A stretch of DNA of 64,000 nt from Thozetella sp. PMI_491 (taxonomy: Eukaryota > Ascomycota > Sordariomycetes > Chaetosphaeriales > Chaetosphaeriaceae), in contig MU270045.1 of the NCBI GenBank assembly GCA_021432635.1, positions 274,867 through 338,866 of the forward strand, read 5' to 3'. Each line of letters opens with the position of its first letter. The stretch's first letter is position 1. Both the position numbers and the translations under genes were made by a program. The notes under the pieces were generated by a model. It was not told the DNA's origin, did not search any database, and saw only the letters and a list, made by a program, of their open reading frames with translations. Below, piece after piece: positions 1 through 64,000 of this stretch.

Positions 1-591
1 AGCTTTATACTAATACTAGTCTAGTATAGTATAACCTTATACTAGTACTATAGTATACTATAGTATTAATACTAGTGTTAAAATACTATAGTACTAAATC
101 ACAACCCTGCCTACAGTGCCTTGCTTAGACTGAACCACTCCAGTTCCCAAAAGGTTTACTCGGCGTAAACTTGATGGCTATAGTATCTTTAGGCTGCTAG
201 CAATGCCATAAGGGTGCCCCTGCGGACGTACCCCATCTAGGTTTCTCCCCTATCGCCTCATATTATCACAGGCCTCCTGAGTCCGGGCTTCAGTCTTGTT
301 GTTGGCCTTGTTGCCATAAAAAAACGGCGTGAAAGCTAGGAAAGTCCATTACGGCTCAGCTGAGTTACATATATGTAGCTAGCCCGATAGTAGACATGCA
401 ACCTACAGATGCGCTTGAAACAACACTGCTATAGCTTGACAGGATACTAGCCCACGGCCTGTGCAATGTAGAGGCTCTCCTGTCGCGATATATACGAGGA
501 TATGATTTTTTAGCTAAGTTAGCTTAGGGGTTGGGTCAAGGCATCTAGTAGTATACCATGGACCAAGAACTATTCTAATCTTACACCATAT
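1..591. repeat. TA-rich low-complexity stretch (about 1-110), then non-coding
   Basis: The first 110 bases are almost entirely permutations of ACTAGTATA/TATAGTA, with nearly no CpA or TpG contexts left. This is the look of a repeat mutated by RIP, the C-to-T process of filamentous ascomycetes. The rest to 591 shows no credible coding sequence. It lies just beyond the 3' end of the nuclease-like gene. Confidence 0.45.
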
Positions 592-3500
592 TCAAACGTT
601 CCCGGAGCTGCGGGTCCGTCGAAGCTTCGATGCCCTTTTTTCATAGACTTCGTCCAGTCCAGTGAGGTCAATCACCTCTATAGGTCCAGATCGGTGACGT
701 TTTTGGGTTCTAGATGAGGACCCTGCGTCTACCCTTTTACCGTGGTGTCCTAGCTCTGCTGAAGACGCGTCGGAACCACTGTCTGCTGTCAGGAGATTTT
801 CCTCGAGTTGATGGGCCCTTTCTTTGAACTTTTCAAGACCACTGGCGACCCCTGCCATTGTATCAAATAGCATAGGCGACCCAGTCAGTACTTCTTCCCT
901 GTTATGGGCTATGCTTTCACTGGAAGAAATCCCAACCGGGTCCAGCCCTCGTGTACCATCACCCGCTTCTGCACTGCGAGGACGACTGGGTTGGCCAGCG
1001 CTTGGAATGACCTCGCGTTGCTTCCCTTTCAGGTCTCTCGCTGGAGGCGGCATTTGGATGATGTCGGCGACAATACTTTGCTGGCGCTGCGAACCCTCTC
1101 GCTGCTGCCACTGTGGTGTTGACCCGAGACGCCGTCTCGGTGTGTCTTCTCGTCTAACCTCTCGCATTCCTCGTGGATTCTGCCAGCCTCTGGAAGCAGT
1201 TAAATCGCTGTAGCTCCCAGTAGTAGTCGATTTGTAAGCATCAAGCATGAATTCCAGACCATCTGCGGTGAGTATATCCCATTGTGTATTGGGTTTCTTT
1301 GGCCCCCACGTCTTTTTGATAGCATCCTTGCGTGCTATCTCCTCGTCCGGAGAGGGTCGAAGCTCTAGTGCTTGAAGAGCTCGCACAAACTCGGTGAGCA
1401 TGGGAAGGATGTTTTGATTCCTCGTAACCAGCTTCTCGAAGTCAAAGTTCCATCCATTGGACCACCCCTTCCTGCGATCAAACCTCTTCACACGAAAGTG
1501 CCAGCCTGGTTCGGATTGCATCAAGTCCTGGAACTGTGACCCGTTGACTCGGATACCGGCAGGATCGACGACGAACAAGCACAATCGCGGAAATGACGGG
1601 CCTGCAATGGAATTGCTAGAGACGGCGAATAGCACCTTTACGCCGACGGTCTCGGGGACATCTGGCGGTCGTATAAACCAGCTCAGTTCTTTCCAACGGC
1701 CGGTTCTGCGTCGCGGAGGGGAGTCTTCAGGAAGGCCTAGTTCATCGAGAACTGAAGACACCCGAAGAAACGGGCATACTGGCTCGTTTCTGCCGATTTT
1801 GTATTGGTCATGGAGTGTCTGAACAAACTCTCGCACTCCTGCCAGAGAGTCCGGCTTCATGACTGCATCCAGTCTGTAGGTCACTCCTACATCCGACTTT
1901 TCGATCGATGTAACGGAAAAAGCATCCTTATACTCGGCCCTGTTTGTTGATATCACACCGGTTGAGAGACACACCCTAGCCATCGCGGCCATGAGATTAT
2001 CTCTTGGAGACTGGTGCAGGAGGCTGATGAAATGTCGCTCAAACGTGTCCGTGTCCACGAATGGGAAATCCGATAAGACATGGTCCTCGCGGAGCTTAAC
2101 CCCCGCATGCTTAAGAAGGACTTCCATCGCCGTGTCCTCAACGGCGATATAAGACAATTCCCTTGTCTGCTCCCAGTCGATAGTGAGATATGCGGAGACG
2201 GTAGCGACCACGAGATACTTCTTGTTCTCCTGGGATAGCTCTACCCTTTCACGGTCTCTTCCAGTCCAGCGGAGCTCGACCGAGTCCAGCGCTTCTGGCT
2301 TCACTCTCCATGATTCGACCATGAGGTTGAGTAACGAGCGAGCGAGCGTCCGGGACTCTTTTTGCGTGTCTGTAGAGTTAAAGAAGTATTCGACATTGTC
2401 CTGAGTAAGATGGACGCCGACTAAGCGAGATTGGATATAACGAATGTCGCGAATCGCCCCCTTCCGGGTGTCGAACAAACGAAGGGCGTCTTGTACGCTT
2501 GTCTCAGGCTCGGCTGAGCTAACTTGATCATGAAAACCCTCAACACTTGACCAAAACTGGAGTCTGTCGGCCATAGAGTAGATGTCACTGTCGTACGCTA
2601 AGCTCCTCGTATCAGAAACGACCAGCTTCCTAAGGCTCTGAATAATAGCCTCTCGGTATACGTCGCGAGCCCAGTCAAACACATAGTCGACTATCAGAAG
2701 CAATTGGAGTGCTTTCTATCGAGATTTGAGTTAGTGGCTGCCTCGGCAAAGCCATGGTGGAGGTGAAGGGAGTGCACAGAGACTTACATCCGGGAGGTCT
2801 ACCTCGCCTCGCCACAACTCAACAACCCGCTACAGGATATCAGCTTAACCCTTCTTTCAAGCCCTTGAAATACCTACATAATACTTCTCAGGCCCATTGA
2901 CCTCGGTATATGCCATGGAGACCCTCCATCGCTCTCCCTTGTAGGAGAAGAACCAGACGAGAGGGCCGGCATCCCAGTTAGGGTCTTCATCCGCAGCGGC
3001 GCGTAGGTTCTCCTGAACATTCAGCAGCTCTCTAATGGAGAAGGATGTCTGCACCTCGATATCACCGAAGGAATCGGTTCCCTTGGCTGACTTTGCCTCA
3101 ATGAGGAGAAACGGGAAGAGGTTGGGCTCTCCGCCCTCGCGAAACGGACTGCCCTTGATGCCGTCGCCAAGGGAGCCTCCTCTTTTGTCTGCTGACTGTA
3201 GGAGACGCTGCAGTCGGCTGGTTGCCCGCAGGCCGTAGACCCTGTCGGGCCTTTCTTCTCGTTTCGCAAATTTAGATGTGACCTCTGGAGGCAACATGAT
3301 GCCTTCGTCTAGTCGGTCGTCGAATATCCGATTGATACCTGCTTCTCGTCTGAGGGTTGTTAGCACGGACACGGCAATGGGCCCGCGCAAGTATGATTAG
3401 GCTCTCACGCTCCCATCAGGGGCTCGTTGGCGTCGCAGACACAAGGCTCTCGATTTTGCTGCCGCTCTCCGAGCTTCCTGGCTACTTCTTCGTCCCAGCT

Positions 3501-3946
3501 GCTGGGCTCGACTTCCTGCTCAGAACGCCACAATCGCCCACGACATTGTAAGCTTCGAGGATTAGCTTGAGAAACAAGACAGCATTCATTGGGATCCGTG
3601 GTTGAGCAGGTGCATACCAGGCGACTTCAATTGACAGCCTTGCCATGACCTCTGCCTCTACGGAGAACCGCCAGCCAGCCTCGTTCTTGCGGCCATTGAG
3701 ACAGGACTTGGCGAGCTCGACGGTTCGTGTGGCTCGACGTCGCACTTGTTCTCTCCATGGGCGATGAAGAACATCGTAGCTGATGCTCTCTTGGTACTGG
3801 TGGTATTCCTGCTTGCCCAGCTTCTGGATGTGCTCGACGATAGCCTGCCGCGTCGTAGGCCACCCTTCCTTAGGCACCGCATCCACAGGGCCGTCAAAAT
3901 GAATGTTGAACTGCTTAACGAGCGTGGCTTTCGTATTCGACGCCAT
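592..3946 (-). CDS. Large protein with PD-(D/E)XK nuclease-like core and C-terminal SIM-type motif
   Basis: Five exons (3946-3618, 3552-3409, 3349-2878, 2829-2788, 2715-592) give 1036 residues. Every junction has a GT donor, an AG acceptor and a preserved phase; the 14-codon fourth exon is easily missed. The N-terminal third holds a Cys motif (ACLQCRGRLW, then CVCD), then RPDRVYGL (D193) and FPFLLIEAKSAK (E242, K244) followed by VQTSFSIR. That is the D...ExK...Q order of the restriction-endonuclease fold. The long C-terminal part is not recognised. Residues 1010-1014 read VIDLT in an acidic/basic setting, like a SUMO-interacting motif, with basic KRHR and KLRRTR flanks that could be nuclear-localisation signals. 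I know such proteins as conserved but unnamed in Sordariomycetes. Nuclease activity is inferred only from the motif. ATG at 3946 starts the conserved N-terminus. The gene is divergent from the dehydrogenase. Confidence 0.75.
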
Positions 3947-4836
3947 CTTCCGCGTCGTTGTAAGGCGCGTGACTACACCGCAACTCCCCGGAGATTCTTC
4001 ACGTGTGGGAATTGGAGGAGCGACGCGACGGGGTCCATTATTCCCATAGTGGCCAGGGTGTCGGCTCAGCCCCCGGCGTCCTCTCGGAAGTGTCCACCCT
4101 GCAGCGCCGTTAATTGGCCAATTCCTACGCGGCACATCTGCAGGTCTGCGGCGGAGGGTCGGCGTGTTGGTTAGTGCGCGACCATCCTGGACTGGATCGT
4201 GGGCTTAACCAGCCTGCTTTCCCGTTCGTTAGGTATACATAGGTATCTAGTAACGCTAATATGGCATATAACTTACCTTTTTGCTTGTTTGCTTGAAGAG
4301 AGCCTATTGTCTTGGCTTGGCGCTGTTTATTCCCCTTGACCTTCACCAGAAGCGACTCCGCAGCTCTACCAAATAGGTACCCCCGCTAATCGCAAGACCG
4401 GCAGGTTGCCGCGGCACCTCGTTAGGAATTTAAGCCATGCTGCGCGAACCAGTAGCTGTCGTCCGACCAAAGCAATGAGACTGCCACCGGACGGCCATTA
4501 TAACATAGCAGTAACGCCAGGCCTCACCGTACGACGGTGGGGTCCCGGACCGGGCGGGGTGTTTCTGGCCGGCGAGCTACCCACCGGGGACCCGGCTTCC
4601 GAGTCAGTTAAAGCTGCAAGCTTATCGAGCCTCGAGTTGGGGGGTTCGGGTCGGATTGGAGATGCCGCCACCGGCGCACAAGGTTAAATGGCAGCCACCG
4701 GAGCCGTCCACACAGCGGCCAGGAACAGAATCAGCTGCAGGCCGTTGCTCTAGCGCCGTTTTTGCTACTGCTCTGGGATCGCGGGCCTCGTTTCTGGATG
4801 CTTTCCCCGCTCCAGCCAGCTTCCTCGACGCCTAAC
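3947..4836. other. Divergent intergenic region, nuclease-like gene / aldehyde dehydrogenase
   Basis: About 0.9 kb separating two divergent genes. Open frames here are short and lack any recognisable protein. It presumably holds both promoters; I cannot identify individual sites with confidence. Confidence 0.5.
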
Positions 4837-6404
4837 ATGTCGCAGCGATTTTCCATCGATAAGCCCATTCCCCTGCTCATCGACGGGAAAGAGGCCGAGA
4901 GCGATGTTTCATTTTCTGTAGTGAGCCCTCTCACCGGAAAGGAAGTATGGACGTGTGCGTCCGCCTCTCTGCAGCACGCGAGCGATGCCGTGGCAGCGGC
5001 GCAGCGGGCTTTCCCCGCGTGGGCAAAGACCAAGCCTTCACAACGTCGAGATATTTTCCTTCGGGCGGCAGAGCTGATTGAAAAGCGTAAGGTGGAGCTC
5101 GGAGGCTACATGCACCATGAGATTGGTGCAAACGAGTTCTATCAGGATTTCATCCTAGGCCTGGCCATCGAGGGACTGAAGGACACAGCGGGGCGGATCG
5201 CGGGCGCGGTCACGGGCGCTGTTCCGGAGTCAATGCATGACGGCATGCGCGCAATGGTATTGAAGCGCCCGTACGGAGTCAACTTGGCGATTGCCCCATG
5301 GTAAGTATCAGTGAAGCCTGGACGAAGTACAACGCTAAGATGCGTCGAATCAACAGGAATGCGCCCTACCATTTGGGACTGCGTTCTATCACTTTCCCCT
5401 TGGCCACTGGGAACACCGTCGTCCTCAAAGGCGCCGAGTTTACACCCCATTGCTACTGGGCGATTGCTGACATCTTCCGAGAAGCTGGCCTTCCAGACGG
5501 CTGTCTGAACCTGGTCTTCAGCAGCCCAGCGGGTGCTGCCGCCCTGACCGAGAGTTTGATTGCCCACCCGGCCATGCGAAAGATTAATTTTACAGGCAGC
5601 TCCAAGGTGGGCAGCATCATAGGCGAGATGGCAGGAAAGCATCTAAAACCAGTGCTCATGGAACTCGGAGGTAAGGCAAACGCAATCGTCTTGAAAGACG
5701 CCGACCTAAAAAAGGCCGCGATGCACTGCGCAACTGGAGCATTCATCAACGTAAGCCTTGGTCCTCATATGGTGATAGCCAGCCCGGCACTAACTGTAGA
5801 TCAGGCTGGTCAGATCTGTATGTCGACAGAGCGCATCCTCGTGCATTCATCCATTGCATCCGGCTTCCAGTCGGTACTTGCGAAGACGGTAGACGGCATC
5901 TTTGGATCGCCAGAGATGACTCCCGTTATCGTCACTGCTCAGTCCGCCAAGCGTACTCGTGGCATGGTCACGGACGCGATCTCCAAGGGTGCTAAAACGT
6001 TGGATCTATTTAGCACTGAGACAAAAGGTCATGAAGACCTCGAGACTAAGATGCGGCCAGTGGTGCTCACGAACGTTGACAAATCCATGGATTTATACGG
6101 CGGGGAGTCCTTTGGGCCCAGTGTGTCTCTCTATACCTTCGAGACGGAAGAAGAAGCCATACAGCTGGCAAACGATACCGCATACGGCTTGGCGGCATCC
6201 ATATTCACGGAGGATCTTGGGTCCGGTTTCCGCGTAGCTGAGGCACTGGAGTCAGGGGCAGTCCACATCAACTCAATGACGGTCCACGACGAGTTTCCTC
6301 TACCCCATGGCGGAGTGAAGAAGAGTGGCTTTGGTCGTTTCAACGGATACCAAGGGCTGGATGAGTTTCTATATTACAAGACGGTTACTTGGATGGAATC
6401 GTAG
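4837..6404 (+). CDS. NAD(P)-dependent aldehyde dehydrogenase, salicylaldehyde/vanillin dehydrogenase type
   Basis: Three exons (4837-5300, 5357-5750, 5805-6404) give 485 residues, normal for the family. It oxidises an aldehyde to the acid with NAD(P)+. The cofactor site NFTGSSKVG, the general base in MELGGK (E257) and the nucleophile in GQICMSTER (C291) are all present. The 34-residue spacing between E257 and C291 is the canonical one. The acidic C-terminal block with SGFGRFNG is also typical. Similarity is closest to salicylaldehyde/vanillin dehydrogenases, so an aromatic aldehyde is the likely substrate. No signal peptide, so probably cytosolic. A catechol dioxygenase and an organic-anion-type transporter lie 8-10 kb downstream, which makes a role in aromatic catabolism plausible but not shown. 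Both introns have GTAAG donors, and the ATG at 4837 precedes a normal N-terminus. Confidence 0.93.
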
Positions 6405-6762
6405 GCTTCTTTGTCGTTGTATTCCTCTGTGGCTTCGATAATACTAGCTGCTAATATCACCCTGCCCTATGCCACGCAGAACTCCTACCAAGGCTTAACT
6501 GCTGTCCTTCCCTCCCAAGGAAAGAAAACACACTGACAGAAAAAAATCTATGGACACTATAACATACTTTAGTAGAAGCTGACCAGGGCGCCATTCTTCC
6601 CGCGCATGCACACTAGCCTATTTCAGGGGCTTTTTACATGTGTAAGGTGGCAAGGGATAGAAGTATCATAACTGCTATGAAGATGTGTTCAGACGGAAAG
6701 CTGCTCGTTCCTTTCATAGGCTTATACAATTGGGAGTCTTGTTTAGATTGAGTCAATTGCTT
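6405..6762. other. Intergenic region between convergent 3' ends
   Basis: The dehydrogenase and the trypsin-like gene end toward each other here. T-rich and A-rich runs on both strands would suit 3' UTRs. I see nothing else. Confidence 0.5.
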
Positions 6763-9700
6763 CTAGGCCAACTTTACTAGCTGTTCCTGTGCCGAACTGA
6801 ACCCCGCCTCCAAATACCGAGTAATCCCTCTGACTTTTAGTTCATCTGTCCACCGGCTTCTGAATATCACCAAACCATTGAGTACGTCAACAAGATATTT
6901 CGAGTCCGAGATACCCTTGGTTAAATCCTCAAGGTTTCCGACCTGTTCCCAGCCCATAATAAAACCATCTTTGTCGCGCTCCATAAAACCTTCACGATAT
7001 TTAATCTGGTGGATTAGGACAGCAAGGGGCAATATATAACGAGAGATGGCATCTCTGAGCCCGTCCACTCGGGTAGTCGATCTTTGACGATCCAAGGCGA
7101 TCAGAATTCGGACCAGCGTGTCGGAATCGTTAAGCTCTGCGGCCACAACGATGCCTTCTTCAATCCTCGGAATGCAATTGAAGAAGCTGGGATCACTCAG
7201 GTAACCTTCAACTAGGTCATCCAAGGCTACAAAGCCTGCCATCGGTCGCCTCTTTGGTGACCCGATTTGTCGGCTGAAATTATTGACAACGGCACATACC
7301 GGGCTACCACGTCCTAAGAATGTGCCGAGCTTATCGGCAAAAAGTACCATAGCCTCCCCGAACATGCATTCGTAAAACTCGCGGTTATAATTCTCATATT
7401 CCATACTTTGGATCTGACAGAACATCCGTCGTATAGGATGCCGCAGTGGGTAGTTTGTAATTAAGTCGAAGCTGTGACGAAGGAGGAGTTCCCTTATTTC
7501 TGGCTTTTGATCTCTGAGCACTACAAGAAATATTAGAGTAGTGATGGTGGTCTCAAATAGTGAGGTGTTGCTGTCGACGTAGTCGTCAAGTTGCTTAAAG
7601 CAGAGTCCGGTCAAAGTGATCGCCCAGCTCGGTCTTTCAACCACATGGCACAACTGTGCGGCATGGAGGTAGTAGAGCACGCGTCTAACAAGTGGAGCAG
7701 AGCCAAAAATGCAATCGAGAAACCCCTTGAGAATCTTCTCACTTGAGCTAGATATATCGAACGACGATTTCTCGGTCGCGTCGATATAGTCAGAGACCGA
7801 ATAAAAGAATGCTTCCGGTCGGAAATAGGTGGCAGGAGGCGTTAAAGGGGTTTCCAACGTGGTTGCATCTGAGAGAAAAGCCAATCGTCCAAAAAGTATC
7901 CCCATCTTCAGTTGGTCGTCTATGTCGTTAACGGTGTGTATTTGTAACACGTGTTTAGCCCGGGAATCTTCTGCAACTATCGTTTTCGTAGGACGTTTTC
8001 GGTCATGTGAATTCTTTCTCGTGGCTGGCATGATATCCGAGGCTGGGAACTGCAAGCTCCAATTCTCTTTGAACACCTCTCGCGCTGCAAGCATGTGAAT
8101 GTATGGCTCACTTTCGTAGGAGGCAATAACCATCCCAAGCAGCTGGCCATTTTCTACCACCCAAGATCCTGAGAATCCCGGCTCTGTCTCCGGTAATAAG
8201 TATTATGAATGCAGCTAGGATGCTTTGTGGCAAAGCAGGTTACGTACCAAGAGGCGCGCTGATCCGGATCTTCCGCGTGGTGAAATTCATGTCAAAGAGA
8301 CTAAAGCTCGATGACCCTGACAGGATGTGACCTTGAAGAACGCTATCCCATCGTAGTATAATATTGACTGGGCCCTCTTCGACTTCGCCTTTGAGAGAGC
8401 GTATGTAAATGCTGCTAGCACCGGCGATGTCGACATTTTCATAGTTGTTCACGAGCTCCCGATCCTCCGGCATTCCGAGGCAAGTAAAATCAGTCACTAG
8501 TCCCGCATTTTCTGAAGTTTTCTTTTCCGCCAGAAGTGCTATACTCTCAGTAGCAGTTATCCCTAGATTTCCTAGGATCTTGGGCACCACGGAGAGTAGA
8601 TCTGGTCCGACTGATGTCAAGAAACCTGTTGGTCCAACTAATCGGATGCTATCCCAACTTCCCACTTTGGCAGTTCCGATCGATTTGAGTGGGTCTTTTT
8701 GTGGTGTTTCTAGCGGTTCTTGGGTTTCGAAACTATCATCGCCCAACTCAGATGCGCAGCTCGGATTGGACCAGCGGTAGTCCGATTCGTCGTCAAGTGA
8801 CGAGAAAGATGCCGGAGATCCCGGGTCGAGGTCCTCTTCCTCTGGAGATACAATGTCATATTCGTAGTTCATTAAAGGTGCTAGAATTCCGTGGGATGTT
8901 GTGATGCCAAAGAGAGCACCATCGATTGACGCAATGCCTCCAACCCTAGAAATTCTCTGATCCAACAAGGTGCCGTCCTTGAATAATGTTGCGCAGCAAA
9001 CGAGCCCGCAAGCTGATTGCCCTTTCTGTCTTTCGACATGAAGGTAGATGTCATATTTATCCAGGGTCCTGAAAGGTAGGCTGTGAGCTAAATCAAGCTG
9101 GCTGAGAGCGACTGGATTGCTTGGGGCAGCGGACAGCATAGGGCAGCCCCTGCGAACTTCAAGTGGGCCGAAGCCTTCTGCATGGAGCCACTCCAGCTCT
9201 TCGACAAGCTTTCGCAATGGTTTCTTCCACCGCTCGTGGTCGTAAAGAATCCAAATTGTCGGTTTAAGAGTCGCCTTCTGACTTGTTCCTGAGGCGTAGC
9301 CCGACATGCGCAACTCGAGGGATATCCCGGGCGCAGTGCCGCGGCCCCTTCGGACCTTCATCCTGCTCTGAAACTCACGTACATCAGTCCATAGCTGGGA
9401 CTCGACGCGATCTTTCCATTTCTGCAAGGACTCGGTCGGTGGCCTGACTTTTTCTTCAAGGCCGACATAGAGGCCAGGAACTCCGGCGAAGGAATACATA
9501 AGCTCTGGACTTGGAACCTTGTATTGATAGGGGATAGTGGCGGTAGGCGTAGGTCCTAATGACGGGGGTCCAGAAGCGTCTGAATTCGCTTCCGCGGAAC
9601 GGGAATGACCCGTCGCCTTCCAGAGGTCAATATCAGCCCCCTCCGCAATCGACCAGAATGGCGGATGGTCTGGCCCAGCCTGTTCATATTCTTTTGCGGC

Positions 9701-10177
9701 TGAAGGAGTTGGGACATGTCCGTTCTGTTCGTGAATATCTTTTCCCGCGGTTGATAAATCGTCTTTGCTCGTTTGTGTATAACATGTTTCTACCGCTAGC
9801 GAAGGCGGCGCGTTTATCTCGACCGGTGTGTGATATTTTTCCTCCGTCACGGCGACTCGATTATCTCCCCTAGCGCGGCCATGGTGCTCTTCTGGCGCGA
9901 TCGGGGATGGGCAATCTCCACTTGCTTTTGCATAGTAGCCCGCTGCTGCAGCAGAGAGCGCCGGTTCGTTTGTATCGGTAGTATACCCGAGCTCGCGCGT
10001 AAGGTGGCTCGATTGTTCTGGACTTTCGCATGTAGAGGCTCGAGTTTCTGGCTCGCGACGAGGACGGCTTCGATCAGGTAGGAATAGAAAAGGTGTTCTG
10101 GGTATCCTCTTTCTAAATGCCGACGTCAAACCTTTGCGAATTATGAACTGGGCCCCCACACCGTTCTCATCTGGCAT
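6763..10177 (-). CDS. Large protein with trypsin-like serine protease domain and helical C-terminal region
   Basis: Two exons (10177-8248, 8183-6763) give 1116 residues. The 64-nt intron (GTACGT...GACAG) restores GFSGSWVV at residues 646-653, split in the genomic sequence. GFSGS matches the GDSGG-type nucleophile loop of chymotrypsin-fold proteases (candidate S648). GITTSHGIL around H429 matches the TAAHC-type histidine loop. The catalytic Asp is less clear, so activity is uncertain. Residues 1-300 are low-complexity, rich in Pro, Glu and Ser. After the protease-like domain come about 450 residues of helical, unrecognised sequence. The first in-frame ATG is at 10177; longer frames need a TTG start. 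It is divergent from the TM-tailed gene at 10527. Such protease-like proteins occur in fungi as unnamed conserved families. Confidence 0.72.
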
Positions 10178-10526
10178 CGTGTACTTCGAGTTGAGTGTTG
10201 GGACGCGACCCAATTCGGGACAATTCAAGGTTGACTTGAGATACTCTGTGGGCGATTGATTTGATCAAAGAAGGACGAACGACATTTTGGTCTCGGCTTG
10301 CGGTCGCGTAAATTCACCCAGGCCATGGGAGTGCAGTGCTCAATGCAAATGAATGAGATGCACTGGGAATGCATCTATGCACCCCCGCCAACCAAAAGAA
10401 CGCCTTGCATCACGTGTGAGAACAGTTAATATCACGTGTCAGAGTACCAACTGAATACGAAAAGTGCAATTCTGAAGTTCCTCGCGATAAGAAATCATCT
10501 CTCCGACTTGGCGCTATGTGAGGACC
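10178..10526. promoter_or_regulatory. Shared divergent promoter with two ATCACGTG sites (CACGTG at 10411 and 10433)
   Basis: The 349-bp interval separates divergent start codons. Two perfect CACGTG palindromes, each within ATCACGTGT, lie 22 bp apart (about two helical turns). They sit roughly 116 and 94 bp upstream of the ATG at 10527. ATCACGTG fits the RTCACRTG consensus of Cbf1/CPF1-type bHLH factors. The spacing suggests paired binding on one DNA face. Function is inferred. Confidence 0.45.
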
Positions 10527-11630
10527 ATGGTGAACAAAGAGCAAGACTTGAAGGCTAGCGGAGGAGGATATGCCTTCGTGAGCGCCATATGGCCGAGTCT
10601 GCCGCCAGAAGACTTCACGGCAATGCAGAAACAATACTCCCAGCTGATCCAGCATTTTGACCATGAGATGGAAACCGTGCGAGGAAACTCCGACTTCTTC
10701 GCCATTCACGGCCAAACTAATACGCTCGAGCTGATGCAGAAATTAAACAGCACCGACCAGCTGACCCGGGCACAGGCTTTGGACCAAGCGCGTGGCGTCT
10801 GCCCTGGAGAAAAGGCCGTGGAGAAGCTGCTTAGGTCAATTGACCTAGCAGTACGTCTCTGGCTCACGATTGATGTCAGTTCTCTAGATTTGCGGAGACA
10901 GGGGTTAGTTATATGGACTAGCGAAGCGACCCTCGATGGCGCCATCGAATCCTATTTTACAAACATGGAGAACTCGTCGCTGCCTAGGAAGAGACAGTTT
11001 ACGGCCGATGATATTCCTCCGACACTCACAGCCGAGCTTCTCGTCAATAACTACGGATACACTGTTTCTTGGACTAGTAACTTGGCCGACCACCTGTCCA
11101 TTGACTGGAAGCACAAAATCATCACAATCTACGAGCACAAGATTTGTCTATATAACCATCTTCGCTTCCAAGATAACTGCGGGATATCCCATAGTGTTCT
11201 CGAAGATGCCCTTGACACCTTGAACCTGTTATTCCCTTTCCAGGACGATGCAACTAAAAGGTTCCTTGTAAAACACAAGAAGCCCTTTTACGGCCTCGGG
11301 TTCTGCGGTCGGCCAAGAAAGTTGGACCTGAGTGAGTACCAACACTGGCAGGGCAGGGTTTCTGATCTCGTCTATCTTGCGAGCGGGCCACCTGTGGGAC
11401 TGCAGCAGCTGAGGCTGGACAAGGACCGGAGGAATTTGCTGTCGTTTGCAACCTTCTGGATCGCGACCGGAGTTGGGGTCCTGACGCTGGTGAGCATTGC
11501 TTTTGGCATCGCTGCAACTGTGTATGGCGTCATGCAGTACAACCTTGCCTTGAAACAATACCAGCTCTCGGTGGCACAGGCGTGTCTTGACCCAGCTGCG
11601 AGGGTCCAGTTGCCCGATTTCTGTTCTTAG
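10527..11630 (+). CDS. Conserved fungal hypothetical protein with C-terminal membrane segment
   Basis: A single exon of 367 residues. I recognise no enzyme domain. The body (residues 1-300) is a soluble-looking mix of helices and strands. Near the C-terminus, after a charged LRLDKDRRN stretch, a hydrophobic block (FATFWIATGVGVLTLVSIAFGI and onward to VYGVMQ) would cross the membrane once or as a hairpin. A short tail with two Cys follows. The ATG at 10527 is chosen because an in-frame GTG just upstream is not a normal eukaryotic start and the ATG at 10516 hits a stop at once. It shares its promoter with the trypsin-like gene, so co-regulation is likely. A membrane-anchored partner is one possibility, without direct evidence. 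Confidence 0.7.
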   Translation: MVNKEQDLKASGGGYAFVSAIWPSLPPEDFTAMQKQYSQLIQHFDHEMETVRGNSDFFAIHGQTNTLELMQKLNSTDQLTRAQALDQARGVCPGEKAVEKLLRSIDLAVRLWLTIDVSSLDLRRQGLVIWTSEATLDGAIESYFTNMENSSLPRKRQFTADDIPPTLTAELLVNNYGYTVSWTSNLADHLSIDWKHKIITIYEHKICLYNHLRFQDNCGISHSVLEDALDTLNLLFPFQDDATKRFLVKHKKPFYGLGFCGRPRKLDLSEYQHWQGRVSDLVYLASGPPVGLQQLRLDKDRRNLLSFATFWIATGVGVLTLVSIAFGIAATVYGVMQYNLALKQYQLSVAQACLDPAARVQLPDFCS

Positions 11631-12248
11631 GCCCAAGGCTAATCTCAAGAGTGGAAACGTTTGGAGTCACCAGATGTGTTTTAGTGTGTTCTAAACGTAG
11701 TAAAGTTCAGCAACTGCCCCTTCATCCTCCCATATGTCCATTACAGGTATATATCCCCGGTGTGTTTTGGTTTCCCGTAATGGAGCCATCCAGCCCTCTA
11801 TTCCCAGAAGCGAAGATACGAGAAGAGGCACTTGCTGGTGGAAATCTGCACCTAGTATATATCAGTTACTGTATCTCTGCCGGATGCGAATATCGAATGA
11901 GTGAGTTGGGCTGTGCCAAGGCTCACTGAGGCCCGAAAGATACGGAGACCTGGGGGCATCTGCAGGTTGTGGCCAGTCCTGCAGGCTGTTAATATACACC
12001 GGCAGCTCACTGGAGGAAACGTTCAACCAGCATCGGATGGTAGTATTATTGACGCCGCATATGCATATGAGGAAGCGGGGGCATTCAATACATTATGCCA
12101 TATATCTGAGCCGCGGTTGCCTTTCCTAGAGTGCTAGAGTCTAGGCTCTTGTTTTCTCTTGAACTTGTTCCTCCAATTCAGCACCAATCAAGGTGTGTCG
12201 ATATTATTCACATATCTCATTGTCCTCCGCGAGCAGAGCCCAACAAGG
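11631..12248. other. Intergenic region upstream of the MFS transporter
   Basis: About 0.6 kb with only short, unconvincing open frames. It should hold the 3' end of the TM-tailed gene and the transporter promoter. Confidence 0.5.
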
Positions 12249-13793
12249 ATGGAGAGCTACGATATTGAAAAGCATGGCGAGCATGCACCGACGATGACAG
12301 AGCGTAGCGCGGTGAAATTGTCGATACCCCAAAAGGCTGCCTCTGTTAAGCTCGCTACTACGGAATATCGTGAGACATCGTCAGTTGCCTTCGACCCCAG
12401 CCAAGAGGCCGCGGTGCGACGAAAGATCGACATCGCCATCGTGCCGTTTGCTGCGCTGATCTTCCTCTTCCTCAACATCGATCGCGCCAATATCGGAAAC
12501 GCGCGCCTTGCCAGCTTCGAGCAGGATTTGGGGCTGCACGGTAATGATTTTAACTCCGTCAATAGCATCTTTTATCTTGCCTATATTATTTTTGATGTGC
12601 CCTCGAATCTACTCTGTAAATATATAGGCCCGGGGTGGTTCCTCCCCATTCTTACTATCATGTTTGGATTAGTATCGATTGCAAGCGGATGGGTGAACAA
12701 CTATGCGCAGCTTGCTGCGGTGCGGTTTTTGCTTGGGGTCTTCGAGTGCGGTATGATGCCGGGCCTCTCATATTACATGTCTCGCTGGTACCGCCGATCG
12801 GAGCTCACTTTTCGGCTGTCGATACATATCTCGATGGCTCCCCTTTCTGGAGCGGTGGGCGGCCTGCTGGCATCGGGCATCCTCAGGATACAAAATTTTG
12901 GGACGTTTCCCGCAGGGTCATGGCGCACCATCTTCGTGTTGGAGGGCGTCATCACAGTTATAGTGGGCGTGCTGGTCTTGATCTTTCTCCCAGACCGCCC
13001 GGAGACCGCCCGCTTTCTGAACGACGAGGAAAAGAAGGTGGCAATCGCACGAGTCGAGTCAGAACGAGTCGGCGGCACCTTCCTTCTCGATCAGATGAGC
13101 TGGAAGAAACTCTGGAAAGGTGTAGCCAACCCGGTAACTTTGTCGATTGCTATTGTGTTCCTCCTCGAGACCGTCACCGTTCAGGGCCTCGTATTCTTTG
13201 CTCCAACAATCGTCAGGACCATCTTCCCGCAGGCCACCGTCGTTCAGCAGCAGTTGCTCACAGTTCCACCGTATGTCTTTGGCGTCCTGTGTACCCTGAG
13301 CATGTCGTATGCCAGCTGGAAGCAAAACACACGTCAGATATTCATCGTTGCAAATGCACCGCCTATCATGGCAGGCTATCTCATCTTCCTGGCCACCCGC
13401 AACTGGATAGCGCGGTACGTGGCCATGTTCTTGATCGCCAGCTCCGCCTTCACCATGGCTCCGCTGTGCCATTCGCAGGCGGCCGCCAACGTCAGCAGCG
13501 ACTCGGCTCGTAACATGTCGATCGCCGTAACCATGTTCTTCGGAAATATTGGAAGCATGATCTCAACCTGGGCGTTCCAGTCCTGGGACGGCCCCGACTA
13601 CCACATCGGAAATGGCCTCAACTTTGCGACTTCTAGCACCATGATGATTGTCGCCATAGCGATACTCTTCTGGATGAATTGGGACAACAGGAAGAGGGAC
13701 ACCAAAAGGGGTTGTGTGGGGCTGGAGGGTCTGTCGCAGAAACAGGTGGAGGAACTGGAATGGAAGCACCCTCACTTCCGTTGGATGCCTTGA
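12249..13793 (+). CDS. MFS transporter, anion:cation symporter (Dal5/allantoate permease-like) family
   Basis: A single exon of 514 residues with about twelve hydrophobic segments. LNIDRANIGNARL early in the protein, the FDVPSNLL stretch after TM2 and WFLPILTIMFG are hallmarks of the fungal Dal5-like anion:cation symporters. These carry small organic anions such as allantoate, nicotinate and other carboxylates across the plasma membrane. The N-terminal 60 residues are cytoplasmic and charged, and the C-terminus is basic then acidic. The ATG at 12249 is the first in frame; upstream extension would need TTG. It converges on the catechol dioxygenase gene 275 bp away, so import of an aromatic acid is an attractive but unproven role. 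Confidence 0.9.
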   Translation: MESYDIEKHGEHAPTMTERSAVKLSIPQKAASVKLATTEYRETSSVAFDPSQEAAVRRKIDIAIVPFAALIFLFLNIDRANIGNARLASFEQDLGLHGNDFNSVNSIFYLAYIIFDVPSNLLCKYIGPGWFLPILTIMFGLVSIASGWVNNYAQLAAVRFLLGVFECGMMPGLSYYMSRWYRRSELTFRLSIHISMAPLSGAVGGLLASGILRIQNFGTFPAGSWRTIFVLEGVITVIVGVLVLIFLPDRPETARFLNDEEKKVAIARVESERVGGTFLLDQMSWKKLWKGVANPVTLSIAIVFLLETVTVQGLVFFAPTIVRTIFPQATVVQQQLLTVPPYVFGVLCTLSMSYASWKQNTRQIFIVANAPPIMAGYLIFLATRNWIARYVAMFLIASSAFTMAPLCHSQAAANVSSDSARNMSIAVTMFFGNIGSMISTWAFQSWDGPDYHIGNGLNFATSSTMMIVAIAILFWMNWDNRKRDTKRGCVGLEGLSQKQVEELEWKHPHFRWMP

Positions 13794-14068
13794 TCAGCAG
13801 TGCTTGGATGAATTTTCATGGCATTTAAATCATGTATCTTTATGCCTAGTGCTGATGGAAAGGACAGACTGCCACTTGCGTACTGGGTAGGCTTGAAGGT
13901 TTCCACGAATAGTTGATATAGATCATGCATTTTGGTATATTCTGAAGGTCGCTATATCAAGACCACGCTCTTATGTACATATATGTAGCCCGGGACCTCC
14001 CAGGGCGTTACCCAAACAAATACGCCCAGGTGCTGCTGCCAACCACTCCCACCGAGGGCTGCGGCAGT

Positions 14069-15099
14069 TTAAAACTTGCTTTGGTTCGCGTTCTCCATCA
14101 ACATGGTGTTTTCCGGCTTGTACTTCTTGGAGAGCAGGCGGACATCGTACTCAACGTCCAGGACGGCGCCCTTGGGCTCGTTCTCGACGGGCTTGAAGTT
14201 GAGCAGCAAGTCGTCCTTGACGGCGGAGACGGTGTCGGTCTTGAGGTAGGGGTCATCGTTGGGGTACAGCTGGGCGGTGACGCCGACGTAGTCGGGGTGG
14301 GTGACCATCATGTGGATGTGGGCGGGGCGGTACGGGTGGCGGCCCATGATGCGGAGCAGCTCGGCCGAGGGGCCGGTGGTGTCGATGGCATACTCGGTGG
14401 GCTTGAGGCAGTAGAACCAGAACTTGCCGTTCTCGTCGGTGCGGAACTTGCCGCGGAGGTTGTGGCGGGTCTGGTTCTCGGGGTCGAAGACGTCGTACTT
14501 GCCGTTGGTGCTGGCCTGCCACATGTCGAAGACGGCGCCGGGGATGCCCTTGCCGGTGTCGGCGTCCTTGATAACGCCGTGGAAGAAGGTGAACTGGCCG
14601 TCCTTGGGCATGTCCTGCACGACGCTAGCGCCGAGCTCGCGGAACGGGGTCTCGGGTGACCAGAAGGGGCCGAGGATGGCCGAGGATGTGGGCTGGTTCT
14701 CGGCCTCGATCTTGTGGTTGATCTCGTCGACCAGCCTGCAGGTGAAGTCGAGTGGTTAGCCCACGGTTCTGGCGTGTGCATGCAGATGCATATCCGCTTG
14801 ATGGATATAGACACTCACGATTCGATGCCGAGGATGTCGCACACCCTCCACGCCTCATTGCGGTTCTTCTGGTAAGCCTGGCCGATAGCGTTGACATAGT
14901 TGACGCCGATGATCCACTCGTCCTGGGTGAGCTCGACCTCGCGGCAGAAGTCGTGCATGTGCTTAATGAGCGAGCTGAGGATTTCCCTGTGCCTCGGCTT
15001 CGTCTCGGGGCTCATGAGGCCGATGACATGCTCTGTGAAGTTGGGGTCGAAGCGGCTGGGCTTGGTGCCGTTCGTGCCGTTTGTGCCGTTGGTTGCCAT
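14069..15099 (-). CDS. Catechol 1,2-dioxygenase-type intradiol ring-cleavage dioxygenase
   Basis: Two exons (15099-14819, 14735-14069) give 315 residues. The enzyme uses non-haem Fe(III) and O2 to open catechol or hydroxyquinol between the hydroxyls, giving a cis,cis-muconate-type product for the 3-oxoadipate route. The ligand set is complete: Y174 (GKYDVFD), Y209 (TEYAID), H233 and H235 (RPAHIHM). The spacing (35, 24, 2) is nearly that of bacterial catechol 1,2-dioxygenases. The signature KGIPGAVFDMWQAS is present, and the N-terminal helical domain precedes it. An (Asn-Gly-Thr)3 repeat follows the start Met. No secretion signal, so cytosolic. Catechol versus hydroxyquinol preference cannot be read from the sequence. 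Its GC content is visibly higher than its neighbours'. Confidence 0.94.
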
Positions 15100-16253
15100 G
15101 GTGTCTGCGGGTAGTCTCGGTGGTATATTGAGAGATGTCTATCGCGGGAGAGTGGGGGTGGGGGGACCGATGGCGGGGTTCGAGATAAGATTTACAGAAG
15201 CTGTGGCCAGGCCAAGACAGAAAGGCAAAAGGTATCCCAGGGCGCGGTGGGAGCTATAGCGAGGTCGTGAAGCAGAAGAGAAGAAGTCGGCGGCCGAAGA
15301 AAAAAATGAGGGGAGGACCCTGGATTCAAGTATCAGTCAAAGGCGCCGGAACGGGGAATAACTATCCGCACATGACGCTCCGAGTCGCTTGCGCCCGCAG
15401 CAGAGTTCGGTAGTTTGACCATCACGACGGCGGCGATTGGGCCAGGCGCTGCGCTTGGCTCTGGAGCCTTTTGGAGAAACATAAAGCCGTGCAGTGGTGC
15501 AGTGGGGATCGCACATGCCGAATCCGCAGCCGACTCCGCTTCTCCAACCGCGTTTGACTCGGGGCGGACTAGCCTGGGGGAGGAACTTTGCGCCTGTGCA
15601 GCTGGAAAAACAAAGAGCCGTATAGCCAGGCGAGTCTGCGCCCGGCCATGCTCGACTGCGCGCAGTCCTCCAGAGGGGTTATATATCGGCCCTGGTCCCG
15701 GTTTTCTCGCCCGCCGAGGGAATCGACAGGATCGGCCGCTGTGGCCGCGCTGGGTCCCTCGTGCCTGTTCTCCGCTGTTGTCGTCCCATCGAGATTCTTC
15801 CGCGGCCGTGGCCCTGTCGCTCCCCCAGCAGTGCTTAATCGTTCTTCCCCCCAATCCCCGCCGACTCGTGCGGGTGGCTCGATTGTGGGCGCCCGTCAGC
15901 GGAGGACGGTGGCTGCGGAGCACCGGGTCGGGCTAGACCGGCGCCTAGTAAAACGCGATTCTGCCCTTCCCCATCGGGCCCAGAGATCTGGAGTAAAGTT
16001 TCCACGCCCACGTCTGGAACGTCTATGGGGTGGAATGCGGGGTGCGCCGCCCCACAAGCAGCTCCGTCTGGCCAGGTCCGTGGAAAACACCAACACGAGC
16101 GGAGTTGCCACCCAACTGTCCGCTCTTAGACAAGACAAAATGCATGCGATGGGGAGTATAACTAGGTTGTTCCTGAAACAAGCTCTATCCCCGGTTCACC
16201 GTCTGACCGGAAGGGTGGAAACTGCCCTTTTTGCACCTCGTCAATATTAGAGA
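15100..16253. other. GC-rich intergenic region upstream of the dioxygenase
   Basis: 1.15 kb, noticeably GC-rich, with several overlapping open frames on both strands, none resembling a protein. It presumably carries the dioxygenase promoter. Many CCG/CGG triplets occur, as expected by composition; I cannot single out a zinc-cluster binding site. Confidence 0.45.
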
Positions 16254-19200
16254 CTAACAGTAACTGGCAGTATGTCGCAATAGGCACGACTGAAAAGAAC
16301 ACAGCCGGGTTACGCCTAGCCCAACTTCATCACATAAAACCCGGGTTAGATCCTCCGGTTGGGATCCATTGCGAATAACCCCTGTAACTAATTGATGGAC
16401 ATCGGTGTCTAGTCTTTCGGCTTTCTGGCTCCTGCCTTCATGGTACGGCAGGGACAATCTTTCAATGATGATGTTGAGCAGACGGGCCTCAATTTCCGCA
16501 TCTACCCTCCTGGCGCATGTTGTCCAGTCCGCTGAGGTGCCTACCCCTACTGCGATGACGCGAGCGGCGGATGGCTGTGGGACCCAACCCCTCTCAATCA
16601 TGAACTGGGCAAGGCATTGCCCGAAGATGCCCACCTGTAAGGACCGCGCAAGATACTCCAAGGCTTCCCTTGCTGGTATACGGACCAAAACGGTAGGCAT
16701 ATATAGCTCCTGATTGGCGGTTGTTTCAGCCATCTGGAGAAAGGGGATGCCGTCTGCGTCTCTCATGGCCCCTTCATAGAACAAACAGTAGACTGGCTCA
16801 TTTATGTCTGCTCCACAGTCTACAAAATGGCCGATGGTTGAAACTGATCCTTGGCAAAAAGTTCTGTCACTGTGAAAAGAATCTCGGTTCACCCACTCAG
16901 TTATCGAGGAGAGGTATGAGTGGAAAGGCGATTCAGGCTCGAAATATCCTTTGCACATGTCCGAAAGTCTCAAGTCTAAACCCCGCTGTTGTCCGGTCCT
17001 GAGTAAGGCATTGATAATTTCAAGAGTACGTTGAGTGGTAGGTAAAACAGAAGATAAAACTTCCTTCAATACGCGTCTTTCGAGTTCCAGGATACCACTG
17101 AACCTCGGTGGGGTGAGAAAATCCTTAAGAGACCAAGGACTTTCTTTATTCTCCAGCGAGGGCACAGCTCCTTCGGGGAAGCAATAGGTAAAAGACTGCC
17201 AGGTTTGGATTAAAGAAATATAAGTAGCCGAGGGCAACCCCCCCAATCGAGTGAGGAAAGTAAACCCTAGCGATATGTCCTTGATTCTGGAGACATGTGC
17301 AAACCAAGCCTCATCTACGCTGAACTGTAGGGTATAGAACGCGAAGCTTCGGCTAAGAAGGCTGTTGAGTATGCCGCAGCGGCGGGCTTCCGGCGAGGAC
17401 TGATCGAACCCCAGTATTGTCTGGCCTTCTAGGGTCTCTACTAAGAACTCTCGCGCCGTACGGTGAATGAAACGAACTTCAAGATCCGGGCATCGCTCTT
17501 CTTCCAATGGAGTCGGCATACTGTCATAGATCCCTTTGGAAAGCTCAAGAATTCCTGCACAGCGGATGGGGATACTGCGGTACACCGCTCGACATGCTTT
17601 TTTGACGGCTGCAGGGTTGATCGTTCTCGTAATAATCTCGGCCGTCACCGTACCGTCGCGATTGGCGGCTTGCACAAAGCTCCGCGAAAGAGCTAGGAGC
17701 GCCACTGTGAAACAGCTCGTAGATTGAGACTTGCATCGTGTGTCACCCATCTCTCTCCTGTAGTATACCAATGGCATTTCGGTGGGTATAAACTCCAGAA
17801 CGAGTTTGAAGAGCAACGCAGCTTCGGCTCGGTAAGCTTTTGTATCCGCATTGAGACGCTTCCACATGGACGCATAGAGGAGTTCTAGCCCACTAGGCAT
17901 CTCCTCAAGTCGTATGTGAATTGTCTTTCTGTCGTCTTCATTTGCAAAGCCTCTCTCTAGACTCCGTACTGCAAGGTGCGTCCAAAGGAACACGCCCTCT
18001 GACTTTTCGACAACCCGCTTGGCGAGCGTCTGGCGAGCCGTCTGAAGGACATGGGTGCCTTGGTTAGGACACATAACCTCATGGCACGGAAGATCTTCAG
18101 GGAATGGATGAACAGTCGAAGCAAATAGTTCGAGAGCATACTTGTACATGCCTGGCGATGTTAATAGGTGAAGACGAAGATGCGGCATTGAACTGAATGC
18201 GCTATGAAACGCCTGCTCTTGGCGGCTAGATATGGCCATTTTAGCCCGCGGAGCGCACGCCTGCATCTCTCGGAGCACTTGTAACAGCTCGTAGGGTCCA
18301 TCTTTGGCGTCTATCTCATCAAGCCCATCAAGGAAGGTGCAGACCTGGTGTTTTTCAGACGCCGAGGCCAACAAATGAATTAGGGCATCCTGCAACTCAC
18401 GACGCGACCAGTCGGTTTCAAATCTCTTTTTTAGAGAGTTTGGGAATTGCTCAAAGAGTTGGTTGATCAGCTTTCTGTCAGGGTCTTCGTCAAGGAGCTG
18501 GTAGAGAAGATTGCTGAGCAGACCATTGATATTGTGCTGCATCGGGTTGCCCATGAGGTAGAAGAAATGACTGAGGAGCAGTACCGTCTCGTTTGTTCTG
18601 CGACTGAGGCGTTGTTTTGTTTGGGGGTGTGAGTATAGATGCTTCATGAGGGTGCTTTTACCGGCTCCAGGTTTTCCCGAAATCCAATAGATTGGCTCGT
18701 CCGATGCAAGCCAGAGGCTAAAGCTATCCCAGGTTGCTTTCTTCGCATCTTTCTCGAAGCCCAACAGAACACAGTCATGATCTTGTTCGGTGCCACTCTC
18801 ATCACCTTCACCTTCTGATATTCCAAACAGCCAGTCGAAGGTCTGGGTGTGTGCTTCAGCTATTCCATTGACGCGTTCATTCCGTGAATGAAAGTCCAAG
18901 CTCGCCAGAATTTTGGTCCGTTTCATCTCTAGGTCCTGGATCGTTGCCGCCTCGCGAAGCTCCCGGGATATACGGTCTCTTGTTTCACCTTGTTCCAACT
19001 GTATGAGCTCTCTTGTGTCATGATGTTGTTTGGCGATGATGTTTTGTATAGTTTTGCTTTCTTGGATAGCATGGTCTCGGAGTGCATCTGAGTTCGCTTT
19101 GATCAGTGCTTCGAGAGTCGTATGTCCTCTCGAGCACTGCTGGATGAAATTGTACAGCGTACGCTCCATACCCTGGCTGCTCTCGAGCTGCAGCAGGTTA

Positions 19201-19747
19201 AGAGCGCTCTGCTGGTCACTGGTCAGCATGGTTAGCGCAGTACGCCATTGGTGGAGAGAATATGCTGAGGAGCATATTGACGGGTGAAGGTTGCTTACCA
19301 AACCCGAACTAGCAAACATGTTTCCAGGGTATCTTGGGCTCTTTTCAGCTCCTTCTCTTGCCTCTCAAGATTGCCCTTCTCCCAGAGTCTCTTGGGAGTA
19401 AGACGCACGGTTGCCATGACTCGAGATAGCTTGCCTTCGGTCTTAGATACTGGGCTTGACAACTTCTCCAGACTGCTAGAGAGCTTCGCAGATACCGTCA
19501 TACAACGTCCGGCGAGGTTTAGCAACTCGCTCTCCTCTGCAGTCACTGGCTTGTGAGCACTATTGAGAGACTTCTCGAGCGTCTGCGCGGTACTCCGCAG
19601 ATCCGCTGCCGTCGTAGCGAGGCCTGGATCGACAGATCCATCCTGATACAACTGTCTGAAGGACGAGATGACCTCACGTCCGAAGTCAATCGTTTGCATG
19701 ACATTGCAGGCAATGCCGAAGACGGCCAGCGGCTCAAGACCCGACAT
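16254..19747 (-). CDS. NLR-type STAND protein: helical N-terminal domain plus NACHT NTPase
   Basis: Two exons (19747-19299, 19218-16254) give 1137 residues. The N-terminus (MSGLEPLAVFGIACNVMQTI) is the start of the fungal STAND N-terminal domain related to HeLo-like, death-inducing helical bundles. A long heptad-rich stretch follows (about 150-290). The NACHT NTPase has its P-loop GKPGAGKST at 331-339 and its Walker B FLDGLDEID near 445-453. Next comes the winged-helix-like region usual for this class (FIHRTAREFLVE). The C-terminal 450 residues show no ankyrin, WD40 or TPR repeats. In fungi such proteins sense non-self and can trigger regulated cell death. The 80-nt intron with a CTAAC branch site joins the domains in frame. 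No truncation is visible. Confidence 0.85.
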
Positions 19748-21137
19748 GCTGTGGTTGCTTCGGTGTAGCAAAAATGAGGGGAATTTTCGCTTGGCCTCTG
19801 GAACTGCTAATGCACAGCCTCGCCGAGATGTAGGCCTCAGGCGATTATGCATTTTCGGGGGCCAGCACATGATCAGCCGGGTCACAATAATGTAGACCGA
19901 AACAAGCCGTGACTGGTGAATATGGCCAGTCGAATCACAACCATGCAGGCATGTTCAAACAGTCCACTTCCCACTGCCTACAGAGAAAATGACATGTAAG
20001 CCTGTATCTTCCGACCAGCCTTCCGACTAGCCTTCTCAGCATAGTAGCTCACATGTACGCCTCTGGATCCAGCACACCAGGCATCAAGTCCCCAATTTGG
20101 AATGCTAATTGGGCAATATCCCCGGAGCAAAGCTTCGGTAGGAGATCAATGAGCAAAACGCCGACGCCGTAGTTTTTCCTCCAGTCTAAGCGACGACTTA
20201 GGCACATTAAGACTCTAATCTAGAAAGCCCCGCATTGCCATCACCTTTTACCGCCCTGGAGGCTCGGCACAGCCGAAACAGCGATGCTAAGAAAGGCTAC
20301 AACACGTTGCATTCTAAATAAGGTACATAGGTGATATGTGACGTCGCTGGGGGTTCTTGCCTATACTCGACAGGCCGAGAACTATTTGCGTAGACGTAGG
20401 CAACTGGGCCTCCGTTGGATCTCATTGGATCATCAGTTATGCCAAGAGATACCTTTGCAGCTCAATTGCAAGTCGGAGCCGATCCCGACTCTCACTCAGC
20501 CCTTGCTCCTTTGAGTTTCATGTGCCACATGCATAGGTCGGCACCACCTCTGGACTAGTTGGCGCTTATTGGTCGCGAATAATCATGTTGAGTGCGAGAC
20601 GGTTCCGAAGGATGATCTTCCGCATAAACCAACGCGGCTGTGGTTGACTCTATATACAATCCACCGATTCCTTCCGTGGGCTGGTTGGCCTCAATGTACC
20701 GAGAGCAGTACCGAGCCTCTGGCAGACCCGCGCTTAGAAGATCAAGGGCCTATCAAATACCTGATCTGTGCCTTAGATTGCTTAGCAATGACGGCCATGT
20801 GTTATTCTTGAATTATTGATGGCCCCCAAAGGCTTCTCTTGTCTTAGTTGTCTATGCCTTCCGTATCGAGGTCCCGCAATGAGAGAGCTCGTAAGAGCCC
20901 TGCTTATGGATCGCCAGATGAAGGATTATTCGCTGTTGGCCGCTAAGTACTGAGGAGGAAGGTGCCGCAGAGTTTAGGCAATCTTCAAGAGAAGACGAGA
21001 ATAAAGGAGGGCTCTCAAGACTGTGAATCCCTATATAAGGATGGGTGTGGACAACCGACGATTCTCTTGCTGGTTGCCAGAATCCTCGTATTGCACCAAG
21101 AACATTACACCAGATCCAAGATTTCTAAACGCTTGTC
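19748..21137. other. Intergenic region, 1.4 kb
   Basis: Separates divergent genes, the NLR and a secreted protein. No convincing coding sequence. The last 150 bp hold A/T-rich segments (CTATATAAGG near 21030), a plausible TATA element for the gene at 21138. Confidence 0.45.
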
Positions 21138-22361
21138 ATGGCTGCTAGAAACAGTGTCTCAATCCCCCTTTTCACGGCGGTTTTAGCCTTTGCCATTCCG
21201 GCCCTCGCGATTGTCGACAAATGGACGCCCGCGGGATTTGACTGGAATATCCACGACCCAGGCCCTGCAGAAAGCTGGAACGGCCTCTTCCATAACCTCA
21301 GCGACCCCCATGTTGCTGTCAGCAAGGAAGTGATGGCCCTAGGTCACATGCGAACCGCTGCAGACGGTACCATCGCCCTTGCCATCCCCTTCTTCCTCGG
21401 AGTGGCCTATCAAGTATTCAATCTTGCTCTGACCGGCATCGGCCTCGCCGGTGCCATCAAGGGCTGCGTACAAACCGAGGGCCAGGCAGACAACATACTC
21501 TAGTACGTGCTTCGGGGTTTAGTTTGACCCTTTCGACTTCCTAGCTCGCTCACCAATGGATATCCACTCAGGATATTGCTAACTGTAGATGCTACTAGCT
21601 GCGTCGGTGGGATTGTTAGTACCATCATTGGTGTCGGTGGGATTGCCTCGGCGGCCAAGAACCTCGCCAAGTCTCGCGGTTTCCTAGGCGTTGCTGCAAG
21701 TGCCTGGGACAACTCTGGCCTCGAGAACATTGCGCTCAACGTATTTTCGCGGCGCGACCTCGAGGGACGCGAAGAGACAGCGCAGAAGGCGCACAACCAC
21801 TTTGTGCACCGCGCCTTGAGCAGCCTGGCAGACGGCGATGTCGAGTTTGTCGGCTATGCCCCTGACAACCACAAGCTAGCCCGTCGCTCCTCGGAGGAGC
21901 ACCCCTATGCACCCATGTTCCGCTTCACGCACAAAAAGTACGGTAGGATGGAGCTCACGTCGCGCGATACGGGTGCCGATGGCCTGTTCTTCACCGTCTC
22001 ATACGAGGGACACCCAACCCACCTCGCGACTAAGACAAAGCGCGATGAGTACTACCAGCATGAGCGGCTCTCGTCCGACCTGATGGAAGGGCGGTTCGAC
22101 AGCGGGGCGTCGCTCGCCGACCCTTACGATGTGTCGTTCGACGGCGCGGCGGCGTTTGACCAAGTCGACTCGGAGGTGCAGTGTGGCATGAACGGCAACT
22201 GGCCGGACGGCAGCGTCATGTCGGTGCAGATGTATGACCAGGCCAACTCAGCGACCTTCGGCTTCGCCTCAATCGGCATGTTTCCAGACAACAGCGTCGA
22301 CTCCGGATTGCAGGGGTTCGAGCCGTCCGGCATGCCGCTTACCGGCGGCCAGAACTGCTAA
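21138..22361 (+). CDS. Predicted secreted or membrane-inserted hypothetical protein
   Basis: Two exons (21138-21502, 21599-22361) give 375 residues. The model uses GTACGT as donor and ...GCTACTAG as acceptor; the two nearer AGs would create a stop codon. A clear signal peptide (residues 1-24, cleavage after ALA) starts the protein. Two Gly/Ala-rich hydrophobic stretches follow (IPFFLGVAYQVFNLALTGIG and, after a CVQTEG loop, CVGGIVSTIIGVGGIASA). These could be membrane helices or a glycine-zipper-like segment. The C-terminal 200 residues are polar and soluble-looking, ending in a Gly-rich tail with a terminal Cys. I recognise no family. A secreted effector or cell-surface protein is possible; nothing in the sequence settles it. 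Confidence 0.65.
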
Positions 22362-22952
22362 GCGTCCACGCTTGGCGACGGGTCGGAATAGGGAGCCACG
22401 AACGCGAGAGCTAATCGATGCGGTGGATGTGCTATGCGCGAAAACATTGCATCGGTACGGTTGGTGATACAAGGGCGGAGCGCAAAAATTCACTGTGCAG
22501 ATCAGTCTCTGGGGGTGCTTTGATGTCAGCGCTAGGCTCCGGCAGACTTGGGGCGCAGTATAGGCACACTATTTGCCATTGTAGTACAGACATAGCTTTG
22601 GCTACATGTAGGGTGGGCACAAATAAACTCTCCCTCTCACCCCATGTTTCTGTTCATACAAAAATCCCTCTACGCCTTAGTTTGTCTTGCCTGTCTACCT
22701 CCTCAGCCATCGGCAGTTCTCCCCACCTCACCCAACCCGGCTTCTGCGTCACCCCAAAGCCCCCGCCCCAAGGCAGCAGCCGGCATTGCCACCTGGGCCG
22801 AAGCCCGAGAGGCGCCTATCCCAATCATCCAAGCAGATCTGATCTGCCTTGCATCCTTCGACTCCGTGCCCCGTGCCCTACGCGCCTTGGCCCCTGCGCC
22901 CGATTCCCACTAAAGAAAATAGGCCCGAGCCGCGTCATCCAGGGCCTCAACA
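22362..22952. other. Intergenic region, 0.6 kb
   Basis: No credible gene. The last 250 bp are C-rich and pyrimidine-rich, as often seen just upstream of fungal start codons. Confidence 0.45.
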
Positions 22953-23294
22953 ATGCCGCAGACAATGTACAATCGCCCGTGGCCTAGATGGGTCGCATTG
23001 GTAGTCGTGTTACTACTCTCCGGCCTCTTGATTGCCCTAGCTATCACCCAGGGTGTCAAGTCCCCGGCGGTGTGGATCGTGCTCTTCGTGGAGGCTCTTG
23101 TGCTGGTGGCTCTAGTCGTTCTGGATCCAGAAGTGACCATTCAAAGCCGAAGGGTTTTGCCGGACGGCACAGTGGTCACCGTTCGCAGGCCGATTGTGGG
23201 ATTCAAGAAGTATGAGAGGCAAGTCGGGTTGACCGGAGGCTACGAGGTGCGACTCGATGGATACCGGTATGAGGAGGCTTATATCCGCATCTAA
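22953..23294 (+). CDS. Small two-TM membrane protein, hypothetical
   Basis: A single exon of 113 residues. Two hydrophobic helices lie at about 13-33 (WVALVVVLLLSGLLIALAIT) and 40-58 (VWIVLFVEALVLVALVV), separated by a short GVKSP turn. A roughly 55-residue soluble tail follows, rich in Val, Arg and Tyr, probably of beta character. Both termini should lie on the same side of the membrane. I recognise no family. The strongly periodic hydrophobic pattern and the purine at -3 before the ATG argue for a real gene over chance. Confidence 0.5.
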   Translation: MPQTMYNRPWPRWVALVVVLLLSGLLIALAITQGVKSPAVWIVLFVEALVLVALVVLDPEVTIQSRRVLPDGTVVTVRRPIVGFKKYERQVGLTGGYEVRLDGYRYEEAYIRI

Positions 23295-23520
23295 GACACG
23301 GGTCTCCGGGCCATGTTCGCTTCGCCGTATATATGAAGGGCACGAATGGCCAACTATTGTGGCTATCGCCGAGATGTTCGAGTCAAATGCCCATAGAGTG
23401 TGGCCGACTCGCTGCGGGGCATTATACAGTATGGTGTACAATAAAGGCCTTTGCGGTTGCCAGAATCTAGTAGAAAGGATTACGGATTATAAGTACAATT
23501 GTTGCTTGATGCCTCATCAG

Positions 23521-24765
23521 CTACCCCATAAACTGAATACCCCCAACCCAAACTCCTGCAATATTCCTGGTTACACCAATTTCCGCAGTTGGGTCTCCAT
23601 CGACGAGCAGGAGGTCTGCTCTCATTCCTTCCTTGATTGCCCCTCTATCGGACAGGCCAAAATACTTCGCAGGCACTATGGTGGCGGAGTTTAGCGCGTC
23701 CACAGGCGTCATTCCGGCGTCCACATAGTTTTGCAGCTCGTCGTGCATACTGCTCCCGAACAACACGTTGGCGGGAACTCCAGCCTGCACATTCCCGTCT
23801 GTTCCCGCTAGGATCGGGACACCTGCCTTGTAAAGTCTTGCGACAGACTCAGATGCCGCCGCAAAGGTGGCATTCGGGCCTTTCGTTCCAGCCTCGACGA
23901 TAGCGCGCATCATGGTCAGCGTGGGGCATACCACCGTGCCTTGTGCCTTGAACTGGTCTATCAGGGCGTCATCGACTGGAGTGTCGAGCGGCGCATGGTG
24001 GATCTGGTCGGCTCCTGCAACCAACCCTTCCGCATATGCACTGTAGCTTGACGTGTGCAGGACGACTTGCTTGCCCGCTTTATGGGACTCTGCGACGACG
24101 GCATTCTGCTCTTCTTGGCTCAGGCCCGGGTTCGGCGACTCGTTGATTGCCTTGATAAAATCTGCACCCTGCGCCACCTGCTGAGCAACCCATGCGGGAA
24201 TCTCTGCCGTGCTGTTGATTATCGAGGAAGCGAAGACTGGAGGAACCAGCCCAGCGTGAGTGCTGTTCGGCGAGGTTGCCATGAACGATGCGAGCACGAG
24301 AGACGTAAGGCCAGTGTGGTTGCGGAGGGATGCGCATAGTTCCGGGGTAAGGCACATGGCGACGACGGTGGTCGTGACGCCGAAAATAGTAAGATTGGTG
24401 AGATGGGTAACGTTCGACGGGTGCGCATGCGAGTCGATTAAACCCGGTAGAAGGGTCTTGCCTTGGGCATCGAAGCTCGTGGGCGCTGGGCACCTCTGAC
24501 CGATCGCACAAATCTGGCTGATCTTGTCACCTTCGATGATGACAGTGCTCGGCGGCTGAATGGCGCGGCCGTCGAAGATGCGCACATTAGTGATTGCAGT
24601 TCGGTTCGCCGTTGTCAGACAGCTACGCATAGCACGAGCTGAAATATTCTCAGAGATAGTAGACTCGTAATCTAGTCGAGCAAAAACATCTCCATGGCCG
24701 TGAAGGCAGGCCGAGACCGCCGGCAACAGAAGGGAATAAGCGACGGCGGAGGAGGAGACGCGCAT
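23521..24765 (-). CDS. Secreted amidohydrolase (imidazolonepropionase/prolidase-like metal hydrolase)
   Basis: A single exon of 414 residues. The protein has a signal peptide (about 1-19, ending SAC), so it is probably extracellular or vacuolar. All metal-binding elements of the amidohydrolase superfamily are present: HxH in LIDSHAHPS (H113, H115), a candidate carboxylated lysine in FIKAI (K205), H237 in VVLHTSS, H256/H257 in DQIHHAP and the catalytic D323 in LAGTDGN. The C-terminal GAIKEGMRADLLLVDGDP is the classic return strand to the small beta-domain. The enzyme should hydrolyse an amide-type bond using one or two divalent metals. The substrate cannot be predicted. N-glycosylation sequons are abundant, consistent with secretion. 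Confidence 0.92.
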   Translation of the reverse strand: MRVSSSAVAYSLLLPAVSACLHGHGDVFARLDYESTISENISARAMRSCLTTANRTAITNVRIFDGRAIQPPSTVIIEGDKISQICAIGQRCPAPTSFDAQGKTLLPGLIDSHAHPSNVTHLTNLTIFGVTTTVVAMCLTPELCASLRNHTGLTSLVLASFMATSPNSTHAGLVPPVFASSIINSTAEIPAWVAQQVAQGADFIKAINESPNPGLSQEEQNAVVAESHKAGKQVVLHTSSYSAYAEGLVAGADQIHHAPLDTPVDDALIDQFKAQGTVVCPTLTMMRAIVEAGTKGPNATFAAASESVARLYKAGVPILAGTDGNVQAGVPANVLFGSSMHDELQNYVDAGMTPVDALNSATIVPAKYFGLSDRGAIKEGMRADLLLVDGDPTAEIGVTRNIAGVWVGGIQFMG

Positions 24766-25458
24766 GATGGTAGGGAGAGAGAGGCAACTATAGTCAATAG
24801 TTCTGTGGCTGACCTAGAAGATCGCTTGCTTGAGGTAACTATTAGATCATGAGAGCGCATGGAAGAGGCCTATATATGTGGCCCTGGCCCGGGCATCGTG
24901 GCACTGGCCAACATTCGACCTACCGGGGACTCACCAAGATGCACGGAGGGAGGACACCGCCGCGCCGAGCGACCCTGAGGCGTTGGGCCAACCACAAAGC
25001 CCGACCGCCGAGAAGTCGCAGGTATTTACCAATTTGGTCAAAAGGCATAATCCGCCGGCGCCCGGGGCCCGCATAGACCCAGGGCATGTCTTAGCTAGGG
25101 GGGCTACGGCTAGGGCGGGCGAAGAGCTAAGATGTCATCTCGCCTTCGGGGGTGGAGTTTACCATAATTACGGGGCCGCAGCGCCACGCCGCTTGGCTGA
25201 TCGGATCGCAGGTTTTTCTCGAAAGAGGAATAGCGTTATCTAGCGCCCCACCGCAAGGGAGGGTGCAGAAGATGATGTATTTGTTGACGAACAGCCAGCG
25301 CCTGGACACGCAGCACCGGTTTACTACGATTAGAGAATATTTTAAAATAGGCAACTCGAGTAGTGACCTATCATTTTCTGTGAAATTAACATTCCTAGAA
25401 ATGGCTCCTTCGGTTTTTGCCTCCCTGGTCGATCACCTAACTAGCTTCCTTGGATGCC
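24766..25458. other. Intergenic region, 0.7 kb
   Basis: Contains only unconvincing short frames. It lies upstream of the amidohydrolase start and beyond the 3' end of the decayed hydrolase. Confidence 0.45.
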
Positions 25459-26560
25459 TCATCTAACCCATCCATGAACTACGTTAAAAGTGTCGAGCGC
25501 CGTCAGGTGAAGGTTCACATCGTGTCCGGTTTCTGGGACCGCGTAGAACCTATATTTCTTCGAATTAGGGAACAATGCTCCCTTGCCGTTCAACATCTCG
25601 TCGCACGTCTTTCTCTATAGGGGGTTGCATCCCGCCGCTTCTTTTGCGCCAGTGAATACGAACACCGGCCCTTTGAACCCCGTCGCCGGCGCGAAGGACG
25701 GCCTCAGCAGCTCTCTGGGAGTTACCGTGTCGGCTCGGTTGTAGTCTAGGCATGCAATAGCCGGGTCGTAGCGACCTGCATAAAAGCTTCTTCGCGGTCG
25801 ACTGGTTGCCAACCACCAAGTACCCGGGTCGCAGGCTAGCGTACCGTGGGTAGATGGAACTCGATGGGGCTAGGTTTGCGAATAGCGGTGCCCAGGCCGC
25901 TCTTTAGACTGCGATGCTACAGCCTGTGGCAATGAGCGCTTCGATGTCTTCGGGGTAGCTCCGAGCGAGAGACATGCCCACATATTGCCGTGCGAGTGGC
26001 CCACATACCCGATCTGATCGAAGGCGTGGCCGAGACTATTGCGTTGTTGAATGCAGGTGATGAGTTGGTGCAGAACCTCGACTTCCAGAGGGGCTTGGAG
26101 GACCACCCCGGCGTCCGGATGCTGGGTGTTCAGCACGATCAATACCTATGGCATGGTAGCCTTGTCTGGCCGCGAGTAACGGCCGGTTGTAAATGTCTGC
26201 TTTTTCGAATCCAGTCCAGTATGGCTTATCGTATGTTACTCCGTGAACTAGCACCCGGAGAGAATTGCGTGCGGTCCCTGGAGGCGAGGAGCAATAAATG
26301 CTGTTGACGTAGAAAATGTCATTCACAGGGACGGTCCCATTCGTTTCCAGCGCTGCCGGGCTTGCTTGGCCTTCGGACAAGAACTCCAAAATGGCGCTCT
26401 CGTTTCTAGGATCCGAAGGATAGGTGTAGTTGGCATTCTCCGTAGTTGCGTTGATCTGGGAATAGACTGGTGAGCATAGAGCGCCGGGAGTAGAGGAGTT
26501 TAATACGAGACGTGCAAACCAATGGCAAACGAACGGAGTAGAACACCTTACTAATATCAT
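25459..26560 (-). pseudogene. Decayed secreted alpha/beta-hydrolase
   Basis: Fragments of one alpha/beta-hydrolase follow each other in order on this strand but in different frames. They are an N-terminal part with FYVNSIYC, a segment with the nucleophile elbow GHSHG, a piece reading YPEDIEALIATGCS, then YAGRYDPAIACLDY, KGPVFVFTGAKE, and finally VPETGHDVNLHLTALDTF with the catalytic His. Getting from one to the next needs at least three frame changes and passes two in-frame stops (one after CSIAV, one after CNPL). No intron with proper splice sites explains these shifts. A signal-peptide exon is not evident. The family includes secreted esterase/lipase-like proteins. I conclude it is a relatively recent pseudogene, since similarity is still easily read. 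Confidence 0.8.
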
Positions 26561-26963
26561 TTTTTCGATGTTAGTCTGTTGAGCGAGATCTTTGGATGAT
26601 ATAGAATGTCATGCAATGCGTCTCCGATTGTTTCAAATATCCACTATGGCGGTCCATCATATGCAACATCTTCGGAGTTGCTCTTCCTCCCACTCCCACT
26701 GGCTATTGCCCGGGGTTATTACATAAGACGGTATTATTTGACCACTGAGCTTCATAAGCAAGTTGTTTAATAGCTAAGATTATAGTATGACACCGGGCTT
26801 CAGAGTTACGTGGAATGACGAGAGCCGATATCAGAAATGTTACATTGCATCATATCCTAGTTCGATTAAGGGGGTTCTAGCCTTAGAGTTGACCCGGGGC
26901 TTCCGGGCGTATCCCTTACTTGCGGTCAAAGCCGTCATCTACAACCACCAAATACACGACTCG
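26561..26963. other. Intergenic region, 0.4 kb
   Basis: Moderately AT-rich. I see nothing in it. A missing first exon of the decayed hydrolase would have to lie here but is not recognisable. Confidence 0.4.
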
Positions 26964-27830
26964 CTAGTTCTTAGACTTGAGAAAACTATCTGGGATGAGA
27001 TGGCCCAGAATGCGGCGCATCAGAAAGCGGGGAGGGGGTGCTTTCGCTACCTTCGACATGCCAGCAGACGGTGATATTCTGTGATCCGCCATCTTCGTTG
27101 CGAAGCCGTGTATCAAGTCATCTACTGCAGCACCAGTTGCCCGCGAAGTGTCGATCTCACTATAGTCGCAGTTCCACAGCTCAGCGAGCGACGACACTTG
27201 GCCAAGCAACTCCGGGCCACCCGGTACATCCCGAGAGCTGGACTCATCCTCTAGATGCGCTAGACTTGCGTTCGTATTTGCAACCAGGGCCATGGGTATC
27301 CATCGCTCGCTTTTCTTGTCTGAGGACATCAGACCGTGAGCCGTTGCTGCCCTCTCCATTAGACGGCGCATTTCCTTGGCGGCGTCCAACGTGCGGCGGG
27401 ACGCCGGGTTCACCACAATGACAAACCCATGAGAATAATTGATATGATGGTCCAAGAGCGGGCCATTACACCACTCCGGGGGAACCTGGACCAGCTCGAC
27501 CAAGGTCGGCCGGCCGCGAAGATTGAGGACTTTTGCGCACTGCTCGGATCCCTTGGAATCTCGGCCGTACTGAGGGATGATTAGCAAGTGCTCGCTGGAT
27601 GGCCGTTGTAGCGAACTAGCAGGGCCTAGTTAACCCACCTTGGTCAGGAGGGCTTGGCGGCCTGTGAATTCGTCGTGGTCCCCGCAGACGACAATTCGGT
27701 ACTCGGGTGGAAGACGCGAGTTGCGCTCGATGAAGTGCGGATTGTCTATCTCCGAGTCAGTGCCCGCTTTCGAACAAGAATGGATATCCGTGCGACGCAC
27801 CAAAGGAGTCGTTGCCCTCCATGGCAGCAT
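26964..27830 (-). CDS. Ras-like small GTPase-fold protein with degenerate G motifs
   Basis: Two exons (27830-27639, 27569-26964) give 265 residues; the 69-nt intron has GTGGGT, a GCTAAT branch site and CAG. The order of elements is that of a Ras-family domain. A beta-1/P-loop region (YRIVVCGDHDEFTGRQALLTK) starts it, and PTLVELVQVP replaces the DTAGQE region. HGFVIVVNPASRRTLDAAKEM matches the Ras segment for strand 4 and the following helix. PMALVANTN stands where NKxD should be, and EIDTSRATG where ETSAK should be. The P-loop Lys-Ser/Thr and the NKxD Lys and Asp are replaced, so normal GTP binding and hydrolysis are doubtful. The C-terminus ends in KSKN without a CaaX box. I read it as a Ras-like pseudo-GTPase. 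The first 40 residues are not conserved-looking, and the start is less certain. Confidence 0.62.
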
Positions 27831-28476
27831 TCAAGGAGCTACGCGGATGTGAGCGGTGTGAGCCGCAAAGTGCCTCGTCAGGATTTAACCTGTCGCAATC
27901 GCATAGGAAGAGAGCCCCGTGGTAAGCCCCGAGAGACCACAATATCTGCAGCCAACGGCCAATCAGAATGCGACCCGTGCAGGGGATTTCAGTGGCGGGC
28001 GCTGTAGCACCTGCTGGATTTGTTCGCGTGCGTCCTGGGGTCCAAGCCGGAATGCTGTGTCCCCACTCACTCGTCCGTGCCACAATCACCTCTGCCCCCG
28101 CCAAACAGGCAGCCCCCAAGCAATGTAGTAGGAGTTTAGCTTGAAGGCTAGCAAGCCGAAATACACACTGGGGGTGGGAGGAGATGACTCGGCGACAGAA
28201 GGAATGAGATTCGGGTGTCTTAACCGCAGATCTATCTCGTCGATATCTGTTAGGATGCTCGGTGGATCGAGCATTTGTTCTACGGGACGACCGAGGACCT
28301 AGAAAGGAATGAACATATTCTTTGGAGGGAGACCACCTAATATAAGAAGACCTCACGGACTGCTGGCTCTAACCTTGTCCCCAGAGTCTTACAATGCTAC
28401 CAGAACGCCTGTATGCTAGTGTACATAGAGCCGGCCAATTATTTATAGCTACACTTGGACCCTTCGCTCCGTCTGG
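27831..28476. other. Intergenic region, possible gene relic at about 28090-28310
   Basis: On the minus strand an open segment reads VLGRPVEQMLDPPSIL and continues with DIDEIDLRL and PSVYFGLLAFKL. This faintly recalls the end of the central domain of Zn2Cys6 transcription factors (LGRP...DIDV.LP). No zinc cluster or long frame accompanies it. It may be a relic or chance. Confidence 0.25.
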
Positions 28477-29982
28477 TTAAAAAAAACAGCACGACCTCGC
28501 CTTGGTCTTGGATTTCTTCGAAATGGGTGGCGGCACAGAGTAGGATGATTGCGATGTGCCATACTTTTCAGGAACTGCGTGGCTGCTGTTCGGATGCCAG
28601 ACAGGGTGAGTTGGCCGGGAGGGATTTGCCTGAGGGTCCTCTCCGTATCTGCCTGCTACGGTAACCGGTGCAGGGACGACTGGTAGTCTTGGTGGCTGTC
28701 CGTAGGCCGGGCCATAGCCCCCGGGCCTTGAAGAGCTCTCCGATGCTGTTGGCCGCCTGCCTGTTTTCTGTGGCATCAGCGATGGATGAGACGGGGTCGT
28801 CTGCATATAGGCATTGCGGACATCGTGACGCTTAGCGGCTGGAGGTGGAGCAGTTGGGTGAGGTGCTGAATGCGTGAGAAGTTTATCGTTGAACGATGAT
28901 GATTTTGCAGGATTTCCTTTCCCAGGAGCGGTGTGGGAGGAAAGGCTCCGGCCTGGCGGAGGTGGAATCGGCCATGTTCCCCTTGTCTTTGGGGCTGGGT
29001 GATAGTTCACCTTAGCCTTAGGTTTGGTCTTCAGATTTGTGCGTTGCGCAGCTAATTGCGCCAACCATAGTTCCCATTCTGCACAGGAGCCTACCCCGTA
29101 GAGTCTCCTGTCCACCGCTGTGAGCTCCAGGATCTTTGCAGGCTCTGGTCTTTCCATGCTAAACCGCCAAGAATCGAGAAAGCACGCTGCCATATATTGC
29201 CCCCGAGGATTGAAGGTAGCCCCCACCCCGTCAACGTGGGCGCGATCTCCAGCCGTTTGAATGGGGTTCGGCAAAGTCGGGTTGTAGTAGAGTGCCCGCA
29301 AATCTTGACAACACCTTTCCAGCTTCTCTGTGCATGCTTTGACTTTCGGGTCTTTGCCTAATTGGCCGAGGCGGTTTTGTCTGATCGTCCTGCCGATACT
29401 CGCTAGACCTACTAATGTGCTGTACCGTGGTGAACTAGAAGCGACCGTGAAGACGGACTTGTGTTCGTGAAACATTATACATGTTGCCAAGCCCGGCCAG
29501 AACGGGTCTCTGGTAGTCCGGTCTGGAATGCTCCTGATCCGATTTTCCATGGCAATTAGTTTCGTTCGAAGCATGTTGATACTTCCCCAGTCATCTCCAC
29601 GGGAAGAGACGCGATATGCGTTGAGCGCCTGGGCAACAATTCGGAAAAATAGCGTCATAGGGCAGAGGCATTGATAGGCCTTCAAGTTAATGGATGGCAG
29701 TTTTGCCTGTTGGCTTGCCACTGGAAAGCCCCCGAGATTCAAATCTGGGTTCGATTTTTTAAGGTGGCGTCGGATGAAGGAGAACCAAAGCTTAAGGTCC
29801 CTGATTAGGTCGAAAAGCGGCTTCATCATCTCGGTACGGTTCAAATCATGGAACAGTAGGGTCCGATTTGCCATGTCCATCGCTGCGCTGAAAATGATGT
29901 CGACATTCCGCTCTGCGGCTTCCAGCTCAGAAACTACCGTATCTGGTGTGTCTTCCAGAGAAAGCTTTAAGATGGATGTCAT
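28477..29982 (-). CDS. Hypothetical protein with Pro-rich tail ending in a polybasic CaaX box
   Basis: A single exon of 501 residues. Residues 1-320 are mainly helical and of no family I recognise. Residues 320-490 are rich in Pro, Ser and Gln and look disordered. The protein ends KKSKTKARSCCFF: a basic run followed by CCFF. This fits a CaaX prenylation box (Cys, two small or hydrophobic residues, Phe), with an extra Cys as possible palmitoylation site. It is the membrane-targeting arrangement of Ras and Rho proteins, though this protein is no GTPase. It lies 0.65 kb upstream of the Ras-like gene on the same strand. Prenylation is inferred from the motif only. Confidence 0.7.
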   Translation of the reverse strand: MTSILKLSLEDTPDTVVSELEAAERNVDIIFSAAMDMANRTLLFHDLNRTEMMKPLFDLIRDLKLWFSFIRRHLKKSNPDLNLGGFPVASQQAKLPSINLKAYQCLCPMTLFFRIVAQALNAYRVSSRGDDWGSINMLRTKLIAMENRIRSIPDRTTRDPFWPGLATCIMFHEHKSVFTVASSSPRYSTLVGLASIGRTIRQNRLGQLGKDPKVKACTEKLERCCQDLRALYYNPTLPNPIQTAGDRAHVDGVGATFNPRGQYMAACFLDSWRFSMERPEPAKILELTAVDRRLYGVGSCAEWELWLAQLAAQRTNLKTKPKAKVNYHPAPKTRGTWPIPPPPGRSLSSHTAPGKGNPAKSSSFNDKLLTHSAPHPTAPPPAAKRHDVRNAYMQTTPSHPSLMPQKTGRRPTASESSSRPGGYGPAYGQPPRLPVVPAPVTVAGRYGEDPQANPSRPTHPVWHPNSSHAVPEKYGTSQSSYSVPPPISKKSKTKARSCCFF

Positions 29983-31326
29983 GATTGCTGGTGCACATAA
30001 ATAGCTCGCTGGGAAACTTCTGTGGTGGTGGTTCGCAACGCCTGCTGTCCTCGAAGAGCGGCAGGGAGGCAGTAGGTGGATGATTCAGTCCGCTACTGGA
30101 ATATATCAGAGCAAGTCTTATTGAGGGACCGAGCATAGGTGAACCGACCTCTAATTATTGGATTAGTACATCCAAAAGTTGACGGCGATCTTGGAACTCG
30201 GTCTATAGCGTAACTCAAGGGGCCAAACTCAAGGGGCCATGCTCAGATGGAATCCCGTATGGTGGTGTAACAGAACGGAGCCTGCAGAATGCCACTGCGT
30301 ATATCGACTACTGAAATAAATATCACTTGACTAAATCAGTACTTAGTAGATACATGTACGCACAAACATGTTAGTTCGCTTGGTGTTTCATTGTCTCCGA
30401 GCGGAGGAGCACTGTCTGCGGTGTGTCTACCAACCATATCTACACCAGTACATTGTTGGCTTCAGCGATGTAACATGCTGAAATTTGAACGCCGAAACTG
30501 CAACAACTGCAACCCCCATAGCCCACAGGTGGCTATTCATGGTGAAATCCAGGAGCCTTTCTACGGCGCGCTTGGGTCTTGGGTCTAATGACCAGAGGGC
30601 CATCACGAGGACTTGCCGGGCCAGTCGAGGCCATGCCTGCTGAGCGATACGCCAGGGATGCAAATGCGGGCGGAATGTAGCCGGTTTTAACAACAGCGTT
30701 GATGCTGTTGGTTGAGTCTTGCATATTCAGATGAAAATCCAACCTGAAGCACTCAGAGACTAGATGCCAGGTCAACGAAGGACCTGGGCAGGGGCCTCAT
30801 GGTAGGTTGCTATTGGTCCCGGCCTCCTCTGCTTTAGTGGCGCTGGCGGTTAATCCCAGGCGGTTCGTGAAACAGCGACCGCTGTTGGCCATGTCTGCTG
30901 AGCTAACCAGCCAATCATCGCCGAACGGGGAGTGGAGACTTGCCCACGGCTTGTACAATCAAAATAGAACAGTAGTGCCCTTGGAGGGAGCCAGGTATTT
31001 CTGATAAGTCCCATCAAATGCCTCTGAAGGCAGGATATATCAATTCCTGTCGCGCGTAGTACACGAGATATCCAACTCTGTCGTTTTAGCAGCCCAAGGT
31101 ACCCAGGTAGCTTCTGTCCGTGCCACACAGCCCCCCTCCCTCCTAAGCCAATCACGATACGTAATCGGCGCCAGGGCCGATGGAGCTCGATACCCCAACC
31201 GCCGATTATCACATACGGGCTGAACAAAGCTCCGAAATGCCTCCAGACACTCACCTTTCTTCAACCTCTCATTGTCTTACAGAATCAAACCATCAACTCA
31301 GATCCTTGTCGCTACCTATTTTCACA
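29983..31326. other. Intergenic region, 1.3 kb
   Basis: Divergent promoter region. Frames here are short and overlapping. The final 100 bp before 31327 are CT-rich with short A runs, like a fungal 5' UTR. Confidence 0.45.
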
Positions 31327-32463
31327 ATGACTTCTGCTTCAGCTTCCACAAGCTCCTCACCCACTCTTGTCGACCAAGGTGAGCCGAGTAGTGAAGCGAT
31401 CCTTAGACAGGTCGTTAACAATGTTCCTTTAGAAGATGGTACATCTCCTGCAGATGAAAGCCATGAAAACAGCGACAGTGATGAAGAGGATCTAGAAGTT
31501 GACCAGCAAAGCTGGATGGAGGACGAGGATGAATCGATGGAGATCACGGAGGAGCAACACGACAATCACATAGACACAACCGTCTTCAAGAACCCATGGC
31601 TTCACGAGTGGGAGTCGGATTGGCATGGTGGCTGGATCCGCAAGGACGATCGCAGCTTGCCCAACGACCATTTCTATGAGAACGAGGTGACGCAGCGGTG
31701 GATGCAGGCCCTGTCAGGCGTGCGCCGGAATGCCATTTCGTTACTCCTCGAGCCTCGAGGTGCAACTGACAGCTGTCAAATACCGCTCTTCAAAGACGGA
31801 AATGGCTGGGAATACCACATCTCCTTGGATATTGGAAGGTTCAAGCTGCCAAGAATCGAGTGCCCAGCTATCTCGGGCGACCCTTTTCTGGCAGCATCAC
31901 TATTTGAGCTCAGGGCTCGCGCTCGAGGCTCCGAAAACCAACCGACCGATCAAACTCCCGCCATTCCCAGGTTTGCCGTGCAACTTGGAATACTAAAGGT
32001 TCGGAGTGATGCAAGATATCCCAAGCACTTCAGCACACCGACAACCGTGACCGAAGCTACTGACTATAAAGTCTTTGTCGACGTGGATAGCGACGACATG
32101 CCGCTCTGGCTTCTCGCGCCACGCTCCCAGTTACAGGCACGCTTGAACAATCCATGGTGGGGCCCGTACCATGCGATACGCCAACTGCCAATGTTCAATG
32201 GCCTCCTGGAAAATGATGATTGCGGCTACGACTGTGCTTGCATTCTCCCCTCAATCCGTCGCCTTGGTAGTCGTCCGCCCAATCCAGATGCGCCAAGCTT
32301 TGACGAAGCATGCCAGCTGATACGCGCCACTCGGGCGATCATCGATCCTGCCGGTCTCCTTTTGACCATGGACAGAGTCAAGGACTTCAACGGGGGAGTG
32401 CCAATGCAGGCTTGCCGACGCGTACTCCCCTTTTCTGATCTCGGGCTTGACTCGCTGGCGTAA
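31327..32463 (+). CDS. Hypothetical protein with acidic Ser-rich N-terminus
   Basis: A single exon of 378 residues. The N-terminal 100 residues are rich in Ser, Glu and Asp (for example SDSDEEDLEVDQQ) and probably disordered. The rest is globular, with many Trp (WLHEWESDWHGGW, NPWWGPYH) and a Cys cluster in DDCGYDCACIL. I recognise no family. An ATG at 31180 in the same frame would add 49 residues. I prefer 31327 because of its CACA-ATG context and the CT-rich leader upstream. Nothing indicates a signal peptide or membrane segment. The acidic stretch could be a transactivation or protein-contact region, without other support. Confidence 0.62.
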   Translation: MTSASASTSSSPTLVDQGEPSSEAILRQVVNNVPLEDGTSPADESHENSDSDEEDLEVDQQSWMEDEDESMEITEEQHDNHIDTTVFKNPWLHEWESDWHGGWIRKDDRSLPNDHFYENEVTQRWMQALSGVRRNAISLLLEPRGATDSCQIPLFKDGNGWEYHISLDIGRFKLPRIECPAISGDPFLAASLFELRARARGSENQPTDQTPAIPRFAVQLGILKVRSDARYPKHFSTPTTVTEATDYKVFVDVDSDDMPLWLLAPRSQLQARLNNPWWGPYHAIRQLPMFNGLLENDDCGYDCACILPSIRRLGSRPPNPDAPSFDEACQLIRATRAIIDPAGLLLTMDRVKDFNGGVPMQACRRVLPFSDLGLDSLA

Positions 32464-33013
32464 GTCTGGATCTTTGTCACTTTAGAGTGCTAGCGGAATA
32501 AAGACGCTTCGCTTTCTCTGCATGTCTTTTTATCTTACTTAATATTCCTGTAGGTAGCTAGTAAGAAACCATAACCCGCTTTCCTCTATTGGAAAATATC
32601 TCCCCCTGGCAACTGGGTAGATATTGCATGAGGTAATGACTCCTCAAGTCGACAGTAGAAGCTATGATCCGAGTTTAGTTACTGGACAAACCTCGTCGAT
32701 CGACTGCCAAGACAGGTATGACGTTCTAGGAGCGCCACATTAACACAGCTCAGGCACCAAGATTGAACCTGGGCGGATATCGATTCGTAGAGCCGGTTTG
32801 CTGGGAGCACCGCTAAAAATACGAGTTACCGTTACGCATTTCCCCTTTCCAGAGATCCTAGTGGGGCCCATCTCACCTCATAGCCTTAATCTAAGCTGGG
32901 CTGTAACCTCTTGGCAATGGGGATGCGTCGAAATATATAAGATAGGTATCTACTTAAAAAATCGTTCTGCAGTAATTGGTGCTAAACACCAAATCATCAT
33001 TTCAATTTTCATT
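32464..33013. other. Intergenic region, 0.55 kb
   Basis: AT-rich in its first half. It contains GAAATATATAAGATAGG at about 32930, a plausible TATA element about 80 bp before the GH43 start. Confidence 0.45.
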
Positions 33014-33988
33014 ATGACACTCAGTAACGAGTTTCTCAAATTCCTTTCCATTTCATCCTTCCTTGTAGGGACTCTGGCCCTTCCAAGCCAGCATCTAGAA
33101 GCGGGTCTCGAGGAGAGACAAACCGGCACGCCTATTAACCCCATTTTGGACGGATGGTATGCCGACCCTGACGCTGTCAAATTCGGGGACACCTATTGGA
33201 TTTACCCAACAAAATCCGCAGGCGGCTCCGGCGTTGCCCACTTCGATGCGTTCTCCAGCAAAGACCTGGTGACTTGGACTAAACACCCGAAAGTCTTCAC
33301 GGTTGACGAATCTTCGTGGACCAACCGGGCGCTCTGGGCCCCTAGCGTCGTTAAGAAAGGCGACAAGTTCCACCTCTACTTCTCGGCTAACGCACCTCCG
33401 GGGAATGGCACCGAGAAGTACGGGATCGGCGTTGCGGTGGCCGATAGTCCGGCAGGGCCCTTCGTCGACCCCATCAACAAACCGATCATAGGCTCATTCA
33501 TCAACGGCGCCGATCCGATCGATCAGCAGATCTTCCACGACGATGACGGTAAGGACTACATGGTCTGGGGCAATAGCAAGGCCATGATTGCGCCGTTCGA
33601 CCTTGACACATACAAGCTAGACCACGCCAACATCAAAGACATAACCCCCAAGCCCGACTACTTCGAAGGACCATACATGCTGGAGCACGAAGGGATCTAT
33701 TACTTCATGTGGTCCTTGGGTGCATGGAATGGGCCTGACTATCGCGTGGCGTACGCGAGCTCCGACTCGCTATTCGGACCCTTCCAGAGCAAAGGCGTGA
33801 TCCTCAAGCAGGATGGCGTGGTCGCCGATGGCCCCGGACATAACGCAGTTCTAAAGGATTCTAACGGCCAGTTCTGGATTGTCTATCACCGGAGGATCAT
33901 TGGGGATTCCGTGAATGGCCACCGTGTGCTTGCTATCGACAAGCTGAACATTCACAATGGCACAATCGATGTCGTCAAGATGACGTAG
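33014..33988 (+). CDS. Secreted glycoside hydrolase family 43 enzyme
   Basis: A single exon of 324 residues. A signal peptide (about 1-22) is followed by a Kex2-like LEER site near 35. The five-bladed beta-propeller triad of GH43 is visible: base D51 in GWYADPD, pKa-modulating D170 in PIDQQIF, and acid E218 in YFEGPYM. The GPGHNAV loop carries the conserved His. Family members remove arabinose or xylose units from arabinan, arabinoxylan or related plant polysaccharides, or act on galactan. The domain is short and lacks a C-terminal beta-sandwich or CBM, which favours an arabinanase/exo-galactanase-like subfamily, but specificity is not decidable here. Start at the ATG directly before the signal peptide. 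Confidence 0.93.
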   Translation: MTLSNEFLKFLSISSFLVGTLALPSQHLEAGLEERQTGTPINPILDGWYADPDAVKFGDTYWIYPTKSAGGSGVAHFDAFSSKDLVTWTKHPKVFTVDESSWTNRALWAPSVVKKGDKFHLYFSANAPPGNGTEKYGIGVAVADSPAGPFVDPINKPIIGSFINGADPIDQQIFHDDDGKDYMVWGNSKAMIAPFDLDTYKLDHANIKDITPKPDYFEGPYMLEHEGIYYFMWSLGAWNGPDYRVAYASSDSLFGPFQSKGVILKQDGVVADGPGHNAVLKDSNGQFWIVYHRRIIGDSVNGHRVLAIDKLNIHNGTIDVVKMT

Positions 33989-34857
33989 TGTCAGGCGAAC
34001 CGGTGCTGAGTGCGGGGATAAACACAAGGCGTTGGGAAAACGGATTGGGTCGCATATATGGTCTGATTGGAAGCTGAAGAATATTTATTGTAGACCAGAA
34101 TGCATGATAAATATCCAGGTGTGGAGACTAAGGTAGTGATAACCAAAACTACATGTATTTTCTCAGCACTTATCTTTTCTAGATTGCAATAACAAGCTCA
34201 GTATTACCAAACACTACCATCGTGGCCGGTTACGGCAAGCGCTTCTGCAGGGACCTCAACCGTGGCCATAGCTGCTGGCCATTATCGCAGAATGGGGTTA
34301 AGAAACGGCGGCTATCTTGTGTTCCGTGGTCTTGTGTACCCGAGGCATCCTTTGGGGTCTAGGCGTATATCCCGGATAGCCTTAGGCGCCCTGGGAATGA
34401 CACCTTGGAGCCTTAGATGACTAAGACAGCTACTTTGTTCCGCAGTTCTGCCCTGCCACTGAGCACGGATACGCAGATATTGGAAGCATGCGGTGTGACT
34501 ATCTCGCCCACACCCAGCTCTACCGGGTGCCGCTAGGGACGTGGGGTCGGCCGCACGGCACAGCACGGCATGCATGGGTCCAATGCACTAGACTTTTTAG
34601 CGCGGCAAGTCTGGGGGCGGCTAGCCACTACATACATATCCACCTATAAAGTCGCCTGCATAAAGTTCCCTGGATCCGCATGGATACGGAAATCTCCTGG
34701 CGCGTGTAAAAAACCCACTGAGAGAACGGGGATCCTAGCCACGGCCAACGTCGCCCACCGGCTTACCCCCCTCCCCTCTGCTAAGCAACCCTTCTGAGGT
34801 ACAGGTCTTTTTGGCTCTCATCTAAGCCTGGGCGAGGCGCCGTGTCGTACTGTGACT
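33989..34857. other. Intergenic region, 0.87 kb
   Basis: 3' end of the GH43 gene and promoter of the Clr5 gene. No coding sequence seen. Confidence 0.45.
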
Positions 34858-36338
34858 ATGGCGCCCCCGTTGGTGGTACTGAAACAGCACACCGACGAGG
34901 AATGGGAGGTGATCCGGCCGACGGTAGAGCGTCTTTACCACAGCCACCCGCTCTCTACTGTTATGCGAGTGGTGGAAAACAAGCACCGGTTCAAGGCAAG
35001 GCGAGTAACCGCCATAGCATCTCTTGGAGCTGAGGAATTGGAACCTGGCCGATCTAACCGGCCCTGCACAGTCCGGCTATGTTCAAGCGCAAACTTCAAG
35101 CGTGGGGCCTGCGTAAGAATGCTCGATCGATCCCCTCCGCTCCCGCAGGCGTGGTTGCTAGCACTGCCGGCACGGCCCGCTACCTTCCACAAAATGCCAT
35201 CGATGAGACCATGCACACCCTCCTGGATCTCCTTGCTCCCTGGATCTCCCACACCTACGTTCTTGGGGAGCGACCGGGCCACATCAGTCAGCTCAAGTGC
35301 CCCCCGCGGGCCTATCACATCTACGACGACTTCGCCCACTGCGTGGTGGTTGCGGCAGATGCCTTCGAATCCGGGGATCCCGCGTGGGGTGACACGATGC
35401 GCCAGGCCTTTCTCGCGGTAGAGCGCGCGTTGGCGCCCCAGTCACACTCGATTTTCACTTTGCACAGTCTGCTCTTTGGAGTAGCCGTACTGAGCGAGGC
35501 TGGGATGCCGGCTGTAGCGAAGATGTTGGTTACACACGCCGCTAACTTGGTTACTTCTGGTACACGAGCAGCCGCGCGCCTCCCTGCATCTGCCTTAGCC
35601 GCCTCGACGGCGGGGCAAGGCCAAGACTTTGCCGATGATGACGATTCTCACATCAGCCATCCTTTTCCTCAAATGTTGAAGCGTCTGGAGTACCTGGCAT
35701 TGACGCTCGACGACACCATGGTGATGCAGGCTTTCTTCCTCATATGGCTGGCATACCTCCGAGCGTGCAACGATATCAAGACAGTCTCTATTAGATCGAA
35801 CGTGAAGAACCGGGTCTACTGGTCCACCATTTTGAGAAAGAAGAGACACTGGACTCCGTCAAGCAGTAAGGAACAGCGCTGGATCGACACAAAGCAGCTC
35901 GAGCTCAACTACCTGAACCGGCTGCTGCACTATGCGGAAGCCACGCTGGGTGTCGACGACGATTACACGATAGTGCAACTGGAGTCGCTTGTCTCTATGT
36001 ATTCTTTCTGCCGGCATGAGAAATTCGAGGAGACGGCACTGGACTTGCTGGAAAGATGCGAGAGAAAGAAGCGCGGCTCGAGAGATCCGGCTAATATATG
36101 TCAGCTATCATGCAGCACTCACCTCGAACTGGCTTCGTACTACAGAGGGGACATGGACAAAACAATGATGCACTTTAACACCGTCATCGGAGATGCCAAC
36201 GAGGGTTCATGGGAATCTACGTTCGCAAGTGTGTGGCTGTCTTGGAAGCAGGAAGCGGACCGCCTAGTGACAGACATGGCCCATGTAAAGTCTGGCATCG
36301 ATATCATGCCCGGAGAAGGGGAACTTTGGGATGAATAA
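34858..36338 (+). CDS. Clr5-domain protein
   Basis: Two exons (34858-35000, 35072-36338) give 469 residues. Residues 9-60 form a Clr5 domain: HTDEEWEVIRPTVERLY begins it and MFKRKLQAWGLRKN ends it. This short helical domain is usual at the N-terminus of fungal proteins with various C-termini, and its founding member acts in S. pombe heterochromatic silencing. To join its halves in frame the intron must use a GC donor (AG|GCGAGT) with acceptor CACAG and branch site CTAAC; no GT donor gives the right phase. The remaining 400 residues are helical, probably repeat-like (LERCERKKRG, LELASYYRGDMD), but not clearly TPR. A nuclear role is likely from the domain; the precise function is unknown. Confidence 0.8.
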
Positions 36339-36547
36339 CTGTACGATTGTGAGGTATGAACTTGATGGGCTTCTTAGCAGGATATGGTCACCATGGTTGT
36401 TACATCGCTGTATTGACCAAGCCGATTCTAGAGGAAGAAAAGATAGTGCACCACAAGCAATCGGGCGTTCAAATAGGCAATTAACCCCCTTCATCGGCCT
36501 GATGAGTGTCATCGCCGTACTGGCCAACATTTTACATCGCCGAGCTC

Positions 36548-37273
36548 TCAGTGCTTATGTGTCAAGGCTAGCTCAGCATGTAACACGGAAAGATTTCCCC
36601 AGTCCTTCTTCTCATGGGTGCCGGCATCTTCGACCGCCTGAGAGAAGTGCTTCAGCGCCAGGACAGCCTGCGCTGCCCACTTCTCGTCGCTGATTCTACC
36701 CGTGCCGGTGCCGAGCGGCGTCATCAGAAGCGACGAAATCTTGTCGTCCACACTGGCAGCCTCGTTGTGCCTTTCAATGGCGTTCAATAGACTCCAAATG
36801 CACTCGTACACTACCTCCTTATCCCAGTCGCAGCGACTAGGCATGCGCATGGTCGGACACAGAGCCAAGTATCTGCAACCCCAGCCCGTGCCATCATGAT
36901 AGCGCAATAGTCGCTGGGCGCGCCACTCTTCTGGTAGCGCCACAAGCAGGCTCTGCCCAGGCGGTAGGTACCCTCTATTTACCCTGTAAAGTTCTTTCTG
37001 CGCCACGCGTGTCAGGGCGTCGTACTCGGTTTTCGGGCTAAAGGCACGGCTGATGGCATCGTCGAAGCCGCCGTCCAGGATGGCGTACGAGTTGGCCGGG
37101 GAGACGATCAGGTCAAAACGTAGATCCGGCGGCAGGTCCGAGAGGTAGGTGTTGTAGATGGTGTAGTCGGTGGGTGATAGCGCCAATTTGTGTTTGCCGA
37201 GAGCGGCGGTGAAGGCCGCAGACGCAGATGGATGCATGCATAAGAGATGCAGGTGGGGCAGTCTTGAGACCAT
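36548..37273 (-). CDS. Macro-domain (ADP-ribose-binding) protein
   Basis: A single exon of 241 residues. The core VSPANSYAILDGGFDDAIS matches the macro-domain loop normally written NAAN...GGGVDGAI, where Asn and Gly contact the distal ribose. LLMTPLGTGTGRIS matches the second, diphosphate-binding loop. Macro domains bind ADP-ribose and some remove it from proteins or O-acetyl-ADP-ribose. The protein is a stand-alone domain with helical ends. It is convergent with the Clr5 gene 210 bp away. No signal peptide. Hydrolase activity is possible, since an Asn and a Gly-rich loop are kept, but not certain. Confidence 0.85.
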   Translation of the reverse strand: MVSRLPHLHLLCMHPSASAAFTAALGKHKLALSPTDYTIYNTYLSDLPPDLRFDLIVSPANSYAILDGGFDDAISRAFSPKTEYDALTRVAQKELYRVNRGYLPPGQSLLVALPEEWRAQRLLRYHDGTGWGCRYLALCPTMRMPSRCDWDKEVVYECIWSLLNAIERHNEAASVDDKISSLLMTPLGTGTGRISDEKWAAQAVLALKHFSQAVEDAGTHEKKDWGNLSVLHAELALTHKH

Positions 37274-37884
37274 GTTGCCTGACGAGCCTCACCCACCTGT
37301 TACCAAGTAGAAGAAATATGGAACGCTTGCTTTGCTGGGTCGTCGATGCAATCAGCACCGAAACCTATATGGAGCAGAAGGACTGTGACGCTCGAGGAGC
37401 AGCCGCTAATTTGTGACGTCAGATCCCCGCAGGAGTTAGAGGAGGTAAGGTAGTATCCTCTTGGGCGGGTGCCTGGCTCTAGAATCTGAGGCGAGTGGCC
37501 AAAAAATGTCCCACGAGAGAAGGGTAAAGAGTGCGCATACGTGGTAAATAGGGCGCCATACAAGCGGTGCCCCTTTCGTGAAAAAGAGACTGGATATTTA
37601 CATATGACTCGACGCCCCTCAGAATCTCGCAAAACTTTATCTATTTATGCAGCTAATAAAGCTTATATATCCGCCACATGCAATACCACGAAAGCAATGC
37701 GCACGAAACATCCGTATATCCTACAAGCCAGGCTATCTAAGACACTCGTTCATCCTTTCAATCTGAAAAAACATAGCCTCTAATCAAAGCTAACTCCTTC
37801 ATCCCTTGCTTGTGAGTCCCTTATATCCTAGAGTGGTGAAAGATGGGTCGGTCGTGCTTGTGTTCGCCAGAGCGGTCGGCGCAC
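37274..37884. other. Intergenic region, 0.6 kb
   Basis: AT-rich between about 37620 and 37790. No coding sequence supported. Confidence 0.45.
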
Positions 37885-38355
37885 TCAAAGCTTCTTCGTT
37901 GACTTGAGGAAACCGCTAGTCGCGGCTTCGGAGGGAACGGCCTTTGCGAGCTCGCCCCCAACTGCGTGCGCACCCTTTGCGGCCTCGACCCCCTCCGCGC
38001 CACCGGCGGTGACAAAATCAAATCCCTGGCCCACCGCCTGGCCAACGTAGGCGGAACTGATGCCCAACACCTCGTCCCAGTCGCTGCGTTGACGGAGTGA
38101 CACGGACCGGGATTGGAGCTCAGCCTGGACGATGGCGAGTTCATCAGTGACTTTGTCCCGCTTCAGAGCGGTGTAGAGGAGAACCGGCGCCGCGACTCCC
38201 CCAGTGGCGCATGTGGCTCCGAGGCCAAACCACATGCCCCAGCCGCCGGAGTACCGCGCACGGATGCATCGAGTTTCCTCTTGCCGGAGCTGCTGAATCG
38301 TCATCTGGCTGCAGATGGCCGCGTACTTTTTCTTGTTGACGGAGAACGTGCCCAT
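37885..38355 (-). CDS. Small hypothetical protein with one hydrophobic segment
   Basis: A single exon of 156 residues from the ATG at 38355 (MGTFSVNKKKYAAIC). An amphipathic helix with ETRCIRARYSGGWGMW leads into one hydrophobic segment (GLGATCATGGVAAPVLLYTA, about 42-61). A basic/acidic helix and a Gly/Ala-rich tail ending in STKKL follow. I have the impression of a conserved but unnamed fungal family. A longer frame upstream lacks conserved features and is read here as 5' UTR. Probably attached to an internal membrane. Function unknown. Confidence 0.6.
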   Translation of the reverse strand: MGTFSVNKKKYAAICSQMTIQQLRQEETRCIRARYSGGWGMWFGLGATCATGGVAAPVLLYTALKRDKVTDELAIVQAELQSRSVSLRQRSDWDEVLGISSAYVGQAVGQGFDFVTAGGAEGVEAAKGAHAVGGELAKAVPSEAATSGFLKSTKKL

Positions 38356-39498
38356 TTTGGCTGCTGGCTGCTGATAGGCGGAGTGTGGATGGAGAGAGAA
38401 GGACTGGTTGTGTTGTTGGTATATATCGGTAATGGACCAAGGAATGTCTATGTGCGTGTGTGTGTCTTCGGGAATTTGAAGTCCGTACGATGGGCGTTTA
38501 AGTTTTATATCCTTTTCATCGACGCATCTCGACAAATACTTTAAAGAACGCCTATCGCGCACCGCCACACAACCTCATCATCGCCCTCATGACTGTTCTG
38601 CATCCCGAAGCGACGTATGAACGAGGCTAAGCAGGAGAAGTCTAGGCCCCTGGTAGGACAAATGGGCACACCAAAGAGCAAGGGGAGTTACGTAGTGCCA
38701 ACAGAAAGGGTGCCTGCTGAGTAGAGGGATTGGGAGGCGGTATATCGCCAGCACCTCGCTACACATTTGGCCAATAATAGAGCTGCGTGCACACAGCTGT
38801 ATTTAGACCGTGGCGAACTTGCATGCTCTCGCATGCGCTCTGCGGGTATTTCCATTCCGAGCAATTGAGCCTCATGGTCACTGCCGCATCGCGGGCTGTC
38901 GGCACGAGAAGCCCGCTGCTCTGTCCAATTAGCTTCCCCGATATCCAACTCTCATCCGGCCGGGGTTTTGCCGTGGCTGGGAAAAGATGCCTCTCAGCTT
39001 GGGTTTGACAAATGATAGCCGAGGGCCCGACGAGTCTATGCGATATAACCTCTAGTAGGGGACCTGTACTTGACACCCAGGCTGTCGGTTAAGCCTCCAT
39101 CCAGGCTCCCTCCCATTATCCTCCTTTCCGAGCGAGCCAGGCCATTTTTTGCGTAACTCACAACTACCATCATGAATGTTTCCCTTACAAATGGCCACGG
39201 CATTTTGAGCTCCCCAAACACTCTATTATGACGATGCCAACCCTTTCAAGCTAGGTCATGGGCAAGAGATGAAGCCGGTGTCAATGCACTAGAATCAATG
39301 AGATGCTTCTCATAAATCGCAGGAAGAATTGCGTTCTTATATGCCACATTTAAGCTAATACAGGTCCCCTCATCACTCCTCCGAACCCCCAGACCGAGAT
39401 CGTAACTATGTTCCTTACTCTACGGCTGCCTGGGGCATTCCTCATGGGTAGGATGAGAATATACCTTCACGGAATGATTCATCGTCACCATAGCGTGA
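38356..39498. other. Intergenic region, 1.1 kb
   Basis: No credible gene on either strand. Confidence 0.45.
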
Positions 39499-40639
39499 TC
39501 ATTGCAACGCGGCCGCCACGCATCCTGGAACAACGGTATCAAGTTCCTTGGCAATGGATTTCCAGGCCACGTCCTCGATCTCGGGAACAATCCAGGCGGG
39601 GATAAAGTCCCTAAGTATTATGTCGTCAGTGTCAAGTACTTGGAGAAGCTGGAAGTGCTGCAAGACCCTGGGTCAATTAACTTACTCAGCAATCACGCAC
39701 GACTCCATAAACTTTCCATGGCTCTCTTCACCGGCGACTGCGCCCGATAGCAACGTACGGGAACCCATATCCGCGGTCCGACCGAACTGCTTGTGCAGCC
39801 CGAATAGATGCTCACGGAAGGCCTGTGGTGCGTTGCGGGATAGCTCGGTTATGCAGAGGCCGGGGTCGACCACGTTGATGACGACGTGTCCGCGTGACAG
39901 GGGCAACTCTCTGGCCAGGCTTCGCACCGCCAGAATCTCGAGGAGTTTCGAAAGAGGATACCTAACCGTCGTAAAATGTCAGCTCTCGACCCTGGGACAA
40001 CCCATACGAGGGTGGAGAGAGCAACACCGCCCAATTCACTTACACCTTCATCCCTACGTTGGCATCGGCGTCTATCTTGGCGACAGGGTCTTCCTTGTAG
40101 GGAGCATAGTCCTGCTCCAAGTCTAGTGCAGTTCCACTGGAAATGATGGTAACGTGAGGTAGATTGCTGAACTTGGTGGCGTCGGCACGCAGCTTGGGCA
40201 AGAGCAGAAGTGCGAGCAGGAAAGTGCCCATCACGTTGACCATGATGGGCAAATGATGGCCCTCGGGCTTGGTGGCTCCCTGCGAGGCAACACCGGCGTT
40301 CTGGATCAGGGCGTCGATGCGTTCTAGTGTGAGGGCCTTTTTCGCGAACGCCTGCACTGAAGCGTAGCTCGAGAGATCGAGCTCCCACACCTCCGCCACC
40401 CCCTTGGTGCCCGTATTAGCCTCGATGTCGGCGCGGCCAGCCTCGCCCGCCTCGATGTTGCGAACGGCCATGATAACCTTCTGGGCACCGTTGGCCACCA
40501 GATTGTGGGCCGCGGCCAGGCCAAGGCTGATATTGGCTCCCGTCACGATGTAAGTGCATCCTGTGCACTTCTCCTTGGAGATGTGCAGAGGCAGCTCCTG
40601 CGGCTGAGTAGTTACTCGCTTGGCAGACTGAGAAGACAT
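39499..40639 (-). CDS. Short-chain dehydrogenase/reductase
   Basis: Three exons (40639-40044, 39961-39686, 39610-39499) give 327 residues. The Rossmann nucleotide site TGANISLG is at 33-40, and NAG at 114-116. The substrate-binding Ser is in IISSGTA. The catalytic pair YPLSK (Y200, K204) is reassembled across the first intron (GTAAGT...TTAG). The enzyme should reduce a carbonyl or oxidise an alcohol with NAD(P)(H). The general layout resembles fungal retinol-dehydrogenase-like SDRs, often found near secondary-metabolite genes, but no synthase gene is in the window. The third exon supplies IPAWIVPEIEDVAWK, usual for this subgroup. Substrate unknown. Confidence 0.92.
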
Positions 40640-41318
40640 CACAATTGAAGCTCTCAATGAACGGTTAGAGGCTGTTTGATGAAAACGATGTCGTTTGGCT
40701 CGAAAGTGCGGAGTCTTGGATGGAAGAACGCTGGCTGTGAACTGTCTGTTGAGAATGCAACGCTAGGAGCAAGCCGCCGCCCCTTTTATACATGATGATA
40801 TCTCGGATAGTCCTTGGTTGCACCGCCTGCATCCCTAAATCCGAGTCAGCGGGACTCCCCGCAGGTGGTATCCCGCGCATTCCCATCGCGAATCAAGAAG
40901 CAATTCGGGGACTCCATCAACACCGCCCTAGCGAGTATTGCCCTTGTTTCCGGATCCGGCCGCAGATAGGCCCGGATTTAGTGGAGAGAGTAGGCGGGCG
41001 TCGTCAACCAATCAGAGACAAGCTTCCCAAATAGGAAAAGAATGTCGCAACGTTTGCACAGCCGCCCAGGCGTCCTAAATGGTCGTCCTAATTGATTGTC
41101 CGTGTCAAATAGGCGGGCCAAGTCGCTCAATCGAACATGGTGTCGTCTAGTTCGCAATTCTAGAAACTCCCGAGCGTCCGGTGTCTCGCTCGTGCTATAG
41201 CAACGGCATGCAGGCCGGGAGAACCATCTTAAACCCGAGCTTCATAGCTACTAGTCACTCCAAGCAATGACCTACATGGCAGCCCTCTGCTGCAACGCCA
41301 ACTCAAACTTTAGTCGGT
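40640..41318. other. Intergenic region, 0.7 kb, with half of a tandem duplication at its right edge
   Basis: Promoter of the SDR gene and 3' end of the NLR fusion gene. The 27-nt unit at 41301-41327 is a near copy of 41328-41353. Confidence 0.5.
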
Positions 41319-41353
41319 CTACCATCGACTCAAACTTAGTCGGTCTGCTATCG
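41301..41353. repeat. Two-copy 26/27-nt tandem duplication at the 3' end of the NLR fusion gene
   Basis: Units 41301-41327 and 41328-41353 share ACTCAAACTT(T)AGTCGG and the following bases, differing by one T insertion and two substitutions. The gene's stop codon (41321-41319) lies inside the unit read second. See the finding on altered C-terminus. Confidence 0.8.
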
Positions 41354-44300
41354 ACGCCCAGGATTCCATCCCTTGTTCACAGAGAAAGGCCCCAAGTTTG
41401 TTGAAACTGGTAAACCCTTCTTGTAAAGCATACCAACGGTCCCAGCGACCCTGCGAAACTAGCTTTTCGAGCAGTTCCTTCGGATTTGCACCAAATTCAT
41501 AGCCTGCCTGCGCGTGGATAAATGCCCTGTTTAGAGCATATGAAGCTAAGGCCGGATATTCCTGCAAGGTCTGGGATTTTATCGATGCCGCCTTAGTGTA
41601 CCGAGAGATATCCCCGACAGTGTTTTTGGGATGGAGCTGCGATTGGCTAGGCAGTAGCGCCATATTCATGTTATCCGAAGCACGCTGCGAGTCGAATTCG
41701 GCGTTATGGTCATTCCTTCTATCCCATGATACTCTACTCTGCCGACTGAGTATCACACTCTTTGGTGTCGGTGGCGGTATAGTCGCTGATGAAACGAGGT
41801 CAGGAACGTTTCTAACCGCGGCTCGAAGTGCGGACTCTGTAGCCACACTGAGGCTTGGCTGAATAAATCCAGGGCTATCGTCTGATGATAAAATTACCTT
41901 CTCTTCGTGTTTGAGCTTGTTTATCTTGGCTCCAGTATGATTGTGACACTGCAAAAAGCTCAGAAAAAATCACCATAGCAATACAAGTCGAGACAGGTTG
42001 CATGGAAAGATAATCACCTTGTAGGCGTGCCTGAACCAAGTAGAGCCCTTTTTCTTGCTGACCACAATCTTGATCCAATCGTCGCAGTTATCGCACAGGG
42101 CTTCCCAAAGGTTGGATTTGCCATCTATGCGGCGGAACTCGATGGGTTCATTGAATGGTTTCCCCGACGAGGGGCTTATTCCATGCGTGAAACACCTATG
42201 GTACCAGAATTCGGCGGTCTTCAACAGAAACCATCGACCTGGCTTGCATATACCGCACCAGCCCTCTTGCTTGCTTTCATTTCCGCGCACCCATTTGGCA
42301 GTATATAGATCGCCGTCGAAGCGGGGGTTCTGCTCGTTCGGGACGAGATCAGGATCCCGCGGGCTCATATCCTCCGGCGGTGGTGGCACTTGGTCCTCCT
42401 GTAATGATACGTACAGGCCAGGCGGCGCGTAGGAATCAACGCTGGGGTTGGACAGCAGGTGAGAACTGGGATTAAGCGGTGATGATGGTACACTCTCAAA
42501 CGACCGTGCATCCTCTTCGTATGGAATGGTCTCAGTGCCGCCAGTGTAATGCTGGGATTGTGACGGCCGAGAAGTGTGATACAACGAGCCGGTACTTTGG
42601 CGTCGACCTTGGTTCCGAGACACGATCGGCGGAATGCGCGGGCTAGCTGGTGCACTAGAGTACGGAGTAGCATGATGGCTTCTGGGTTTTGCCGAACGCA
42701 GAGAGTGCGCTGACGCCGACGACATGAAACTTGTGGTACTTTGGCGATGACGCAGTAAGTGCCTCGCTGGGGCGATCGGAGATGTATCGAGGGAATCAAA
42801 ATTTCCGATTCCGACGGCCGTTGTGGGTGATAAAGCACCATAAGAGGACAGGCCGTCCAGTGTTCCCGAAATTATTTCGAAAGAGGACGATTCGAACGGA
42901 GGACTTGGTATGTAGCTGGCATTGCTGGGGTCCTGCAGATCTAATATGGGAATGGCATCATCGGAGATAAACACCTCCCCAACGGACTCCCCATCAATGG
43001 CCTGGCTATCCTCGAGTATATTCGCAGAAGGATGCACATCCTCCTGAAGCTGACGTGCAGCAACAAGGTCATCGAGTTCTTGTATGCCGATGTAGTCTAA
43101 GCACGTTTCGGCAATGAGGAGGTGACCACCTCCAACAAAGTCGTAGCCGGTATCAAGACCAAATAGTAAATTCGCGTGGCCATCAATGAAGAATTGCGCC
43201 ACCGTCTCGTGGATCGGTTGCACGATTCGACTATCGCCAGAGTTACTGTCGAGGGAACCAGCGCCTGCCAGGACTGATTCGCCGTCACTCGTTGTCTCAA
43301 GAACATCGACTCCGGCTTTAATCTCCACCAAACCTTGTGAGAGGTTTCGTATCTGTCGTTCCAGCTGAATGTCTGTTTCTGTGTAATGAACCGACTCCTT
43401 CCACTCCTTCAGAGAGGATGGAAAGGGATCTCGAATAAATGCAAGAATATGGTGCCATTCTCCAACTCGGAGGCGACCAGTAGTCAGGGTTGCCCAGTAG
43501 AATAGCCGAAGTGCTGTACTGCGCTCGGTCGGGTCTATCCCCTGGAGGAGGGTACTGAAGAGATCTTCGAGTGCCTTGGGAAGAGCCGTAGTCCGCTGGA
43601 GAATATATTTTGTGTTTTTTCCGTTCTCAACATCCTTGAGCACTCCTTCCACGGCAAGAATTACCCACAGGAAAATACCGTTGGACCTCTCGGCAATTTT
43701 ATCTTGGAGAAGCTGCGCGTCTTCTGGATTAAGAACTTTCGGGTCGAGCTTCAGCTTTTGTTGGATATATTGTTGGATATCCCTCTGGTTAAATGCTTCC
43801 ATATTGATTTGGAGGCTATCTCGGATGGTGAGCGAAGGATATTCCCGTCTTGACATGCAGATATTGAGCTTGACATTGCTCTCATAAGCTGATCTAGCAA
43901 GCTTTCCGAGGAAATAGCCAGTTTCCAAGGCTTCGTCAGACTCGCATTCGTCGAGAGCGTCAATCAAAATAATAGTCTTCCGCGGGGCATATGCTTGGTT
44001 TGAGAAGATTTCCAACAGGATTGACTTGAGCTTCTGCAGATAAGATGCATGATCGGCAGATTGTAGTGCTTCCAGTTCATCTAGCGAGTGTTCCATCACT
44101 GGGCCCAGGCTGGCAGGGTGGAAGGCACCAATTTGGTAAATTAGGGCATGAAAGAGGCCCTGGGCGGAATGTTCCAACTTTGTTCCTCGCTTGTTAAAGA
44201 AGAAACTGGCTACGAAAACATTGTGTTTTCGGGAAGAAGACCGTGTAGTATCGTAAAGGTGCTTCATCAACGTCGACTTGCCAGATCCTACTTTCCCGGT

Positions 44301-46027
44301 AATCTGAAGGAGGCCGGCGTGCATAGAAACGTTCTTTTGGTTAATCCAGTCGTTGAACGCAGGAGTCCGGGGCAGCCAATTGCAGGTATTCTCAGCAGCT
44401 GCACTGATCAGATGTTGCCTGAGGTGCATTTCTGTGAAGCGGAAGTATTCGAGCAATTCTACAAACAACAGTGGGCTTAGTATAAGGTCAATGATGCTTT
44501 GACTTGGGGTCCTACCTCGATCAGCCTGACTCAGCTCGGCAGACTTGCCGGTCGGTAACTTCAATTCAGCTGTAGAGCTCCCAGAGAGCCTTGGGGGCAA
44601 AGCTGAGCAAATAGCTAGTATCTCGGCAGACACTTTTCTGTAGTTCGTGTCTGACGCACTCGCGTACCGGCACATGGACCTGTGGTCGGCGTCGAGAGTC
44701 TCGGCCCGTTCCCGCGAATCTCCCAAGCAGGACGACATATCGGGGACAACCTACGGAACCAAAAGGCATTAGCTTGCTTTATCACTGTGAGTGTGTGGGA
44801 AGCAAAACACCTTCGACATTCTAAATTGTCCCAATCGAAGAGGCAAGCTAATCGGAAGGCCCTCCTGGAATGTCTTTACGCGGAAGTTGTGCCTGTGCCA
44901 CAAGGAGGAAAATGCATCCTGGCAACGGTCTAGATCTGAGTTCTTTAACGACAAACTACCGCATCGAGCGTTAGCGATTGTTTTACATGGGTCTGGCAGA
45001 AGATTAAAGGTCAAGTTTGAGGGCGGCCTCCTCATCCTGGGGCAAGACGTCACGCGACAGGTCATACCTTTCCAGCACAAGTGGGTTCGTGTCCATCATG
45101 AGCAAGCTAGCAGCCCTGCGTGCAATCTCCCCTATTCCCGCCGCGGAGCTTCCTCTATGCGGTGTTCCGAGAAATACGATGCCGGCTGTGCTCTGTAGGA
45201 TGTTCTCAAACTCTTCATTGCTAGACGTTGAGCATATTGCAAGCATCTGTGGGCCGGTTAGCTACCATAAACGGTGCACATGGATGCATGTGTTGCAAGC
45301 GACGGGACTACGGTGCATAAAATATACCTCTTTGACCACAATACCACCAAGTGAGTGCGCCACAAATAAGATCGGTCTATCTTGAGGCCGCGAGCGACCG
45401 ATGTCATTGGCAAGATTCTTGCTGTGGATGAATATGCTGTTCTTGTTTGCGGCCCCGGCAAACTGGTGTTTTGCGATAACAGTGTCATAGCCGAACATTA
45501 GTACTCGCGCATCAGGACACCGAAGGGGGAGAAGATCGCGTGGCCAGAAGACATATCGATTCCTATCGGCCAGAGTAGGCTCTTGGCTTTTCTTTCCTCG
45601 GCTGAGTCGTGAGACTATACCCTTCAGCTTCAAGGATGTCTTGCCACTACTTCTAGTAGTAGTTGAGCTGAATGTTGACGCTGTACCCTCTTCAACGGAA
45701 ACTGAGTCGTCTCCACCGCTACCATGGACTTCTAGAGCCCATGTTTTGAAGGGATGGCCCTGGAGACCATGGATGAAGACAATGCTGGGCTGGTAAGCGC
45801 TGAAGCGCGTCGTGGCTCTGGACGTTACGCGCCGCCTCAAGAAAGAAACAAACATACTCTATTACAGGCTCAAGATGCTCTGGCTCATATACGACAGATA
45901 TTCCGGCGTTCGCGACCGCCTCTCGTGGTACGAAGGCTGACACAAGCGGGGGTGTGGTCGAGCCGCGCGTTCTGAAAGTCCTGTTGTCATAACCCGGTGA
46001 GATGGTACCGGGAGCAGTGGGTTCCAT
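41319..46027 (-). CDS. NLR fusion: SesB alpha/beta-hydrolase + NACHT NTPase + Rua1-type C-terminal zinc domain
   Basis: Seven exons (46027-45858, 45799-45328, 45246-45068, 44955-44811, 44750-44516, 44458-42018, 41948-41319) total 4272 nt, 1423 residues. All introns have GT/AG ends and consistent phase, including a 57-nt in-frame one with a TACTAAG branch site. Domains: SesB-type serine esterase with VFIHGLQG (64-71), nucleophile S206 in AHSLGG and FLGTPHRGS, then LSLKNSDL and VKTFQEGLPI; NACHT with P-loop GKVGSGKST (455-463) and Walker B IILIDALDE (563-571); FLWVILAVEG and the HETVAQFF winged-helix region. Instead of repeats, a Ser/Pro-rich linker from about 880 leads to a Rua1-type domain (about 1115-1220): GWCGICKPGRWF (C1135, C1138), SFTHGI-like CFTHGI, CDNC (C1189, C1192), GSTWFRHAYK then CHNH. 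The long open exon covers the junction, so no gene boundary is needed. Role in non-self recognition is inferred from SesB-NLR family knowledge. Confidence 0.85.
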
Positions 46028-47495
46028 ATCTCATTGGTTTGTAAGGCTAGCATTAGAATATGTCGTTGTCTTGGCGGCTTTCTTACGGGGCAATTGAATG
46101 TCGTGGGCGCTCCTCGCGACTTCGTGGCCGCAAGGCGGGGTCGACGGACTGAGCGGGCTCAGCCGGTCGGCTGCAGCCCAGGCTGGCAACTGATTGGCTT
46201 AACATGTAATCATGATCCTCTCCTACAATAAACTCTCGTAAGAACACAGGAGCGGCGTTGGGGCGGGCATTCTTTGATTCTTTGAGGGAGAGTAAACAAG
46301 GGCGAAATTGGTAGGATACTAGCCATCCTATTTTATGTGGCAGAGCTTTCATGCTCTATTATAAGGGTCGGGGTCTACACAGTCCAAAAAGAAGGATCCC
46401 TGTACATTAAATGGGCTGGCGTTAACATGACATTTGGACCTCAAATCTGACTAGATAGATGAGGGTGAATCTCTCGGATTCAGGTCACTCTGAATCCGGG
46501 CGGGTGGAGATGACTTTCTACAACTTCTTATACTCCTTCTCGAGGACAACAATTGCTACGAAGTTTCCGTTTAATATATGGGTAGAATTAGCTGTCCTGG
46601 AGAGCCTTGTCGACCTGGGTTCCTAGCGGTAATAGCAAGGTGCTGACGTGGGTGCGACGAAGAAGATACCTAGATATCGAGTGGAGTTCTCTAATTGGCG
46701 TCAACATCAATGAAATAGTTATGTACAACTTTCTAGTTACAGGCGATCTAACCAAGTTTTATCAGCTAGCTTGAATCACTTTCCCAATTGCGATATTTAG
46801 TCAAGAAAAATGATTTTAAGAGCTCCAATGCTAAAATATCGCCAGTTACCTACTAATCATTTCGGCGTCTGGCGAAATATGAACCGCTCGCGTTATGTAG
46901 GCGGACTGGACTTGAAGTCAATCGGTTAAGCGGGTAGAAACCACCCTAGTGTGTGCCTGAACGAACCTCCGCCTCCGGGATCCTTGGTGCCCGGAGAATA
47001 TTGTGAATAATCGTCTTTCATAGCGCCACGTTTGTCGTTGAGCGAGTCATTTCAGCGTCTCCGCTGATGAGGTAGCCGATTGAGGCGCTGCGGTTCCGAC
47101 CTCAAGTGTCGTCTCATCCAGTGTCCTTTTTACATTTGGCTGAACTCTGATTGGGGTTCCACCTGGGGACATCTCCTGTTTCACCACAAGTCTGAAGCAG
47201 TCCCGTTGCGAGGCGCATCGTGGCGCAATGCCGCATGTGGCCTAACGCGTGTTTCAAGTATCAGACGTGAAAATAAGAATGGCAATCATCGCATCTCCTA
47301 TCTGCTGAAGAGGTGAAAACGTCATTTCATCGAAGACACTTCCAACTATCAACAACCATTCATTTCGATTCAAGTTCCTTTTGGCGATTTAAAATCATCC
47401 GCTCTTTATTAGTGTAATCATTGGGCATTCAGGAGATCTTGTGGGGTCGACAGTCGCTGTAGTTCTTCCTTTACCCCCCCAGTGCAGCTGGAACC
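46028..47495. other. Intergenic region, 1.5 kb
   Basis: Divergent promoter interval between the NLR fusion and the GH72 gene. AT-rich around 46540-46860. The 150 bp before 47496 contain a C-run and CT-rich leader. No coding sequence supported. Confidence 0.45.
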
Positions 47496-49307
47496 ATGGG
47501 CCACCTCAGAGCACTCGCAGGTCTTTTGTTAGCAGCCAGCGGAACAGTCAAAGCAGTTGTTCCTATCACAGCGAAGGTACTTGCCCTATCCTGACGAGCT
47601 CAAATTGAAATAAGGAATCGAATTAACCAATAATCTATTCAGGGTCAATACCTCTTCACTCCAAATGGCACGCAGTTCTTCATTCGAGGCGTGGCTTACC
47701 AACAGGGCGTTGGGGTTGGTGGTCAGGTCGACCCCGGAACACAATCTTTCATCGATCCTTTGGCGGATGCAACAAGCTGCAAGCGCGACATACCGCTCTT
47801 ACAGCAGCTCAACACCAATACAATCCGGGTATATGCGGTAGACCCGACAGCAGATCACTCGGAGTGCATGACGGCGCTAGACGCCGCGGGCATCTATGTT
47901 ATTGCGGACCTCGGCGCACCCGCTGATGGCGATTCCATCAATCGAGACACGCCTGCGTGGAACACAGCATTGTTCGATCGGTACAAGGGCGTCATCGACA
48001 ACCTAGCCACATTCCCCAACACGCTCGGTTTCTTCGCCGGAAACGAAGTCACCAACAACAACACGAACTCAAAGGCATCTGCCTACGTCAAGGCCGCAGT
48101 GCGCGACAGCAAGGCGTACATAACTTCGAAGAATGTTGGCCGCTGGATCGGTGTGGGATATGCAACTAACGATGACGCGGGCACTCGCGACTTGCTGGCT
48201 GACTATTTCAATTGCGGCGACCAGGCAGCAGCTGTGGACTTTTGGGGTTATAATATCTATGAGTGGTGCGGTGAAAGCACATTCGAGACAAGTGGCTACA
48301 AAGAGCGCACCGATGCTTTCCGGAACTTTTCCGTCCCAGCATTCTTCTCTGAATATGGGTGTAACAACCCAGGAGGTGGTGAGGCTCGCATATTCCAGGA
48401 GACGCCCGTGCTCTACAGCAGCCAGATGAACACGGTATGGAGTGGCGGCATCGTATATGAGTTCTTCCAGGAACAGAATGACTTTGGTAAATACTAGCCG
48501 CCTGAACCTGAATATCCTCGTCGCTAACAATACCGATCAGGTCTGGTGTCCGTTTCCGGTGGGCAGGTGTCGCCTCGCAAAGAGTTCACCGTTCTCGCCA
48601 AGCAGCTCGCAACTGTCACGGCCAGCGCGAGCACCAACCAAACGCAGCGAATGAACACCTATACACCCACAAATGTTGCCCGAGACTGCCCCAAGGTCGT
48701 AGCCGGAAACTGGGAGGCGGCGTCGGCGTTGCCTCCTACCCCGAATGCCACTGTCTGCGACTGCATGGTGCAGTCACTCCAGTGCGTCATGTCGACTAGC
48801 GTCAAGGCGGAGAGCATGGGCTCCATTTTTGGAACTGTCTGTGGTCTTGATGCTAAGGCTTGCGACGGCATTGCGTCCAATGCGACCACAGGCACGTACG
48901 GTGCGTTCAGCATGTGCAGCGGCGCACAGCAGCTGAATCATGTGCTTAACCAGTACTACGTGAACCAAGGAAAAAGCAAGTCGGCTTGTGATTTTGGCGG
49001 GCAAGCCCAGCTGCTAAGCTCAGCTCAAAGTCTCAATTCCACGTGCACAGCAGTCCTCCAGCAGACATCTACGAGCGGGACAGGTACTAGCAGCTCTTCT
49101 GGTGGCAGCTCATCCAGTGGCAGCACCAGTGGAGGCTCAGGAGGTAGCACAAACGGGAATGGGGTGGCAAACAGTGGAAACTCGACTGGTTCTACGGCGA
49201 ATTCTGCCGCATCCAGCTTGTTTGACCTCAGGGGAACGGGCAAATATCGGGATATAATGAGTTATATGACAACCTTCGTTATGCTTGGAGTTGCACTTGT
49301 AGTATAG
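47496..49307 (+). CDS. GPI-anchored beta-1,3-glucanosyltransferase, GH72 with X8/CBM43 domain (Gas/Gel family)
   Basis: Three exons (47496-47576, 47643-48486, 48541-49307) give 563 residues. The enzyme cuts and re-ligates beta-1,3-glucan chains to elongate wall glucan. The first exon encodes the signal peptide (MGHLRALAGLLLAASGTVKA). The GH72 barrel has acid/base E162 in FAGNEVTN and nucleophile E264 in FFSEYGCN, close to their positions in yeast Gas proteins. An X8 domain follows (about 365-470), with CDCMVQSLQCV and other paired Cys. Then comes a Ser/Gly-rich O-glycosylated spacer (about 480-530) and a C-terminal hydrophobic segment preceded by small residues, the GPI signal. It acts at the plasma membrane/wall interface. 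Presence of X8 puts it in the GH72+ subgroup. Confidence 0.96.
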
Positions 49308-49907
49308 ATTAGACTAGATTCTAGACACTCCTAGCTATTAAGAAAAAAAATCAGGCCTGCTTTAATACCTAAGAATGGCGACTACTGTGAATTCCTTGGG
49401 GCCTTGACACGCTTCCCATGGCAGTTAGAGGGTTTCTTTTGCGAGGCTTGGGCTTGATTCCGTTCTTTCGATCCAATCCCGAGTTGGAGTCGAACGAGTC
49501 GGTCAGAGAACCCCGTAGTGTCATATATGAAAGAAGAAAGCATCCCGCTAGGCCAGCGATCAGTACTAAGGGTCTCTACTCTCGTGCCTTAGGTAGGAGA
49601 GGTGGAAAAGAGCGGAAATCAACCAGATCAGATGATGACCTACCTCGTAGAAGAACCTTCGCTCTGTACATCAACTTCGTTCGGTGGGCTAGGCATAGTG
49701 GTGGGTGTATAATACGATGCCTTTCAGCCTCGAGGCGCTTGCATTATCTGGTGAGAAGACTTGCAGATGGGAGGGGAGAATGTCTCACTAAAAGGTACCT
49801 ATCCTTCTCAGAGAGATAGCATTTCGTGCTTGTGGGTTCGGCATCTTTATATTATTATGTCCCTCCCCCAACACCTCTGGCTCAACCATGTGCGGCTGCT
49901 GTGGGAT

Positions 49908-49938
49908 TGCGATCAATGCGATACTGCGATGAGTGCGA
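49908..49938. repeat. Short TGCGA array (four copies)
   Basis: TGCGA starts at 49908, 49917, 49925 and 49934, a period of 8-9 bp. Confidence 0.6.
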
Positions 49939-50631
49939 GCCGCGTTGGCGAATTCTCATACTCTTTTGCTTCTCCGATCCTATGCCATCCTAAGACCGAT
50001 GCACTACAATAATCAGGCTCGTTCTTCTGTGCTAGTCAGCGTCGAGAGGCAACCGTCTCCTACACATTGTGGTGTACGACATTGCGTTTGTCGCTATCCT
50101 AGGCCTTCTTACTCCGTCACGGGGTGGCAATTTTGCCACCACTACGTTTTAGGAGGAAGAGAAAAGCAAATAAATCCGTGAGAAGGCTTCTATGGGACGT
50201 GGATGAGAAGAATCCGAGAGAATAGGCAAGGATCCAGCGAGAGATCAGAAGGCTCACCGCTCATTCCTTGGACAAAGTTTAATTCGGTATTGCAGTATGA
50301 GAGCCCTGGTAGCTTGAGTTGATCCTGATTCCTGGATCCGTCACAATGGGCTTGACAGACGCCTTAATTCTGGCGTGAGGGTAAGAGCGTATACTCGCCC
50401 TTAGCCCTTCAGGTGGCTGGCTGTCACGACGTGCAGTGGCGTGCGCAGCAGTTTCACCGCTTTATTTCGCCCATAGTGGTAGCCGCCTCTGTGTTATTTT
50501 TCGTTTCCGACCTCTCGGTGAGGTGAGGTGCCGTGGCTGACCAGAGGTAGCCACTCGCGCATTGCGGTGCACACTAAGCTACGACCCTCGGCACACAGAA
50601 CTTTAGGCACCGTCAATGCAAGGGGCGACAG

Positions 50632-50712
50632 TGCGATATTTTCGGCTGCGAATGCGACAGTGAATGCAGCTATTGCGACGATTGCGATAGTGCGACTGGT
50701 GCGAAACTGCGA
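50632..50712. repeat. TGCGA array (eight copies)
   Basis: TGCGA starts at 50632, 50647, 50653, 50674, 50683, 50691, 50700 and 50708. The last five repeat every 8-9 bp, the same period as the cluster 0.7 kb to the left. Bases between copies vary. Confidence 0.65.
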
Positions 50713-51493
50713 TAAAGCGCAGCGGCATATTGAAAAGCGGTGTGGCAGAGGGCCTAATTGAGCGAGTCGCCACACGGCTCGCGATGGTCTCGTTGGCTCG
50801 ACTCCTGCGGATTCATCCGCTTCCTCCTACCTAACAGCAAGCTATGTGGCAAAGCCTGAGTCATCCTCCAAAAGAAAAACTAAACTTGTAAGCTCAATAT
50901 TTCTTCATTAGGAGATAGATGCGATTACGGCGACAAAACATTATCGCCTGAACTCCGACAAGTTGCATCTTTGTCGTTGAGGCACGAAGACCGGTACGCA
51001 CTCAAGGCATCTGCCCATTTACCTTAGCTAAGGTCCCTTAGGCACCTAGATATTATGGAGGCAGCAGAAAGTGACCGGCCTGGATGTATGATCGCCGGCA
51101 TGAACGGAACTTGCATGGCGTCTAAGAGAAACAGTCCAAAGCTCACTCCCGTACGAAAGCCATTACGCCGTTGGTTAGTATGTCGGGGCTAGACCACAGA
51201 TACGGGCTTGGAAATAGTGTTTAGGACAAAGTAATATGGCAAAGGTACACCAGGCACCTACAATAAAAGCGCACGCAGTAAAACCGGACGCGATATCTTG
51301 ATGACTTTAGCTTGGTAAGCAGCTCTACCGCATGTTCAAGACAAACCTCACCAAGGCTCTCCACTCAAATCACTCTCCTTTCTTTGGAGCCTGGAATTCT
51401 GGCTCCTAGCTACCTTGATCTTATTGCGTATTACTAAATGAAATAATGATAAAAAAACAGGCCGCTAACTTGTGTTGCCCAGGATAGGTAGCT

Positions 51494-54400
51494 TCAACCT
51501 TCCATCTCCACCGCGCGTGTCACTCCTGCGAGCGGCTGGTGATTTTGCCCACCGATCCGACTTCCACACTCCGGGCAGAGCGCTTCTTCCATGGGCATGC
51601 CGCATTCTCCGATGGCAAATGGATGCCCATTTGCACAGTTGTACCAATGTCCTGAATGCGTTCTCAAGCCATCCGGGCCACTGACCATCGCCACCTTGAT
51701 GGACGCCAATTCCTCGGAGCTCAGGCCGGCCAGGATTTTCTTCATCTTTAATATTAAATCTTGGAGATTATCACTGTCTTGCAGCGGGCCACACATGTCC
51801 AGAGCCTGATCGAGAAGTTCTCGAGCAGTATCCTTGTAAGAAGTCGTCCTGGTTGTCCCGGAAGAGGTACTTGTACCGTCGAAGGAATCGCTGCAATTCG
51901 CGATGCGGGCATAGCAGATGATCGCCTGGATAGCGAACCTGGGTAGATTCTGGGCCATTGCTTGTTCGATATATGAGTAACAACTCTTCATGAACACCGG
52001 AGCCAGAATTCCAGGTGCGCCGAAAGGCATCTTGAAGCCCTCCTCGTCTGCAAACGTGTTGCTGCTCAATACGGTGAACTTGTCTCGTATCACGATAGCC
52101 TGGATTCGCAGCTGTATGATACAGGCACCAAGCAGCAGCTGCTCGTTGAAGACGGGTGCATAGGCTTCGAATGGAGCAATCGAGACATCAAGGCGGCTCA
52201 TCCGTTCTTCTAACGATACAGCTTCCTGTCCATACGTGCGAACTGCGTCGAAGAGCTTCTTGACTGGTTGGTTCTGTTTGTCAAACATCTGTTGCAGGGT
52301 CCTGGCTTCCTTCTCAAGCGTCTGGGCGGCTGTGTACCTCTCCCGAAGCTTTTCCTTGAGCAGCTGTCGTTTCGGCAAGTTTGCAAATTGCTCTTCGAGT
52401 TTCCCTGCCATTTCTTCGAGTGCGTCAAGCTTGGCGCGTCCGCTGAGGTGAAACCTCTTCGAAGTCTCGTCCATGACAGCCCTGTTGATAACCCGGTTAT
52501 ACCTTCTGGTAGCGAACTGCCTGATGGGACATTTGCAATCTGGACACGAAGGCACGCCACTAGACATGACTGCCGAGAAATTCTTTAGTCCGTGGAAATT
52601 GCCATACTTGTCAGTGGTATACACCTCGCTCATTCCGACGAGGCCATCCAGGGACTCCGGGGTGAAGAAGTGGCCGCAGCCGAGAACCACAATGGGCGTC
52701 TCATCGAGATCGATGTCGCGGTAGATCTTGAATTCTAGAAGGTCCACCCTAGCTTCATGCTTGTCGGCGTCACAGACTTGGCAGTATCCCTGAGGACAGT
52801 CCTCTCCGCATAAACTGGGGCACTGGTGTCCGCATTTAAGTGACCGTTCGCAACGTTCATCACAAGGCAGACGAGTGCACGGAGCTGCGCAGGGCATATT
52901 GCAAGAGCCCTGGTGCTTGCAAGACCACGCGCATTTTTCAATGCATGGGGCACACGGTTCGCTGCACTTCTGAGCGCATGCTGAATGGGGGCACTTCACC
53001 TGGCAGCGCGCATCGCAGCTACCGCACTTTTCCCCTGGGTGGCATTTCTTGCGGCATGAGTGGTTGCAGGCATCATACTGCCGACCGCACCGCCTGGTAC
53101 AAGGCTTGTGCTCGGTCATCGTGCCTTTGTCGGATTTCGAGCTGCACGTACCGCACGTACCGGGGCAAGCATGGCCGCATGGGAGAATCATTGTGCAGGG
53201 TACGTCGCAGCGGAAGTCGTCGGCGGACACGTCCACGCGACACTCCTCTTCAACGGCGTGGCCACAGCCCGGTACAATCTTGACAACTGTTTGCAGGCAT
53301 GGAATGGCCTTGAGATTCTGCAGCTGGTAGCACTTGATGTCTTTTGCATGGGCACATGGAAGCAGAGCATCCTTGATACCTACCATGCAGGATCCACAGG
53401 CTGCACCGCACAGCTTCGGACAAGCGTGCGAGCAGGTAGACCGAATTCTCTGGCAAGGCTGTGGACAGGAGAATGTATCATGCATGCCTTGGGAGTGGCA
53501 CTTTGCCTGGCAGCGATGTCCACATGCATCCAAGCGACGCTCACACGGTAACGCGCAGCCTCCTTCCGGAGCTTGAATAAGGAAGTCATCAGGTTCCGAG
53601 CATGAGATGATAGTGTCCCGGTGACGTGGGCAGCATAGCTGGAAGGCGGTTCCGACGGCATCCACATCAGCTAGCTGATCGTGGATCTGCGCCCACATCT
53701 CGACATTGAGGTAGGTCTCAGCATTCCCAATCAGGAACATGCCATGCTGCGCGCGGCTAACCAGCACGTTGATGCGATTTTCGGTACGGAGGAAGCCAAC
53801 TTTCTTCTGCTTGTTGGCGCGAACCAAAGAGACAATGACGATTTTAGCCTCCTCTCCCTGGAAGTTGTCCACGGTGGCGAGCCGTATGAATTCACCGAGT
53901 TTCTTCTTCTGCAAAGGTTTGTGAGATTCCTTCACGTCACCTTCCGCGGTCTCTCCTTCGAATCCATCTGCGGCAAGGGCTTCTTTGTCTCGGTCGCTCA
54001 GGGCCACTTCGTAGTCTTTGCTTAAGAGGCCTCGTAACTTTTGCAGCTGTCCGGTGTAAGGAGTCAAGACGGCAATATCTTCTGATTTGTACTCTCCTTG
54101 GCGTACGATGTGGCGCACTAGGGCCTTTGTCATGCACGCCTCCCATTCGTTGCTGTGGGATTTCATGAGGTGCTTGTCATCAGAGTTATCCTCCATGTAG
54201 TCGTGGTCAAGCCAGAAGACATTGTTTCGCATCCCCACCACGTCGGGCAGGCTCTGGACCGTCTCGTGATCTTGAAGGTGTGGGTAGATTCGATGAATAA
54301 GCCTCGAAATCTCCGGGCGCATGCGGCGCTGGATGTTTAGCTGCGCGACAGGGGCTGGGCGCATCCCTTGCTCGCCTATCGCCCGCCGCTCGAACTGGCT

Positions 54401-57349
54401 TCTATCGAGCTGGTAGGGCTGTCCGGCAGCTGACTCGAGGCTCAATGAATGGTTGTTGATTTGCGGCCGCAGCTGTCGATGATCTCCGATCTGGATAAAA
54501 TGTTCAAGGCCGGGCATCAGCGCCGAAATAATATGCGGCTCCAGCACCTCACCGGCTTCCTCGCAGACGACAACCTTTGATCGCAGTCGCTTGAGCACGC
54601 TGATGTTACGGGCAAGCCCTGTCGTAGTCACACCGATAACGTCCGCAGAAAGCAACGTGCGACGATGGACTTCGTCGTGGATGTCGTTGATGTTAGATTG
54701 GACCTTCTCCGCAGCGCTAGTGAGTTCCACGAGATCATCCGTGGCTTCCTCGCAGAGTTTCTTCATCCAGTGTTTTGCAAGGGCCTGTCTTTCCCCTTGT
54801 AAAAGGGTCTGGAGGTTTAGTCTCGCCCGGTGCAGAAGCGCATCAATGTCGGTTTCGCTGTATTCCGGGGTGGCAGTACGAAGACCTCCGTTGAGCCAGG
54901 CGACTATTGGATCCTTGTCGCCGACCACTTCAAACCCGTCTTCATCGTGACCGTACAGCGAGAATAAGGTGTGCAAAGTAGGTTCTCGGATGGCTAAGTA
55001 ACGATCCAGCAACTTCCATGTAGGCCAGCCTGCTGCGCCGTGCAGGGGCCTCAAGCGATATCCTGCGTCCTTCAGATGTTCCTCAAGATCGGAATAATTC
55101 TTGCCCAGAAGTTGTCCCTCTGTGCGAGTCCTCGGAGTCTCCTTGCTGACTTCCTTGAGGTTCCTTCCTTCTAGTTCATTGCATCGGCTCTGCCCACCGA
55201 TACGAATAATTTTGTTAATGCCCACGGCGTCGAGGTGCTTGAGGAACTGATCGAGGGCGTGGTTCGTGTAGCAGCTGAACAAATGTTAGCAGAGCATTCA
55301 TATTCGTAGGTAATAGTACTGGATTCTTATTAAAACTTACATGACAATGATAGGACCAAGTCCCGCGGTCTTCCTATGGGTATGGGCAACCAGAACCTGT
55401 AGTAGCTTAACGCCCAGGTAGGACTTCCCAGTGCCAGGCGGACCCTGGATCAAGACGTACTCTCGTTTCAAGGCTGCAATCAACGCTTGACACTGACTCT
55501 GGTTGAGGCCCGTCCTTGCCTCGAGTTGGTCAAGGTCGGTATCATCGGTTGCCCCTGGTCTGAGTGTCAGGTCTCGGCCCCCAGTTAGGTCAATAGTGTC
55601 CAGCCGAAAGAGGAAGCCCGGCTGCCGCGTATATTCCGGAGGGGGGATATGTGCAATAGTCTTGGCACCGGCGACCCGAAATCTCCGTACGGTAGATGGA
55701 ACAATCCATTCGTGGAATGGAAGCTCTCCAGCTTGAAACATAGCTTGTAAGTTCCGGAGGATGGGAGCAAAAGTAGCGGGTATGAGAGATGGCAAGTCAA
55801 CTAGAATTCCTTGCGTTTTCTCACTGTACAAGCGGACCAGGCGACGGCAGTCCTCCTGATCACCAGAAACGAGTTTCAAGGCTATCGATGGTTGATGATG
55901 GTCAGACACTAGAGAGCTCGCTTTCTGCTTTTGGAAGGTGTTCTTCTCCGCCACCGTCATCAACAACGCACAGGCTCTGCCGTTTTCGTTGGCCACGAAA
56001 CACGCCAGCCCTCCCTCGGCGAGACGAGGCGATTCGTTCCACCAGCGAGACTGCTCCTCCTTGGGTTTACCCTTCAGTTGCGGGAGCGGGGCGAAAGATG
56101 CATGCGCCACTAGCCCTCGCCTCTCTTCCACGGCTAAGTGTCCAATACGAGCACGTGGATAATGGAATGCTCTTATCTCACCACCACGAGGTACGGCATG
56201 AGTCCCAGTGCCTTCGCTAATATTGTGCAGCAAGCTGTACAAATGATCCTTAAGAGGACCGAATATATCGTGACGTAGGAGGCGAAAGGACGAATCAATG
56301 TACCGCTGGATTGGGTTCGTAAGGAAGTGAGGGCGAAGGAAGTTCGTAGATGGTAAGTAGTCGGACTCGTCGCTCATAATCTCGTCGAGGGTGGGGAGGA
56401 TCCGGATCTGAGAGATGTCGTGATGGTCGTTATCATGCCGACCTCCCGGAGGTTTGATCTCCAGGGGAAAATTGGAAGTCACGGCGAGTCGGGGAGCCTT
56501 GGGGTCCAGTGTGAGAGTTGTCGTGGTCAAGAGCCCGGAAGCGCTTTTCAAGATTTGCTTCATAGTCTCGATCCGATTGGCGGAGCTCCGAGGAGCGCCC
56601 GTAGCTTCGACGGCCTCGTCAAGCAGATCGAAGAGTCCTTGGAGGTCGTCATTGAATAAAACGCGTCTTTCACGACGAACAATTTCATAAAGCGCCTTCG
56701 AGATCGAAGTCAGGATCTCTTCAGGGTTAGATGGTACGGCGACGATGTGCCTCTGGGACTTATCCCCGAGTTGACGGCAGAGCAACGAGAAATACGGTAT
56801 TGCGCGTTGGCCGTTGTAGCCGGCTATGAAGTTGTACAACGTGCTGACGTAGGTCTCTATCGAGAGACAGTCCAGTAGAGCTGTGTGGGTTATGACCTTC
56901 AAGAAGTCGCGAGTTGTCGGCCGCCATGCTGCGATGTCATCGTGCTCGATATCCATGGTAGTGCGCACTAGCTTCAGTCCATTATTGTCGTCACTGACAA
57001 GGGTCTTGACGACCAGCTGCTGGATCTCACGGTCCTCGCCGTCCAAGATTCCGACAGTTTGCTCCCAAATTCTGCCGTCAACTACCGTATCAGTGGTGTA
57101 GTAAGAGAGCAACCGTTTCCAGTTGTGGTAATCATTCCGAGCTAGGTTGGCTTCCACATTACGGGGCGTGTCGGAACCTTGACTGGAACTATCGTGCGAG
57201 TATTTGCAATCGGATCCGAATCTGCATCGACCATGGTCCATGAAATAATGGCACGGCCCTTTGGCTGTCGGGCCTCTGGTGGTCCCTCTCTCGCTGAAGT
57301 GACGTCGAGGGGTGGTAGAGCCGCGCCAGCTGTTGCTTCCTCGAGGCAT
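51494..57349 (-). CDS. ZNFX1/Hrr1-like NF-X1 zinc-finger helicase (SF1) with CCCH and RZ-type fingers
   Basis: Two exons (57349-55341, 55274-51494) give 1929 residues; the 66-nt intron splits IIVICYTNHALDQFL. Order: CCCH finger at 33-52 (CHYFMDHGRCRFGSDCKYSH); an alpha-helical region; SF1 helicase with GPPGTGKS at 636-643, DEAG-like VVCEEAGEVLEPH, GDHRQLRP, QRRMRPEIS, and TVDNFQGEEAKIVIVSLVR with LVSRAQHGMF; then many NF-X1 type Cys/His units (CGHRCQAKCH, CGHACPGTCG, CGHQCPSLCG); a coiled region; and a C-terminal RZ finger (1878 onward: C1883, H1887, C1903, C1906). This is the architecture of animal ZNFX1, an RNA-silencing and antiviral factor. S. pombe Hrr1, in the RNA-dependent RNA polymerase complex, is a relative. 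An RNA-helicase role in silencing is therefore inferred. Start ATG at 57349; longer frames need TTG. Confidence 0.93.
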
Positions 57350-58748
57350 TTTGGTTTGAGAATATCTAGGAAGCTTTTGGCAAAATTTGACACAATATGA
57401 TGGGGTTGGCTTATGGGGTATCTGCTGAGAAGGAGAGCACTCTAGTATCAGCAAGCAGTCGAGCTGTGATGATGGGAAAGGGGCAAGGAGAGAGAAAAGG
57501 AATGACGGAGCAACTTAGGCTGCATTTTGTGCAGTGACACAGGGACAGAGCCCTGTTAGTGCGGATTTTGCAGCCTGATGATATTTGCTGGACCTCAGAG
57601 GCCCGCATACGAAACCATGTCTCTGTTGGTGGTCGGCCTCATGCAGGCGGCCAATCAGCGGTTTTGGAGGGGGTCGTTGCACGCAAGGCCAGGCGGTCCA
57701 AGACGCGCGCTGACACCCAACGACGAAGAAAAAAGCCAGGTGCGGCAGACTGGAGCCTAAAGAGTAGGCCTCACTCTATACCAACTCGAAATCTCGAAGT
57801 GCGATTGGTGGCATATTTCATGGCCAGGCGCGGGAACTGGAAAGACCCTGGACACCGTATGCCTGGCCCTCTCAGCCTGGTCGCAGTCTTCATATCCTCT
57901 ACAACATGCCTGATTGAGATCAAGTGACACCTCCAGAGACCAGATTCCTGGTAGACGATTATCGTCTAAGTTGCCACTATTAGATCATTTCCTAGCCCAC
58001 AGCAGCTGGATATACAACAAAGCTCTTGGCTGGTAGCGTGGGGATGGAACGGTCACTGTCCCAGTGACGGGCTAACAGGGCTATCAACGATCTAGTAGGA
58101 CCTTTTCCTGGCTTGGGAGTAGGACCAGTCGCGAAGTATACAGGACAGAATCCATATCGTTATATTAACCAGATCAAGAGACTCTAATCGTTGCTATCGT
58201 CGTCCTGAAATTTGTCTCGCTCTCCCTCTACTTTGCATAGTTTATTCCCTAATAAATTAACCTCGCCGATATGCTAGAGCTCTTCACCCTTTTTATTAGC
58301 TTGAATCGGACTCACTCCTATCACTGCTCTAAGGATAAACTCTTTTATCTTCAAGGTTTTCTGAGAAGCAATCTCCTGGACATGGTAGGAAAAAAGATAA
58401 AGTCTTCCCTTGAAACAATGTTCTAGTAATTACATACGCTCGATAAAGAGACACAATGCTGGGTAGTGTTGTGTTCCGTCCACGAGCCGTACTCCGTACT
58501 CGATGATGTCGTATCGTCAACTTCAGTGTCCCCTAAACTGAGCTTAAACGCCGAGTGGCATAAAACAAATCCATCGCCAGCATACTTTACATCGAAAAGA
58601 ATAAAGGGAACAGTAAACTCCAATCTTTATTCGGTGATTTATAGGATATTATGTTTGCAAGTAGTATAGAAAAACTTCTCGTTAAAGCGATAACTAGCCA
58701 TAGAAAAACAGTCAAATGTATGACAAATCTAGATCAGCTTCTGCGTGT
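57350..58748. other. Intergenic region, 1.4 kb
   Basis: Promoter of the helicase gene and 3' flank of the P450. AT content rises to the right. No coding sequence supported. Confidence 0.45.
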
Positions 58749-60464
58749 TCAAAGCAGATCAATGTTAATCTCGGGCATTCTTCTCCTAATTTCGACCTTA
58801 ACTCGGGAGTTGGCAAATTCAAATCCCTCGAAGTGTGTAGACCGGGACCGCTTTCCGTCTCGCGTGAAACGACAATCATATTTCAACAGAAAGTGAGACA
58901 GAAGTATTTTCAGCTCATTCACGGCGAAGAAGCGTCCAGGGCAGGCATGCTTGCCGTGGCCAAACAACGTATACTCAGCTGCGGTCGCAGCAAGCTGCCA
59001 GTTGTATTCATTCCCGAGATGATGTCGCATTTTGAAAAATCTTGCACCGTCAAAAATCTCCGGCTTATCATAGACTTCCGGGTTATCGAAATTTGACATG
59101 AAACATATGCGGGCACCTTTGCGTAATAATGTTCCATCTGACAGCGTAATATCTTCTTCCACTAGACGATTCATTGTTGCTGACCACTAATTAGCGTGTT
59201 CGGGATTTAAATGAATGCGATACTTACTTAAACTCATCGGAGAAATCCGTTGGCTCTCCTTGAAGAAGCTGTCCATTAACTTGAGGTTAGAAAGCGAGGA
59301 CTTTGTCCAGCCGTGACCCCCAATGGCAGCTATAACTTCTTCTCTGAGACTTGAAACCATCTCTGGGTGCTCGCAAAGATCCAAGATAGCTCGAATAAGA
59401 AGATCAGATGTAGTATAGACTGAAGACATGGTCAGCATTAGCTGGGCGCGGGCGTAATCGATGTTCCCGTCATTTAAAATTTGATATATCCAGCCAATCC
59501 CCCCAATCGCCTTGGTGGATTCCAAACCACCTGCTTTGATATCATCCACGATCTTTCTGCTACGTTGTATCTCGGGGCTGATCAATTTCCGTGTAGTCTG
59601 GACGGCTCTTCGGCAAGCCCAACACCGAGGGATTAGCCAGTAAGCGATAGGGCGTATGAAACTTGGAACAATTCGTAGAACAATCATGGCCGTTGCGACA
59701 TCCACTGGATAGCTCTTCGCAATGGCCAGCCATCGTTTGTCCCTGCACAATGGCTGCCCCAGGAACACCCTCGAGCTCAGACGAGACACAATGCAAAAAG
59801 TCGTTTCTTTCAGCACCACCGTGTACCAGCTGTCTTTCTCACCGAAAATATCTTGTAATGAAGAACTGGTTTCCTCAACCATGTCTTTCATCAGATCACT
59901 TAAGGCGGGTGTCATCTTGGCCTGTACTACTGGCCGAAGGATACTGTCCTTGCGTGACAAGATCGCGAACGGCTCGAAGCCATGAAAGTCAGTGAAAAGG
60001 TCCTGTAACTGTGTAAGAATTTATAAGCTTTCGCATGCCATATGAACGTAAACAAACAGGTGCTAATGCGTTATTCCGGTTTAATGAAGGGTGGTTCCGA
60101 AGTTCCTCGACGTATTTGTTTGGGAGGATCAGCTGCGGGCCTGTGGCTCCCAAGACTTGATATGGCTTGTCAGAGAACTATTCTAGGTCGTCAGTAACCT
60201 TGGATCGCAAGTTTTGTGGTATTAATGAGTGTTCACCTTCTGTCTGGCTTTGTGTAATAGCCTTCTTCCATCAAATAACCAACTAAACTTGGGGGATTTC
60301 CCTTTGAAGGACGCGACAGGATAGCCAGGTAAAGGTGACTCTTTCACTATTGTTCGATAAAAGAAGCCGAGAATCAGTGCTCCTCCAAAAATGGCAATAT
60401 ATATTGCTACTTTCTTTACCGGGACGGCTACTGTAGAAAGCAAATCTTCCGGCGCTGACGCCAT
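58749..60464 (-). CDS. Cytochrome P450 monooxygenase
   Basis: Four exons (60464-60237, 60177-60058, 60008-59228, 59179-58749) give 519 residues. The N-terminal anchor (KVAIYIAIFGGALILGFFYR) places it in the ER membrane. The K-helix FFKESQRISP carries ExxR, followed by the PERF-like DGARFFKMR. The haem loop FGHGKHACPGRFFA contains the thiolate C456. The I-helix segment is LMLTMSSVYTTSDLL. The canonical AGxDT is not obvious there, as in several fungal P450s. The haem loop and MNRLVEEDITLSDGT resemble ent-kaurene oxidase-like and related secondary-metabolite P450s, but no terpene or polyketide gene is present. The second intron (49 nt, GTTTGT...CACAG) is the least certain junction. Confidence 0.88.
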
Positions 60465-61541
60465 TGTGACAGTACCTTAACTGGGTCTGTAATGAAAAGG
60501 AATGTGCTCGTGAGAATTGCAAATCATCCCGTACATATAAGTACTAAGAATGAATCGGCAATTGGCGGATTAAGATAAGCTTCTTCGGCCAACAATCATC
60601 CTCTAGCACCATGCTCTCTGGCGGCTTAAGCTTTCGTATATTTAATTTTAGCATTGAGCCTTTCGGTAATGTGAAACTTGTCTTGAAAATGGCAATATTT
60701 CTAGTTCGTATCACTCGCTACCGACCTGCCAACCTTAGTTTCTCGCTTAATTCAGAATTAACTTTAGCTTCCTAATCCATATTTATCTCTTTAGGGAAGG
60801 GAGGAAGCCCTTTTGCGCCAGGAAAAAGCTGTATTGGCCAATTTAAGTTGAAGTACAGCTATAGCTTTATATAAACGGTCGAGATGAATGTCTCTATCAA
60901 TGGCCGTTGCCTGGTGATATAATTCGGTATGCAGGCTTAGAAACTTTCACGATGTCATCCCTACAACCAGTGCATAGAGGTTGTGAATGATTTATATTTC
61001 TGATATGGGTGCTAGTGTAAGAGCCAAATCGAGTTTGAGTTCTGAACATTACAGCCCCTCGTCAGTGACGATTACCCCAGTCTTGCTCAGCGCCGGTCGT
61101 TTTTGTTCTTATGTGTCAGAAACGAAAACTGCGTGTTTAGTTCAAAATACTTCAAGAATCGTTGTTGATGTCATAGTTCTAGATATTCACCTACGTTTAA
61201 ATTATTTCTCTAGATTATTTCTCTCCCAAGAATGGGCGTCTGACTTATTAAGGTAAAACCCGGGGGTCTCTGACTCTAAAATAAACACGAATAGTAGTCT
61301 TCAAATTAAACCACAGACATGGAGACAAACGTATTAGCTCTCAGAATTAAGGTTTACTGGCAGAATCATCACATCTAGATCAGGAACTGCCAGATTCCAA
61401 AGCCTGCAGGCTCTCTAGTCCTAGTTATGTCTAATTCATATATCGAGTAAGACTAGACTCGAAGAGCGGATGATGCGGCATCTATGACTAGATTGGTCGA
61501 ATAAATACAATGGATTCTTCATCTTCATCCGTAATTTGGTA
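60465..61541. other. Intergenic region, 1.1 kb, AT-rich
   Basis: Upstream of the P450 and beyond the 3' end of the frameshifted gene. AT-rich throughout. Nothing coding is supported. Confidence 0.45.
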
Positions 61542-62232
61542 TTACTCTCCCTTTACCTCGTAATCATCATCGTCAAGAAAGTCAACCTCGCCGAAATACT
61601 GTAGTTCTTCAATTCCCTTAGTATCCGAGACTATGTTGCGTCCCATTACTGCCCCTTCGTTGTATTCTCTTATCTTCAGTGTCTTCTTCTTATTAATGAT
61701 ATCCCGTACCCGGTAAGCAAAGACGAAGTCTCCAGTTGAAGCGAAGCTCTGGTGATTGCGTGCGCTCCGGAAATAATTGACCTGTTGGGTGACTCCGACG
61801 GATATGGCGGCAGCGCTGCCATCCACACCGATCTCGAGTTGGGTACAAAAGCTTCGTGAATCTTGTTTGAGCCCTCGCCACCACTTGCGATCTTGACCCC
61901 GGTGATCATGTATAGGTTATATCCCTTCTTGGTGGTCTCGGACGAGATGGAATCAACCCTGTCCTGTGCGTATTTTAATTTCGGCTCGATAAAATACGTG
62001 TCCATCATTGGGATCTTGTACGCGCCGTCCTTTGCGTCTTTCCAGTATGCCCCCGCCCCTGCCTTGACCGGGAGCTGGTATTCCACATTAAAACCCACGC
62101 TAAAATATTACTTCCAGAGTCGTATATTGAACTAAGAAACGAGATGACCCTGAAAACCCCAATGATGCTAAGCGACGATGACAAGCCCCCATACCTGGGA
62201 AGTGTCGCCGCGGGGATAAGAATCACTTGCAT
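61542..62232 (-). pseudogene. Hypothetical fungal protein gene, apparently frameshifted
   Basis: An N-terminal piece (MQVILIPAATLPR) leads, through a likely intron ending TTTTAG at about 62100, to a segment with VEYQLPVKAGAGAYWKDA, PMMDTYFIEP and GYNLYMITGVKIASG. After KIHEAF (about 61850) the continuation QLEIGVDGSAAAISVGVT and DFVFAYRVRDI lies in another frame. No splice pair fits the shift, which equals one base. The two parts clearly belong together, since family members I recall read VTGLKIA...VGVD...FVFAYRL in one frame. The family is fungal, of unknown function. Either a young pseudogene or a base error in the assembly. The tail is acidic (DFLDDDDYEV). Confidence 0.5.
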
Positions 62233-63490
62233 GGATTATTGCTGACATTGCACCATGACCAGTGGTCATTTCCATCTTCTGAGTTGCTTATCCCGAGCAG
62301 GACACTCTAGCAGTGGAGCGTTGCCACTGTAGACAATATGCCCTACGATGCGATGTTGCGCTGCAGTAAGTTGGGTTCGCCGAGCGGCGCTTGGTTCCGG
62401 TGCTTGAGGTACAAGCGGCATCATAGCCTTCAAATATATAAAAAGCCTAGAGTGCTGCAAATTTAAACTCTCCTGCCAAGCTCGAGCACCGCGAGAAAAC
62501 CCTCAATTCAAATTAGGCCAATCCGAAGTTGTGGTCGCCATGTTTAAGCACGTCGCACTCATCGCAGCCTTTTGGCTTCGGGATCCATTACTATCCAGTA
62601 TGCAGTAGCTGTCTACCCCTCCCATACAGTTGATTCGGCTTATTAATCCTGGGTTTCTATAGAGGTGTATATCAGAGAGCGAGGTGGATTTGTATAATAA
62701 TGACTTATATAGATAACTTCGGCAGAATCATAAGTAAAAAGGTGTGGAGTATATTAGAGGCAACTTTACTAATAACGGTAACAACTAGGACGTATACTTT
62801 ACTAGAGATGCCTAGAGCTAGCCGTTTTATATTCCAATCGGCGACGGCTATCGTTATATTAATAATGTCACGGAGTATTATAAGTACTATCTGGATGATA
62901 ACCTAATTAGCATTAGAACATGTTATTCCTCCCCTTACTAGGTTTTATAATACTGATATAGCAGATAATGTGTCGTTTATAGTAACATTAGTTAGAGAAG
63001 GTGGTATCGTTTAGGAGTGTGACAGTATTTACTATTGCCAGATGGACTAGAAATAATACAGTATGATGTATTGCAGCTAATGTCTTTAATTCTACGAGTA
63101 GACGAGTTAATGTAGATAGTATTAGAAAATTACTCGGCATGCGGTGAAATTCTTTGTTCAATATTGATAGGCCCAGCAGTTCCATTCACTTGGCTTCTGG
63201 CTAAAAGATCACCTTGCTGGCGGCGCTGCATATCGCTTTCAGGTCGCCAGGGTAACCTTACAAGCATTAGGCCGACGATATAGATCTCTCGTCGCAGCTA
63301 CTTTACTTCGACTGAGAAGATCGTAGTTGACAATACTTATCATTATTTTTTGTAAATGGCGCCTTCAACAACCATATGATTATACCTGATTAGGAAATCT
63401 AACAAAACGTGTAGCGCGCCGCCGATGTGGGAAGTTCTAGCCAGACTGTAATACTATACTCGAGCCACATGTTGCTGTATAATTACTTTC
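62233..63490. repeat. Intergenic region with a TA-rich, RIP-like block (about 62640-63180)
   Basis: The block is dominated by TAGTA, TATTA and ATAAT words, with very few CpA or TpG steps. It shows no lasting frame. The pattern resembles a transposon degraded by RIP, like the left end of the window. No terminal repeats or transposase remains are recognisable, so the element type is unknown. Outside the block I see nothing. Confidence 0.5.
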
Positions 63491-64000
63491 TCACTGTAAT
63501 GCAATGAGTCTCCGTTGTGTATCCGCATTTCTCCACGCTTGCTCCTCAATCTCTGCAATGTTCACTCGGTATGCAACGCCTTCCTTCGTCTCGATCTGCA
63601 GAGCAAGCACCTTTCCCTGTGACCCAGCAAGTGCACTCGTCGCAAGCAACGCAAACTCGGCGCTCTGTTCACTGTCGTTGGTCCCAGTGCTCTCACAAGG
63701 AGATATCTGACCTATAACCTTTCCTGATCCCTCTAAAACCTCTCTTTGCAGTATTTGGTACTCTGTCCTGTTGTTCGGATGACGATCTTTTGTCCATAAT
63801 TCGCGTTGAATGGTAGCTGAGACGGTGAAAGTTGCAACCTCAGTCCAAAAGAAGATGATCTGATCATCTGGGATACCTTTAAGTCGATCGATGGGGAGTT
63901 CCGGGAAATGAAGAGTGATGTCATCTAAATAGACAGCCAAAGGGCTTTGCATCGCTGGTACAGCCAGCCGATTAGCAAAAGGCAAGGCTCTTCTGTCTCC
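63491..64000 (-). CDS. Hypothetical protein, 5' part beyond the window
   Basis: The frame is open to the right edge and ends at 63491, giving 169 C-terminal residues. No ATG is needed within the window, since upstream codons stay open. The visible sequence contains AVYLDDITLHFPELPIDRL, FFWTEVATFTV, ELWTKDRHP and, near the end, GKVLALQIETKEGVAYRVNIAEIEE. This reads as a conserved C-terminal globular domain. I cannot name the family. Similar endings occur, to my recollection, in unnamed fungal proteins. Confidence 0.6.
   Translation of the reverse strand, partial: GDRRALPFANRLAVPAMQSPLAVYLDDITLHFPELPIDRLKGIPDDQIIFFWTEVATFTVSATIQRELWTKDRHPNNRTEYQILQREVLEGSGKVIGQISPCESTGTNDSEQSAEFALLATSALAGSQGKVLALQIETKEGVAYRVNIAEIEEQAWRNADTQRRLIALQ

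Follow-up and report, generated by a model that had tools for sequence, protein, structure and literature searches.

In Thozetella sp. PMI_491, a minus-strand gene at positions 46027-41319 of the window (64,000 nt of contig MU270045.1) joins a SesB-like esterase, a NACHT domain and a Rua1-type zinc domain in a 1418-aa NLR encoded by seven exons, according to a splice model built from the sequence. The Rua1 domain lies inside the protein, is related to another gene of the same genome (C13) and keeps its Cys/His set. We lean slightly toward reading this as a single SesB-NACHT NLR gene into whose flexible linker a regulator piece was inserted in frame and now works as an integrated decoy. This reading is favored because NLR sequence flanks the insert, because the insert is 67% identical to C13 across 136 aa and has an intron in common with it, because the Cys/His set is kept, because a C13-like block lies upstream, and because the closest sister receptor (C12) may hold a different regulator's piece at the same place. 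To our knowledge, little is established about what fungal NLRs sense, and a bait with an identifiable donor in the same genome points experimenters to factors that bind Rua1-type regulators or alter them. The common intron and the NLR sequence on either side leave a clear record of how the fusion formed, so that the integrated-decoy idea can be tested directly in fungi.

Gene structure and the esterase-NACHT module

The six introns are all GT-AG and measure 57-112 nt (Table 1). The first-pass annotation had described one splice-consistent frame running through SesB, NACHT and Rua1; a single stop-free frame does exist, with the length corrected from 1423 to 1418 codons, and the coordinates given there for the 2441-nt exon open across NACHT, linker and Rua1 (44458-42018) are exact. 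A splice acceptor at 44993 was rejected, as it breaks the frame; the acceptor at 44956 keeps the frame intact and agrees with the continuous reading in the paralogues C12, C9 and C5.

The SesB part aligns over its full length with the paralogue C9, which passes the Pfam DUF676 profile (23.7 bits, cut-off 20.3), and through this alignment the N terminus is recognizable as a SesB/alpha-beta hydrolase with a nucleophile motif. We take AHSLGG to be the nucleophile motif and DHRSMCRY the histidine motif of this family. The complete esterase claimed earlier is borne out by the C9 alignment and the retained motifs and falls short in the profile search, where DUF676 scores 17.2 bits against this part of our gene. 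In the Pfam search that the first-pass annotation had proposed, NPHP3_N (95.2 bits, cut-off 24.8), NACHT (37.9, cut-off 26.7) and Rua1_C all exceed their cut-offs. The stretch from aa 599 to 864, where a winged helix is presumably located given the general NLR layout, has no Pfam match; aa 396-868 are 37-58% identical to six paralogues of the same genome. The rows of the NACHT tree include C22 and C52a and leave out C96.

Table 1. Features of the SesB-NACHT-Rua1 gene (window positions)
Feature	Position	Strand	Basis or remark
Whole gene model	41319..46027	-	7 exons, 1418 aa; introns 1, 2 and 4 match alignment breaks against the C12 paralogue by eye
Exons	46027-45858, 45784-45328, 45246-45068, 44955-44811, 44750-44516, 44458-42018, 41948-41319	-	joined frame stop-free
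SesB-like alpha/beta-hydrolase, aa ~40-390	44532..45910, interrupted by introns	-	AHSLGG and DHRSMCRY motifs retained
NACHT/NPHP3_N nucleotide-binding core, aa 419-598	43851..44390	-	Pfam; Walker A GKVGSGKST
Remainder of NACHT module to ELDDLVAAR, aa 599-864	43053..43850	-	identity to 6 paralogues
Donor-like linker block A, aa ~878-935	42840..43013	-	DDAIPILDL (aa 895-903), DEAIPILDL in the C13 gene
NLR-family linker motif STTSFMSSASAHS, aa 969-981	42702..42740	-	12/13 identical to C12
Donor-derived block B, aa ~1075-1215, holding the Rua1_C zinc domain (Pfam aa 1112-1211)	41931..42422, interrupted by intron 6	-	Pfam, genome search, blastp, alignment with C13
Intron 6, 69 nt, after K1209	41949..42017	-	codon and phase as in the C13 gene, whose intron there measures 66 nt (K|CH)
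NLR pre-ankyrin segment, aa 1317-1413, after the insert	41337..41627	-	paralogue matches

The Rua1 insert and its donor-like gene

Rua1_C scores 71.5 bits in the NLR gene (Pfam cut-off 27), spanning profile positions 5-122 of 122, which is close to the 74.5 bits of C13; these two genes are the two places at which the domain was found in the 72.3 Mb genome. The Cys/His set is kept as in C13 (C1130, C1133, H1154, C1184, C1187, H1206, C1210, H1211 and H1213). A genome search with the NLR protein gives a match to C13 that starts at aa ~1058, and the interval corresponding to intron 6 is a stop-free read-through in all six NLR paralogues. The first-pass annotation had the domain copied from a gene of the transcription-regulator type, and C13 gives that idea an identifiable host protein as the source. 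The piece most likely comes, intron included, from the C-terminal part of this Rua1-family regulator gene of the genome itself, the regulator presumably being the original and the receptor the copy. A Rua1 domain model from one sequence was unusable (mean pLDDT 45.8). Among solved structures the best match to the Rua1 part was a superoxide dismutase at E 0.15, which we take as chance, and the 926-aa frame gave none at E <= 0.1; a prokaryote collection scanned with the Rua1 pair held no relative, as expected of a fungal domain.

Upstream of the zinc domain, block A also resembles C13. None of 1000 shuffles scored as high in a first test, and 0-1 of 1000 did so in five kinds of shuffle; aa 870-1070 alone match C13 in composition-adjusted blastp (E 4e-5), and C13 is the best of 44 frames for the block A region (z 6.1, the next 2.9). 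The block is missing from the blastp of the whole protein and from the genome search, and pairwise phmmer against C13 is not convincing (E 1, best stretch 0.002). Residues 961-1070 alone show no significant resemblance to the donor (343 of 1000 shuffles reach their score), and the NLR motif STTSFMSSASAHS sits between blocks A and B, so that one clean insertion is not proven. A motif of the SF-x-S-A type is present in all seven linkers, those of our gene and its six paralogues.

Position of the insert, ankyrin loss and the sister receptor

Past the Rua1 domain the protein returns to NLR sequence at residues ~1317-1413, a feature that the first-pass annotation had overlooked. All six of the closest same-genome NLR paralogues match this segment; in them it comes after the NACHT module and the linker, and ankyrin repeats follow in four, our gene stopping about where those ankyrins begin. 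By these alignments the Rua1 domain is internal, within the linker that connects the NACHT module to the pre-ankyrin segment, with the NLR frame present on both sides.

The earlier proposal that Rua1 had replaced the sensor repeats at the C terminus was rejected, since NLR sequence resumes after the domain and since C12 is without ankyrins yet also without Rua1_C. This state of C12 makes ankyrin loss and Rua1 gain separable, and the loss is best read, from the comparison of these genes, as an event separate from the insertion; because C12 too is without repeats, our gene can be placed as an NLR of this clade without the repeat part. Pfam finds no C-terminal repeat sensor in the 1418-aa protein (no ankyrin, WD40 or TPR family at E <= 1), and the 5.3 kb downstream of the gene hold no ankyrin remnant (best E 0.087).

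The C12 linker resembles the genome's GATA_AreA/DUF3295 protein (C38), on evidence that is mixed. Their alignment scores 114, a value reached by none of 1000 shuffles in each of five kinds, with 106 as the nearest shuffle score when window shuffles are included; blastp without composition adjustment gives E 1e-9 and pairwise phmmer E 2.4e-7 (bias 7.9 bits). Composition-adjusted blastp gives nothing (best E 0.8 to 2.8), the whole-protein blastp does not list this alignment, the whole-genome search gives E 0.028, and the DUF3295 profile reaches 21.7 bits on the linker, under the Pfam cut-off of 25.8, and 15.5 in the genome search. Linker residues 201-318, the site of the Pfam match, are not significant (69 of 1000 shuffles), and the two parts stand in an order unlike that of the donor. 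Against the whole C13 protein the C12 linker reaches z 2.1 (10/300). As for capture in the remaining paralogue linkers, none of the five has a clear source: those of C43b and C9 match only themselves in the genome search, the comparison of C5, C43a and C2 covered the C13 and C38 proteins only, and the marginal score of C9 against the C13 gene (z 3.1, 3/300) was not counted as capture. If the C12 case is true, the GATA_AreA/DUF3295 protein becomes a second candidate target. We tentatively raise, as a rather doubtful extension, that the linker could be a capture slot in one NLR clade, in which two sisters would independently have taken pieces of unrelated regulators (Rua1 and GATA_AreA/DUF3295) as exchangeable baits and lost their ankyrins; regulator mimicry would then have become the sensor, in a fungal counterpart of the plant major integration clades.

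Possible function and known systems

As an integrated decoy, the receptor would have arisen when a C-terminal piece of the Rua1-family regulator gene of this genome, with its intron, entered the linker between NACHT and the pre-ankyrin segment in frame. A factor, foreign or endogenous, able to bind or modify the Rua1-type regulator would meet the NLR copy as well, and this contact may release an otherwise autoinhibited NACHT switch, upon which the protein would oligomerise and the SesB esterase would become active and cause cell death. Whether the Rua1 piece acts as a bait that frees NACHT and esterase in this way is, in our estimate, about evenly balanced.

Linkers of 136-476 aa among the seven paralogues indicate that length is tolerated, and a disordered, permissive linker that accepts in-frame insertions could carry the Rua1 piece as a neutral passenger, with no specific role in a receptor that works without it. 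We consider this unlikely in view of the kept Cys/His set, the Rua1_C score near that of C13 and a dN/dS ratio of ~0.18 between the two copies (dN 0.225, dS 1.25, a pairwise value at high dS that includes the donor's own constraint); the further regulator-like stretch that C12 may have in the corresponding slot, mixed as its evidence is, also speaks against it. In the manner of CIITA or RRS1, the Rua1 domain, intact in its Cys/His set and from a family named for a transcription regulator, might bring the NLR to promoters, so that activation alters transcription instead of, or besides, engaging the esterase. Such action on DNA is possible and is judged less likely than a decoy, indeed improbable overall: the basic KRRR run directly after the domain in C13 is absent from the NLR copy, and the retained catalytic-type motifs of the esterase point to an enzymatic output. 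Characterised fungal NLRs mostly answer small endogenous proteins such as SEC-9 and HET-C, as described in passages of PMC10197012, which would suit a role in allorecognition, in which polymorphic proteins that partner the endogenous Rua1-type regulator would pair with the Rua1 copy, a mismatch leading to incompatibility; we give this little credence. An apparent fusion of NLR, regulator fragment and NLR remnant, from separate genes or an assembly join, is extremely improbable and was rejected, as NLR sequence of the same family resumes past Rua1, in support of the single gene proposed earlier. NACHT and Rua1 share the open 2441-nt exon, the Rua1 end and the NLR tail share the last exon, the frame is kept on either side, and the window contains no N.

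The decoy reading has its models in plants, where NLRs carry integrated domains (RRS1-WRKY, RGA5/Pik-HMA) and form major integration clades. The likeness lies in a regulator-derived bait within an immune receptor and in a clade with a preferred slot; the differences are the other kingdom, NACHT here in place of NB-ARC, the esterase domain, and a record here of two cases, of which one is clear and the other uncertain. Rua1 of Ustilago maydis, which regulates the ustilagic acid cluster according to parts of PMC10098057, is alike in its Rua1_C domain, by Pfam name, and is a stand-alone regulator and no NLR, whereas here the domain, above its cut-off and with its Cys/His set, is embedded in one. 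The SesB-NACHT-ankyrin NLRs of filamentous fungi, described in sections of Dyrka et al. 2014 (PMC4986451), share the esterase-like N terminus, NACHT and the pre-ankyrin segment and include six same-genome relatives of our gene, which in contrast is without ankyrins and has a zinc-type regulator fragment in its linker. Also related are the Sordariales NLRs with non-canonical domains, 185 of which are listed in PMC12258605, and among these NLRs passages of that paper report zinc-finger domains in 57 NLRs and a CHK2-type (CHK-2) kinase proposed as an integrated decoy, there too an extra domain that resembles a host gene. Publications already describe fungal NLRs that carry additional domains, among them zinc fingers, and the Rua1_C insert is a variation on these: the extra domains in those passages are described as N- or C-terminal, whereas here the domain is internal, NLR sequence continues beyond it, and it has an intron in common with the donor-like gene.

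Structure of the gene and position of the Rua1 piece

The seven exons of the receptor gene (C31) join into one 1418-aa frame, and its six introns are all GT-AG and 57 to 112 nt long. The single gene proposed in the first-pass annotation is thus borne out, as is its esterase-NACHT-Rua1 frame in all but length, which had been put at 1423 codons. By eye, introns 1, 2, and 4 fall where the tblastn alignment to the sister receptor, C12, is broken, and the C12 sequence is uninterrupted at the position of intron 3. When the translated model was searched with Pfam, NPHP3_N (95.2 bits; cut-off, 24.8), NACHT (37.9 bits; cut-off, 26.7), and Rua1_C (71.5 bits; cut-off, 27; aa 1112 to 1211, 118 of 122 profile positions) exceeded their cut-offs, and the DUF676 match of the esterase part fell below its threshold (17.2 versus 20.3 bits). 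The esterase part can be aligned lengthwise to that of the paralogue C9, whose DUF676 match is above the cut-off (23.7 bits). The part after the nucleotide-binding core, which matches no Pfam model in this protein, is expected to hold a winged helix.

The C-terminal sensor had been thought to be replaced by the Rua1 domain. This is wrong, as NLR sequence matching six paralogues continues past it. When the sequence downstream from K1209 was searched against the whole genome (72.3 Mb, 157 contigs, E <= 10), nine rows were obtained, namely the gene itself, six NLR loci, and two weak rows (E of 0.3 and 0.8), which rules out Rua1 as the end of the gene. The same six loci were the best NACHT relatives in a separate search (190 candidates, 86 scored; 87 rows including the studied gene). 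In all six, the tail-matching stretch shares an open frame with the NACHT module and lies 375 to 873 nt downstream of the NACHT match; in four (C5, C9, C2, and C43b) ankyrin repeats follow it. No ankyrins were found within 3.7 kb downstream of C43a (best E, 0.30). Because an NLR-type tail resumes downstream, as in the six paralogues, the Rua1 piece is internal to the NLR, in the linker between the end of the NACHT module (ELDDLVAAR) and the pre-ankyrin segment (YPALASYA). With 476 aa, this linker is longer than that of C12 (320 aa) and those of the other five (136 to 246 aa). Two NACHT matches in the genome adjoin reported open frames of >20000 aa, and one such stretch is largely N and hence stop-free.

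Positions of the receptor, its paralogues (with E of the K1209-to-end match and NACHT identity to the receptor), and other loci
Feature	Position	Strand	Tail E	NACHT identity	Description
Receptor gene C31	window 46027-41319	-
Linker motif STTSFMSSASAHS	window 42702-42740	-			aa 969-981, between two donor-like blocks
C12	G000:C12:896352-898934 (L045:4760-7438)		2.3e-28	58%	sister NLR without ankyrins; linker resembles a GATA_AreA/DUF3295 protein (mixed evidence)
C5			5e-10	38%
C9			8e-7	41%
C43a	L048:4081-6192		6e-6	39%	NLR of same clade; frame ends without ankyrin repeats
C2			1e-5	39%
C43b			1.4e-4	37%
DUF3295 locus on C2	L060:3313-5367	-			42.9 bits (cut-off 25.8); ends an otherwise unannotated 685-aa frame
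NACHT-type NLR frame	window 16254-19364	-			NPHP3_N 86.8 bits, DUF7791 39.9
Two adjacent frames	window 51494-57514	-			AAA_11/AAA_12 helicase, RZ-type, CCCH zinc-finger matches; presumably NFX1-type helicase gene
GH72 glucanosyltransferase + X8 frames	window 47634-49307	+			opposite strand, adjoining the receptor

Origin and extent of the insert

Searching the genome for Rua1_C gave two loci only, this window and C13, a stand-alone frame whose sole Pfam match at E <= 1 is Rua1_C (74.5 bits). A donor-like gene is present in the same genome, and a domain copy from a regulator gene is supported by 67% identity over 136 aa (63% over 152 aa in the genome search) and by an intron at the identical codon, CACGCCTACAAG|GT...AG|TGTCAC (69 nt in the NLR, 66 nt in C13). 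The corresponding interval is free of stops in all six NLR paralogues, so none requires an intron there. Since C13 has the intron at the same codon while the six paralogues read through, it most likely arrived together with the insert, as genomic DNA. Copying probably ran from regulator to NLR, given that the six NLR relatives are without Rua1_C and that the domain family takes its name from a regulator that stands alone.

Likeness to C13 extends upstream of the domain. In comparison with the C13 protein, residues 870 to 960 reached a score of 72, which none of 1000 shuffles equalled (35.2 +/- 5.9); the likeness centres on DDAIPILDL (DEAIPILDL in C13), and five kinds of shuffle, including windowed, gave 0 or 1 per 1000. 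Alone, aa 870 to 1070 matched C13 at E 4e-5 in composition-adjusted blastp. The block is absent from the whole-protein blastp listing and from the genome search, where the match starts at aa ~1058, and pairwise phmmer gave E 1 (best stretch, 0.002). As a control, the linker minus the Rua1 domain was compared with 44 frames, own gene excluded; C13 was best (z 6.1; next, 2.9). Residues 961 to 1070 alone have no significant C13 likeness (343 of 1000 shuffles as high) and contain STTSFMSSASAHS, 12/13 identical to C12 and of a type seen in all seven linkers. This NLR motif sits between two donor-like blocks, and the insert may not have arisen by a single clean insertion; possible explanations of the arrangement are two captures, recombination at a later stage, and chance. 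After aa 1210 there is no significant likeness to the C13 tail (aa 1210 to 1335, 803 of 1000 shuffles as high), except for KCHNHTG beside KCHTHPK in C13, and no source was identified for aa 1216 to 1316.

A possible regulator piece in the sister receptor

C31 and C12 are sisters with support of 100/100 in a tree of 14 NACHT rows. Neither Rua1_C nor, up to 2.5 kb downstream, ankyrins were found in C12. Its linker resembles the C38 protein, which carries GATA_AreA (43.4 bits) and DUF3295 (519.8 bits): it scored 114 (shuffles, 50.4 +/- 8.1; 0 of 1000 as high), and five further kinds of shuffle each likewise gave none in 1000 that reached this score. In the comparison with 44 frames, where the C12 frame itself ranked first, C38 was the best non-self match (z 6.9, against 3.3 for the next). 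The other five linkers did not match C38 (z -0.9 to 0.9; 300 shuffles each). Blastp gave E 1e-9 without composition adjustment and nothing with it (best E, 0.8 to 2.8); phmmer gave E 2.4e-7 with strong bias, the Pfam score was under the cut-off (21.7 versus 25.8), the whole-genome search reached E 0.028, and the order of two motif groups differs from that in C38. On this mixed evidence it is possible to likely that the C12 linker holds a piece of a C38-type regulator; if so, two sister receptors hold pieces of two unrelated regulators in the same linker. At the separate DUF3295 locus on C2, the match reaches beyond a stop in the genome search, possibly reflecting another, interrupted fusion with such a protein or an unrecognised intron.

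Possible roles of the Rua1 piece

The sequence shows the gene structure of the NLR, its donor relation, the internal position of the piece, and the kept Cys/His set. C1130, C1133, H1154, C1184, C1187, H1206, C1210, H1211, and H1213 are all common to the NLR and C13, and these residues would bind metal. The best reading is that the piece is an integrated domain acting as bait: a factor, foreign or endogenous, that targets the regulator would trigger the receptor, whose esterase would then cause cell death. A rival is that the piece is a passenger insertion. Against it, for the Rua1 part, dN is 0.225 and dS 1.25 over 146 codons (Nei-Gojobori), a ratio of ~0.18 that, as a pairwise NLR-C13 value, includes constraint on the donor. 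Synonymous sites are saturated between the NACHT domains of C31 and C12. Alternatively, the domain could be a DNA-binding arm; against this, the basic KRRR run after it in C13 is missing from the NLR. The NLR could also serve allorecognition of endogenous partners.

In open-licence PMC texts, we found no report of NACHT with Rua1, of Rua1_C or PF14616, of DUF3295 with NLRs, or of a fungal NLR combining a transcription factor domain with NACHT; Rua1_C in NLRs may already have been described elsewhere. One study describes 185 non-canonical domains in 378 Sordariales NLRs, with zinc fingers in 57 NLRs and a CHK2-like kinase suggested to be an integrated decoy (PMC12258605).
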